From assembly GCF_900129175.1 (NCBI RefSeq), contig NZ_FQUI01000014.1, forward strand, positions 1 through 46,839: 46,839 nt of DNA, in the 5' to 3' direction. Below the pieces are notes generated by a model that was given only the letters and a program-made list of their open reading frames with translations, ran no database searches and was not told where the DNA came from. Origin of the DNA: Marinitoga hydrogenitolerans DSM 16785 (GTDB taxonomy: Bacteria > Thermotogota > Thermotogae > Petrotogales > Petrotogaceae). Shown piece by piece: positions 1 to 46,839 of this stretch (within the stretch, counting starts at the first letter, position 1; each line of letters opens with the position of its first letter). Position numbers and translations under genes: made by a program.

Positions 1-17
1 TTTTCTCTATTTGTCAT
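1..17 (-). CDS. 5' end of a gene running off the left edge
   Basis: Only the first five codons (MTNRE) are inside the window. An ATG at 17-15 on the minus strand follows an AGGTGA ribosome-binding site at 24-29 with a 6-base gap, and the intergenic DNA upstream holds a plausible promoter (TTTACT at 93-88, 17 bases, TATGAT at 70-65). A perfect 12-bp palindrome (59-70) covers that -10. A self-regulating transcription factor would fit, but the protein itself is not visible, so no function is claimed. Confidence 0.4.
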
Positions 18-58
18 AATATCACCTAAACTTTTGTTTATTATTTTAGTCATATGTT

Positions 59-70
59 TATGATATCATA
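59..70. promoter_or_regulatory. 12-bp palindrome over a candidate minus-strand -10 box
   Basis: TATGATATCATA is a perfect palindrome between two divergent genes. On the minus strand it contains the TATGAT hexamer that would serve the gene leaving the left edge. An operator is possible, but short AT-rich palindromes arise by chance in such DNA. Confidence 0.25.
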
Positions 71-117
71 TTTTTTTAGTTTTTTCAAGTAAAATATTAA
101 GAAAACATCAATATATT

Positions 118-149
118 CTAAGGTTTTTTTAAGGTTTATAAGTTATTAT
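118..149 (+). promoter_or_regulatory. Promoter with two TTAAGG-type boxes, 11 bp apart
   Basis: A TAAGG box (119-123) and a TTAAGG box (129-134) lie one helical turn apart, followed nine bases later by a TATTAT -10 (144-149). The boxes sit where the -35 would be, and no good -35 is present. This is the usual arrangement for activation by an OmpR/PhoB-family response regulator. An almost identical element lies at 6177-6208 with the same box-to--10 distance, which supports function. Confidence 0.5.
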
Positions 150-208
150 ATAAATAACACTGTAAATGGTAAAATAAAAAAGAACAAAAAGAGTTGGAGG
201 TTGATATT

Positions 209-490
209 ATGAGAGGTTATGCATATCCTGGATATCATACATTTGGAAGTTTTTTTGGATTAGGTTATGGATGGTATGGGTTGTTGGAATTAATTATACT
301 GGGTATACTAATATTTGCAGTATTTTATTTTTTATTTAAAAATAACACTAGAAAATATCAAGATTATTATATTCCCAAAAAACAAACGGGAGAAAAAAAC
401 GAAGCTCTGAAAATTTTAAATGAAAAATTTGTAAAAGGCGAGATTGACGAGGAAGAATATTTAAGAAAAAGGAAATTAATAGAAGATTAA
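209..490 (+). CDS. Small membrane protein with C-terminal SHOCT domain
   Basis: A 93-residue protein. It has a Gly/Tyr-rich N-terminus, one membrane helix (about residues 22-42) and a C-terminal SHOCT-type helical hairpin (ALKILNEKFVKGEIDEEEYLRKRK). SHOCT is a short oligomerisation domain found at the ends of many bacterial membrane proteins; its exact role is unknown. I start at ATG 209 and not at the upstream in-frame TTG, because GGAGG at 196-200 would otherwise lie inside the gene. The promoter carries the paired TTAAGG boxes shared with the DUF4382 lipoprotein gene, so the two may respond to the same envelope signal. Domain call is good; function unknown. Confidence 0.75.
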   Translation: MRGYAYPGYHTFGSFFGLGYGWYGLLELIILGILIFAVFYFLFKNNTRKYQDYYIPKKQTGEKNEALKILNEKFVKGEIDEEEYLRKRKLIED

Positions 491-651
491 AAAACAACTA
501 ATAAATAGCTTTATTCTAAAGTAAAAATAAATTTTAAATGTTATACTTTTTTAAATTAGTTAATCCTATTGCTAATATAAATACATATAATGTTTCTATA
601 TTATAAAATAAATAATATTTCTAACAAATTACTTCTTTTTTCTAAAAAATA

Positions 652-680
652 TTGACGTCTTTAAATGATTGTGATATAAT
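652..680 (+). promoter_or_regulatory. Sigma-A-type promoter of the DUF2202 gene
   Basis: TTGACG (652-657), a 17-base spacer and TATAAT (675-680), about 58 bases before the start codon. The remainder of the 491-737 gap shows no gene or other structure. Confidence 0.75.
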
Positions 681-737
681 ATTCATGTACAAAAAATGAT
701 AAAATAAAATAGCAAAAAGTTTATAAGGAGGGGTTTT

Positions 738-1415
738 ATGAGAAGAAAAGTTTTAAGTTTTATATTTATCTTTTTTTTATTTTTGTCTCTATTTTCAAAT
801 ATTCCAACCTTTACCCCACTTTTAAACAAACCATTGGATATATCAACATTGCCATATGAAACTCTTTCCTCTACGGAAATAAACTCTATTATGATGATGC
901 GAGAAGAAGAAAAACTGGCGAGAGATGTATACTTGACATTATATGATGCATGGAATATACAAATATTCTACAACATCGCAACACGCGCCGAACAAATCCA
1001 TATGGATTCTGTTAAAAATCTTATTGATAAGTATAAATTAGATGATCCTGTAAAAGATGATACTATAGGAATTTTTACCGATGAGAGAATGCAAAAATTA
1101 TATTATGATTTAGTTACACTAGGGATGAAATCAGAAATTGATGCTTTGAAAGTGGGAGCAACTATTGAAGATCTTGATATTTATGATTTAGATAATTCTT
1201 TAAAGGAAACAGATAATCAAGATATAAAATTAGTATATGAAAATTTAATTAAAGGATCAGAAAATCATATGAGAGCTTTTATAAACACACTTAAACAATA
1301 CGAAGCTTCTTATGAACCACAATTTATAACTATGGAAGAATTCCAAAGAATATTAAATTCTACAAATACTATGCAACAAAATAACAGCCAACAGTATAAA
1401 GGTGGAAAGAAATAG
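738..1415 (+). CDS. Exported DUF2202 ferritin-like protein
   Basis: A 225-residue protein with a signal peptide (RRK followed by about 15 hydrophobic residues) and a DUF2202 domain. DUF2202 is a four-helix ferritin-like fold found mainly in archaea and anaerobic bacteria. Candidate metal ligands lie in EEEKLARDVY (about residues 56-65), EQIHMDSV (about 84-91) and SENHMRAF (about 174-181), giving the Glu/His pattern of a di-metal site. The biochemical role of the family is not established; iron handling or oxidative-stress protection is an inference. The start is fixed by AAGGAGG at 725-731. The gene has its own strong promoter and its own terminator. Confidence 0.8.
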   Translation: MRRKVLSFIFIFFLFLSLFSNIPTFTPLLNKPLDISTLPYETLSSTEINSIMMMREEEKLARDVYLTLYDAWNIQIFYNIATRAEQIHMDSVKNLIDKYKLDDPVKDDTIGIFTDERMQKLYYDLVTLGMKSEIDALKVGATIEDLDIYDLDNSLKETDNQDIKLVYENLIKGSENHMRAFINTLKQYEASYEPQFITMEEFQRILNSTNTMQQNNSQQYKGGKK

Positions 1416-1442
1416 CAAAAAGCCATTCGGGGCTTTTTGTTT
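1416..1442 (+). terminator. Rho-independent terminator after the DUF2202 gene
   Basis: Nine-bp stem CAAAAAGCC/GGCTTTTTG with a six-base loop, the 3' arm itself supplying the T run. Confidence 0.7.
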
Positions 1443-1460
1443 TATGTTATAATAACATAA
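1442..1460. promoter_or_regulatory. Perfect 9-bp inverted repeat over the -10 of the EamA gene
   Basis: TTATGTTAT and ATAACATAA flank a single A. The centre contains TATAAT (1448-1453), about 48 bases before the transporter start codon. No good -35 is visible. An operator overlapping a -10 box would suit a repressor, but none is encoded next door. Confidence 0.35.
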
Positions 1461-1500
1461 ATATCTTATGCCAAAATAATAACAAACTGTGGAGGGAATT

Positions 1501-2313
1501 ATGAAAAAATCTATTATATATATTTTATTAGCTGCTGTTTTAATGGGAAGTACCTTTCCAATACAAAAAATCGGGCTTGCAAATACAAACCCTTTAATTT
1601 ATGTTACGTTAAGATTTTTAATAGCAACCATTATTTCTTTTTTTATTTTTAAAAGAGGAAAATTTTTTTATTCCTTCATCTTAGGATTAGTTTTATCTAT
1701 TGGTTACATATCCCAAATAATTGGCATAAAATATACAACAGCAACAAAAGCAGGATTCATTACATCTCAATATATAATACTTATTCCATTGTTTTCTTAT
1801 TTAATAGATAAAGAAAAAATTAATAAATATCAGGGATTGGGATTTTTATTTTCTATTATAGGTTCATATCTTTTATCTGGAGGAATAACTGGGTTTAATT
1901 TTGGTGATTTTCTAATGATTATATGCGCTATAAGTTTTGCTTTACATATTGTTTTAATAACAAGATTTAGTAAAAAAATAAATGAAGATAAATTATTGAC
2001 GTATCAATTTTTAACAGTAACTATAATTACATTCATAATATCAATATTATTTAGAGTAGAGTATAATGTGAATTTAATTTCTTTTCTAACCATAATTTAT
2101 TCTGCTATAATAGGTAGTGTCATTGTAATATTTTTACAGCTGAAATACCAAAAAAATATAGGCAGTAATTCAACTGCCTTGTTATTTTTAATTCAACCAG
2201 TTTTTTCAGCTTTTTTATCTTTCATTATATTACATGAACAGCTTTCGCTTAACCAGATAATAGGAGCTATTATATTATTATTAAGCATTATTATTTCTTC
2301 ATTACTCAAATAA
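1501..2313 (+). CDS. DMT-superfamily (EamA) transporter
   Basis: A 270-residue, very hydrophobic protein with about ten predicted membrane helices in two homologous halves, the usual size and layout for EamA drug/metabolite transporters. The N-terminal repeat opens with the typical LMGSTFPIQKIGL segment, and the second repeat contains the ILHEQLSLNQIIGA segment near the C-terminus. The substrate cannot be told from sequence; relatives export amino acids or other metabolites. The start at ATG 1501 is set by GGAGG at 1491-1495; an upstream in-frame GTG would bury that site. The 3' end overlaps the converging hflX gene by 12 bases. Confidence 0.8.
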   Translation: MKKSIIYILLAAVLMGSTFPIQKIGLANTNPLIYVTLRFLIATIISFFIFKRGKFFYSFILGLVLSIGYISQIIGIKYTTATKAGFITSQYIILIPLFSYLIDKEKINKYQGLGFLFSIIGSYLLSGGITGFNFGDFLMIICAISFALHIVLITRFSKKINEDKLLTYQFLTVTIITFIISILFRVEYNVNLISFLTIIYSAIIGSVIVIFLQLKYQKNIGSNSTALLFLIQPVFSAFLSFIILHEQLSLNQIIGAIILLLSIIISSLLK

Positions 2314-3588
2314 AAAATTGTTTTCTATTAATTTATTTAAAAAGTTTTCTTTCGACAACAATTCAACTACATAACCATTTTCGACTTCTTTTTGGCTTTT
2401 TATGCCTATGACATTTTTTAGCTTTTCAATTTTCCACATTTCAGCATAATTAAAATATATTTTTTTAGATTTTATCACATTATAATCTAACATCTTTTTT
2501 TCTAATTCAATTAAAAATTCATGGATGCTATTTTTATCTTTAGCACTTACTAATAAAGCATTTGGATACAATGTCTTTATGTGTTGAATTCTTTCAAAAT
2601 TTAAAAGATCTATCTTATTAAATACTATAATTCTGTGGATTTTTTCTATCAATATATCATCTATTATATGTTCAACAACTTTCATCTTTTCTTCAAAATT
2701 TTCTTCACTTATATCTATTAATTCTAAAATAATATCTGCATAGTTTATTTCATCTAATGTGGATTTAAATGATTCTATTAATTCAACAGGTAATTTTCTA
2801 ATAAACCCAACTGTATCTGAAAAAATGGCTGGTAATCCGGAGGGGAATTGAACCTTTCTAGATAAAGTTGAAAGAGTAGAAAATAATTTTTTCGATGTAA
2901 AAATCGCTTTATCTTCTGATAATGCTTTTAATAATGTTGATTTACCCGCACTTGTATAACCCAATATAGATATTTGTGGAATATATGACTCATTTCTTTT
3001 TTTATTCTTGATTTCCCTAACATTTTCCAGTTCTTTTAACTGTTTTTTTAAATAATTTATTCTATCTCTTATATTCCTTCTTTTATATTCCAAAAATGTT
3101 TCACCAGAACCTCTAGTGCCAGTTCCTGTCCCTCTAGCGCCACCACCAATTCGCGACATTTCTTTACCCAACCCCATTATTTTTGGTAATTCATATTTCA
3201 AAGTAGCTAATTCCACTTGTAATTTACTTTCAGCAGTTTTAGCATTTCTTTTAAAGATTTCCAGAATTACTTCATTTCTATCTAATATCTCAACATCAAT
3301 TATACGCTCCTGAATATTTTTCCTTTGAGAAACTGAAATGGGATCATTAAATATTAAAATTTCAGCTTTAAATGCAGAAATTATTTCTGCCAATTCATTT
3401 ATTTTTCCTTTTCCTATATAAGTTTTTTTATCTATATTCTTTCTTTTTTGTATAACCTCTGTTACTATATTTATACCAATGTTTTCACATAAAATTTCAA
3501 GTTCTTCAATTTGTTTATCAAAATCCAAATCTCCTCTATTAACAGCTACAATAATACCCTGAATTACTTCATTTTTATTTTCTATCAT
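2302..3588 (-). CDS. hflX: GTPase HflX
   Basis: HflX is a translational GTPase that binds the 50S subunit and splits stalled ribosomes. Residues 1-190 are the N-terminal HflX domain, with YIGKGKINEL and the Gly-rich linker GGGARGTGTGTRGSGET. The G domain follows: G1 GYTSAGKST (about 210-218), G3 DTVGF (about 258-262), G4 NKID (about 324-327), G5 SAK (about 348-350). Length 428 is normal. I use ATG 3588, preceded by GGAGA, and reject the 24-residue in-frame extension because it runs through the promoter region. Monocistronic, converging on the EamA gene with a 12-base overlap and no visible terminator. Confidence 0.93.
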   Translation of the reverse strand: MIENKNEVIQGIIVAVNRGDLDFDKQIEELEILCENIGINIVTEVIQKRKNIDKKTYIGKGKINELAEIISAFKAEILIFNDPISVSQRKNIQERIIDVEILDRNEVILEIFKRNAKTAESKLQVELATLKYELPKIMGLGKEMSRIGGGARGTGTGTRGSGETFLEYKRRNIRDRINYLKKQLKELENVREIKNKKRNESYIPQISILGYTSAGKSTLLKALSEDKAIFTSKKLFSTLSTLSRKVQFPSGLPAIFSDTVGFIRKLPVELIESFKSTLDEINYADIILELIDISEENFEEKMKVVEHIIDDILIEKIHRIIVFNKIDLLNFERIQHIKTLYPNALLVSAKDKNSIHEFLIELEKKMLDYNVIKSKKIYFNYAEMWKIEKLKNVIGIKSQKEVENGYVVELLSKENFLNKLIENNFLFE

Positions 3589-3669
3589 TAAATCATCTCC
3601 ATATTTGAAATATATAACAGATATTTCTATTAAAAATATTATATCATAAAAATTAAACATAAGAAATTG

Positions 3670-3689
3670 TTGTATATTTAAATATACAA
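3670..3689. promoter_or_regulatory. Perfect 20-bp palindrome upstream of hflX
   Basis: Ten-base arms (TTGTATATTT and its complement) meet without a spacer between hflX and the ggt terminator. It lies just upstream of the candidate hflX -10 (TATAAT, 3643-3638, minus strand). Followed by no T run in either direction, it looks more like an operator than a terminator, though it is entirely A/T except for one G/C pair. Confidence 0.35.
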
Positions 3690-3710
3690 TTAGATCAGTA
3701 ATTAAATTAA

Positions 3711-3742
3711 AAAAAGGATTGGCAAACTGCCAATCCTTTTTG
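3711..3742 (-). terminator. Terminator after ggt
   Basis: Fourteen-bp stem (AAAAAGGATTGGCA and complement) with a three-base loop. Read on the minus strand, the 3' arm ends in a T run. Strong, and roughly symmetric, so it may act in both directions. Confidence 0.85.
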
Positions 3743-3744
3743 CA

Positions 3745-5337
3745 TTAGTATACTGCTATATAACCATCAGCCCTTTTTTCTGTTCCAGCAACATAGACAT
3801 CTTTTTCTTTGATTATTATTTGTCCACGTCCAAAAGGTCCGGGATTCAATAATACATTTATGTTATGGCCATGTCTTTCTAATTTTTCGGCTATATGTGA
3901 TGGAAAATCCTTTTCTACTAATATTTTTTTACCTTCTATCCATTGCCATCTAGGTGCATCTAAAGCAGCTTGTGGATTTAAGTTTTTATCTATCATATTT
4001 AAAACAACCTGCAAATGCCCTTGAGGTTGCATAAATCCTCCCATTACTCCAAAAGGTCCAATAGGCATAGCTCCCTTTGTAATAAAGCCTGGAATAATTG
4101 TATGATATGGTTTTTTTCTAGGTTCTAAAAAGTTTATATGCTTTTCATCTAAGGAAAAACTATGTCCTCTATTTTGTAGAGCTATACCAGTTTCAGGAAC
4201 TACTATTCCTGATCCAAAACCCATATAATTACTTTGAATAAAGGATACCATATTCCCCCACTTATCTGCCGTAGCTAAATATACGGTATTAGACATTGGT
4301 ATTTCCCCTGGTTTTGGATCTATTGCGATACTTGAAATTAAATTACTTCTTTGTTTAGCATATTTTTCTGATAACATTTCTTCTATTTTAATATTCATTT
4401 TAGATATATCTGTAATATATTCCTTTCCATCAATAAACGCTAATTTTAAAGCTTCAATTGAATTATGATAAAATTCATATTCGTTTGAATAATTTAAATT
4501 TTTGAATATGTTTAAAGCCATTAAAGTTATTATTCCCTGAACGTTAGGAGGTAATTCCCAAATATCATATCCATTATAATTTGTTTTTATAGGTTCTACT
4601 AAATTATTTTTAAAATCTTCAAAATCCTCATAATCAAAATATCCATTATATTTCTTTGAAAATTTAACAATCTTATCTGTGAGGCTTCCATAATAAAATT
4701 CTTTTGAGTTTGAATTAGCTATTAGTTCAAAGGTTTTCGCATGAAAGGGGAGTTTAACTATTTGACCTGGTTTTGGAGCATCATAACCAAAAGTTTCAAA
4801 CCAATATTTAAAAATCTCTCCTTTTAATTTTTGTTTATAAATTTTATTGGCTCTATTCCAATAAAAAGAGACTGTTGGTGAAACAGGATAACCTTCATTG
4901 GCATATTTAATAGCAGGTTCAAATAATATATTAAATTCCAATTTACCAAAATTCTTCCATATTAAATTCCACCCAGCAGGTGTTCCTGGAACTGTAACAG
5001 CTTCCCAACTATGCGGTTTTATCTCATTAATTCCTCTTTTATGTAATTCTTTTATTGATAACTTTTTAGGAGAATAACCACTTGAATTCATTCCATATAA
5101 TTTTCCATTATACCAAATTATAGCAAAATTATCTGAACCTATACCATTAGAAGTCGGTTCTACTACAGTTAGAGCAGCTGCTGTAGCAATAGCAGCATCT
5201 ATAGCATTTCCACCTTTTTTTAATATGTCTAATCCTGCTTGTGCAGCTAACGGCTCACTTGTTGCAACAACACCATTTTTTGCAAATAGACATGTTCTTT
5301 TTGAAGAGTAAGGATATTCCAGATAATCAAAATTCAT
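3745..5337 (-). CDS. ggt: Gamma-glutamyltransferase (cytosolic YwrD-like type)
   Basis: Ntn-hydrolase that removes or transfers the gamma-glutamyl group of glutathione-like peptides. The chain of 530 residues cleaves itself before Thr351 (SNTVYL), which becomes the catalytic N-terminal Thr of the small subunit. Supporting motifs are GGNAIDAAIA (42-51), EPTSNGIGSD (60-69) and GVMGGFMQPQGH (430-441). There is no signal peptide, unlike exported GGTs, so the enzyme should be cytosolic. Start at ATG 5337 after GGGGG. It lies 14 bases behind a TSUP permease gene, so the pair probably forms an operon linking thiol or gamma-glutamyl compounds with export of a sulfur or organic anion; that link is inference. 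Confidence 0.88.
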   Translation of the reverse strand: MNFDYLEYPYSSKRTCLFAKNGVVATSEPLAAQAGLDILKKGGNAIDAAIATAAALTVVEPTSNGIGSDNFAIIWYNGKLYGMNSSGYSPKKLSIKELHKRGINEIKPHSWEAVTVPGTPAGWNLIWKNFGKLEFNILFEPAIKYANEGYPVSPTVSFYWNRANKIYKQKLKGEIFKYWFETFGYDAPKPGQIVKLPFHAKTFELIANSNSKEFYYGSLTDKIVKFSKKYNGYFDYEDFEDFKNNLVEPIKTNYNGYDIWELPPNVQGIITLMALNIFKNLNYSNEYEFYHNSIEALKLAFIDGKEYITDISKMNIKIEEMLSEKYAKQRSNLISSIAIDPKPGEIPMSNTVYLATADKWGNMVSFIQSNYMGFGSGIVVPETGIALQNRGHSFSLDEKHINFLEPRKKPYHTIIPGFITKGAMPIGPFGVMGGFMQPQGHLQVVLNMIDKNLNPQAALDAPRWQWIEGKKILVEKDFPSHIAEKLERHGHNINVLLNPGPFGRGQIIIKEKDVYVAGTEKRADGYIAVY

Positions 5338-5351
5338 ATAAATCCCCCTAT

Positions 5352-6095
5352 CTATCTATTTAATGCATTAAAAATATAATATATTCCTATTATAATTAAT
5401 ATTACAAATAAAATTCTTTGAATCCATTTTGATCCCTTTTTTATTGAAAAAGAACTTCCTAAATAACCCCCTGAAATGCTACCAAGTGCTAAAACTAATC
5501 CTGCTAAATAATTTACTTGTTTATTATATGCAAATATAGCAAAAGCAAAAAGCGTATAAATTAATACTAAAAAAACTTTTACAGCATTAGTTTTTACAAG
5601 GTCATATCCTTCTAATAATACTAGAGCTGACATTAGGAAAAAACCTACACCAGCTTGAATAAAACCTCCATATATACCTATTAAAAAGAAAACAACAAAA
5701 CTTAAAATATTATTTTTCTTAACTTTTCTTTCTTTGGTCCAAATATCTGGTTTCCAAACCAAAAATATACTCATAATGATTAAAATAATCCCAACAATAC
5801 TTTTTAATAGCGCTTTATCTATGTTAACAACTATATTGGCACCTACGATTGCCCCTAGCGTAGAAGGAATTGCCAAAAAAGCAGCTCTTTTTAAATCTAA
5901 TACATCATTTTTCCTAAATTTTGTTGTTGCAGTAATATTTTGAAAAATAATACCTATTCTATTTGTTCCATTAGCAATATTAATAGGTAATCCTAAAAGA
6001 TTTAAAACAGGTAATGTAATTAATGATCCTCCGCCAGCAATAACGTTTAAAAAACCGCTAAACAACCCCGCAAAAAAGACCAAAATATATAACAT
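5352..6095 (-). CDS. TSUP (TauE/SafE) family permease 1
   Basis: A 247-residue protein with about eight membrane helices and the family's opening AGLFSGFLNVIAGGGSLITLP pattern, repeated in part in the second half (GIYGGFIQAGVGFF). TauE/SafE proteins move sulfite, sulfoacetate, taurine-derived or other small organic anions; the substrate here is unknown. I start at ATG 6095, which follows AGGAGGG, rather than at an in-frame upstream ATG. It is first in a two-gene unit with ggt. A second permease of the same family lies 2.2 kb away (8335-9099). Confidence 0.82.
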   Translation of the reverse strand: MLYILVFFAGLFSGFLNVIAGGGSLITLPVLNLLGLPINIANGTNRIGIIFQNITATTKFRKNDVLDLKRAAFLAIPSTLGAIVGANIVVNIDKALLKSIVGIILIIMSIFLVWKPDIWTKERKVKKNNILSFVVFFLIGIYGGFIQAGVGFFLMSALVLLEGYDLVKTNAVKVFLVLIYTLFAFAIFAYNKQVNYLAGLVLALGSISGGYLGSSFSIKKGSKWIQRILFVILIIIGIYYIFNALNR

Positions 6096-6176
6096 AATAT
6101 CCCTCCTAAAATTCGTTAAGCTAATTACTCTAATTATATATAAAAAATAGAATTTTGTCAATTAAGGAAAATAATT

Positions 6177-6208
6177 TTAAGGATTTTTTAAGGTTTATAT
6201 GTTATGAT
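6177..6208 (+). promoter_or_regulatory. Promoter with two TTAAGG boxes, second copy
   Basis: TTAAGG at 6177-6182 and 6188-6193 (11-bp period), then TATGAT at 6203-6208. Box spacing and box-to--10 distance are identical to those at 118-149, and about 30 of 34 bases match. Upstream of each copy the sequences diverge, and the start codons lie 64 and 75 bases beyond the second box. Confidence 0.55.
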
Positions 6209-6256
6209 ATTTTTGAAAAGTATAAAAATCAAACTAAAATGTGGAGGTGGTTAAGT

Positions 6257-7153
6257 ATGAAAAAAAGAACTATTATATTTTTGAGTTTATTTTTTATTTT
6301 AACTTTTATATTTGTAGGCTGTGTTTCAAACTTAAATGATGAACAATCATTAGAAAAAGCAACTGTAAGTGTTCTTTTAACAGATCGACCTGTTAGTGAT
6401 GTTGATGGATTATTAGTATTTATAAAAGATGTGTATTTTACCTATGAAATTAACGGTGAATTCGAAAATTCAACTCCTGTTGAAATAAATAAAGAGTATG
6501 ATATTTTAACATTGGCAGGAACAGAAACGCATTTGTTTGACTTTGAATTACCTGTAAACGCTCAATTAGAAAGTATTCACATGAATGTAAGTAATATTGC
6601 AACAGTTGTTATAGGTGGAAATGAATATTCAGTTTCAGTAAATGGTAGTGGTGAAAGCGATTTGGAAAATTATAGTAAAATTACAATACCTAATGTGGGC
6701 ATTACAATTTCTGATGATGGTGAATTAGTTATTGATTTTGATGTTGTAAGATCTTTAAAACAGGTTGGAAATCCTTTAGATAATTCTTATAAACTCACTC
6801 CCGTTTTGAAACCAACATTTAGAAGAAGACACGCCACAGATATTTTCTTAATCAAAGGAAATATTGTAGATTCAACGAATAATAATAGTCCAGTTGCTGG
6901 TGCTGTAGTTACTTTATCTTCTACATCAATTACAGGAGATTCTACAATTTTAAGAGTAACATTAAGTAATGACGAAGGTAATTTCTGTTTAGGTAAATTT
7001 GAAAATGGAGAATATGATATTAAAGTTTACACTAATTTAGAATTTGCAGGTGATAATTCAGAAATAAATTTTGATAATGAAATTTCTGATTATGCAACAA
7101 CAATACAAGTAAACAGTGATAATATAGATTTAAATATAAAATTAGGTCAATAA
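6257..7153 (+). CDS. DUF4382 lipoprotein with C-terminal carboxypeptidase-regulatory-like domain
   Basis: A 298-residue surface lipoprotein. The signal peptide ends in FVGC, giving a lipidated Cys22. The central part (about 35-190) matches DUF4382: it opens ATVSVLLTDRPVSDVDGLLVFI and has alternating beta-strand character. A C-terminal domain (about 195-298; KGNIVDSTNNNSPVAGAVV ... GNFCLGKFENGEYDI) is a beta-sandwich like the carboxypeptidase regulatory domain. No enzymatic residues are seen; ligand binding or a structural role in the toga is possible. GGAGG at 6243-6247 sets the ATG at 6257. It shares the TTAAGG-box promoter with the SHOCT gene and ends in a strong terminator. Confidence 0.8.
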   Translation: MKKRTIIFLSLFFILTFIFVGCVSNLNDEQSLEKATVSVLLTDRPVSDVDGLLVFIKDVYFTYEINGEFENSTPVEINKEYDILTLAGTETHLFDFELPVNAQLESIHMNVSNIATVVIGGNEYSVSVNGSGESDLENYSKITIPNVGITISDDGELVIDFDVVRSLKQVGNPLDNSYKLTPVLKPTFRRRHATDIFLIKGNIVDSTNNNSPVAGAVVTLSSTSITGDSTILRVTLSNDEGNFCLGKFENGEYDIKVYTNLEFAGDNSEINFDNEISDYATTIQVNSDNIDLNIKLGQ

Positions 7154-7161
7154 TTAAATAT

Positions 7162-7195
7162 AAAAAGGATCGGCGGATTGCCGATCCTTTTTAAT
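7162..7195 (+). terminator. Terminator after the DUF4382 gene
   Basis: Thirteen-bp perfect stem (AAAAAGGATCGGC and complement) around a five-base loop, then TTTTT. Confidence 0.9.
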
Positions 7196-7312
7196 TTAAT
7201 TATATATCTTTTGTTTTTGAGAGGATTGCCTGAGTCATACAATAATCTGTTGTTAAAAAGAAAGGTTTATAAGCAATGACATATATAACTTTAGCAGCTA
7301 AATATATATAAT

Positions 7313-8323
7313 TTATTCAATATAATGTTTTTTAATGTATGGAGAATTCATCATAAAAAGCAGACCTCCATATGATAAATTAAATTTAACTGGATCATTT
7401 AAATTTAATCTGTTTTCTGAATTTGTAATATCAAGGACTATGTAATCATCGTTAATATCTATTATTTTTACTTTTTTATCTAAAGGAACTAAATATTCTT
7501 TTTTTAATTCTGGTATATTAATAACACATATACCTATTTTCTTAGTTACACCTTTAAATGTTTTATTTTTTATTTCAACAAACTCAGTTACAAATTCACA
7601 TGTATCCTGATGAAGATAATCAAAAGGCATATCATTAAGTCCTATTCCAAGGGCTATAGATGCACCACATCTTAATTGATTGATCTCTTTTGGAATATTT
7701 ATTTTTTCAAATAAAGATAATGTTCCAGAACTCCCTCCTGATATTTCTTTAATTTCAATATTGAAATCCTTTTCTAATTTATATTTTATATTTATCAGGG
7801 TATTAAATTTATCTTCAGTGGGTATTACACCACCAAAGCAAGAAAAATTTGTACCTAATCCTCTAAGATTAATATTTTTCATTTTCAATATTTCTTTTAC
7901 ATAAAAATATAATTCATCATAATTTTCAAAATAAACACCTTCTCTTAAATCACCAATATCTATCATCAATATGATATCATATACTTTATTATAATTATTT
8001 GCATATTCATTGATTTCTTTTATAGTCTCTAATTCCGAAACTAATGAAATATTTGTATATTTCACAACATTCTCAATTTCACTTTTCATCGGAATTCTTA
8101 TTAACATTTTTTCTACAGAGAAAGTATTAAATTTTTTTAAATTTAATAGTCTAGAATCTGCTAAAATATCAATTCCACAATTTATTATATTTTCAATTAT
8201 TTTAAAATCACCGGCAAAAACCTTGGTTACCGCTGCAACCTTAATGTTTTTTTCTTTACATTTTTCAATAACCCTTATTGTATTTTCTCTAATTTTTTTC
8301 AAATAAACCGAAAGGTATGGAAT
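7313..8323 (-). CDS. PLP-dependent alanine/ornithine racemase family protein; probable AUU start
   Basis: Fold-III PLP enzyme like clostridial ornithine racemase; the PLP lysine lies in AAVTKVF. Other family features are LADSRLLNLKK, LREGVY, GLGTNFSCFGG, EISGGSSGT (phosphate binding) and LRCGASIALG. It may epimerise ornithine or lysine, and D-Lys is known in Thermotoga peptidoglycan; the substrate here is inferred only. Start: a strong AGGAGG (8336-8331) is followed 7 bases later by in-frame ATT (8323), giving M/I-PYLSVYLKKIRENT, which aligns with the N-terminus usual in this family. The only standard start in frame after the preceding stop is TTG at 8302, which has no ribosome site and would drop that strand. 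The ribosome site overlaps the stop codon of the upstream permease, so the two are coupled. Confidence 0.82.
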   Translation of the reverse strand: MPYLSVYLKKIRENTIRVIEKCKEKNIKVAAVTKVFAGDFKIIENIINCGIDILADSRLLNLKKFNTFSVEKMLIRIPMKSEIENVVKYTNISLVSELETIKEINEYANNYNKVYDIILMIDIGDLREGVYFENYDELYFYVKEILKMKNINLRGLGTNFSCFGGVIPTEDKFNTLINIKYKLEKDFNIEIKEISGGSSGTLSLFEKINIPKEINQLRCGASIALGIGLNDMPFDYLHQDTCEFVTEFVEIKNKTFKGVTKKIGICVINIPELKKEYLVPLDKKVKIIDINDDYIVLDITNSENRLNLNDPVKFNLSYGGLLFMMNSPYIKKHYIE

Positions 8324-8334
8324 AGCAATTCCTC

Positions 8335-9099
8335 CTAAATAATATCATACAAAATTTTTATTAATAGAATTAGCAATACACCTAACATAATTGGCTTTAT
8401 AATTTTACTTCCTTTTTTTAATGCTAAACCAGAGCCAATCCAATTACCAGCTATTCCAAAAAGAGCTGCAGGTAATCCAATAGAAAATATAACCTTTCCT
8501 CCAATTATAAAAGTAATTAACGCACTAATATTTGAAGCCAAATTAACAATTTTAGCTGTTCCTGAAGCTTTTACGTGGTCAAAAGATAATAACGTCACAT
8601 ATAAAATAATTAAAAATGTCCCTGTTCCTGGTCCAAAAAAACCATCATACATACCAATAATAAAACCAATAAAACTTGATAAAAATATTGTTTTTGTATG
8701 TGTTAGATTTTTAATTTTATTATCTTTTTTGATCGGTTTTTTTATTAATATAAAAGTGGCAGCAACAGGAATTAGAATTGTCAAAACTATTTTTAAAGTA
8801 TTATCGGAAATAACGAGCGCAAGTTTAGCTCCTAAAAAAGAACCTAAAAAAGAAAAAATAACAGAAAAAATACCCACTTCAAAAATTATAGCTTTTCCAT
8901 TTGCATACCTTAATGTACTAATTGTTGTTCCAATTGATGATGATAATTTATTAGTAGCTAATGCATTATGACTAGGAAGTCCGATAAACAAGTATGCTGG
9001 TAAAGAAATCAATCCTCCACCACCTGCAATAGAATCAACAAACCCTGCTAAAAAAATTAAAGGAAATAATATTATTTTGTTTATTAAAGTTATATCCAC
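8335..9099 (-). CDS. TSUP (TauE/SafE) family permease 2
   Basis: A 254-residue membrane protein with about eight helices. The first repeat reads FVDSIAGGGGLISLPAYL and the second MYDGFFGPGTGTFLI, both typical of the family. It differs clearly from the permease at 5352-6095, so this is not a recent duplication. GTG 9099 follows AAGGAG by 7 bases. Its TAG stop lies within the ribosome-binding site of the racemase gene, which predicts co-translation. A permease paired with an amino-acid racemase suggests an amino-acid-derived anion as substrate, but the sequence does not settle this. Confidence 0.8.
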   Translation of the reverse strand: MDITLINKIILFPLIFLAGFVDSIAGGGGLISLPAYLFIGLPSHNALATNKLSSSIGTTISTLRYANGKAIIFEVGIFSVIFSFLGSFLGAKLALVISDNTLKIVLTILIPVAATFILIKKPIKKDNKIKNLTHTKTIFLSSFIGFIIGMYDGFFGPGTGTFLIILYVTLLSFDHVKASGTAKIVNLASNISALITFIIGGKVIFSIGLPAALFGIAGNWIGSGLALKKGSKIIKPIMLGVLLILLIKILYDII

Positions 9100-9136
9100 A
9101 CCATCACTCCTTAAAAAATTGTTAGCATATAGAACT

Positions 9137-9165
9137 ATTATATCATAAAATTTAGGCTAAGCAAA
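9137..9165 (-). promoter_or_regulatory. Candidate promoter of the TSUP2-racemase operon
   Basis: TATAAT (9142-9137) with a poor -35 (TTTGCT, 9165-9160) at 17 bases. The -35 lies in the loop region of the preceding rhomboid terminator. Confidence 0.4.
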
Positions 9166-9180
9166 TATGCCTAGCCTAAA
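9151..9180 (-). terminator. Hairpin after the rhomboid gene
   Basis: Nine-bp stem TTTAGGCTA/TAGCCTAAA extended by three more pairs after one mismatch, loop AATA. On the minus strand it is followed by TTTTATG, a short T run, so termination may be partial. Confidence 0.6.
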
Positions 9181-9217
9181 TAAAGTAGTTGTTTGCAATA
9201 ATATATTATTATTATTT

Positions 9218-9904
9218 TTAATAATAATAAAATTCTCTCTTATATTTTTCTGCTAAATAAGTACCATATATAAACCCGCCTATATGCGCCCACCAAGCTA
9301 CGCCTGAACCATAATATGGACCTACTAAAGATAATAATCCATTAAAGACTTGGGTTAAAAACCATAAACCAATGAAAATAAATGCTGGAATGTTTACAAA
9401 AAATGGAAACCATAATAATAAAAATAAAGTTTGAATCTTTGCAAAGGGAAATAAAACAAAGTATATACCAATAACGCCCGCTATTGCTCCAGATGCACCT
9501 ATAGCTACTACAGGAGAATTTATATTAAAAATATAATGAGTAAATGATGCGATATAACCACTGATAATATATACTAATAAAAATTTAAAATGCCCCAATT
9601 TATCTTCCACATTATCTCCAAATAGCCATAATGACCACATATTACCAATGATATGCATAAAACTTCCATGTAAAAACATACTCGTTAATATGGTAAAAAA
9701 GTTTAATATAATATATCTTAAATCCCCATATACTATTCCTTTTGTTAATTCGACTGGAGTAAATCCAAAGTTGTTTATAAACATTTCTCTTATTTCTGGG
9801 GGTAATATTATTTCAAATATAAAAATTATGGTATTAATAACAATTAAAATTATGGTAACTATAGGTTTCTTACTACTAGGATTAATATCTCGTAATGGAA
9901 ACAT
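9218..9904 (-). CDS. Rhomboid family intramembrane serine protease
   Basis: A 228-residue protease with about six or seven membrane helices. The catalytic Ser is in IGASGAIAG (Ser138), the His in WWAHIGGF (His207), and the oxyanion Asn and neighbouring His in MHIIGNMW (about 83-90). It cleaves transmembrane segments; the substrate is unknown. Start ATG 9904 follows AAAGGAGG by 5 bases; the ATG/GTG frame 7 codons upstream is rejected. It follows the RlmD-like gene by 49 bases with no terminator between them, so it is probably the last gene of the fruK operon. Confidence 0.9.
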   Translation of the reverse strand: MFPLRDINPSSKKPIVTIILIVINTIIFIFEIILPPEIREMFINNFGFTPVELTKGIVYGDLRYIILNFFTILTSMFLHGSFMHIIGNMWSLWLFGDNVEDKLGHFKFLLVYIISGYIASFTHYIFNINSPVVAIGASGAIAGVIGIYFVLFPFAKIQTLFLLLWFPFFVNIPAFIFIGLWFLTQVFNGLLSLVGPYYGSGVAWWAHIGGFIYGTYLAEKYKREFYYY

Positions 9905-9953
9905 AGTATCCTCCTTTACATGCAAAAAAACTATAAGCTTTATTGCTTGTGGT

Positions 9954-11108
9954 TTAATAACTTTTATTTCTTTTTAGCAATGCTACAGATTCTAAATGTT
10001 TTGTGTGAGGAAACATATCAACAAAAACGAATTTTTCAATATTATATATTTCTTTTAGATAAATCATATCTCTTGCAAAATTCGAAGGATTGCATGAAAC
10101 ATATATTACATTATTAAATTTATTTTCCATAATGAAATTAATAACATTTTTATGTAATCCCGCTCTTGGTGGATCCACGACTACCGTTTCAAAATCCATA
10201 TTTAAATTTTTCACAACATCTTTCGCATCACCTAAATAAAAATCTACATTTCTCACATTATTTTCTTTAGCATTTTCTTTAGCTGCATTTACAGCTTCTT
10301 TGATTATTTCAACACCAACCACCTTTTCCAATTTTTTTGCCATTAATAAGGTTATTGTTCCAGCACCACAATAAAGATCTAACCCTATTCCTGCATCTTT
10401 GTCTAAATAATCTAAGACTTTGGAATACAATATTTCTGATCCTAAAGTATTAGTTTGTAAAAATGAAAAAGGCCCTATTTTAAAATTTATACCTAAAACA
10501 TTTTCCACAAAATAATCTTTCCCATACAATTTTCTTACATTATCTGGTTTAACTACTGTAGCTTTTGAATCGGTAATAGTATGATAAATACTCACTATTT
10601 TCCCTTCAAGTTTTAAATTTCTAATCTCTTCACTCCATTTTCCAATAATCGAATGATGATCTTCTGAAGATGTTGATATGTTTAATAATATTTCATTTGT
10701 CTTAAATCCTTTTCTCATAACAAGATGTCTTAAATAACCCTTATGTTTTCTATAATTTCTAAATGGTAAATCTTTAAAAAACTTTTCAGAAAACTCAATT
10801 ATTTTTCCAAAATCTTCAGGAGCTATTTTACAAGTTTTTGCAGAATATACATCATAAAATTTTCCTTTTCCTCTTAATCCTATTGTTAAAGGCCCATCTT
10901 TAAATTCGTTTCCAAAAGAATATTCCATTTTATTCCTATAATGATAAATTAATGGAGAAGATAATACTCCTTCGTAATTTTTTATTTCAATATTACTATC
11001 TTTTAAAATTTTGAGAATATCCTCAGTTTTTTGATTCAACTGTTTTTCATATTCAATATCCAGATAAGAGCATCCACCACATTTTCCAAAAACATCGCAT
11101 AATTCCAT
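9954..11108 (-). CDS. RNA (uracil-5-)-methyltransferase, RlmD/RumA family
   Basis: SAM-dependent enzyme that makes 5-methyluridine in rRNA or tRNA. Cys4, Cys10, Cys13 and Cys93 form the [4Fe-4S] site typical of RumA proteins. The SAM fold has DLYCGAGTITLLMA (about residues 244-257), VVDPPRAGL follows, the catalytic Cys339 is in YVSCNPSNFARD, and Glu373 in HLESVALL is the general base. No N-terminal TRAM domain is present, as in shorter family members. The ATG overlaps the bcp stop (TAATG), so translation is coupled. Whether the target is 23S rRNA U1939 or tRNA U54 cannot be told from sequence. Confidence 0.88.
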   Translation of the reverse strand: MELCDVFGKCGGCSYLDIEYEKQLNQKTEDILKILKDSNIEIKNYEGVLSSPLIYHYRNKMEYSFGNEFKDGPLTIGLRGKGKFYDVYSAKTCKIAPEDFGKIIEFSEKFFKDLPFRNYRKHKGYLRHLVMRKGFKTNEILLNISTSSEDHHSIIGKWSEEIRNLKLEGKIVSIYHTITDSKATVVKPDNVRKLYGKDYFVENVLGINFKIGPFSFLQTNTLGSEILYSKVLDYLDKDAGIGLDLYCGAGTITLLMAKKLEKVVGVEIIKEAVNAAKENAKENNVRNVDFYLGDAKDVVKNLNMDFETVVVDPPRAGLHKNVINFIMENKFNNVIYVSCNPSNFARDMIYLKEIYNIEKFVFVDMFPHTKHLESVALLKRNKSY

Positions 11109-11587
11109 TATTTACCTCCAAGTTCTTTTAGTTTTTCTAAAACATTTTCTGCATGATCTTTTACTTTTACTTTTTCCCATACATAAACTATTTTTCCTTC
11201 AGGATCTATTAAAACTGTAGTTCTTACAACACCATAATACTCTTTTCCAAACATTTTTTTCTTTTGCCATACTCCAACTCTTTCTAATAATTCCTTATTT
11301 TCATCTGATCCCAATTTAACTTTCAAATCATGCTTTAAAATAAATTTTTTATGTTTTTCAACATCATCTGGACTTATGCCAATAACTTCAGCATTTAATT
11401 TTTTAAATTCATCAATTAAACTAGAAAAATCTTTTGCTTCAGTAGTACATCCGGGCGTATTATCTTTTGGATAAAAATATAATACTATCCATTTTCCTTT
11501 TAAATCCTCATTTTTAATAATATTCCCATTTGTTTCAATAATTTCAAAATCAATAGGATCTCCAATATTATATTTGAAATATTTCAT
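11108..11587 (-). CDS. bcp: Thioredoxin-dependent peroxiredoxin, Bcp/PrxQ type
   Basis: A 159-residue thiol peroxidase. The peroxidatic Cys47 lies in DNTPGCTTEAKDF. It is the only cysteine in the protein, so the resolving Cys found five residues later in E. coli Bcp is absent and the enzyme should work by a 1-Cys mechanism with an external thiol. ATG 11587 follows TGGAGG; a 24-residue upstream extension would run back into fruK and is rejected. It lies 14 bases after fruK and is coupled to the methyltransferase gene. Confidence 0.92.
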   Translation of the reverse strand: MKYFKYNIGDPIDFEIIETNGNIIKNEDLKGKWIVLYFYPKDNTPGCTTEAKDFSSLIDEFKKLNAEVIGISPDDVEKHKKFILKHDLKVKLGSDENKELLERVGVWQKKKMFGKEYYGVVRTTVLIDPEGKIVYVWEKVKVKDHAENVLEKLKELGGK

Positions 11588-11601
11588 AATTTTACCTCCA
11601 A

Positions 11602-12525
11602 TTATAATTTTTCTATTTTTATTTTTGGTAGTAATGAAAGAACATCTTTCTTTTTGCATAATTCTGTACCTGGAGTCAGAACAGCTGCATTTCCTGCAGC
11701 ATTTGCTAATCTAAAAGCTTCTAATTTATCTTCTTCATATTTTAACACATATCCCGCTAGGAAAGAATCTCCAGCACCTACAGCACTTTTTACTTTTAAT
11801 TCAACAGGATAAGAGTAATAAGCTTCATCCCAATTAACGTATACACTACCGTATTTTCCCATAGAAACAAGAATTTCATTTAACTTATATTTTTCTAAAG
11901 TTTCTTTAGCGTATTTTACTATTTCAAATTTATTTTTTTCATCAACTTCTTTATTCAATAATCTTGATAATTCATGTGTATTAGGTTTTATACAATATGG
12001 TTCAGCATCTAAACCGGACTTTAGATTTTCACCATCAGCATCAAAAAACACTGTAGCTCCCCATTGTTTTAGTGAAAAAATCAATCCTGTGTAGTAATTT
12101 GGATCAACTCCTTTTGGAAGACTTCCTGATATTACAATTGTATCCTTTTTTCTTATTAATGAATGAAGAATTTCAAAAACTTTCTGAAGCTTTTCTTTTT
12201 TTACTTTTTCTCCAGGCATACTCATTCTATATTGAGTTTTTTCTTCTAATATGATATTCATTCTTGTTTCATGTCCAATTCTTACAGAAGAATATATAAC
12301 TCCTTCTTCATCTAACATTTCTTCTATTCTTCTTCCATTATGTCCTCCTAATAAGGATACTGCAACAGAAACACCACCTAATTCTTTAATAACTCTTGAA
12401 ACATCAATTCCTTTTCCTGCTGGGTAATCTACTAATTTTTTCGCTCTAATTGTATCGTCTGGTTTTAACTCATCAATATAAATATATCTGTCAAGACATG
12501 GATTCATTGTTAAAGTGAAAATCAT
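11602..12525 (-). CDS. fruK: 1-phosphofructokinase family sugar kinase (PfkB fold)
   Basis: A 307-residue PfkB-superfamily kinase. It starts MIFTLTMNPCLDRYIYID, as FruK and LacC proteins do, has the GGHNGRRIEEML substrate-lid region, and ends with the anion hole/catalytic motif VGAGDSFLAGY (base Asp253). FruK phosphorylates fructose 1-phosphate; tagatose-6-phosphate kinase (LacC) is the main alternative, and no PTS gene is nearby to decide. ATG 12525 follows AGGGGGG. First gene of a likely fruK - bcp - methyltransferase - rhomboid operon, with a TATAAT at 12564-12559. Confidence 0.82.
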   Translation of the reverse strand: MIFTLTMNPCLDRYIYIDELKPDDTIRAKKLVDYPAGKGIDVSRVIKELGGVSVAVSLLGGHNGRRIEEMLDEEGVIYSSVRIGHETRMNIILEEKTQYRMSMPGEKVKKEKLQKVFEILHSLIRKKDTIVISGSLPKGVDPNYYTGLIFSLKQWGATVFFDADGENLKSGLDAEPYCIKPNTHELSRLLNKEVDEKNKFEIVKYAKETLEKYKLNEILVSMGKYGSVYVNWDEAYYSYPVELKVKSAVGAGDSFLAGYVLKYEEDKLEAFRLANAAGNAAVLTPGTELCKKKDVLSLLPKIKIEKL

Positions 12526-12584
12526 ACTTTCCCCCCTATTATTAAAAATCATAATAATATTATACCATGTTTTCTATAAGTTAA

Positions 12585-12615
12585 CACAAAAAAGGCGGTT
12601 GGAAACAACCGCCTT
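12585..12615 (-). terminator. Terminator of the MBL - AKR - dynamin-like operon
   Basis: Ten-bp GC-rich stem (AAGGCGGTTG and complement) around a four-base loop, followed on the minus strand by TTTTTTT. Confidence 0.9.
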
Positions 12616-12643
12616 GGATATTGAATTTTATTAATATTAAGAA

Positions 12644-12670
12644 ATTATATTATATTATATTATATTATAT
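12644..12670. repeat. ATTAT pentanucleotide microsatellite
   Basis: Five perfect ATTAT units plus two bases, between the dynamin-like gene's stop codon and its terminator. It lies in the transcribed 3' region; no function visible. Confidence 0.85.
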
Positions 12671-12691
12671 CATAAGAAGTAAGTAAGCAAA

Positions 12692-14380
12692 CTACTTATT
12701 TAATTTTTTAATGTAATTATCGATACGATCAATATATCTGTTTAAAGTATTTTCAAGTTCTTCAAGTTGCTCTTTTTCATTTAAAATAGTTATTTTAAAT
12801 TCTGAAAATAAGTTACGAATATCATTATAAATTAATTCGACAACATTGTAAAATTCTGATTCAAGATTATTTTTTATTAATTCTTCACCATTGTCGAATT
12901 TTTTTTCAATCTTTTTTATAATATTATTCTTTTTAAATGCCGCAAATATTGTTCCGGTCATTAAACCTATTGCAGTAAACACACCACCTGTTATATCTAA
13001 AATAGAAAGTTGTGTAGACATCATTAAAATTATTCCCAATGCAGACAACCCAGTTCCACTAAAAATAGTTGTATTTACTGATTTTAATTTTTCTTCTTTT
13101 ATCAGCTCAATAAATTTTTTATTTTTGATATAGTCTTCAATTTTATTTATTGTGTCTTCTATTAATTTTTTTCTCTGTTCTCCAAATTCATAATATATAT
13201 TTTTTAAATCAAGATTTTTTTCTATTTTTTTTAATTCATCTAAATTTTTATTTAGCATATTTTTTATATTTTCAAAGAATTTTCCAGATCGTTCTGATGA
13301 TATTTTTTTAGTTGAATCCAAAAGTTCTTCAATAAAAATATTTTTTATTTCATCTTCTAAAGATCGTAAGTTTTCTTTTTTGGAAAATGATCTTTTTAAT
13401 AATTTCCATAATGTTATTTCCTCTTCTAATTTCATTTTTGCTTTTTTAGAAATATTTCTATAATTATCAAGAATTATTTTTATCCACAACTCTATTTCAT
13501 TTATAGAATTTTTTCTTGATATTTCTATAGTTTTCTCAATAATATTTAAAACTTCTTCTTGTTCTTCTATACTTTTTTTTCTTTTTAAAATATCATCTTT
13601 TATTTCAAAAATAATAGATTTAATATGTTGAGCTAAAGATTCTAATTTCCCAAATTCTTTCTTACTTCCTGTGACTTTTTCTATTATAAAATTTCTAATT
13701 TCCTCAAATCCAGAATCTTTTCTTCCTTCAAATTCCCAATCAGCTGAAGTTGAAAATACTGGCGATTCTTTTCCTTTGTCTTTTGAACGAATTTTGACAT
13801 TTTCAAGATTGATTTTTAATTGCTCTTTTTTAGAAATGTCTTTCATTGTTAAAACAATAATTATATTTTTTTGATACTTTTTTGATATTTTCTCAAAAAA
13901 CTTCCAAGCCGTTCCAGTTTCTATATTATTCGACGGGAAAACGAAAACAATCAAATCTGCATTTGGAATAAACGACTCTGTTATCTGTTCATGTTCTATC
14001 ATCATACTATTTGTTCCTGGTGTATCAACAATTCTTATATTTTTTAATATTTCAAAAGGGCGCCCAATATATTTTATGTATTTATCTAATAATTCTTTTT
14101 CATATGGTTTTTCTGAATATTCAATGACATTTATTTTGTCTGTACAAGTTGCTGGTGAAACTTTTGCCAGTTCTTCACTTTTAAGCAATGCGTTAACAAA
14201 ACTACTTTTCCCGGAATTTACTTCTCCTACTATCATAAATGTATAAGGCTCATTAATTCTATTTTTTATTTCTTCTAATATTTTATCCTTTTTCATTGGT
14301 TTCAATATTAATTTTAAATCATCTATTAAATTACATAATTCCTGTTTTCTTTCAATTACATTTTCATCAATAATATTCAA
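12692..14380 (-). CDS. Dynamin-like GTPase (bacterial DLP)
   Basis: A 562-residue large GTPase. G1 is GEVNSGKSS (52-60), G3 DTPG (119-122) and G4 TMKD (178-181). A long helical region (about 250-420 and 470-562) follows, rich in Glu/Lys and coiled-coil-like. Between its halves is a hydrophobic stretch (about 425-465; TGLSALGIILMMST ... GGVFTAIGLMTG) that acts as the membrane-binding paddle in bacterial dynamins. Membrane remodelling or repair is the family role; here it is inferred. Start is TTG 14380, seven bases after AGGAGG; that site overlaps the stop of the aldo/keto reductase gene. Many bacterial DLPs come in pairs; only one is present here. Confidence 0.8.
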   Translation of the reverse strand: MNIIDENVIERKQELCNLIDDLKLILKPMKKDKILEEIKNRINEPYTFMIVGEVNSGKSSFVNALLKSEELAKVSPATCTDKINVIEYSEKPYEKELLDKYIKYIGRPFEILKNIRIVDTPGTNSMMIEHEQITESFIPNADLIVFVFPSNNIETGTAWKFFEKISKKYQKNIIIVLTMKDISKKEQLKINLENVKIRSKDKGKESPVFSTSADWEFEGRKDSGFEEIRNFIIEKVTGSKKEFGKLESLAQHIKSIIFEIKDDILKRKKSIEEQEEVLNIIEKTIEISRKNSINEIELWIKIILDNYRNISKKAKMKLEEEITLWKLLKRSFSKKENLRSLEDEIKNIFIEELLDSTKKISSERSGKFFENIKNMLNKNLDELKKIEKNLDLKNIYYEFGEQRKKLIEDTINKIEDYIKNKKFIELIKEEKLKSVNTTIFSGTGLSALGIILMMSTQLSILDITGGVFTAIGLMTGTIFAAFKKNNIIKKIEKKFDNGEELIKNNLESEFYNVVELIYNDIRNLFSEFKITILNEKEQLEELENTLNRYIDRIDNYIKKLNK

Positions 14381-14392
14381 GTTATTACCTCC

Positions 14393-15292
14393 TTATGGTA
14401 CCCTATGCCCTAATGCTGCTTCATAAATAATATACCATTGTTCCGGTGAAAGTTTTAATTCAAGTGATTTAACTGCATTTTCTAATCGTTCAATTTTCCC
14501 ACTACCTGAAATTGGTATTATTCCAGCTGGATGGCTTAATAACCATGCATAGGCAATTGTGTCTAATGAATCAATACTAAAATCTTTTCCAATTTCTTTT
14601 AGTGCATAAAATATTTTACTGGCTTTTTCAGAATTAATTTTAAATAAATTCCCTCCAGCTAAAGGTGACCATGCCATTGGATTAATTCTTTTTTCCATTA
14701 AGAAATATATATTATCATTTTCAAAATGTTCAATATTATAAGGTGAAATTTCTATTTGATTTGTAATTAGCGGGACATTAACCCATGATTGCAATGTTTT
14801 GAATTGTTGAATAGTAAAATTAGAAACACCAAAATATAAAACTTTCCCAGAATTATATAATTCATCAAAAGCTTCTGATATTTCTTCTGGATTCATAAAA
14901 GGATCTGGTCTATGAATTAGTAACAAATCAATATGATCAGTATTTAAATTTTTCAATGAATTTTCCACAGATTCTATTATATGTATTTTACTGGTATTAT
15001 AATGTTTAACTCTTCTTTGATACTTTTCATTTTTTACCATTATACCGCATTTAGTAATGAGTTGTATTTTATTCCTTAATGAAGAATTTGATTTTAGCAC
15101 TTCTCCAAAAATCTTTTCACATGTATGATTGCCATATATATCAGCATGATCAAATGTTGTCACTCCAAAATCAATAGCTTTCAAAATAAAGTTTTCTAAT
15201 TCTTTTTTTGAAAACCCCCATTCATTTAAACGCATCATCCCTTGAACAATTCTAGAAAGTTCTAATCCGCTTTTTGACATATTTATCTTCAT
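14393..15292 (-). CDS. Aldo/keto reductase, YdhF-like
   Basis: A 299-residue NADPH-dependent TIM-barrel oxidoreductase. The catalytic tetrad is Asp48, Tyr53 (FDHADIYG), Lys81 (LITKCG) and His127 (LLIHRPDP). The C-terminal cofactor site is IIPISGSGKIERLENA. The closest named type is E. coli YdhF, whose substrate is unknown. I begin at ATG 15292, after GAGGTG, not at the upstream ATG that overlaps the MBL stop. Middle gene of a three-gene operon. Confidence 0.87.
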   Translation of the reverse strand: MKINMSKSGLELSRIVQGMMRLNEWGFSKKELENFILKAIDFGVTTFDHADIYGNHTCEKIFGEVLKSNSSLRNKIQLITKCGIMVKNEKYQRRVKHYNTSKIHIIESVENSLKNLNTDHIDLLLIHRPDPFMNPEEISEAFDELYNSGKVLYFGVSNFTIQQFKTLQSWVNVPLITNQIEISPYNIEHFENDNIYFLMEKRINPMAWSPLAGGNLFKINSEKASKIFYALKEIGKDFSIDSLDTIAYAWLLSHPAGIIPISGSGKIERLENAVKSLELKLSPEQWYIIYEAALGHRVP

Positions 15293-15306
15293 CTTTCCAC
15301 CTCGCA

Positions 15307-16008
15307 TTAAATTTCTAATGTTGTACCTGCACCAAATTTTATTATCCGTCCCTTAAATTCAACATTCATAGCATTTATTGCTTCAATTCCTGTACAATGT
15401 GAAGGAAGTAAAAATTCAACACCTGTTTTTTTTATTTTATCTAATCGAACAAAGAGTTTCTCCTCATAGAGTTTATAAAAGTGAAACCCACCAATTACAG
15501 CATGTAACTTTTCACTAAATGACTCCTTAACATAATTTAATATATTTTCTATTTTCGGATGAGCACAACCCGCTATAACTACTAACCCTTTATCTGTCTT
15601 TATCACTAAAGAATGCTCAGCAATATCTCCTGTAAAAGTTCCAGTAGAATACAAATTATCATCTATTTTCATTTTATCCTTACATTCAACTATTTCAGTA
15701 TTATTTTTTATTTTTTCCATTAGAGAATTAGGAAATCTATCTGGAATAAATGTTTTTTTAATTTCAAAATTTTCAAAAATATATTCTAATCCTCCAGTAT
15801 GATCATTATGAAAATGACTTAAAAATAAATAATCAATGTTTTTAAAATTCATTCCAAGGTGTTTCATATTATGCTCTAAAATTCTATAATCATTGCCTGT
15901 GTCGAAAAGCATTTTTCTTCCATTTTCTTCTATTAATACAGAAAATCCCCAATCTCGTTTTAATAAAGGATGAACTTTAAAATTATCAACAATACCTGTT
16001 ATTTTCAC
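15307..16008 (-). CDS. MBL-fold metal-dependent hydrolase, COG1237 type
   Basis: A 233-residue metallo-beta-lactamase fold protein with the zinc/iron motif SHFHNDHTGG (His65, His67, Asp69, His70). GCAHPKIENI, VIGGFHFYK and the C-terminal PSHCTG carry the remaining ligands. This signature marks COG1237, a group related to the archaeal dihydropteridine-linked RFAP synthase annotation and structurally known from Thermotoga; its true substrate is unsettled. GTG 16008 follows GGAGG by 7 bases. First gene of an operon with the aldo/keto reductase and dynamin-like GTPase; no obvious metabolic link joins the three. Confidence 0.82.
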   Translation of the reverse strand: MKITGIVDNFKVHPLLKRDWGFSVLIEENGRKMLFDTGNDYRILEHNMKHLGMNFKNIDYLFLSHFHNDHTGGLEYIFENFEIKKTFIPDRFPNSLMEKIKNNTEIVECKDKMKIDDNLYSTGTFTGDIAEHSLVIKTDKGLVVIAGCAHPKIENILNYVKESFSEKLHAVIGGFHFYKLYEEKLFVRLDKIKKTGVEFLLPSHCTGIEAINAMNVEFKGRIIKFGAGTTLEI

Positions 16009-16056
16009 ATTATCCCCTCCAAAAAATATTCAAAATAATTATAACATATATCATAT

Positions 16057-16090
16057 AAAAAAGAAAACCTCAGTCTAAAGACTGAGGTTT
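16057..16090 (-). terminator. Terminator after the 451-residue lipoprotein gene
   Basis: Eleven-bp perfect stem (AAACCTCAGTC and complement), four-base loop, then TTCTTTTTT on the minus strand. Confidence 0.9.
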
Positions 16091-16100
16091 GGAAAATATA

Positions 16101-17456
16101 TTATTCAACAATATTTGATGGACTTAAATTCATATTAAATACATATTCTATAGATCTTCTAAGTAATAAAACAAACCATTCACTATCATTGTTAGGATTT
16201 TCCACATAATATTCAAGTGGAGTGGTTGAAGCTATAACTCTACCATTTCCATATCTATATTCAATATATGTTGAATATTGTTCATATGATGTTGATTCTT
16301 TAATAAATACTACAAGATTTTCTATATCACTATCTTCTAAATTATCAAATCCTCCATGACTTGCATAATTTCCATATAAAGAACGTTCATTTGGAAATTC
16401 ATATAATAAAGGATGTGTTTTATTTACAATTTCATTGTAATTATCATAATAATCTCTCCAAGTCACACCACCTGGAAGTGTTCCGGTAAAATCTCCACCA
16501 TTCCAACCATTATCACAAGCAACCCAGAACAATGTTCCACCATTATTAACAAAAGAGTCGAATTTTTCGGAATTTGCTTTATATATATCATAAAAACTTG
16601 TTGACTGATCTCCTTCGATGATAATTGCCCAAGTTGGATCAAATGAATCAATACTATTTATATCATTAGAATTTTTGATTTCATATTGATTTATACCCAA
16701 ACCTTCTGTAAACCCTATATCAATTAAAATATTCGGAATTGCTTCTGGAGAACTCCAAGGTGCTAAATCTCTAAAAATAACAACATGTTCAGCAGCTTTC
16801 CTTAATATTAAATCTGGAGCATTAGTAGTTTTTGTATTTTCAATAATTATAGGAGCAGCATCTGACGAATAATTAGAATTCTCAGATGGATCACGAGCAT
16901 ATACAACATAATTACCAATAGGAATAAAATTGAAATAATAGTTACCTTCTTCATTAGAAAAAGTAAGCATTCCTGGTAATGGTTCTCCTTCTGGAGTTCT
17001 AATTTCTAATAAAATTCCACTATGAATACTCTTATCAATAAATTTCACATTACCTTCAAGCATTCCATAATCTCCTAATGGATAAAGAATTAAAGATGAA
17101 TCAAGAGTAATCTCAGATTCTTCTTTTACTTCAATGAATTGTTTAGTCGGAAAATATCCTTCATGTTCTGCTTTGATAATGTAATTTCCTGCAGGTATAT
17201 TTTCTATTTTAAAATTACCATTAGAATTAGTAATACTTTCTCCGATTTCAGATATAGTATTAATAGGGCTAAATCCTTCACCAGAACTTTCTAAGCCCTC
17301 TATAGAAACTTTTATATTCTCATGATTTTCGCTATTACTTAACTCCGCAACTCCGCCAATATTACTATTTCCCAATAAAGGATCTATTTTTTGACACGAT
17401 GAAATTAAAAATATCGAAAATAATAAAAGGATAATTGTATAAAAAATTTTTTTCAT
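16101..17456 (-). CDS. Multidomain lipoprotein: two regulatory-like beta-sandwiches plus a GATase-like domain
   Basis: A 451-residue lipoprotein (lipobox LISSC, Cys21). Two carboxypeptidase-regulatory-like domains follow (about 33-120 with NGNFKIENIPAGNYIIKAE, and about 130-217 with EGNYYFNFIPIGNYVVYA). The C-terminal part (about 222-440) resembles the class I glutamine-amidotransferase-like fold of ThuA/DUF4350-type proteins: FDPTWAIIIEGD, a strand-loop NGGTLFWVACDNGW, and YGNGRVIASTTPLEYY near the end. No convincing catalytic triad is visible, so a glycan- or ligand-binding role is as likely as enzymatic activity. Coupled to the upstream barrel-like gene, whose stop lies 11 bases before its ATG. 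Confidence 0.7.
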   Translation of the reverse strand: MKKIFYTIILLLFSIFLISSCQKIDPLLGNSNIGGVAELSNSENHENIKVSIEGLESSGEGFSPINTISEIGESITNSNGNFKIENIPAGNYIIKAEHEGYFPTKQFIEVKEESEITLDSSLILYPLGDYGMLEGNVKFIDKSIHSGILLEIRTPEGEPLPGMLTFSNEEGNYYFNFIPIGNYVVYARDPSENSNYSSDAAPIIIENTKTTNAPDLILRKAAEHVVIFRDLAPWSSPEAIPNILIDIGFTEGLGINQYEIKNSNDINSIDSFDPTWAIIIEGDQSTSFYDIYKANSEKFDSFVNNGGTLFWVACDNGWNGGDFTGTLPGGVTWRDYYDNYNEIVNKTHPLLYEFPNERSLYGNYASHGGFDNLEDSDIENLVVFIKESTSYEQYSTYIEYRYGNGRVIASTTPLEYYVENPNNDSEWFVLLLRRSIEYVFNMNLSPSNIVE

Positions 17457-17467
17457 ATTCTCCCCCC

Positions 17468-17938
17468 TTAAAATCTAAAACCTAAATTTGCAAAAATGCC
17501 ATAAATGCCAAAAGTTTGTTGAAAAGATAAATCAAATACAGTATTTATTCCACCTGAAATTACTAATGGACCTAAATATAATGCAATACCGGCTTTTGTC
17601 AAATACATCGTATAAGAATATAACGAAAATTTGTTATCATAAAACTGAATAATAGGACTTATTCCTCCATAAACTTTTAAATATTTTAATGGGATTTGCA
17701 ACAATATAAATGTTGTCGGTTGTAAATAAGTTATTTCTCCAGTTTCAATTATATCTGCAGGAGAAAATACACCTAATTCTAAACCAATTATACTTTTATC
17801 GGCAAATGTAACTTTCAGTCCATAAAAAGTTCTTTCATAACCAGATAATTCCATAAAATATGTACCTGATACTTCAAAACCAAATGATACAATACTAAGA
17901 ATAATAATAGATATTAATATAAATACTAATCTCTTCAT
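17468..17938 (-). CDS. Exported beta-barrel-like protein
   Basis: A 156-residue protein with a signal peptide (cleavage likely after SFG, about residue 20). The rest is short alternating hydrophobic beta-strands rich in Gly, Tyr and Phe, ending in NLGFRF. A C-terminal aromatic Phe is the usual sorting signal of outer-membrane barrels. At this length about eight strands are possible. No named family recognised. ATG follows AAGGAGGGGG. It is co-transcribed with the lipoprotein gene, suggesting a toga-associated pair. Confidence 0.6.
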   Translation of the reverse strand: MKRLVFILISIIILSIVSFGFEVSGTYFMELSGYERTFYGLKVTFADKSIIGLELGVFSPADIIETGEITYLQPTTFILLQIPLKYLKVYGGISPIIQFYDNKFSLYSYTMYLTKAGIALYLGPLVISGGINTVFDLSFQQTFGIYGIFANLGFRF

Positions 17939-18081
17939 GCTCCCCCTCCTTTTTTAATAACATATTATAATTTTATCATCATTATATGAACATAAGGTTT
18001 CTAATTTTATTTAAATCTTTTTTGTAATTTAATATTATTTTTATATTAAATTTTAATTCACGAAAATGTAATTAACCACTA

Positions 18082-18110
18082 TTGACAAAATGTCACTATT
18101 GATATATAAT
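18082..18110 (+). promoter_or_regulatory. Consensus promoter with operator-like repeats, padR-type gene
   Basis: TTGACA (18082-18087), 17 bases, TATAAT (18105-18110): a perfect sigma-A promoter. An inverted repeat TGACA-N3-TGTCA (18083-18095) covers the -35, and CACTATTGA occurs twice as a direct repeat (18077-18085, 18094-18102). Such a strong promoter before a PadR-type repressor suggests autorepression through one of these repeats. Confidence 0.75.
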
Positions 18111-18129
18111 AATTATTGGAGGTTAGATT

Positions 18130-18498
18130 ATGAAAAAAAATTGCCCAAGGTTTAAAGGTGCTGATTTATTAAGTGGCTATTTATTACTTTTCTTAAAACA
18201 ACAGCCCACTCATGGTTACCTTTTATCAACAAAACTCAAAAATTTAGGATTTGAAATAACGGATCCCGCAATAATCTATAGGCATTTAAAAAAAATGGAA
18301 AATTTTGGATTGATATATTCAAAAATACATCCTGGAAAAGATGGTCCACCAAAAAAAGTTTTTTATATTACTGATGACGGTAAAAACTATTTAAAAGAAA
18401 TTATAAGAAATATAGAAAATAGAATAATTGTATTGAAACAATTTTTAAACGAATATGAAAGGAGTGAAAACAATGAAGATAGCAATTCCGTTAATTGA
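18130..18498 (+). CDS. PadR family transcriptional regulator
   Basis: A 122-residue winged-helix protein. The PadR domain spans about 12-85: GYLLLFLKQQPTHGYLLSTKL, then TDPAIIYRHLKKMENFGLIYS (recognition helix) and the wing GPPKKVFYITDDGK. The short C-terminal helix (about 88-112) would form the dimer, as in PadR-s1 proteins. GGAGG at 18118-18122. The last 26 bases overlap the NifX-like gene, so the two are translated together and that protein may supply or depend on the regulator's signal. Confidence 0.85.
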   Translation: MKKNCPRFKGADLLSGYLLLFLKQQPTHGYLLSTKLKNLGFEITDPAIIYRHLKKMENFGLIYSKIHPGKDGPPKKVFYITDDGKNYLKEIIRNIENRIIVLKQFLNEYERSENNEDSNSVN

Positions 18499-18862
18499 AA
18501 ATTTAGGAGAAGATTCAAGAATTAGCGAACATTTTGGACATGCACCATATTTTGGATTTATAAATTTAAAAGAAGATAAAAATTACGATTTAAATATTAT
18601 CAAAAATCCTTTAATGGAACATAGTCCAGGTGAAGTTCCAGCTTATCTTCATGAGAATGGTGTTAATTTGTTAATAGCAAAAGGCATTGGTGGAAGAGCT
18701 ATAACTTTTTTTGAACAATTAGGAATACAAGTTATACGTGGAGCTAATGGCAAGGTTAAAGAAATTATGGAAGCATTAAAGGAAAATATGTTAAAAGATA
18801 GAGAGTATAAAGTGAAAGAACATTTTCATGAACATGTCAATCATGATTGTAAGAATCATTAA
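18473..18862 (+). CDS. NifX/NifB-C family (dinitrogenase Fe-Mo cofactor-like) protein with His tail
   Basis: A 129-residue protein of the RNase-H-like fold seen in NifX, NafY and many free-standing proteins of anaerobes. Family features are KIAIPLIENLGEDSRISEHFGHAPYF (about 2-27), PAYLHENGVNLLIAKGIGGRA (about 56-76) and GANGKVKEIMEAL. The C-terminus adds HFHEHVNHDCKNH (about 117-129), five His and one Cys in 13 residues, probably a metal-binding tail. No nitrogenase genes are present, so a role in metal or Fe-S cluster handling is more likely. ATG 18473 follows AAAGGAG inside the padR-type gene. Confidence 0.83.
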   Translation: MKIAIPLIENLGEDSRISEHFGHAPYFGFINLKEDKNYDLNIIKNPLMEHSPGEVPAYLHENGVNLLIAKGIGGRAITFFEQLGIQVIRGANGKVKEIMEALKENMLKDREYKVKEHFHEHVNHDCKNH

Positions 18863-18948
18863 AAAATGTTTATTCATAAATACTTGAAGATTTTTATTAG
18901 ATTTTTTTAATAAAAATTATTGATTTGCTATTTTCAATTAAAACTAAT

Positions 18949-18983
18949 AAAAATCCCCTTATTTAACAAAGGGGATTTTTTTA
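18949..18983 (+). terminator. Terminator between the NifX-like and chemoreceptor genes
   Basis: Twelve-bp stem (AAAAATCCCCTT and complement), eight-base loop, T run. It also reads as a T-tailed hairpin on the minus strand and so can serve both converging genes. Confidence 0.9.
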
Positions 18984-19003
18984 TATATAGCTTTTATATA
19001 ATT

Positions 19004-20662
19004 TTAAAATTTGAACTCAGACAGAGCATTATTTAGAAGATCTACACTTGTTTGCAAATCTTCAGCAATTTCAGCTAAATTATCTGCCATATTCTGTATT
19101 TCTCCACTTGATTCTCTCATATTACTAATATTTTCAAAATATTTATTTAAAGATTCATTCACATTGGTAAATGCTTCTGCGATTGTTTGAGATGATGCAT
19201 TTTGCTCCTCAGCTGAAGCAGCTAATGTTTGTGCTCTTTCAGAAAGAATTGACGTTTGGGTTAAAATTTTATTCAATTCTGTATTTAAAGAAGAAGAGTT
19301 TTCTGTAACTTTTTCCATTGTATCTTTTACAGTGTATATTTGTGTTGTAGATTTATCAACATTCGTTTTTATAGAACCTAATATGCTGGAAATTTCATCT
19401 GTAGCATTACGAGTTTCTTCAGCCAACTTTCTTATTTCATCAGCAACTACTGCAAAACCCTTTCCGGCTTCTCCAGCTCTAGCAGCTTCTATTGCCGCAT
19501 TTAACGCAAGCAAATTTGTTTGTTCAGCAATGTTTGAAACTTGTGCAATAACTTCAGTTATTTTACTAGCATAATTTTCTAATTCTTTTATTTCATCAAT
19601 TGTTTTTAAAGTTTCATTAACCGCATTTTTTATCGATATATCCAATGATTGCATAACATCTTTTCCATCATTTGTTGCTTGTTCTAAAATACTAGCTACA
19701 TTGGCAAGTTCTATTGCCGCATTGGCAACCTCGTCGGTAGAACGGGAAATTTCTTTTATTGAATCTCTAGTTCTATCTGTTTCACTTTCCATAACTTTTG
19801 CTTCTTCTGCCATCATATCAAAAGCTGCTTTAAATTCTTCAATAATTGCATTTGATTCTTGAGCACTTCCAGAAACATTATCTGAAGAAATTTTTATACT
19901 TTCCATACTTCTTTTTATAAAATCAAATGTTGGCCTCAATTTTTCCCCAACAAGATAATACATTTTTTTTGCAATAATACCAATTTCATCATTTGATGTA
20001 ATATTAGCAGAAACTGTTAAGTCACCTTCAGCTATTTTTTCAAGATCTTTTAAAGGAGATAAAGATTTTTTAAGAATATAAATAGCATAAATCCCTGTTA
20101 ATAATGATATTAAAAATAACACTAGTTGAAGGTTTTTCATAAATGAAACCTTTTTTTCTGATTCAAGCTGAAACAAAGTAACCCCTTTATTCATTTCAAC
20201 TAATAATGGTATATTATTTGATAAAAGATAGTCTAAAGATTCTTTATTGTCTGATTTTATAAATTCATCCATATGAAATTTAAAAGTTACCCAAAAATCT
20301 TTAACTTTTTCAAGTTGTTGTTTTACATTTTCTGATGCCGGTGGAACATCTACTAATTTTTCCCACGCAAGATCAAAAGGGGCTTTTCCTCCATCTTTTA
20401 ATGCATTTAATGTTGTATCAAAAACTTTAATTGTGTTTAACAAGCTTTCTTTAGTTTTATCATCCTTAAAAAGATAATACGTTAAAGCCTCTTTTGTCAT
20501 TCTTTGAGTTAACATCCTTTGTCTCCCAGCCAAGTTTATTACGAGTCCATCTGTTTTTTGAAGATTAGTAATATATAGAGTTGAAAAATAAGTAAACAAT
20601 GATATTAAGACAAATAATGCTATAGGTATTCCTAATTTAATATAAAGACTCTGTTTTTTCAT
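19004..20662 (-). CDS. Methyl-accepting chemotaxis protein with PilJ-type sensor
   Basis: A 552-residue chemoreceptor. Two membrane helices (about 10-32 and 176-198) bracket a periplasmic PilJ-like domain that opens [14 protein letters not shown], as in NarX/PilJ sensors. A HAMP region (about 199-250) leads to the cytoplasmic coiled coil. The highly conserved hairpin tip that contacts CheW/CheA is [19 protein letters not shown]. No C-terminal CheR-binding pentapeptide is present. ATG 20662 follows GAGGGGG. Own promoter and terminator. The ligand is unknown. Confidence 0.93.
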
Positions 20663-20712
20663 ACCAATACCCCCTCAATCTTCTATGTGATAAACACATG
20701 CATGCTATATAC

Positions 20713-20740
20713 ATTATAATATAAAATTTATAAAAATCAA
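20713..20740 (-). promoter_or_regulatory. Promoter of the chemoreceptor gene
   Basis: TTGATT (20740-20735), 16-base spacer, TATAAT (20718-20713) on the minus strand, about 50 bases before the start. Confidence 0.65.
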
Positions 20741-20766
20741 CATTTTGTTAATAATAAAATTTAAAT

Positions 20767-21414
20767 TTATAAATTTCTATTACATAATTTTTTAAGTTTA
20801 CAATCTTCACAAATCGGTTTTTTCTTGCAAAATTTTTTTGAATGTTCTACGATTAATCCATGAAAATTTTTATATATTATTAAATCTTGTGGGATATTTT
20901 TTTCAAAATATTTTTTATATTCGTCATAAGTATTTTTTATGTTTAACCCTATTCTTGAAAATATTCTTTTTGTATATGCATCTATTACAAAACTCAATTT
21001 ATCAAAAGCATATAATAAAATAGAATCTGCAGTTTCTTTTCCTATACCTTTAATTTCTAATAATTCACTCCTTAATTCATTTTTACTTTTCACATTAACT
21101 TTTTCAAATGAAAATTTGTATTCTTTAAACCATTTTAAAAGGTTTTTTAAATACTGAACTTTTACTTTATAAAAACCAGAGGGTCTAATTAAAATTTCAA
21201 GTCTTTCATCTGGAATAATATATAATTTTTCTGGGTTCATCAAATTAGCTGATTTTATATTATCCAAAGATTTTTTAACATTGTTCCAATTGGTATTTTG
21301 GGTTAATAATGCTCCAATCATTATCTCAAATTTAGTATCTCCAGGCCACCAACCTTCTGGTATATCATATAATTTTAGTAATTTATTATATATTTCCATT
21401 AAATCAATAGACAT
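20767..21414 (-). CDS. HhH-GPD DNA glycosylase, endonuclease III-related (MagIII/COG2231-like)
   Basis: A 215-residue base-excision repair enzyme. The helix-hairpin-helix reads EIKGIGKETADSILL and the catalytic Asp145 lies in VIDAYTKR. The position of the lyase Lys of E. coli Nth (GVGRKTA) is Glu127 here, so it is probably a monofunctional glycosylase, as in MagIII-type 3-methyladenine glycosylases. A C-terminal [4Fe-4S] site is present as Cys196-x5-Cys202-x2-Cys205-x5-Cys211, one residue shorter in the first loop than in Nth. The ATG overlaps the dehydrogenase stop by 11 bases; its ribosome site (AGGAGA) is unusually distant, about 14 bases. Confidence 0.78.
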   Translation of the reverse strand: MSIDLMEIYNKLLKLYDIPEGWWPGDTKFEIMIGALLTQNTNWNNVKKSLDNIKSANLMNPEKLYIIPDERLEILIRPSGFYKVKVQYLKNLLKWFKEYKFSFEKVNVKSKNELRSELLEIKGIGKETADSILLYAFDKLSFVIDAYTKRIFSRIGLNIKNTYDEYKKYFEKNIPQDLIIYKNFHGLIVEHSKKFCKKKPICEDCKLKKLCNRNL

Positions 21415-22366
21415 TGTTTGGCGGAATCTCTCCTTTCAATGCTGTAATAATATTTTCAGCAACCATTTCAGCCATTTTATCTCTAGTTTCAAATGTTGCA
21501 CTTCCAGTATGTGGTGTTAATACAACATTATCAAGTTCTATTAATTCTTGTGGTATTTTTGGTTCTTCTTCATATACATCTAGACCGGCACCTGCAATTT
21601 TTCTCTCTTTTAAATATTTTATTAAAACCTTTTCATTAATAACAGGACCTCTCGCTGTATTTATAATAATTGTATTTGGTTTCATTAGACTAAATTCTTC
21701 TTCATCTAATAAATGATAAGTTTCTTCAGTAAGTGGTGTATGCAAGGATATATAATCAGATTCTTTTATTAAAGTTTTAAGATCAGCATATTCAATACCT
21801 AAATTCTTTTCTTCATTTTCAGAAAGTCTGTTTCTTTTATAGTATAACACTTTCATTTCAAATCCTTTTGCTCTCTTTGCCATTTCTTTTCCTATTCTAC
21901 CCATTCCGATAATACCTAATGTTTTACCCTTAATATCATAACCCAAAAATAATTTTGGTCTCCAACCTACAAAATTACCTTCTCTAACAAATTTATCGCT
22001 TTCCACAATTTTTCTTGCAACAGCAAATAATAAGGCCCAGGCTAAATCTGCTGTAGCATCACTTAAAACTCCAGGTGTATTAGTTACAAATATTCCCGCT
22101 TTTTTAGCTGCCTCAACATCAATATTATTATATCCTACAGCATAATTAGAAATTATTTTTAATTTTCCTTTTCCCGCTTCAATAATTTCTTTATTAATAT
22201 TATCACTTAATAATGTAATTAAAGCATCATAATTTTTTGCTAACTCAATTATCTCTTCATGACTTAAAGTTCTATCTTCTTTGTTAATCCAGAGTTCAAA
22301 ACCTGCTTCAGTCAATTTTTTTTCTGCTATTTCAGGTATTTCATAAGTAAATGCAACCTTTGCCAT
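21404..22366 (-). CDS. D-2-hydroxyacid dehydrogenase (glyoxylate/hydroxypyruvate reductase type)
   Basis: A 320-residue NAD(P)-dependent enzyme of the GyaR/glycerate dehydrogenase group. The dinucleotide site is GMGRIG (154-159). Catalytic residues are Arg239 (NTARGPVI), Glu268 (DVYEEEP) and His286 (LTPHTGSA). After the second Rossmann strand the residues are KRNR (177-180) instead of an acidic residue, which points to NADPH. ATG follows GGAGG. It overlaps the DNA glycosylase gene, with no functional link expected. A TATAAT lies at 22403-22398, partly inside the tRNA terminator, so read-through from the tRNA may contribute. Confidence 0.88.
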   Translation of the reverse strand: MAKVAFTYEIPEIAEKKLTEAGFELWINKEDRTLSHEEIIELAKNYDALITLLSDNINKEIIEAGKGKLKIISNYAVGYNNIDVEAAKKAGIFVTNTPGVLSDATADLAWALLFAVARKIVESDKFVREGNFVGWRPKLFLGYDIKGKTLGIIGMGRIGKEMAKRAKGFEMKVLYYKRNRLSENEEKNLGIEYADLKTLIKESDYISLHTPLTEETYHLLDEEEFSLMKPNTIIINTARGPVINEKVLIKYLKERKIAGAGLDVYEEEPKIPQELIELDNVVLTPHTGSATFETRDKMAEMVAENIITALKGEIPPNNVY

Positions 22367-22403
22367 AATTCCACCTCCATAACAAAATCTATTTTATATT
22401 ATA

Positions 22404-22433
22404 ACAAAAAAACCGGCCTTATTAAAGCCGGTT
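22404..22433 (-). terminator. Terminator after tRNA-Leu
   Basis: Seven-bp GC-rich stem AACCGGC/GCCGGTT followed on the minus strand by TTTTTTT. Confidence 0.85.
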
Positions 22434-22439
22434 GAAATT

Positions 22440-22528
22440 TGGTGCCGAGAGTGGGACTTGAACCCACACGAGGTTTCACCCTCAGTGGATTTTGAGTCCA
22501 CCGCGTCTGCCAATTCCGCCATCTCGGC
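22440..22528 (-). tRNA. tRNA-Leu (anticodon CAA)
   Basis: Class II tRNA of 89 nt including an encoded CCA. Acceptor stem GCCGAGA/TCTCGGC with discriminator A. The anticodon loop CTCAAAA gives CAA (22494-22492), reading the Leu codon UUG. A long variable arm (GAGGGTGAAACCTC) and GGTTCAAGTCC T-arm are present. Transcribed from its own consensus promoter and followed by a T-tailed terminator. Confidence 0.97.
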
Positions 22529-22540
22529 AAAACCAAATTT

Positions 22541-22569
22541 ATTATACCATTAAATATTCTTTTAGTCAA
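22541..22569 (-). promoter_or_regulatory. Promoter of tRNA-Leu
   Basis: TTGACT (22569-22564), exactly 17 bases, TATAAT (22546-22541), ending 12 bases before the tRNA. Confidence 0.85.
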
Positions 22570-22632
22570 GGGCAAATAAAAAAATTAAATAATTTTAAAA
22601 AACAAAGTAATTTAATATTATAATTTCTTTTA

Positions 22633-23004
22633 TTATTCTATAAAGATTTTTACTACATCTCCGCTTTCAGTATTAACATCTACAATATTCTCTCCTTCAA
22701 ATTCATCAAAATTGATATTTTCTAGTGCTTCAACTATTTGATCTACTTGTTCTTTACTTATGTTTGCTCCTTGTTGAGCTAATCCTAAAGGTATTAATGC
22801 TTTTGCCATTTTTATTAATCCTAATGGAATTTTCACGTTAACTTTATCACCATCTCCTGAATTAACCTTAATAACTAATTTTCTTTTTGTATTGATTTTT
22901 TCTTTTTTTGTTTCAAAAAATGCTTCTATTAATTCTGCTGCTTCTTCAACTTCAATTTTATTTTCTTTAACCATAAACAAAATTCTTACCAATTCTTCTT
23001 TCAT
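22633..23004 (-). CDS. YvlB-like SHOCT-like domain protein
   Basis: A 123-residue soluble protein. The N-terminal helical hairpin (about 1-32, RILFMVKENKIEVEEAAELIEAF) matches the SHOCT-like domain found at the start of YvlB-type proteins. The remainder (about 42-123) is a beta/alpha domain, VIKVNSGDGDKVNVKIPLG ... GENIVDVNTESGDVVKIFIE, that closely resembles the C-terminal half of the protein at 23419-23946. It is the last gene of a three-gene operon with a DUF2089 regulator between the two paralogues. Function unknown; modulation of the regulator or a membrane partner is an inference. Confidence 0.7.
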   Translation of the reverse strand: MKEELVRILFMVKENKIEVEEAAELIEAFFETKKEKINTKRKLVIKVNSGDGDKVNVKIPLGLIKMAKALIPLGLAQQGANISKEQVDQIVEALENINFDEFEGENIVDVNTESGDVVKIFIE

Positions 23005-23009
23005 CCTTT

Positions 23010-23405
23010 TTACCCCCTTAATGATTTTAATTTTTCAACAGCTTCTTTAGGTTTTAATAAACCTTTTTCAAGATCATCTAGTATTTTCTTTTTTTCTGAA
23101 GATATTATTTCTTCTTCGGTTTTATTTTGTATTTCATCATTAGATGAATATCCCAAATCTTGCAATAATTTATTGAATTTATTTAATACTGTCGGATAAG
23201 AGACTTTTAAAATTTCAGATACTTTAGAAAGATTACCACGATTTAACAAATAAAGCCTTAAAAATTCAACGTTTTCATTACTTAAAGATGCAAATTCATT
23301 CATTTCAAAATTACCTTCTAATTTAGAATTACAATTTGAACATCTTAAAACTTCTATATTCATTTTTCCATAACACACCGGACAAATAGTTGGTGCTTTA
23401 TACAT
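23010..23405 (-). CDS. DUF2089 protein: zinc ribbon plus helix-turn-helix
   Basis: A 131-residue likely DNA-binding protein. The N-terminal zinc ribbon is CPVC...CSNC (about residues 9-28). A helix-turn-helix follows (about 46-85: LRLYLLNRGNLSKVSEILKVSYPTVLNKFNKLL). A C-terminal SHOCT-like helical pair (KKILDDLEKGLLKPKEAVEKLKSL) closes the chain. DUF2089 proteins are presumed regulators. I start at ATG 23405, nine bases after AAGGAG; the earlier ATG is directly adjacent to that site and cannot use it. The upstream gene's stop overlaps the ribosome site, so translation is coupled. Confidence 0.75.
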   Translation of the reverse strand: MYKAPTICPVCYGKMNIEVLRCSNCNSKLEGNFEMNEFASLSNENVEFLRLYLLNRGNLSKVSEILKVSYPTVLNKFNKLLQDLGYSSNDEIQNKTEEEIISSEKKKILDDLEKGLLKPKEAVEKLKSLRG

Positions 23406-23418
23406 TTTATCCATCTCC

Positions 23419-23946
23419 TTAAGCAACATAAATTTTTATTTTGGTTTTGCCTCCATCTGTTTCAACATCTACAAAATCTCCATAAAAATCAAAAAGATAA
23501 TCTACAGATTCAATAATAGCATTTACTGCTTCATCTATATCAAAATCAATATATTTATTTTCTTTTTTTAATTTTGATATAATCGCTTTTTTTAATAGTG
23601 GTTTAAAACTATATAATAGAGGTTTCATAGATAACAAAATTCCTAATGGAAAAACGAGATTGACTTTTGTTTCATCAGTAATAACTTTAATAACAAATTT
23701 TGTTCCAACTGGATATTTTATTTTCTCTGAAATTATATTTGCGGCGGTTTCAGAATCATTCTCATCAATTATTTTTTTTATTGAAGTTCTTAAAAAAGTT
23801 TTCTGTATAGTCTTTCTTTTAAATGCTTTATAATAAGTATATAATATATATAAACCCAAACCAATAAAAAAAGATGCCCAAAAAATCTTAGCTCCCCAAA
23901 AAAATAAAATAATACCATATAAAATCATTAATATCGCCCCAACCAT
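23419..23946 (-). CDS. Membrane protein with a domain paralogous to 22633-23004
   Basis: A 175-residue protein with one or two N-terminal membrane helices (about 2-40), then a cytoplasmic part. Residues about 82-175 (FVIKVITDETKVNLVFPLGILLS ... GDFVDVETDGGKTKIKIYVA) repeat the domain of the last gene of this operon, including the closing VDVxTxxG...KIxI strand pair. A membrane-anchored and a soluble copy therefore flank the DUF2089 regulator. First gene of the operon, GGAGG ribosome site, consensus promoter. No known name. Confidence 0.65.
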   Translation of the reverse strand: MVGAILMILYGIILFFWGAKIFWASFFIGLGLYILYTYYKAFKRKTIQKTFLRTSIKKIIDENDSETAANIISEKIKYPVGTKFVIKVITDETKVNLVFPLGILLSMKPLLYSFKPLLKKAIISKLKKENKYIDFDIDEAVNAIIESVDYLFDFYGDFVDVETDGGKTKIKIYVA

Positions 23947-23966
23947 ATCATCACCTCCATAATAAT

Positions 23967-23995
23967 ATTATAAATTATTTTTTATATTTTGTCAA
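23967..23995 (-). promoter_or_regulatory. Consensus promoter of the DUF2089 module
   Basis: TTGACA (23995-23990), 17 bases, TATAAT (23972-23967): a perfect match, suggesting high basal expression unless repressed. Confidence 0.8.
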
Positions 23996-24080
23996 GTGTT
24001 ATTTTATAATTTTATAATTTATTCTTTTTAATTTTTATATCTTTTCTTAATAATAGGAAAAAATCAAATTATAATATATA

Positions 24081-24109
24081 TTGTTTTTTGTCTTTTTATA
24101 TGATATAAT
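24081..24109 (+). promoter_or_regulatory. Promoter of the ZnuA-like gene
   Basis: TTGTTT (24081-24086), 17 bases, TATAAT (24104-24109), about 30 bases before the start codon. Confidence 0.6.
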
Positions 24110-24139
24110 ACCTATTGACTAAAATTACGGAGGTAAAAT

Positions 24140-24847
24140 ATGAGAAAATTTTGTGTATTTCTTTTTTTATTGCTTATGATTAATATTTTTTCTTTAAATG
24201 TTGTAACTTCAATAAAACCCTTAGAACTTATTGTTAAAGAAATTTCACCAAATGCTAGTATAACTAATATTTTTGATTCTTTTAACGATTTAAAAACCTC
24301 AAATACTGCACTTAACGATTATAAAAATATAGATTTAGTTATAATGATCAATAATGAATTAAAATTAGAAAAAAATCTCAATTCTGTTATCCTATCTGAA
24401 GGAGTTTTATATTATCCCTTTTTAGATAATCCCTATTTATGGACAGACCCACTGTATTCGGTAGTTATAGCATATAAAATAGAAAAAAAATTAGAAATTA
24501 TTGATCCTGAAAATTCTTTATATTATAGAGACAATTTGTTGAATTTTACTCAGAAATTAATTAACTTGTCTGAAGAATTCTCAAAATCCATTAAAGATAA
24601 GAATATAAAAATAATTGATATGAATAATTTGCTCACTCATTTTTATGAACGATACAATATTAATTATAAATTATACAGTGATGATATTTTAGTTACTAAT
24701 AAAGAAATACTAGTTTCAGAAAGACAATATAATAATATTACTTTTTCGGGTTTAAAAAATAAAAAAATCAACGTAGATATTTTGGCGAGTAATTATAACA
24801 ACATTTTAGATTTTTATAAATCTATTATTGATAATTTGATTCAATGA
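24140..24847 (+). CDS. Degenerate ZnuA/TroA-like periplasmic binding protein
   Basis: A 235-residue exported protein (signal peptide about 1-18). It follows the ZnuA outline: VVTSIKPLELIVKEISPN at the mature N-terminus, then NPYLWTDPLY, where ZnuA has DPHxWLDP, then a long connecting helix and a second lobe. Of the zinc ligands, the Pro-His-His loop is missing (SFNDLKTSNTAL instead), and the DPH His is Tyr; only the His in LLTHFYERY remains. It is short for the family (about 280-310) and has no ABC permease or ATPase beside it. It may bind another ligand, or be a decaying gene that is still intact. GGAGG ribosome site at 24130-24134. Confidence 0.65.
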   Translation: MRKFCVFLFLLLMINIFSLNVVTSIKPLELIVKEISPNASITNIFDSFNDLKTSNTALNDYKNIDLVIMINNELKLEKNLNSVILSEGVLYYPFLDNPYLWTDPLYSVVIAYKIEKKLEIIDPENSLYYRDNLLNFTQKLINLSEEFSKSIKDKNIKIIDMNNLLTHFYERYNINYKLYSDDILVTNKEILVSERQYNNITFSGLKNKKINVDILASNYNNILDFYKSIIDNLIQ

Positions 24848-24850
24848 TTT

Positions 24851-24880
24851 ATGGACAGTCAATTGACTGTCCATTTTTAA
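24851..24880 (+). terminator. Terminator after the ZnuA-like gene
   Basis: A 24-bp perfect palindrome (24851-24874; half-site ATGGACAGTCAA) followed by TTTTTAA. It begins three bases after the stop codon and ends before the next ribosome-binding site, so it may attenuate rather than abolish transcription of the flavoprotein gene. Confidence 0.8.
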
Positions 24881-24894
24881 TCGGAGGTATATTT

Positions 24895-26085
24895 ATGAAT
24901 ATAGAATTTGATGTAATAATAATAGGTGCTGGCCCTAGTGGATTATTTTGTGGCTCAAATATTAAGAATAAAAAAATTTTAATTTTAGAAAAAAATAATA
25001 GTCCAGGAAAAAAATTATTAATTTCCGGTGGTGGAAAATGTAATTTTTCTAATACTGATGATCTCAAAGAATTAATAACACATTATGGTAATAAAAAAAA
25101 TTTTATAAAAAAAGCTTTGTACCACTTTTCTAATAAAGAGTTATTAGAAAAAATAGATTTTGAATATATTATTCAGGAAAATAAAGTTTTCCCAAAAAGT
25201 ATGCGTTCAAAAACTGTATTAAATTGGTTAATGAAAAAATGCGAAGAAAATAGAGTTGATATAATTTATAATTCAAAGGTTATAAATGTAAAAAAGATTG
25301 ATTCTAAGTTTGTTGTGGAAACAGAAAATAAAACTTATTATTCTGATTATTTGATAGTTTCAACTGGAGGTAAATCATATCCCTCATTAGGAACAACTGG
25401 AGATGGTTATAAAATTGCAAAAAAATTCGGTCATAATATAATACAACCAAAACCAGCTTTAACACCTATTTTCATAAAAGATTATTATTTTTCTGATTTA
25501 TCTGGTTTTTCAACTGAAGTTATTTTAAGAATAAAAAAAGAAAAATTTTTTGGAAAATTACTTTTTACTCATAAAGGATTTTCAGGCCCTGTGATTTTAA
25601 ATAGTTCGAGACTTATATCCAATGGTAATGAAATAACAATTTCATTCGTAAAATTCGAAACGGAAGATAATTTTAGAGAAGATTTTATAAAAACTATTAA
25701 TAATAATAAAAACAAAGAGATTTTTTTTGTTCTAAAACGATATAATCTATCCAAAAGATTTATTGCAATTATGTTCAAAACGCTCAAATTAAATAAAAAA
25801 ACAAAATGTGGTAATATTTCAAAAAATGACAGAAATAAAATAATAAATTTTTTATATAATCATAAATTTGTTGTTGATAGAATTGGAGATTTTAATATTG
25901 CAATGGTTACATCAGGTGGCGTGGATACAACTGAAATAAATTCTAAAACTTTTGAATCAAAATTAATTAAAAATTTGTATTTTATAGGTGAAGTATTAGA
26001 TGTGGATGGGGACACTGGAGGATATAATATACAATGGGCATTTTCTTCAGCTAAATCCGCTGCTGATAATATAAGTTATAAATGA
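24895..26085 (+). CDS. BaiN/HI0933-like FAD-dependent flavoprotein
   Basis: A 396-residue flavoprotein of the HI0933 (YhiN/BaiN) family. FAD-binding GAGPSGLFCG near the N-terminus, the family signature KKLLISGGGKCNFSN, STGGKSYPSLGTTGDGYKIA in the middle, the insert opening TPIF, and VTSGGVDTTEIN plus LYFIGEVLDVDGDTGGYN at the C-terminus. In gut clostridia a BaiN member reduces bile-acid intermediates, but the general substrate is unknown. ATG 24895 follows GGAGG; the upstream in-frame extension would pass through the terminator hairpin. It converges on sbcC with 10 bases between stop codons. Confidence 0.87.
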   Translation: MNIEFDVIIIGAGPSGLFCGSNIKNKKILILEKNNSPGKKLLISGGGKCNFSNTDDLKELITHYGNKKNFIKKALYHFSNKELLEKIDFEYIIQENKVFPKSMRSKTVLNWLMKKCEENRVDIIYNSKVINVKKIDSKFVVETENKTYYSDYLIVSTGGKSYPSLGTTGDGYKIAKKFGHNIIQPKPALTPIFIKDYYFSDLSGFSTEVILRIKKEKFFGKLLFTHKGFSGPVILNSSRLISNGNEITISFVKFETEDNFREDFIKTINNNKNKEIFFVLKRYNLSKRFIAIMFKTLKLNKKTKCGNISKNDRNKIINFLYNHKFVVDRIGDFNIAMVTSGGVDTTEINSKTFESKLIKNLYFIGEVLDVDGDTGGYNIQWAFSSAKSAADNISYK

Positions 26086-26115
26086 ATTCCGGCGTTTAAT
26101 TGCCGGAATTTGTTA
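26085..26115. terminator. Bidirectional terminator enclosing two stop codons
   Basis: Nine-bp stem AATTCCGGC/GCCGGAATT. The stop of the flavoprotein gene ends at the first arm's edge, the stop of sbcC lies in the loop (26096-26098), and the second arm is made of the last codons of sbcC. One hairpin so serves both converging genes. Confidence 0.7.
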
Positions 26116-28909
26116 TTTCTATTATATTTTCAGCCATTTCAGAAAATGTTCCGTCATGTGTTACTATGAAAGCTTGTTCTATTTCATTTAACATATTTTT
26201 AAGATTTTCAGCAAGCATATTTCGTCTTTCTTCATCAAGATTAATTGTTGGCTCATCTAAAATATAAATATTTGCTTTTGACAAGAAATTCACCAATGCT
26301 GTTCGTATAGCTATAGCTACGCTAACCTGTTCTCCACCTGAAAGAATAGAAAATTCACGATCACCTTTAACGGGATCTCTTAAAATAACCAAATACTCTT
26401 TTTCGGAACTCCAAATTATATTTTCATTTTTCCCTGAAATTTTTCTATAATTTTCTGTAGCTATTTTTGAAATAATGTCAGTAAATTCTGAGCTTACATA
26501 TTTTCCCATTAATTTAATTTTATCCCTAAATTCTTTTGTTAAAATATACTTTTCTTCATTTGTATTTTTTTCTTCTTCAAATTTAGATATTTTTTGTTCT
26601 TTCTCTCTTTTTTCTGTTATCTTAATCTCAAGATTTTTTTTATTTGCCTTTAAAGATCCATATTGTGAATTTAAATTAATTAATATTTTCTTTATGCTAT
26701 TTAGGTTTTTTTCTAAATTTTTCTTTTTTTCTTCCAATAATAATAAATCTGGATAGTTATTAGCTTTTTGTTTTAATTTTTCAATCTCTTTTTTTATAAC
26801 TTCAATCTCTTTTTCTATGTCTTCATAATCTTTAATATACTTTTCAAGATTTTTTGCTATATTTTTGTTTTCGATATAAACTTCATAATCTTTTTTGTAT
26901 TTTATTTTTATATTCTCGATATTAGATTTTTCTTTTCTTAATCTTTCTAACTCTATATCAAGATTTTCATAATCACTGATTTCTTTTTTTAGTTCTTCCA
27001 TTTTTTTTATATTTTTTTCTTTTTTATTATTTAATAATATAATTTCATTTTGTATTTCATTAAAGTTTTTCATATTATCATTTTTTTCTTTTTCCATTTC
27101 TAAAATTTGCTTTCTTATATTTTTGAGATTACTTTCAATTTCAGTTATAGATTTTAGTATTTCATTAGAAGTATTTCTTAATTCTTTTTCTTTTTCAGCA
27201 AGATTTCCATATTTTCTTTCTAAATTACTTTTTTGATTTAAGAGATTCTCTCTTCCCTTTTTCTTATCTTGAATATCGCTTAAATATTTATTATATGTTT
27301 TAATGTCGCTTTTAACCTCATTTAAATCATTTAATTCTTTCTCTAATTTGTTTTTTGGATTATCCAATTTTTGTATTTTCTTTTTTATTTCTTTAATTTC
27401 ATTATTTAAATTTTTTATTGAATTATCAAAATAGGTATTACTTCCACCTTTTTCTTCAAGATTCAAACATTTTTCATCTAAGATAGGACAAATTCCATTT
27501 GATAATTGTTTTTTTGAATTTTCTAAATTTTCAAGTTTAAGCTTTAACTCATCGAACTTTTTGCTTAAACTTTCTTCTTCAACAATTTTACTTTTTATTT
27601 CTTTTATTGCACTTTCAATTTTAGTTAATTTTTTTTCTTTTTCTTCTAAATGCTGTTTATAGTAATCTTCTTTCTTTATTTCATCATCTAATATACTTAA
27701 ATTAAAAACTATTTCATTATATTTATCTAAATCCATTTTAAATAGTTTGTTTTCAACATCAAGTTGTTCTCTTTTTTTTAAAATTTTTTCGATTTCATTC
27801 TGAAGAATTTTTTCCTTATTTTCAAATTCAACTAGTTTGTTATCTGTTTGTGCTAACACATTTTTTATATTTTCCAAATTTTTATTTTCATTATTTATTT
27901 TTTCTTTAAAAACTTTTTTTTCTGTCTCTAAATCATTTATCTTCTTTTGTAATTTATCTCTTAATTTTTGTTTTTTTATTAGTTCTTTTTCAGAATCATT
28001 TAGCGTTGTTAACTTTTTTTCTGCTTTTATATATTCATTATATCCATTTTCGGTACTTTTTAGCATTTCTACAGCCATTTGAGCATCAGCAATTTGTTTT
28101 TTTAATTTATCTTTATTTTCTTGTTTATTATTAAGATGTGCTTCTTTTATTTCTAAATTACGTTTTATTTTTTCTAAAGTTTTAATTTCGAGATCCTTTT
28201 TCTTTATTTCTTGTTCAAAAACTTTTTCTTGATTTTCAAGTTCATCTATTTTTTTCTTTAAATTTAAAATATCTGCGTTAATTTTCTCAAGTTCTTCTTC
28301 TACATTATTATATTCTTTTAATTGTTCTTTCAATAGATTTATTTTTTCTTCATATATTGATAGTAAATTTTTATATTTATTTTCTGAATTTAAAAGATGT
28401 GTATATATTTTTTCATATATTTCTGTATCAAAAATCTTATTGAACAATTCTTTTCTTTGTGATGGACTTAGATTAAAAATATTGATAAGATCATTTTGAT
28501 AAGCACTTATAACATTTTTAAAAATTTCTTTTGAATTTTTTCCATTAATTCCAGCCAATTCAGCAATTTTTTTTAAAACATATTCTTTTCTTTCAGATAA
28601 TGTGTCTCCATTTTTTTCTTTTAACATATGTTTACTCTGATTCCCAATTTTTTTTTCAACTATATATTCCACATCATCATTTCCTACAAATTCAACTGTT
28701 ATAGTTGAAAATTTTGCTTCTTTATTAACGGCATTTTTTAGGTTTTTATCTCTTGGTTCAACATCAAAAAGAGCTATACCAAGAGCTTCAAATATAGAAC
28801 TTTTGCCTGAACCATTTTTGCCCAATAAAATATTTATTCCATTCTTAAACTCTATTGTTTTATCTATATGATTTCTATAATTTTTCAATGAAATTTTATT
28901 TATTTTCAT
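26096..28909 (-). CDS. sbcC: Exonuclease subunit SbcC (Rad50-like ATPase), atypical hook
   Basis: A 937-residue SMC-like ATPase that works with SbcD in processing DNA ends and hairpins. Walker A GKNGSGKSS (30-38), signature FSILSGGEQVS and Walker B IYILDEPTINLD near the C-terminus, with two long Glu/Lys-rich coiled coils between. At the coil apex, where Rad50 has the CxxC zinc hook, there is CPILDEKC (Cys474, Cys481), spacing C-x6-C. A hook with different geometry is possible, or loss of zinc-mediated dimerisation. The ATG overlaps the sbcD stop by 14 bases. Confidence 0.92.
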   Translation of the reverse strand: MKINKISLKNYRNHIDKTIEFKNGINILLGKNGSGKSSIFEALGIALFDVEPRDKNLKNAVNKEAKFSTITVEFVGNDDVEYIVEKKIGNQSKHMLKEKNGDTLSERKEYVLKKIAELAGINGKNSKEIFKNVISAYQNDLINIFNLSPSQRKELFNKIFDTEIYEKIYTHLLNSENKYKNLLSIYEEKINLLKEQLKEYNNVEEELEKINADILNLKKKIDELENQEKVFEQEIKKKDLEIKTLEKIKRNLEIKEAHLNNKQENKDKLKKQIADAQMAVEMLKSTENGYNEYIKAEKKLTTLNDSEKELIKKQKLRDKLQKKINDLETEKKVFKEKINNENKNLENIKNVLAQTDNKLVEFENKEKILQNEIEKILKKREQLDVENKLFKMDLDKYNEIVFNLSILDDEIKKEDYYKQHLEEKEKKLTKIESAIKEIKSKIVEEESLSKKFDELKLKLENLENSKKQLSNGICPILDEKCLNLEEKGGSNTYFDNSIKNLNNEIKEIKKKIQKLDNPKNKLEKELNDLNEVKSDIKTYNKYLSDIQDKKKGRENLLNQKSNLERKYGNLAEKEKELRNTSNEILKSITEIESNLKNIRKQILEMEKEKNDNMKNFNEIQNEIILLNNKKEKNIKKMEELKKEISDYENLDIELERLRKEKSNIENIKIKYKKDYEVYIENKNIAKNLEKYIKDYEDIEKEIEVIKKEIEKLKQKANNYPDLLLLEEKKKNLEKNLNSIKKILINLNSQYGSLKANKKNLEIKITEKREKEQKISKFEEEKNTNEEKYILTKEFRDKIKLMGKYVSSEFTDIISKIATENYRKISGKNENIIWSSEKEYLVILRDPVKGDREFSILSGGEQVSVAIAIRTALVNFLSKANIYILDEPTINLDEERRNMLAENLKNMLNEIEQAFIVTHDGTFSEMAENIIEITNSGN

Positions 28910-30053
28910 CTATTTCACCCTTTATCAGTTTATTTAAAAAATGATCAAAAACTTCAAAAATTTCATTATCATTTTCTGTAATTTTTTCTTTTAACTTTTC
29001 AATGTAATTAACTGTCTCCACACTATTTTTAGAAAAGATATTCCCCCATTTTTTAACAACTTTATATTCTATGCTTTTAGTATCAACTTCTTCAAATGAA
29101 TTATATTCTTCATTTATATCATATTTTTTTTGTATGAGTACTTTTAATACTCCTTTATCTTTTAAAATCTGCTCTATTTCATTATCTTCAATTAATCCAT
29201 CAGAATCCACTAATATTTTTAAAATAATTATTTCATTATATTCAATCTCTATATCTTTTATTTTCTCTATAATATTTTCAGATGATTTGAATTTATATGA
29301 TGTTATTTTTCTTTTTTTCGAAGGATAAAATTTGTATTCTTTGTTTTCTGTATTAAATATAATATATCCTTTATTATTTTTTTCATTTAAATCCCAATAT
29401 TCAGGACAACCTGGTACAAAAAAATATGGCAAATCTTCTGGATATATTTTAAAACTATGCAAATGACCTCCAGCAATATATAAAACTTTATCTTTAAACA
29501 AATCAATTATTTCTCTTTTTGTACATCCTGGAATAAAGTTTCCACCAATTGCAGTATGTGCTATAACTATATTTTTTTCATTTTCATCTAATTTTTTTGA
29601 TAATACTAAAAGAATATCATCTATAAGGACTCCATGATAAGGTATACCATAAAAATTTATATTGTCTATTCTTATTGGAATAAAATTATAATCATCTCCA
29701 TTTTTTTTAAATTTTGGTACTTTAACCAGTCCTTTATTTTCCAAATAAGATATCCACGAATCGTTATGAGAATAAATTTTATCGTGATTTCCTTCTATTA
29801 ATAATGTCGTGATATTAGATTTTTTAAGTTTTTCAAGAATATTTTCTGTTTTAAATAATATATCAGGTAATAATGAACTTCTATCAAATAAATCTCCAGC
29901 AATAATAAAAATATCTACTTTATTTTCAATAGCTTCATCGACAATATATTCAGCAGCTAAAAAATAATCTTCATAACGTATTTTAGAATATTCTCCAATT
30001 CCTCCTGTAGGCCTTCTTCCCAAATGCCAATCAGATGTGTGTAAAATTTTCAT
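28896..30053 (-). CDS. sbcD: Exonuclease subunit SbcD (Mre11-like nuclease)
   Basis: A 385-residue Mn-dependent phosphoesterase forming the nuclease of the SbcCD complex. All five metal motifs are visible in order: SDWHLG (7-12), GDLFDRS (about 53-59), GNHD (about 92-95), AHT (about 167-169) and GHLHS (about 196-200). The C-terminal part carries the capping domain and the SbcC-binding helices. ATG 30053 follows AAGGAG. Coupled to sbcC by overlap; together they cover minus-strand DNA double-strand-end repair. Confidence 0.94.
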   Translation of the reverse strand: MKILHTSDWHLGRRPTGGIGEYSKIRYEDYFLAAEYIVDEAIENKVDIFIIAGDLFDRSSLLPDILFKTENILEKLKKSNITTLLIEGNHDKIYSHNDSWISYLENKGLVKVPKFKKNGDDYNFIPIRIDNINFYGIPYHGVLIDDILLVLSKKLDENEKNIVIAHTAIGGNFIPGCTKREIIDLFKDKVLYIAGGHLHSFKIYPEDLPYFFVPGCPEYWDLNEKNNKGYIIFNTENKEYKFYPSKKRKITSYKFKSSENIIEKIKDIEIEYNEIIILKILVDSDGLIEDNEIEQILKDKGVLKVLIQKKYDINEEYNSFEEVDTKSIEYKVVKKWGNIFSKNSVETVNYIEKLKEKITENDNEIFEVFDHFLNKLIKGEIDENK

Positions 30054-30191
30054 ATTTAGTCTCCTTTTTATTAAATTTTATAATTTATTATAGAATAATT
30101 ATATCATAATTATACATCTAAAATTATTTTTATAACTTATGATATAATATTATTGTTTTTATTATATAAAAATTGTAAGGAGTGATATTGA

Positions 30192-32798
30192 GTGAAAAAA
30201 TATTTAGTGCTATTATTTTTATTTATTTCTTTTATAGTATTTGCTGCAGATTATGATTTAACTGTTAAAATTTTGGAAAATTCAAAGGTTATACTTGGTA
30301 CCATGAAAGTACATCTTTCAGATAATGAGGATCCATATTTTGCCTTATTTCCTAATTTAGAAAGCAAGGATAATCCATATATAAATGCATTGTTTGAATC
30401 AAAGAGGAAATCTAAAATTGAAATTTTAGAAGTTAAAGATGAAAATAATAATTATTTAGATTATACTATAGAAGACTATTCATCAAAAAGATTCAGAGAT
30501 TATCAAATAAAAAATTCACTTTTAAAAGTAAAATCAAAAGAAAAAACATTAATAATAAAATTTAAAACATATTTATTTGATGGAAATGCTCCTGATAATG
30601 TTTTTTTTGATGACATTATAATATGGAGATTTGGATGGTATCCTTTAATATTTGATAGAAATACTGATTATTCACTTTCTTCGCATAATGTATCTATACA
30701 ATTTGAAAATTTGAATAAAAAGTTTATACCTATAATATCAGGAATATATAAAAAAGGGATTTACTACTCATATGGAAAATACAGAACTATGCCTTTAATA
30801 TTAGCAAATAAAAATTCTTATAAAAACCTTACATTAAATACCAAAAATTATGAAATTAATGTATGGTTTAGAAAAGGGCAAGAACAAAGAGCAGCTATTA
30901 TGGCTACACATGTAATAAAAGCTTTAGAATTACATACAAAAGATTTTGGTGAATTAAAATATAAAAAAATAAATATTGTTCAAGATCCATATCCTGGAGT
31001 ATACGGCATGGCTGCTGACGGTATCTTTTTATTAGGAGATGGTTTTTTTACCACAGCTGATTTAGTATTGCCAGGACTATTCGAACCCTTAACTTTTTAT
31101 GTTATTTCTCATGAATTAGCACATATGTGGTTTGGAATAGGTGTAGGTGTGGATTTTGCAAATAATAATTTTATGAGTGAATCCTTAGCTGATTATTCTG
31201 CTCATATCTCTATGTATGAAAAATATGATGATGATAGATTATATAATACATTTCTCCCTGATATTCTGGTTGAAAATATTACAAAAGATATTACAAAGGA
31301 CTTTTCTGAATTGGACCAAGCTGCTATATTCAAATTAGGATATTATAATATTGAAAACGCTATTAAAGATAATATTGATGAAATTCCTGCGAATTTTGCA
31401 TCTTATATATATTATAATAAAGGAAAAAGAGCATTATTCTCCTTAGAAGAATACCTCTCAAGAAAAAAACTATTAAATATATTATCTGAATACTATTATG
31501 AGTATAAAGATAAAAATCCGACTGAAGAGGAATTTTTCGATTTCCTTTCAAAATATGTTGAAAAAGATATATTATATGATTTATTTGAAAATCCAAAAAG
31601 CTTTGATGCTTCTGTAAAGCGTATAAAAGACAAAATAATTATAGATTTAGATAATATGAAAATACCGACAAAAATTAGAATTATCACTGAAGATGGAACA
31701 AAAGAAATTATAACTACTAAAAATATAGAATTAGAGTATGATCCTTCTATTAAAATTGATATTGATCCAGAAATGCATACTTTTGACATTGAAAGGCATA
31801 ATAATCACTTTCCAATACAAATTAGAAATAATTTATTTGATACAGATATTTCTAAATATGATGCATATGGTATAAATATAATTGGAAATTTTGACTATAC
31901 AGAGAATTATTCCTCACAATATTTATCCTTATCTTTTGAAAAATACCCATATTATAATATTGATTTTGGACAATATTCTACTTTTTCAAGTGATTATAAT
32001 TTAGTTGATATGGGATTAACTACTAACTTGAATTTAAATCCTAATCCTTGGATAAACTTAAAACTAAACTATCTGAAAAGTTATTATTTTGATATGCAAG
32101 ATTTAAATGGTAATTTTATGTTATCCATACCAAATGAATTGGATATAGGAGAATCATCAAAAGTTATTGCTTCAACAACACATTTTGGATTTTATGGGCA
32201 ATTTTTGGAGTCTAACAATTATTATTTAAGTCCCTACCTGATATTTGAAAATCTATATAATTTAGGGTTATATTTCGCTGGACAATATTATTTTATGAAC
32301 AGTTTAAATAATTATATTCATGCTTTTTCATTCAATACTGCATATTTTTTCGATAATTACTCTCCAATATTAAACTCATTTAGTATAGAATTAGATTATT
32401 CAAATAACTACGTATTTAATCCATTATATGGAAAAGTTTCTTTAATTAAAGAAAATGATGAATTATTGAATAATTTGAGTTTAGCTAAGCAGATTTTAGG
32501 TATAAACATAGAACTATTAAATTTTTCTGATAATTCTAATAAGAGAATGAATTTCTATAATTTATTTTCTGTTGGAGATATTGATACGACATTAAGTTTA
32601 ATTTATAAAAATGTTGACTTTAATAATCTTTTTGGATTTTCCTTTGTAATTTCACCAGAAATCTATTTTCTTTTAGATCAAAATATTCCTATAAATTTGG
32701 AATTTAATTATTATTACTATCCAAAATCAAATCTATATACAATTACATTTTCACTAAATACAGCATTAGATACTACTATACGAAATATCATAAACTAA
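30192..32798 (+). CDS. Exported M1-like metallopeptidase with predicted C-terminal beta-barrel
   Basis: An 868-residue protein: signal peptide (about 1-18), an M1-type beta-rich N-domain (about 19-215), a gluzincin catalytic domain (about 220-480), a small beta domain (about 490-545), then about 320 residues of alternating, Tyr/Asn/Phe-rich strands (about 545-868) that look like an outer-membrane barrel of 14-16 strands. Zinc ligands His307, His311 (HELAH) and Glu330 (HExxH-x18-E) are intact. The aminopeptidase GxMEN motif is missing; YGMAADG occupies its place, so exopeptidase specificity may differ. GTG 30192 follows AAGGAG. It stands alone between sbcD (divergent) and the Mbx operon. A barrel fused to an M1 domain is unusual. 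Confidence 0.75.
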   Translation: MKKYLVLLFLFISFIVFAADYDLTVKILENSKVILGTMKVHLSDNEDPYFALFPNLESKDNPYINALFESKRKSKIEILEVKDENNNYLDYTIEDYSSKRFRDYQIKNSLLKVKSKEKTLIIKFKTYLFDGNAPDNVFFDDIIIWRFGWYPLIFDRNTDYSLSSHNVSIQFENLNKKFIPIISGIYKKGIYYSYGKYRTMPLILANKNSYKNLTLNTKNYEINVWFRKGQEQRAAIMATHVIKALELHTKDFGELKYKKINIVQDPYPGVYGMAADGIFLLGDGFFTTADLVLPGLFEPLTFYVISHELAHMWFGIGVGVDFANNNFMSESLADYSAHISMYEKYDDDRLYNTFLPDILVENITKDITKDFSELDQAAIFKLGYYNIENAIKDNIDEIPANFASYIYYNKGKRALFSLEEYLSRKKLLNILSEYYYEYKDKNPTEEEFFDFLSKYVEKDILYDLFENPKSFDASVKRIKDKIIIDLDNMKIPTKIRIITEDGTKEIITTKNIELEYDPSIKIDIDPEMHTFDIERHNNHFPIQIRNNLFDTDISKYDAYGINIIGNFDYTENYSSQYLSLSFEKYPYYNIDFGQYSTFSSDYNLVDMGLTTNLNLNPNPWINLKLNYLKSYYFDMQDLNGNFMLSIPNELDIGESSKVIASTTHFGFYGQFLESNNYYLSPYLIFENLYNLGLYFAGQYYFMNSLNNYIHAFSFNTAYFFDNYSPILNSFSIELDYSNNYVFNPLYGKVSLIKENDELLNNLSLAKQILGINIELLNFSDNSNKRMNFYNLFSVGDIDTTLSLIYKNVDFNNLFGFSFVISPEIYFLLDQNIPINLEFNYYYYPKSNLYTITFSLNTALDTTIRNIIN

Positions 32799-32838
32799 AA
32801 GGTGAAGGAATTATCCTTCACCTTTTATATTTTATTTT
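32797..32838. terminator. Terminator between the M1-like gene and the Mbx operon
   Basis: Thirteen-bp stem (AAAAGGTGAAGGA and complement), loop ATTA, T-rich on both sides; it can end both converging transcripts. Confidence 0.85.
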
Positions 32839-34679
32839 TTATCTTTATCATAACCTGTTAAATAAAAATCTATTCCTTGTGCCGCTTTATGACCATCTGC
32901 AATACCATGAATTATATCTGGACCATGCACTATATCTCCACCTGCAAACAACCATGGAATTCCTACTACATGATTGTATTCATCAGTTTTTAATCTTCCT
33001 CTTTCAATTGTTACTTTATTTTTAATCTCTTCTGGTAAATATGAATAATCTGGCATTTGTCCAATAGATTCAACAACCAAATCAGCTTCTATTTCTATTA
33101 CTTGTGACTCATCATATTTTGGATTAAACCTTCTATTTTCATCAAATATAGATAAAACTTTTTTAAATCTAGCTTTTTTAATTTTATCTCCCTCAGTTAC
33201 TATTTCAATTGGTCCCCAACCTGGGTGGAAGATTACTCCTTCTTCGCCGCCTTCTTCAATTTCATCCCAATCGGCTGGCATTTCTTCTAAGGTTCTTTCT
33301 AAACTTACAACATGAACTTCTGATTTACCATATTCTATATTTTGTAATCTTACCATAGTTCTTGCAACATCCATAGCAACATTTCCGCCACCAATAACAA
33401 CTAATTTTTTAGGAATATATGGTTTTGGCCCATCTCCAACAACATAATACTTCATTTCTTTTAATACAACCATTGCTTGTTTTACCATTGGATGTTCTGT
33501 ACCAGGAACACCAGTTGTTCTCCCTAATGTGAATCCTGTTGATAAAAATACAGCGTCATAGTTATCTTTTAGTTCTTCTAAAGTTACATCCACACCAACT
33601 CTTGTATTTAATTTAAACTCAACACCTAATGATTCTATATATTTCCAATCTTTTTCGAATGACTCCAACGGCAATCTATATGTTGGCCCTCCATAATTTA
33701 AAACTCCACCAGGTCTTTTTTCAGCTTCAAATACTGTAACTTTATATCCCATTAATATCAAGTAATATGCAGCAGATAAACCTGCAGGCCCTCCACCTAC
33801 AATAGCAACCTTTTTATCCGTTTTTTTAATGATTTGTTGGTCGTGTTTCAAAACATCATGATATTCTTCTGCTGGAATTTGATCAACAATATATCTTTTT
33901 AACCACCTAATGGATACAGCTTCTCCTCTGTGGCCAATAGTACATGATGTTTCACATCTGTGAGTGCACATTTTTCCACAAACTAATGGCAAAGGATTTG
34001 TTTTATATAACCATCTTAACCCTTCTTCTACATTATCATCATATACAGTTCTAATGTAATCAGGTATATCCATATGAGCTGGACATGTTTTTGTACATAT
34101 TCCACAATCAACACATCTTGCAGCTTCTTCAATGGCTTGTTGTTTCGAAAAGCCCTTCACAACTTCTATAAATGATTTTTTTCTTGTTTCTGCATCAACA
34201 ATTTCCATTGGAACTCTTTCGAGATCAAGTAATTCTGAGTCATCTGTTCTTTGATATGCTTTTTCTACCTTGATCTGATGAATACCATCTTCTTTGGGTA
34301 AGAAAAAGAATGTGTTTGGATCATTAGATAAATGTACATATTCTTTTGACATATTTAATGAACCTGTTGTACATATATCTACACATAAACCACAAAATGT
34401 ACATCGTCCATAGTCAAAGGCGGGTCTTTCAGGTTTTGACCCTTCTTCATCGGGTAACTCAGGTATTTTTATCATGTTTATTGCTTCTGCTGGACATATT
34501 TTTGAACATGTCCCACATCCTATACATTTTTCCCAATCATTTGTATGAAAACCTCTATAATTATCAGCAGCTTCACGAGGATTTTTTATTATATTATCTA
34601 AAGGTAAAGTAACTGGCTTTTTTGTTAAATATTTCCAGGCTTTAGCTGGAGAAAAAAAACTTTTGTTTATTTCAGACAT
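32832..34679 (-). CDS. Fusion of a NuoI/MbxN-type ferredoxin subunit and NfnB/GltD-type NAD(P)H:ferredoxin reductase
   Basis: A 615-residue electron-entry/exit subunit. Residues 1-130 resemble MbhN/NuoI: SFFSPAKAWKYL, then two [4Fe-4S] sites (Cys52/55/58/62 and Cys93/96/99/103). Residues about 150-270 are the GltD/NfnB iron-sulfur domain (Cys189/192/195/199; Cys234/238/242/246). Residues about 288-610 carry FAD site VGGGPAGLSAA (about 294-304) and NAD(P) site VIGGGNVAMD (about 424-433). It would link the membrane complex to NAD(P)H. Last gene of the operon, 64 bases after mbxL with a strong GGAGG site; no separate NuoI-type gene exists here. Often misnamed glutamate synthase small subunit, but no large subunit is present. 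Confidence 0.85.
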   Translation of the reverse strand: MSEINKSFFSPAKAWKYLTKKPVTLPLDNIIKNPREAADNYRGFHTNDWEKCIGCGTCSKICPAEAINMIKIPELPDEEGSKPERPAFDYGRCTFCGLCVDICTTGSLNMSKEYVHLSNDPNTFFFLPKEDGIHQIKVEKAYQRTDDSELLDLERVPMEIVDAETRKKSFIEVVKGFSKQQAIEEAARCVDCGICTKTCPAHMDIPDYIRTVYDDNVEEGLRWLYKTNPLPLVCGKMCTHRCETSCTIGHRGEAVSIRWLKRYIVDQIPAEEYHDVLKHDQQIIKKTDKKVAIVGGGPAGLSAAYYLILMGYKVTVFEAEKRPGGVLNYGGPTYRLPLESFEKDWKYIESLGVEFKLNTRVGVDVTLEELKDNYDAVFLSTGFTLGRTTGVPGTEHPMVKQAMVVLKEMKYYVVGDGPKPYIPKKLVVIGGGNVAMDVARTMVRLQNIEYGKSEVHVVSLERTLEEMPADWDEIEEGGEEGVIFHPGWGPIEIVTEGDKIKKARFKKVLSIFDENRRFNPKYDESQVIEIEADLVVESIGQMPDYSYLPEEIKNKVTIERGRLKTDEYNHVVGIPWLFAGGDIVHGPDIIHGIADGHKAAQGIDFYLTGYDKDKK

Positions 34680-34743
34680 GAACTCACCTCCGGTGGGATA
34701 AAAATTTTTCCCTTTTTTAAAATTATATAATTAAAATAAATTA

Positions 34744-35856
34744 TTATCTATCAATTTCTGGAGCACATACCCCCATAGTATCTAACCAAATAGCAACATC
34801 ATCAATTCTTGTACCTGGTAAATATTTTTCTATACCTAATAACCCTTGTGGATAAGAAGCACCTCTAACAGCTATTCTGTATGGTTTGTTGGAACCGTCT
34901 GAAACAATATAATAACCATATTCACCACGGGCACATTCAATATGGCTAAATACCTGACCCTTTGGGACTCTCCATCTTAAAGCACTTCCTCTTGAAAAAC
35001 TAACTCTAACAGGACCTTCCTTTGGCATTTTATCTAATACTTGTCTTATTATTTTAATACTTTGTTGTATTTCTTTATATTTTATTGTTAATCTGGTATA
35101 TGCATCAGAATATGTTGCAATTGGAACTTCAAATTCGACTTCATCGTATCTTGCATATGGATCTATTTTTCTGATGTCATAAGGTTTTCCAGAAGACGAT
35201 CTTAACCCTATACCAGTGACTCCCAATTCCCAACATACTTCTTCTGTTAAAATAATATTATCAACAGTTCTTACCTGTACCATAGGATTTTTTAAGATTA
35301 AATCATCATATTCTGGTAATCTTTTTTCTAAATAATCAAGGAAATTTTCTATTTTCTTTTCAATACCATTTGGAAGGTCTTTTCTAACACCACCAGGAAC
35401 TATATACATATGATAAATTCTAGCTCCAGTAATTTCTTCAAATATATCTAATATCAAATCTCTATCTGCTATAGCCCAATTTGGACCAGTATATAAACCT
35501 GTAGGACCACCAATTCCACCTAAAGACATTAAATGATTTGCAATTCTTGCTAATTCTAAAATTATCATCCTTATCCAATGAGCTCTTTCTGGAACATCAA
35601 CATTGGCCAATGTTTCTACACCCATAGCATATACCATTTCATTTATATCAGGTTCTGGAACACAAATCCTTGGTATTAAAGCAAGGTTATTCATCCATAA
35701 TCGTCTTTCCATTAATTTTTCAAATCCTCGATGAAGCATTCCAGGTACTGGCCTTGCTTTTTCTACAATATCACCGTCAACATAAAGATGAACACTGAAA
35801 TTACCATGCATACCTGGATGATTTGGTCCTAAAAATAATTTCACCTGTCTTTTCAT
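34744..35856 (-). CDS. mbxL: MbxL/NuoD-like large subunit without a NiFe site
   Basis: A 370-residue homologue of hydrogenase-4/Mbh large subunits and complex I NuoD. It keeps the fold's landmarks (FLGPNHPGMHG, PGMLHRGFEKLME, GGIGGPTGLYTGPNWA). The N-terminal NiFe motif RxCxxC is RICVPE (Cys65, Glu68), and the C-terminal DPCxxC is VCAPEIDR (Cys364, Glu367). Each CxxC has become CxPE, so a NiFe centre cannot form in the usual way. Loss of NiFe ligands fits the Mbx group rather than Mbh hydrogenases. The ATG overlaps the mbxK stop (ATGA). Confidence 0.88.
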   Translation of the reverse strand: MKRQVKLFLGPNHPGMHGNFSVHLYVDGDIVEKARPVPGMLHRGFEKLMERRLWMNNLALIPRICVPEPDINEMVYAMGVETLANVDVPERAHWIRMIILELARIANHLMSLGGIGGPTGLYTGPNWAIADRDLILDIFEEITGARIYHMYIVPGGVRKDLPNGIEKKIENFLDYLEKRLPEYDDLILKNPMVQVRTVDNIILTEEVCWELGVTGIGLRSSSGKPYDIRKIDPYARYDEVEFEVPIATYSDAYTRLTIKYKEIQQSIKIIRQVLDKMPKEGPVRVSFSRGSALRWRVPKGQVFSHIECARGEYGYYIVSDGSNKPYRIAVRGASYPQGLLGIEKYLPGTRIDDVAIWLDTMGVCAPEIDR

Positions 35857-36368
35857 TCAGCTTCACCTTCTTTCGGAATGAAATCAACTTTATATTCTCT
35901 TACATCAAATTTCTTTTTTGAATAAGCTAATGGATCAAAATCTTTTCTCATTGGGGGTATATCATCCCAAAGTTCTAAAAATAATGGTTTGTTTGCTTTT
36001 TCATTTCCTTCAAATTCAACGCCAAAAAACTCATGAACATCTCTCTCATAAAATTCTGCACCAGGATAAATATTTATTATGGTTCTAAATTGCGGATTAT
36101 CTCTATTTATTTTTGTTCTCACCTGAATTGTCATAGAATTTTCCCAATTCATAATTATATATACTAATTGAAATTTGTTTTCTTTAATCCAATCTATACA
36201 GGTTAATAATGTCAGTTGTTTCCAACCTTGAGACTTCAAATAAGCTAATACCGAATGGACTTCTTCATGTTTTAAATCAATAGCAACTTGATTTTTTTTC
36301 ACTTTTTCAATATTTTCAGGGTTAAATTTAGATTTTATATCTTCAATTATATTATTCGTGGAATTCAT
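35853..36368 (-). CDS. mbxK: MbxK/NuoC-like subunit
   Basis: A 171-residue homologue of complex I 30-kDa subunit. The typical C-terminal region ERDVHEFFGVEFEGNEK ... LFLELWDDIPPMRKDF is present. This subunit packs against the large subunit and carries no cofactor. Its ATG overlaps the mbxJ stop by 17 bases and its TGA overlaps the mbxL start. Confidence 0.9.
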   Translation of the reverse strand: MNSTNNIIEDIKSKFNPENIEKVKKNQVAIDLKHEEVHSVLAYLKSQGWKQLTLLTCIDWIKENKFQLVYIIMNWENSMTIQVRTKINRDNPQFRTIINIYPGAEFYERDVHEFFGVEFEGNEKANKPLFLELWDDIPPMRKDFDPLAYSKKKFDVREYKVDFIPKEGEAE

Positions 36369-36945
36369 CTTTTACATACACCTCCCCAAGGGCTCGAACC
36401 TGATTAGCTTTATACCAATCATAATATTTCTGATATCTTTTCCATCCAAGAGCATCACCTTTTTTTATCATATCCATTAATTTTTTAAATCCCGACATTA
36501 CGGCTTCAGGTCTGGGCATACATCCTGCAATGTATAAATCTACAGGTAAATAATAATCTAATCTTGAAATAACGGCATATGAATCATAATAAACGCCACC
36601 ATTTAAGGTACAAGATCCAAAACCAACCAAATATTTTGGATTTTGCATTTGCTCATATGTATAAATTACCCTTCTCAATGTTTTAACACTTAAATATCCT
36701 GTAACCAATAAAACATCAGCCTGCCTTGGAGTTGCCATTGGAGCCATACCTATTCTTTCCATATCAAATCTAGATGTCATTGTTGGAGGTAATTCCATAG
36801 CGCCACAACCAGTACAGTAATGCAACATCCAAATAGATTTGCTTCTAAATATATTTCCAAATTTTTCCCAAAATGTCAAAGTATCTCTACAATCTAATTC
36901 ATTAACATCAATTTCATTTATTTTTTCATTTTCATTTAAAGCCAT
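36352..36945 (-). CDS. mbxJ: MbxJ/NuoB-like small subunit
   Basis: A 197-residue electron-transfer subunit holding the proximal [4Fe-4S] cluster next to the active site. Ligands are HYCTGCGAMEL (two Cys in a CxxC, as in hydrogenase small subunits rather than the adjacent pair of NuoB), GFGSCTLNGG and AGCMPRPEAVM. A short hydrophilic N-terminus (about 30 residues) precedes the domain. ATG 36945 follows GGGGGTG and lies inside the end of the NuoH-like gene (10-base overlap). Confidence 0.9.
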   Translation of the reverse strand: MALNENEKINEIDVNELDCRDTLTFWEKFGNIFRSKSIWMLHYCTGCGAMELPPTMTSRFDMERIGMAPMATPRQADVLLVTGYLSVKTLRRVIYTYEQMQNPKYLVGFGSCTLNGGVYYDSYAVISRLDYYLPVDLYIAGCMPRPEAVMSGFKKLMDMIKKGDALGWKRYQKYYDWYKANQVRALGEVYVKDEFHE

Positions 36946-37847
36946 ATGCTCACCCCCAAACCGGTGAATATTACAATTGCTGTTTGAATAAAAGCTAAAG
37001 CTAAAGGTACTTTATAATAAAATACTACTAATTGATCAATTTTAAATCGGGCAACTACTGAAGAAATCATTGTAGCTAAAACATATACAAAGAAGTATTT
37101 TATTAAAAATGTTATTATTGTTCCGCCTCCTAAAAATAAATTTACAAATAAACCAATTTCAATAAATGTTGCAAATTCGTGCTGTAACATAAGCATTCCT
37201 AAATGTTTTCCACCATATTCTACTAATGGACCAGATGCAATTTCTGCTGGAGCAATTGGGGTATCATAAGGCTTTTTACCGAGCATTCCCATTAATGTTA
37301 CAAATCCAACTATTACTCCTAAAGGCATTCTAAACATATTCCATCCAAGGATGCCCATTGTTTGTTGGGCTTGAGCTATAGCATGAATAGAAGCTGTTTT
37401 ATTTGCATATATAATCCCAAATACAGTCATTATATAAGGCAATTCATAACCCAACATTTGAGTTAAAGCCCTCATAACACCTATACTTGCCCAAGGGTTT
37501 CCAGATCCAACAGCACTCATAGCCATTCCTAAAGATCCAACAGCTAAAAGATACACGATAACAAAGAAATTATCCAATTTATCAAAAACTACGATATGAC
37601 CAGCTGGAATAAATATTAACGTTGCTATTGTTCCACCTAAAGCCATCAATACACCAAAATCATATATAAATCCATGTGAAATTGAACTTTTACTCCATGT
37701 TTTAAATAAATCTATGAAATTTTGATACCAATGAGGACCAACTCGTCTATGTATTCTCGCAATTATTTTTCTTTGAATACCAGACAATGTTATTTGCCAA
37801 AAGAATGCTAATAATACTAAACTAACAGCTAAAAAGAATGTTGTCAT
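36936..37847 (-). CDS. mbxM: MbxM/NuoH-like membrane subunit
   Basis: A 303-residue membrane protein with about eight helices, homologous to MbhM and NuoH, which joins the peripheral arm to the ion-pumping arm. RIHRRVGPHWYQNFIDLFKTW near the N-terminus and APAEIASGPLVEYGGKHLGML match the conserved NuoH loops that line the quinone chamber in complex I and its counterpart here. The ATG overlaps the upstream antiporter-subunit stop (ATGA). Confidence 0.92.
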   Translation of the reverse strand: MTTFFLAVSLVLLAFFWQITLSGIQRKIIARIHRRVGPHWYQNFIDLFKTWSKSSISHGFIYDFGVLMALGGTIATLIFIPAGHIVVFDKLDNFFVIVYLLAVGSLGMAMSAVGSGNPWASIGVMRALTQMLGYELPYIMTVFGIIYANKTASIHAIAQAQQTMGILGWNMFRMPLGVIVGFVTLMGMLGKKPYDTPIAPAEIASGPLVEYGGKHLGMLMLQHEFATFIEIGLFVNLFLGGGTIITFLIKYFFVYVLATMISSVVARFKIDQLVVFYYKVPLALAFIQTAIVIFTGLGVSIWL

Positions 37848-39685
37848 ATTTTATCACCCCACATAAATATTGCAGTTATCACTAATGAAATCCAGAAAAT
37901 ACTAAACGCAGGATTTTCATTAAAGAACCATGTTCTTACCAATTGACCTAATTCCTTTACTCTTAAAGCAACTGAGTCATAGAATTTTTCAACTGAAGGA
38001 TGGTTTTTATATAATCTTTCAAATGGGGCATAATAATTCGATGCATAATGATATTTATCTGGATCATGAATAAATTCAGCTGATGTATATGTATCCATCA
38101 AACCAACTGATTTTGCTTTTGGAAGTACAAAATAAAGTATTGCTGCTATAACAAATCCAATTGTAAACACAAGAGTTACAACCCATGAATCCCACATACC
38201 ATTTGGAGTTATAATTTTAAATCCATCAATAACTATAGCCTTTATACCAACCATTTCTTGTATTTTAGCTATATATTTTAACATTAAACCAGGATATATA
38301 CCATATAATATAGTTAAACCAGATATTATTAACATTGGTAATTGCATTAAAAAAGGAACTTCTTTTACATCTTCATGTTTTGGTGATAATTGACCCAAAA
38401 ATGCACCTGCTAAAGGTCTGAAAACATATAAGAATGAACCTACACTACCAAAGAATGCCGCAAAAGCAATAAACATATTGCCTTTTCTAATTAACCCTTG
38501 AAAAATAAGCCATTTTGATGCGAAGCCACTCATTGGAGGAATTCCGGCTAATGAAATTATTGCGATCAAATATGCTGCAAAAGTAACAGGCATTTTTTTA
38601 ATTAATCCGCCAAGTTCAGATATCTTTGTTGTTCCTGTTCTATATGCAATAGCTGCAAATGACAAGAACATAGCGGCTGAAGCCATAGCATGATTAAATA
38701 CGTGCATCATACCACCAGCAAATGCTGTTTGATCAACTAAAGATAAACCAATTAATATATATCCACTGTTACTTACTGTGGAATAAGCAATGAGTTTTTT
38801 TGCATCATCTTGTTTTATAGCCATTAATGTACCAATAATTATACTTATAGCTCCTAATATCATCAACATATAGTTTTCAAATGGGTTATTTAAAATTTTC
38901 AAATGATTTGAAAATACTTTGGAAGTTGGTAATACTGCCGTCATTAAAAATGCTATAAAACCACCCATTTTTACAAGGCCACCTGATAATACAGGAGAAA
39001 ATGTATGCGGTGCATTACCATGCGCAATAGGTAACCATGTATGGAATGGAAATACACCTAATTTTGTTAAACCAGCAATTACTATCAAAAAGAAGAAGAG
39101 AATTGCAAAATTAGAATCTTCTGTCATTTTTTGAATAACTGTATTTATTTCAAATGTTCCATATTTTACATTCAACATTAAAATAGCATATAACATTGTA
39201 AATGAACCTATAGTACTTATTCCATAATAAACAACTGAAGCTCTTCGAGATTTACCTAATGGAATTATAAACATTGATGACCAAACTACTAATTCCCAGA
39301 AAATAAATAATGTTAAAAAGTCTTTTGCATAAAATACCCCAATTGTTCCACCTAAAGATAATACATAGAATAGATTGTATGCTGCAGGGTGTATAACTTT
39401 CTCCATCCAATATGTATTAAAGAAAGCTACCATTGAATAAACAATTACCATTACTATTGAGAAGAACCATGCATATGATGTTGATACTAAATCTAATGAA
39501 TAATTTCCATAATTGAATATATTAAAAATTTGTCCAGATGAATCCTTTAATGTATAAATTGCAAATAATGATACTAATGAAATTATTATAGTTAACCATG
39601 CGCCAGCTTGTTTGTTGAATTTTGAAACAATATATGTTACTAAACTACCTAATAATATGAATAAAATTAAAGTATTTAAAGCCAC
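37844..39685 (-). CDS. mbxH: Second antiporter-like subunit (MbxH; NuoL/MrpA-type)
   Basis: A 613-residue ion-translocating subunit with about 14 core helices. The first half has FIFWELVVWSSMFIIP (the Glu of TM5), GLTKLGVFPFHTWLPIAHGNAP (TM7 Lys) and LIAYSTVSNSGYI; the second half has SLAGIPPMSGFASKW. A C-terminal extension of roughly 110 residues, partly amphipathic and ending in a helix, goes beyond the MrpD core and may brace the neighbouring subunits. Start is GTG 39685, one base after the MrpD-like stop, with GGGAGGG inside that gene. Confidence 0.9.
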   Translation of the reverse strand: MALNTLILFILLGSLVTYIVSKFNKQAGAWLTIIISLVSLFAIYTLKDSSGQIFNIFNYGNYSLDLVSTSYAWFFSIVMVIVYSMVAFFNTYWMEKVIHPAAYNLFYVLSLGGTIGVFYAKDFLTLFIFWELVVWSSMFIIPLGKSRRASVVYYGISTIGSFTMLYAILMLNVKYGTFEINTVIQKMTEDSNFAILFFFLIVIAGLTKLGVFPFHTWLPIAHGNAPHTFSPVLSGGLVKMGGFIAFLMTAVLPTSKVFSNHLKILNNPFENYMLMILGAISIIIGTLMAIKQDDAKKLIAYSTVSNSGYILIGLSLVDQTAFAGGMMHVFNHAMASAAMFLSFAAIAYRTGTTKISELGGLIKKMPVTFAAYLIAIISLAGIPPMSGFASKWLIFQGLIRKGNMFIAFAAFFGSVGSFLYVFRPLAGAFLGQLSPKHEDVKEVPFLMQLPMLIISGLTILYGIYPGLMLKYIAKIQEMVGIKAIVIDGFKIITPNGMWDSWVVTLVFTIGFVIAAILYFVLPKAKSVGLMDTYTSAEFIHDPDKYHYASNYYAPFERLYKNHPSVEKFYDSVALRVKELGQLVRTWFFNENPAFSIFWISLVITAIFMWGDKI

Positions 39686-39686
39686 T

Positions 39687-41087
39687 TCACATCCCTCCCG
39701 GTATATTGGAAAGGTAATTACTTATACCTTGTGTTATAAATTCCGGATTGAAACTAATGTAAATTATGAATAATCCAACAGCAATAGCTAAAACGGCATA
39801 AGCAAATGTGTTTTCCAAAGAAAGTTTTGTTGTATATTCATCTTTTGATTCTTTTCCTTCTTCTCCAGGATTCCATAATTTAACTAGCATTCTAATGAAG
39901 TAAATACCTTCAATTAAACTTGCAAATAGTATTAATGCAGGAATCCAAAAATTATTTAATTTGAATAGATTTGTTAATGTAAATATTTTTACATAAAAAC
40001 CATAGAATAATGGTAGTCCAACTAAAGAAAGTGCTGCTACTGAAAATCCAAAACCTATTAATTTATGTTTCTTGAATAAACCCTGTAATTTATCTACATT
40101 ATCTGTACCAGCATAAACGTACATTGCTCCTGCAATTGTGAACATTAATAATTTAGTAAAGGCATTATTTGCAACTTGCATCATTGCTCCACCTGTAATC
40201 CCAGCTAAGAACAATGTTGCTATTAAACCAGCTTGTCCTATACTTGAAAATGCAAGAATACTTCTTACATTTTTTTGTGCAAAAGCTGCAATTTCTCCGA
40301 ATACAAATGTTAACACTGTAATTGTTAGTAATAGTGTTTTCAATGTTCCGTCTACTACAAATATATTTGTAAATATTTTTCCAAACATCATAATGGCAGC
40401 TGTTGCATATGCAGAAGCAAAGATTCCACCATTTAAATCATTAACATTTCCATATACCATTTTCACCCAACCGTTGAATGGCATTAGTTTAGCTTCTACA
40501 GCAAATCCGGCAAATATAAATGTTACTGCTAATAATAATACATTATTATTTACAAGGCTAATTTTTGAAGCCATATCAGCCATGTTCAATGTTCCTACTG
40601 TAGCATAAAGAATTATAATTCCTAATAAATAAAGATTTGAGCCAAAAGCTCCTAAAATTATGTAGTTAAATGTTCCTTTAAAATTTTTTGTCATTGTTGA
40701 CATTATATATGCTGAAATTGATGCAATTTCCAAAAATACAAATAAGTTAAATAAATCTCCAGTTAACATCATTCCGTTCAAGGAAGCTAATGAAACCAAT
40801 AGTACAGTTGAATATTTTTTTATTGAAGCTACTGATGTAATAACAGATAAAGCAAAAACAATATTCAATATTGTTAATCCAAATATTGAATATTGATCAA
40901 CAACGAGGTTTATACCAAATGGTGGTTTCCAACCGCCAATGATAATATTTCCTTCCTGAATAATCAAAGTTCCAAAAACATTAAATGCAACTGCAGCTAA
41001 TAGTAATGTTTTATCAGCTTTTTTGAAAATAACGGACAAAAAAGCAAACAATAAAGGGATCGCTATTAATAAAACAGGATTAATCAT
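39687..41087 (-). CDS. mbxH': First antiporter-like subunit (MbxH'; MrpD-type)
   Basis: A 466-residue MrpD/NuoN-like subunit with about 14 helices. Key elements are LFVFLEIASISAYIMS (TM5 Glu), AKLMPFNGWVKMVYG (TM7 Lys region) and AFSSIGQAGLIATLF. Two antiporter-like subunits in one complex match the Mbx arrangement; Mbh hydrogenases have one. I start at ATG 41087, eight bases after GGGGAG, and not at the upstream in-frame start. It overlaps the MrpC-like gene by 8 bases. Confidence 0.9.
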   Translation of the reverse strand: MINPVLLIAIPLLFAFLSVIFKKADKTLLLAAVAFNVFGTLIIQEGNIIIGGWKPPFGINLVVDQYSIFGLTILNIVFALSVITSVASIKKYSTVLLVSLASLNGMMLTGDLFNLFVFLEIASISAYIMSTMTKNFKGTFNYIILGAFGSNLYLLGIIILYATVGTLNMADMASKISLVNNNVLLLAVTFIFAGFAVEAKLMPFNGWVKMVYGNVNDLNGGIFASAYATAAIMMFGKIFTNIFVVDGTLKTLLLTITVLTFVFGEIAAFAQKNVRSILAFSSIGQAGLIATLFLAGITGGAMMQVANNAFTKLLMFTIAGAMYVYAGTDNVDKLQGLFKKHKLIGFGFSVAALSLVGLPLFYGFYVKIFTLTNLFKLNNFWIPALILFASLIEGIYFIRMLVKLWNPGEEGKESKDEYTTKLSLENTFAYAVLAIAVGLFIIYISFNPEFITQGISNYLSNIPGGM

Positions 41088-41424
41088 TGCTTTCACTCCC
41101 CATCTCATCCAATTCTAATGTTTTGTATTTTTCATAAAGTTTTCTTGCAACTGTTAATGCTAACGCTGTAACTCCAACACCTATGACAATAGCTGTAAGA
41201 ACCAACGCTTGTGGTAAAGGGTCTACAAATATATTTTTATTTGATACTACTCCTTTAAATAATATTGGAGCCACACCATCATTCACATAACCTATGGAAA
41301 TTATAAACAAGTTAACACCAATCTCTAAAACGTTTAATGCTACTACAATTTTAATTAAGTTCTTTTGAGTTAGAAGACCATATATACCAATTAATATTAA
41401 ACCAATAAATAAGTATTGTATCAT
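41080..41424 (-). CDS. mbxG: MrpC/MbxG-like subunit
   Basis: A 114-residue protein with three membrane helices, homologous to MrpC and NuoK. KIVVALNVLEIGVNLFIISIGY carries the conserved NuoK-type Glu, and DPLPQALVLTAIVIGVGVTALALTVARKLY is the diagnostic C-terminal segment. The ATG directly follows the stop of the MrpB-like gene, whose end supplies the GGAGGGG ribosome site. Confidence 0.92.
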   Translation of the reverse strand: MIQYLFIGLILIGIYGLLTQKNLIKIVVALNVLEIGVNLFIISIGYVNDGVAPILFKGVVSNKNIFVDPLPQALVLTAIVIGVGVTALALTVARKLYEKYKTLELDEMGSESND

Positions 41425-42177
41425 TTATTTCCCCTCCTCTGAGAGAAAATCTGAGATTAAGTTTGAAAGCTCAGATCCTACTTTTAATCCTACAAAAATG
41501 TAAATAATTGGAACTATACCTGCGCTGAATAATTCTCCAACTGTACCTGTAGGTAAAAAATTGTATAAGAAATATCCACCCAATGATATTCCTAAAAGGC
41601 CAAATATTAAATATAAACTTCCAGCTGTTCCTTCTAATACTTTAAAAGCTTTTACTTTTGTTCTGAATTCATCATCAGATAAGTAGAACAATAATACTGC
41701 AGAAGCAATCATAGAACCACCTGGAAATCCTCCTCCAGGAGTTAAATGACCATGAATGAATATATAAACACCTGTTATTAAAATAATTCCTGAAATTATT
41801 CTTACTGCAGTTTTTAAAATAAAGTTTGGTGGTGTTTTAAATTTCATTCTTGTGTTACCGCTTAATAATAATCCAACACCTAAAGCAGAAACAAATAATA
41901 CTGTAACTTCGCCTAATGTATCAAATGACCTGTAGTTTACAACAATTGAAGTTACCATATTTGCAGAACCACTTTCAGCATTTTTTGTTTCTTTAAATTT
42001 TACTTCACCTGAATTTTCACTAACATTTTTATTTACAAAGCTATTTGATACTCTTTCGCTTAAGTTTACTTCACCAAATTTTGGGAATAATTTACCTTCA
42101 CCTGTTGAATAAAGGTTAGTAAAAATAAAAATTCCTAAAACTAATACTATTAATGCAGCAATAAATCTTTTCATCAT
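41425..42177 (-). CDS. mbxF: Fused MbhE + MrpB (MbxF-type) subunit
   Basis: A 250-residue membrane protein joining two parts. The N-terminal third has a helix (about 5-24), a polar stretch, then YRSFDTLGEVTVLFVSALGV, the MbhE-type segment that also closes MrpA. From about 115 on it is MrpB: GVYIFIHGHLTPGGGFPGGSM and LGISLGGYFLYNFLPTG. In P. furiosus Mbh these are separate genes. Four stop/start bases overlap the preceding MbhD-like gene. Confidence 0.85.
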   Translation of the reverse strand: MMKRFIAALIVLVLGIFIFTNLYSTGEGKLFPKFGEVNLSERVSNSFVNKNVSENSGEVKFKETKNAESGSANMVTSIVVNYRSFDTLGEVTVLFVSALGVGLLLSGNTRMKFKTPPNFILKTAVRIISGIILITGVYIFIHGHLTPGGGFPGGSMIASAVLLFYLSDDEFRTKVKAFKVLEGTAGSLYLIFGLLGISLGGYFLYNFLPTGTVGELFSAGIVPIIYIFVGLKVGSELSNLISDFLSEEGK

Positions 42178-42419
42178 TTTTTATCACCAACCTTTTTTAT
42201 AGAAAAAAGGGTAAATATAAATACTGCTGTTACTAAACCTGAACCTATTACTGCTTCTGTAATAGCAACATCAGGAGCTTTCATAAATATGAAAGATACT
42301 ACTGATAACATACTCAATATTGATAAATAAATTACTGAATTAATTATTTTTTTTGATTCTATAGCTAAAAAAGCAAAAACTAACAATGTAATACCTACTA
42401 AAATTTCAATTATCTGCAT
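42174..42419 (-). CDS. mbxD: MbhD/DUF4040-like subunit
   Basis: An 81-residue, three-helix protein corresponding to the DUF4040 part of MrpA and to MbhD: FLAIESKKIINSVIYLSILSM and FMKAPDVAITEAVIGSGLVTAVFIFTLF, including the conserved Asp/Glu residues of the ion path. I use ATG 42419, seven bases after AGAGGT; earlier in-frame starts lie on or before that site. It overlaps the MrpG-like gene by 14 bases. Confidence 0.85.
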   Translation of the reverse strand: MQIIEILVGITLLVFAFLAIESKKIINSVIYLSILSMLSVVSFIFMKAPDVAITEAVIGSGLVTAVFIFTLFSIKKVGDKK

Positions 42420-42747
42420 TTTCATCACCTCTACTTTTGTAGAGCTCATCTAACTCGTTTTTTACTAATTTAAAAGGTTTTATACCATAAATATAAGAAG
42501 CTTTTGCTAAAACAGAACTTCCAACTGGATTTGTAATAGTTAAAAAGATTACAATTAATAATGTTTTTATAAACCATGAAGGATTTGCAATCCCAACTCC
42601 TAAAACAAGTGAAAAAGTTCCTAACGTTGTAGCTTTAGTTGCAGCTTGAAGTCTATTATAAACATCTGGCATTCTAATAAGACCCAATCCACCTAAAACA
42701 TAAAAAAGAGCTCCTATGGTCATTAAAATATATCCTATAACAATCAT
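42406..42747 (-). CDS. mbxC: MrpG/MbxC-like subunit
   Basis: A 113-residue protein with three helices and the MrpG hallmark GLIRMPDVYNRLQAATKATTLG. ATG 42747 overlaps the MrpF stop (ATGA) and follows GGAGGGG. Confidence 0.92.
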   Translation of the reverse strand: MIVIGYILMTIGALFYVLGGLGLIRMPDVYNRLQAATKATTLGTFSLVLGVGIANPSWFIKTLLIVIFLTITNPVGSSVLAKASYIYGIKPFKLVKNELDELYKSRGDENADN

Positions 42748-42992
42748 TTTTTCCCCTCCAAATAACGGGCAATTACAACAGTTTCTAAGAAAGATAATGC
42801 TCCATAAACTAAAGCAATATCCAAATATAAACTACTGTTGAAAACAAAAGCCAAAAAAACTATTGAACCTGTTATAATGACATTTAAAGTGTCTACAGCA
42901 ACTACTCTATCTGGTGTGGTCGGTCCAAAAATGAGTCTTAAAACAGAAAAAAAAGCCCCAAATGTAATTAAAATTCCAATAAAAATATTCAT
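42744..42992 (-). CDS. mbxB: MrpF/MbxB-like subunit
   Basis: An 82-residue three-helix protein. RLIFGPTTPDRVVAVDTLNVI is the MrpF signature and YLDIALVYGALSFLETVVIARY the C-terminal one. Start overlaps the MrpE stop (ATGA). Confidence 0.92.
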   Translation of the reverse strand: MNIFIGILITFGAFFSVLRLIFGPTTPDRVVAVDTLNVIITGSIVFLAFVFNSSLYLDIALVYGALSFLETVVIARYLEGKK

Positions 42993-43474
42993 TTATATAT
43001 CCCTCCCAAAATTTTCTCAAACTTTCCTGAAACAAATTTTTGATATTCTTCGGGAGTTTCACCTTTCACATCAATCCAATGAATATAAATACTATCCTTA
43101 TCAGCATCTATGGATAATGTTCCTGGAGTTAATGTGATAGAATTTGCTAAAGTTAATTTTCCAACGTTACCCTTTAATTTTGTGGGAACTTTTACAAATC
43201 CTGGATTCAATGGTAAAGATGGAGTTAGAATCCTGACAGCCACATCAATGTTTGCTTTTATCATCTCTATAATAAAAACAGGAATATAAACAAACACGAA
43301 CATAAAAACCTTTGGAATCAGAGTAAAATCAAAAGAGTAATCAACTACTTTTGAAATTATCCCTGATAATACAAGAGATACTAATAAACCTGTTAATATC
43401 TCTTGAATACTAAACCCTGTAAGTGCTATCCAAATAGCCCATAAGGTTAGAAAAGTTGAAATGTACTTTTTCAA
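42989..43474 (-). CDS. mbxA: MrpE/MbxA-like subunit, first gene of the Mbx operon
   Basis: A 161-residue membrane protein, two to three N-terminal helices then a cytoplasmic domain. FIIEMIKANIDVAVRIL and NSITLTPGTLSIDADKDSIYIHWID are diagnostic of MrpE. The start is TTG 43474 after AAGGAGGG. It heads the 13-gene operon; no consensus promoter is obvious in the 80 bases upstream, so the operon may partly rely on transcription entering from the ArsR-type gene. Confidence 0.9.
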   Translation of the reverse strand: MKKYISTFLTLWAIWIALTGFSIQEILTGLLVSLVLSGIISKVVDYSFDFTLIPKVFMFVFVYIPVFIIEMIKANIDVAVRILTPSLPLNPGFVKVPTKLKGNVGKLTLANSITLTPGTLSIDADKDSIYIHWIDVKGETPEEYQKFVSGKFEKILGGIYK

Positions 43475-43554
43475 AATACTCCCTCCTTCTAAAAATTTAT
43501 TTGTGAAAAAAATCTTTAAATTACTAAAACTTTTATCTTCACAAAGTGTGTATA

Positions 43555-43866
43555 TTATGCTTCTTTAATTATATTATTAACTTCTTTTAGTTCTTGTGAA
43601 ATTATTCTTTTTCCGTCAGATAATAATTCCATAACCAAATTATGCTTTAATTTGCAATATACAACATTTCCTTTTTTTTCTTTCACGATAATTCCATTTT
43701 CTTCTAAAATTTTAAGATGTTGGGAAATACTCGATTGACTTGTTCCTAATTTTTCAGCAATTTCTAAAACAGATAATTTTTTCCCATTTAAAAGCTTGAT
43801 AATTCTTAATCTAATCGGATGCGATAAAGATTTAAAAATGTTAGAAATCAACTTACATTCATCCAA
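43555..43866 (-). CDS. ArsR-family transcriptional regulator upstream of the Mbx operon
   Basis: A 103-residue winged-helix repressor: FKSLSHPIRLRIIKLL, then LSVLEIAEKLGTSQSSISQHLKIL (recognition helix) and the wing VKEKKGNVVYCKL. The SmtB/ArsR metal motif ELCVC is not present (LSVLEIA), and only Cys4 and Cys71 occur, so metal sensing by the classical site is unlikely; redox sensing is possible. Start: ATG 43875 touches its ribosome site (AAGGGAG), so I prefer TTG 43866, nine bases on; the ATG remains an alternative. A 10-2-10 inverted repeat sits at its own transcription start. Same orientation as, and 80 bases before, the Mbx operon. Confidence 0.82.
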   Translation of the reverse strand: MDECKLISNIFKSLSHPIRLRIIKLLNGKKLSVLEIAEKLGTSQSSISQHLKILEENGIIVKEKKGNVVYCKLKHNLVMELLSDGKRIISQELKEVNNIIKEA

Positions 43867-43902
43867 TATTATCATCTCCCTTTTTGAATTCAATATAAAA
43901 AG

Positions 43903-43953
43903 AATATTAGAAAATTCTAATATTATTATAATACAAAAAAACCAATTATTAAA
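43903..43953 (-). promoter_or_regulatory. ArsR-type operator and promoter
   Basis: A perfect inverted repeat AATATTAGAA-N2-TTCTAATATT (43903-43924) directly follows, on the minus strand, a TATAAT (43930-43925) with a weak -35 (TTTAAT, 43953-43948) 17 bases away. Size and position match operators of ArsR/SmtB-family repressors, so autoregulation is likely. No copy of this repeat is visible before the Mbx operon at 43475-43554. Confidence 0.6.
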
Positions 43954-44031
43954 ATAAAGATTTTTTATATTTATTAACAATATCCTTCTCTAAACGGATA
44001 TAATCATTTATAATCTCTGATTTATATAAAA

Positions 44032-44061
44032 TATAAAAAAAGAACGCATTTAGCGCTCTTT
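44032..44061 (-). terminator. Terminator after the pyrophosphatase gene
   Basis: Nine-bp stem AAAGAGCGC/GCGTTCTTT (one G-T pair), five-base loop, then a T run on the minus strand. Confidence 0.8.
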
Positions 44062-44107
44062 AATTATATCTTTACAACTATTTAATTACCGATAAAAAAT
44101 ATCTTTT

Positions 44108-45727
44108 TTAAATATTTCTAAAAATTAAAGGCATAACTTGCTTTTTTCTTGAAACAATCCCTTCTAAAAACGAAATTTGATTGTGAAATTTAGTCTTAAA
44201 TACTTTTTCTGCTAATTTATATTGTCCTGCTGCAAATATGTATGAACCTTCTTTTAAAACATCTGTTAATAAGAAAAGAAATAATATATATTTTTTTTCT
44301 TTCGCAATTCTTTCCATTGCATGTATAATTTTCTCTTTTTTCAAAAGTATTTGATCAGGATTGATTACTTCGATTTGAGAAATTCCGATTTTCCCTTTAG
44401 ATAAACGTGTTTCTTTCAAATCAAGCGTTAAAATTTCTTTTTCTGAAAATCCTTCAAGATTGGTTTTTGCTTTATACATTTGAATTCCATATTCAATAGG
44501 ATCAATTTTTAATAAATTAGAAAGTTCTTCTACTGCTTTTTTATCCTCGTAAGTTGTTGTTGGTGATTTCAAGATCATTGTATCAGATAATATTGCTGAA
44601 ATCATTAATCCTGCAATTTCTTTTGGGGGTTTTAAGTTATTTTTTTTATACAAATCCCAAATTATTGTATTAGTAGATCCAACTGGTCTAATATGAGCAG
44701 TTATTGGAAGTCCTGTTTCTAAACCTCCAAGTCTATGATGATCTATTATTTCTAAAATTTCTGCTTCTTCAATTCCTTCAACAGTTTGAGATTTTTCAGA
44801 ATGGTCGACTAATATAATTTTCTTTGATTTTGGTTTTATTAAATCATGTCTTGTAATAATTCCCTTTACTTTAATATTATCATCAACAACTATCGCAATT
44901 CCTTTTTTATCTTGCATTAATTCTTCTTCAAAGTCTTTAAGTATTTCTTCCGGATGCGTTGTAAGGGGTTTCTTTTCCATAATCCTTTCAACATGTGTAC
45001 TTAATCTAAGCAAACGAGCAGTTATATATGTTGGATGTGGAGAAACAACAATTGGAATATTTTTTTCTTTGGCAAGTTTTATAATATTTTTATCAGGAAT
45101 AAAATTACCTGTTATTATTAAACAACTTACTTCTTTTTCAATAGCTATTTTTTGGATATCTTTTCTATTTCCAGTAATTAAAACATCATCCTTTTTCACA
45201 TAACGTTTTACCTCATCAGCACTCATAGCTCCTATTGTCGGACAACCTTTTAATTTTCTATTTTCATCTCCAACAATTAACTTTCCATTCATTGTTTTAA
45301 TTATATCTTTTACTTTTGGAGGGTTTTCATCTAAAGTAAAATTTTGAATCTCTTTTAAAAAATTTTTAGCTAATTCACGTTCGGTTAATAGACCAATTAA
45401 TTTTCTATTTTCATCCACAATTGGGATACATTTTACTTGTTTTTCAAGCATTGTATTTCCTATTTCATAAATAGTTGATTCTTTATCCGCTGTTATTACT
45501 TTTTCAATCATTACATCTTTTACCTGTATATATACATGCTCTAAATAATTTGGCTTCGCTATATTAAAATAATCAAGCACATAATTACTTTCAGGATTTA
45601 ATTCACCTAATCTAAATGGAATATATTCGTTCTTTTCATCAATTTGATTTTTTAAATACGCATATGATATAGATGCTGCAATGCTGTCTGTATCGGGTCT
45701 TTTATGACCTATAACATGTATTTTCAT
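44108..45727 (-). CDS. ppaC: Manganese-dependent (family II) inorganic pyrophosphatase with CBS and DRTGG domains
   Basis: A 539-residue nucleotide-regulated pyrophosphatase. The DHH catalytic domain begins VIGHKRPDTDS (His8, Asp12, Asp14) and resumes at LVDHSEKSQ, IDHHRLGGLETG and RPVGSTNTIIWDLY. Inserted between are a CBS pair and a DRTGG domain (about 68-300: VITADKESTIYEIG, LIGLLTERELA, PTIGAMSADEVKRYV, GIITRHDLI). The DHHA2 domain closes the chain, including the substrate-binding SRKKQ near the end. CBS pyrophosphatases are controlled by AMP/ADP/ATP and diadenosine polyphosphates. ATG follows GGAGGTG; own promoter and terminator. Confidence 0.92.
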   Translation of the reverse strand: MKIHVIGHKRPDTDSIAASISYAYLKNQIDEKNEYIPFRLGELNPESNYVLDYFNIAKPNYLEHVYIQVKDVMIEKVITADKESTIYEIGNTMLEKQVKCIPIVDENRKLIGLLTERELAKNFLKEIQNFTLDENPPKVKDIIKTMNGKLIVGDENRKLKGCPTIGAMSADEVKRYVKKDDVLITGNRKDIQKIAIEKEVSCLIITGNFIPDKNIIKLAKEKNIPIVVSPHPTYITARLLRLSTHVERIMEKKPLTTHPEEILKDFEEELMQDKKGIAIVVDDNIKVKGIITRHDLIKPKSKKIILVDHSEKSQTVEGIEEAEILEIIDHHRLGGLETGLPITAHIRPVGSTNTIIWDLYKKNNLKPPKEIAGLMISAILSDTMILKSPTTTYEDKKAVEELSNLLKIDPIEYGIQMYKAKTNLEGFSEKEILTLDLKETRLSKGKIGISQIEVINPDQILLKKEKIIHAMERIAKEKKYILFLFLLTDVLKEGSYIFAAGQYKLAEKVFKTKFHNQISFLEGIVSRKKQVMPLIFRNI

Positions 45728-45760
45728 CGTTCACCTCCATTTTTTGAATTTAACGGAGAT

Positions 45761-45789
45761 ATTATATCATAAATAATAATATTTTCAAA
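45761..45789 (-). promoter_or_regulatory. Promoter of the pyrophosphatase gene
   Basis: TTTGAA (45789-45784), 17 bases, TATAAT (45766-45761), about 35 bases before the start codon. Confidence 0.55.
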
Positions 45790-45823
45790 TAATTAAAACA
45801 TATCATGAATAATTAGATATTAA

Positions 45824-45865
45824 TAATAAAATAACCGGCATCAATAAATTGATACCGGTTATTTT
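45824..45865 (-). terminator. Terminator after the ferritin-like gene
   Basis: Eleven-bp stem AAAATAACCGG/CCGGTTATTTT, extended by five more pairs after one mismatch, then a T-rich tail on the minus strand. Confidence 0.8.
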
Positions 45866-45869
45866 ATTA

Positions 45870-46181
45870 TTAATCATTCTTTTTCATTTTTTCAATTTCT
45901 TCTTTGACCTCTTCTGCACCTTCAATATAATATTTCTCTTCTTCTGGGTCGAGTTCTTTCAATAATCGCAAAAATTCTCCTGCGTGAACTTTCTCTTCAT
46001 TAGCAATATCAATCAATACTTCTTTAGCTAATCTATTATCTGTAGACTCTGCCAATTGCATATATAATTGTATTGCTTCATACTCAGCTGCGATCATATA
46101 ACGGATAGCCCTAATTAATTCTTCATCTGTTAACTTCCTATCACTTTTTAATCCGGAAAATGGATTTGCAAATTCTGGCAT
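45870..46181 (-). CDS. Ferritin-like protein similar to encapsulin cargo domains
   Basis: A 103-residue two-helix ferritin-like protein. TDEELIRAIRYMIAAEYEAIQLY carries Glu33, and NEEKVHAGEFLRLL gives Glu63 and His66, a half di-iron site completed by dimerisation, as in encapsulated ferritins. The sequence resembles the ferritin-like domains that go with encapsulin in Thermotoga and Pyrococcus. No encapsulin gene is adjacent, and the C-terminus (EIEKMKKND) has no visible targeting peptide, so it may be free in the cytosol or serve an encapsulin elsewhere. Second gene behind a lipoprotein, 11 bases apart. Confidence 0.78.
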   Translation of the reverse strand: MPEFANPFSGLKSDRKLTDEELIRAIRYMIAAEYEAIQLYMQLAESTDNRLAKEVLIDIANEEKVHAGEFLRLLKELDPEEEKYYIEGAEEVKEEIEKMKKND

Positions 46182-46192
46182 TTTATCCCCCC

Positions 46193-46600
46193 TTAATCAT
46201 CTTCACCAAAAAGAATAGTGATACTTGCATTATTCGTTAAGTTATAATGTTTTGTTGCATCTGGTGTAATATTTAATAATGGTTCTAAATTATTTTCATC
46301 AATATTATTATTGGAATCCGTATATACCTTTAAAATATAATTTCCTTCAGGCAAGTTTTTTATTTTAAAATAGTCATCTGTTGATTCTTGGTCATTAGCA
46401 ATATCATATCCTTTAATTTTATTACTTGAATCTAAAGCAAGTATAAGAAATTTTCCAGACCATGGATGTAACTGTCCATCACCCCAGTCATCCTTAAAAT
46501 ACCCTTCTATATAATATGTTTTTTCACTGTTCAAATTCATGCAACCATACAATAAAAATGCTAAGAAAAAAATACTTATGAAGAAAAAAGATTTTTTCAT
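46193..46600 (-). CDS. Small lipoprotein with a beta-sandwich domain
   Basis: A 135-residue lipoprotein (lipobox LLYGC, Cys20). The mature part is a single beta-sandwich with the transthyretin-like pattern DDYFKIKNLPEGNYILKVYTDSNNN, and an Asp/Asn-rich loop that could bind calcium. ATG follows GAGGAGGGGG. Co-transcribed with the ferritin-like gene; the link between them is unclear. Confidence 0.7.
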   Translation of the reverse strand: MKKSFFFISIFFLAFLLYGCMNLNSEKTYYIEGYFKDDWGDGQLHPWSGKFLILALDSSNKIKGYDIANDQESTDDYFKIKNLPEGNYILKVYTDSNNNIDENNLEPLLNITPDATKHYNLTNNASITILFGEDD

Positions 46601-46652
46601 CTAATCCCCCTCCTCGTATAATTAGTATAGAATAATTATATTATTGTTATTG

Positions 46653-46676
46653 ATTATTATTATTATTATTATTATT
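46653..46676. repeat. ATT trinucleotide microsatellite, eight units
   Basis: Eight perfect ATT units, 53 to 76 bases upstream of the lipoprotein start codon. They cover the place where the -35 would be for the TATAAT at 46640-46635, so a change in unit number would alter promoter spacing. Confidence 0.85.
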
Positions 46677-46718
46677 TATATGCTCTTTGAAAAGTAAATA
46701 TATTTTATTTATATTGAT

Positions 46719-46839
46719 TTATGTGTTTTTAGTTATATGTTTTATATTAGTAGTTTTCTGTTGAGCATCTTTTTCAGTATTTATTTTTTGCTTGTTTTTA
46801 AGTTTTACCTCTGGTAAAATAGTTTTAGATAACATCCCC
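46719..46839 (-). CDS. Possible 3' end of a gene entering from the right edge
   Basis: An open frame enters from the right edge and ends at TAA 46721-46719, giving at least 39 residues rich in Lys, Thr, Asn and Gln (LSKTILPEVKLKNKQ near the edge). The in-frame ATG at 46835 touches a GGGG, so it is unlikely to be the start and the frame probably continues outside. Low-complexity composition means it could be chance; no family recognised. A TTTTACC-TCT-GGTAAAA hairpin lies inside it (46803-46819). Confidence 0.3.
   Translation of the reverse strand, partial: GMLSKTILPEVKLKNKQKINTEKDAQQKTTNIKHITKNT

Follow-up and report, generated by a model that had tools for sequence, protein, structure and literature searches.

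The window analyzed here, a stretch of 46,839 nucleotides from Marinitoga hydrogenitolerans, carries a gene that appears to join an M1-type metallopeptidase to an outer-membrane beta-barrel, which raises the question of what such a protein would be and on which side of the membrane its enzyme would act. The gene lies on the forward strand, as do all features described below, and spans positions 30192 to 32798; its reading frame has exact bounds, starts with GTG and comprises 868 codons (868 amino acids). A ribosome-binding-site-like AAGGAG is located 9 bases 5' of the start codon (30177-30182). In the sequence, residues 1 to 19 (30192-30248, ending in FIVFAA) resemble a signal peptide without a lipobox cysteine, and residues 2 to 14 are helical in the structural model. 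The upstream neighbors, Mre11-like and Rad50-like genes, and the redox genes downstream are encoded on the opposite strand, and the gene thus looks like a single-gene unit. The Mre11/Rad50-like genes adjoin it in this genome (26096-32798), but other Marinitoga share another common position for the gene, so it has moved. No gene neighborhood is conserved across genera, and no retained neighbor points to a substrate. The protein is the only one in the M. hydrogenitolerans genome that matches the M1 profile PF01433, and a sequence search of the same genome found no paralog of the barrel part.

The catalytic half is readily assigned. Pfam Peptidase_M1 (PF01433) matches residues 302-460 above the Pfam cut-off (E 7e-15), and the HExxH-x18-E zinc site of the M1 family (MEROPS M1) is present. 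HExxH, with two zinc ligands and the general base E308, occupies residues 307-311 (31110-31124), E330 is the third ligand (31179-31181), and Y408 is the catalytic-type tyrosine of the YxKG motif (31413-31415). In an alignment of 18 full-length homologs, H307, E308, H311, E330, Y408 and K410 are unchanged in every sequence. The zinc ligands that a sequence-only reading of this DNA had described as intact are thus invariant, and this conservation of the catalytic residues argues for a functional zinc peptidase. The same reading had noted that the GxMEN exopeptidase motif is absent, and this holds for the whole family. At the corresponding site (residues 271-275, YGMAA; 31002-31016) the homologs read [YFW]-G-[MIL]-[AT]-[AT], and all 18 carry Ala or Thr in place of the amine-binding Glu. 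The distance from the hydrophobic residue of this site to HExxH is 34 positions, the same as in classical GAMEN proteins. Judged from these residues, exopeptidase action has likely been lost in the Thermotogota family. This is not certain, however, because vertebrate Ap-O, which is classed among the M1 aminopeptidases, is without the GxMEN Glu too; deviations from GxMEN occur in some actinobacterial M1 proteins as well (PMC2241622).

A full-length AlphaFold2 model, computed from an alignment of the 18 homologs (pLDDT 87.6, pTM 0.87), places M1 domains I to III at residues 20-545, followed by 16 strands at residues 558-854 and a short helix. Model and superposition on PDB structures delimit the N-terminal beta domain I (residues 20-218; 30249-30845), the thermolysin-like catalytic domain II (residues 219-465; 30846-31586), which is also recognized by PF01433, and domain III, a small beta-sandwich linker (residues 466-545; 31587-31826). 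The best structural match of domains I to III is factor F3 (1z1w; Z 31.8, rmsd 3.1 over 455 residues), followed by ERAP1/2 (Z about 31), and Z values of 27-32 were obtained with many M1 structures. The three-domain core, the HExxH-x18-E site, the YxKG tyrosine and domain III are common to the protein and to M1 enzymes such as F3, ERAP1/2, PepN and LTA4H (PF01433). In contrast to the classical enzymes, in which an ARM/HEAT helical domain IV would follow, residues 558-854 are predicted to form strands, so that domain IV is replaced by a predicted membrane barrel in addition to the exchange of the GxMEN Glu for Ala or Thr. The missing ARM-repeat domain had been noticed from the sequence alone.

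The predicted barrel (31863-32753) is joined to domain III by a junction with a conserved S..DaY motif in the alignment (residues 546-557; 31827-31862), and in both models the last strand is followed by a C-terminal helix on the M1 side (residues 859-867; 32766-32792). Structure prediction of the C-terminal part had been set beforehand as the test between a closed barrel and a series of soluble beta-sandwiches. A model of this part alone again contains 16 strands arranged as a barrel (pLDDT 89.8, pTM 0.78), and the only beta-sandwich in the full model is the small one at 466-545, which is the normal M1 domain III. The soluble beta-sandwich reading was rejected on the strand count and the model. 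The alternating strands that had been seen in the C-terminal 320 or so residues are also borne out statistically: in/out alternation exceeds that of shuffled sequences in 18 of 18 homologs (z 0.6 to 5.5, mostly above 2), and the N-terminal part shows no such excess. A signal peptide and an even-numbered, amphipathic barrel of 16 strands, the features expected of outer-membrane barrels, are thus found together. Fold comparison, amphipathic alternation and the models come from computation, as do the gene, its motifs and their conservation, and they agree on an M1-barrel architecture that is real and well supported.

The fold of the C-terminal half resembles more than one barrel family. The top Foldseek match is BamA (E 8e-4), and FhaC, TamA and Sam50 are also among the best fold matches. 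In structural alignments, however, the OprD-type porin OpdK (Z 13.8) scores as well as BamA and Sam50 (Z 13.7-14.2). With Z about 14 for both groups, the C-terminal half is predicted to be an outer-membrane-type barrel, close to BamA and Sam50 and to OprD-type porins alike. Searches with the C-terminal 320 or so residues against Pfam and PDB sequences gave no match, the barrel profile and that of Marinitoga BamA showed no similarity (0.4%), and no POTRA domain precedes the barrel in the model, where the domain III beta-sandwich comes directly before it. The Pfam profile PF01103 misses BamA in five of seven Marinitoga genomes, although BamA is present in all seven. A negative PF01103 result therefore means little in Marinitoga, and the profile was discarded as an Omp85 test because it overlooks their own BamA. 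BamA is needed for the insertion of a barrel of this kind, and its presence in 7 of 7 Marinitoga genomes is consistent with such a protein.

The orientation of the enzyme can be approached from the barrel. As the barrel has 16 strands, its two termini emerge on the same side of the membrane, here termed the M1 side. Six of the seven M1-side connections show zero length variation across the 18 homologs, and the connections on this side are more conserved than those on the far side (0.530 versus 0.393, p = 6e-4, 18 homologs), as are the corresponding strand halves (0.483 versus 0.412, p = 6e-6). Four barrel residues that are invariant or nearly so (G653, R785, N790 and D829) are all on the M1 side; R785 and N790, both invariant in the alignment, belong to connection 12-13 (residues 781-791; 32532-32564). 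Indels are found mainly in the far-side loops, above all in loop 11-12, which varies from 12 to 32 residues. Several far-side loops of the M. hydrogenitolerans protein have just two residues, however, unlike many long extracellular loops. A conserved, indel-poor face opposite a face of variable loops is the usual contrast between the periplasmic and extracellular sides of outer-membrane barrels. Because the connections on the M1 side are conserved, with almost no indels, and the opposite loops are variable, the M1 peptidase probably faces the periplasm. Superposition of the full model on intact M1 enzymes gave 47 last-aligned barrel residues, of which 45 fell at elements of the M1 side and none at loops of the far side, where about a third each would be expected, although the superposed M1 structures are correlated. 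This distribution is indirect, model-based support for an overlap of the M1-side barrel rim with the space of domain IV.

These results bear on the surface-anchored placement that the sequence-only reading had proposed. A peptidase displayed outside the cell, with the M1 domain passed through or around the barrel as in autotransporters, would agree with the order of signal peptide, N-terminal enzyme and C-terminal barrel, and an amylase and a xylanase of T. maritima are associated with the toga (PMC3387000). However, the classical autotransporter (type Va) has a 12-stranded barrel with a lumenal helix, whereas the model has 16 strands, a short linker and no helix ahead of strand 1. The earlier autotransporter analogy thus stands for the domain order and fails for the barrel type, and an autotransporter was rejected on strand count and model. 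Patatin-barrel proteins were the other comparison: PlpD, a patatin-Omp85 protein (type Vd), likewise combines an N-terminal enzyme with a C-terminal 16-stranded barrel. As a precedent for surface display, however, this analogy has lapsed, because the PlpD enzyme domain, formerly regarded as secreted, was shown in 2024 to be held in the periplasm (PMC11116518). With the conserved, nearly indel-free barrel face on the M1 side as well, surface display appears very unlikely, and a periplasmic position replaces it as the probable one.

Searches for homologs, which had been suggested as a check, detected M1-barrel proteins in 23 of 103 Thermotogota genomes, including every Marinitoga tested; among the same 103 genomes, none was found in other genera of the family Petrotogaceae. 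Among the matches listed in a profile scan of genome contigs, the M. lauensis homolog has 65% identity. In the assembly, its gene is split near codon 60 by a frameshift into pieces of 809 and 63 amino acids, which may reflect a sequencing error or a pseudogene. Scanning the genome contigs with a single protein sequence gave no match. Beyond the phylum, a search of 296 Bacteroidota genomes revealed M1 proteins of 927-1048 amino acids with a C-terminal barrel-like region recognizable by sequence, and a profile built from them retrieved further members that match over almost their full length. Their domain order (for example in L149, L161, L164 and L165) is the same as in the Thermotogota protein, and judging by their sequences the M1-barrel layout is not confined to Thermotogota. 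Most have HExxH, usually together with GGMEYP; the GxMEN Glu is kept in most of the catalytically intact Bacteroidota members but lost in the Thermotogota ones. A Bacteroidota subgroup of about 943-954 amino acids (L155, L158, L162, L163, L171, L189 and L190) has kept both halves and lost HExxH, and likely represents a family of pseudo-peptidase barrels. The Thermotogota and Bacteroidota profiles can be aligned over the M1 part, domain I up to the junction with the barrel (probability 99.9%, E 4e-35), and comparison of the two barrel profiles gave no alignment (0.3%). A phylogeny of the catalytic region unites the Thermotogota proteins in a single clade (support 99) and separates them from the Bacteroidota M1-barrels; the latter cluster with short M1 proteins of their own phylum. 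The simplest reading of these comparisons would be separate M1-barrel fusions in the two phyla, and one ancient fusion common to both may also account for them. In Acidobacteriota, the best matches were short M1 proteins (604-694 amino acids) without a barrel match; a search of Pseudomonadota at E 1e-12, run without a positive control, gave none. Some M1-like proteins of about 1200-1250 amino acids (G113:C12, G226:C1 and G136:C81) match mainly residues 203-351, around and before HExxH, and are probably another M1 fusion.

The function of the protein may be sought in the enzyme or in the barrel. The preferred interpretation, which we consider likely, is an outer-membrane protein composed of a periplasm-facing, three-domain M1 zinc peptidase and a C-terminal 16-stranded membrane barrel. 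From the features above we infer its membrane location, periplasmic side, catalytic activity and substrate. If the barrel instead belonged to the Omp85 superfamily and chiefly assembled or translocated proteins, the M1 domain could be chaperone-like or regulatory. The 16 strands and the presence of BamA, Sam50, FhaC and TamA among the best fold matches would fit such a role, as would the catalytically dead Bacteroidota M1-barrels and the match of one Bacteroidota member to NCBIfam Omp85_fam (E 1e-5). The equal score of the OprD-type porins, the absence of POTRA, the lack of profile similarity to Marinitoga BamA and the invariant catalytic residues of the Thermotogota members speak against it, and we regard it as distinctly unlikely. 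Rather less doubtful, though still not probable, is an outer-membrane quality-control protease that acts next to BamA on stalled or misfolded outer-membrane proteins and not on nutrient peptides. Its active site is predicted to lie in the periplasm at the membrane, the missing GxMEN Glu could permit internal cuts, BamA is the top Foldseek match of the barrel, and a different class of Omp85 fusions has been suggested to take part in proteolytic quality control (PMC4104836). However, the distribution in Thermotogota is patchy and sister genera in the family lack the gene, which would be unusual for a housekeeping function, and no linkage to bamA was seen; in M. hydrogenitolerans, bamA is on a different contig.

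In the preferred interpretation of a periplasm-facing peptidase, the protein would be exported by Sec and its barrel assembled by BamA. The barrel would stand in for the ARM/HEAT domain IV, with its periplasmic rim about where domain IV walls the active-site cleft, and the enzyme would cleave peptides or unfolded segments directly below the outer membrane. With the GxMEN Glu missing, it is not expected to be a standard aminopeptidase acting on free amino termini. Marinitoga ferment peptides, and the most likely role would be to degrade peptides that come in or are present in the periplasm of such an anaerobe, or to clean up envelope proteins. An unlikely extension is that an open channel runs through the barrel and opens on the periplasmic side into the active-site cleft of the M1 domain. 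Peptides would then be cut on entry across the outer membrane, and the channel would replace domain IV, walling the peptidase chamber and filtering what enters it.

Enzyme-barrel outer-membrane proteins are known already. Compared with PlpD, the protein has a metallopeptidase instead of a lipase, lacks the patatin and POTRA domains, and has a barrel that may or may not belong to Omp85. The Omp85 census of Heinz and Lithgow, according to which early phyla such as Thermotogae often have one BamA as their only Omp85 protein, includes an 'Omp85-metalloprotease' class defined by PF00149 (PMC4104836). This class also combines a metalloenzyme domain with a 16-stranded barrel without POTRA, but its domain is not M1, and PF00149 is in Pfam a calcineurin-like phosphoesterase and not a peptidase. 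Searches of the open-access literature turned up no account of an M1-barrel protein, and no match in Pfam or NCBIfam covers both halves, so that the earlier impression of an architecture without a named family agrees with these searches. Few fusions of an enzyme with an outer-membrane barrel are known, and the one studied, PlpD, is a lipase. The walling of an M1 active site by a membrane barrel in place of helical repeats may have evolved on more than one occasion, in two phyla and from apparently separate M1 lineages. Very few toga proteins have been identified in Thermotogota, and the M1-barrel protein therefore offers a concrete, testable candidate for an outer-membrane enzyme in this phylum.
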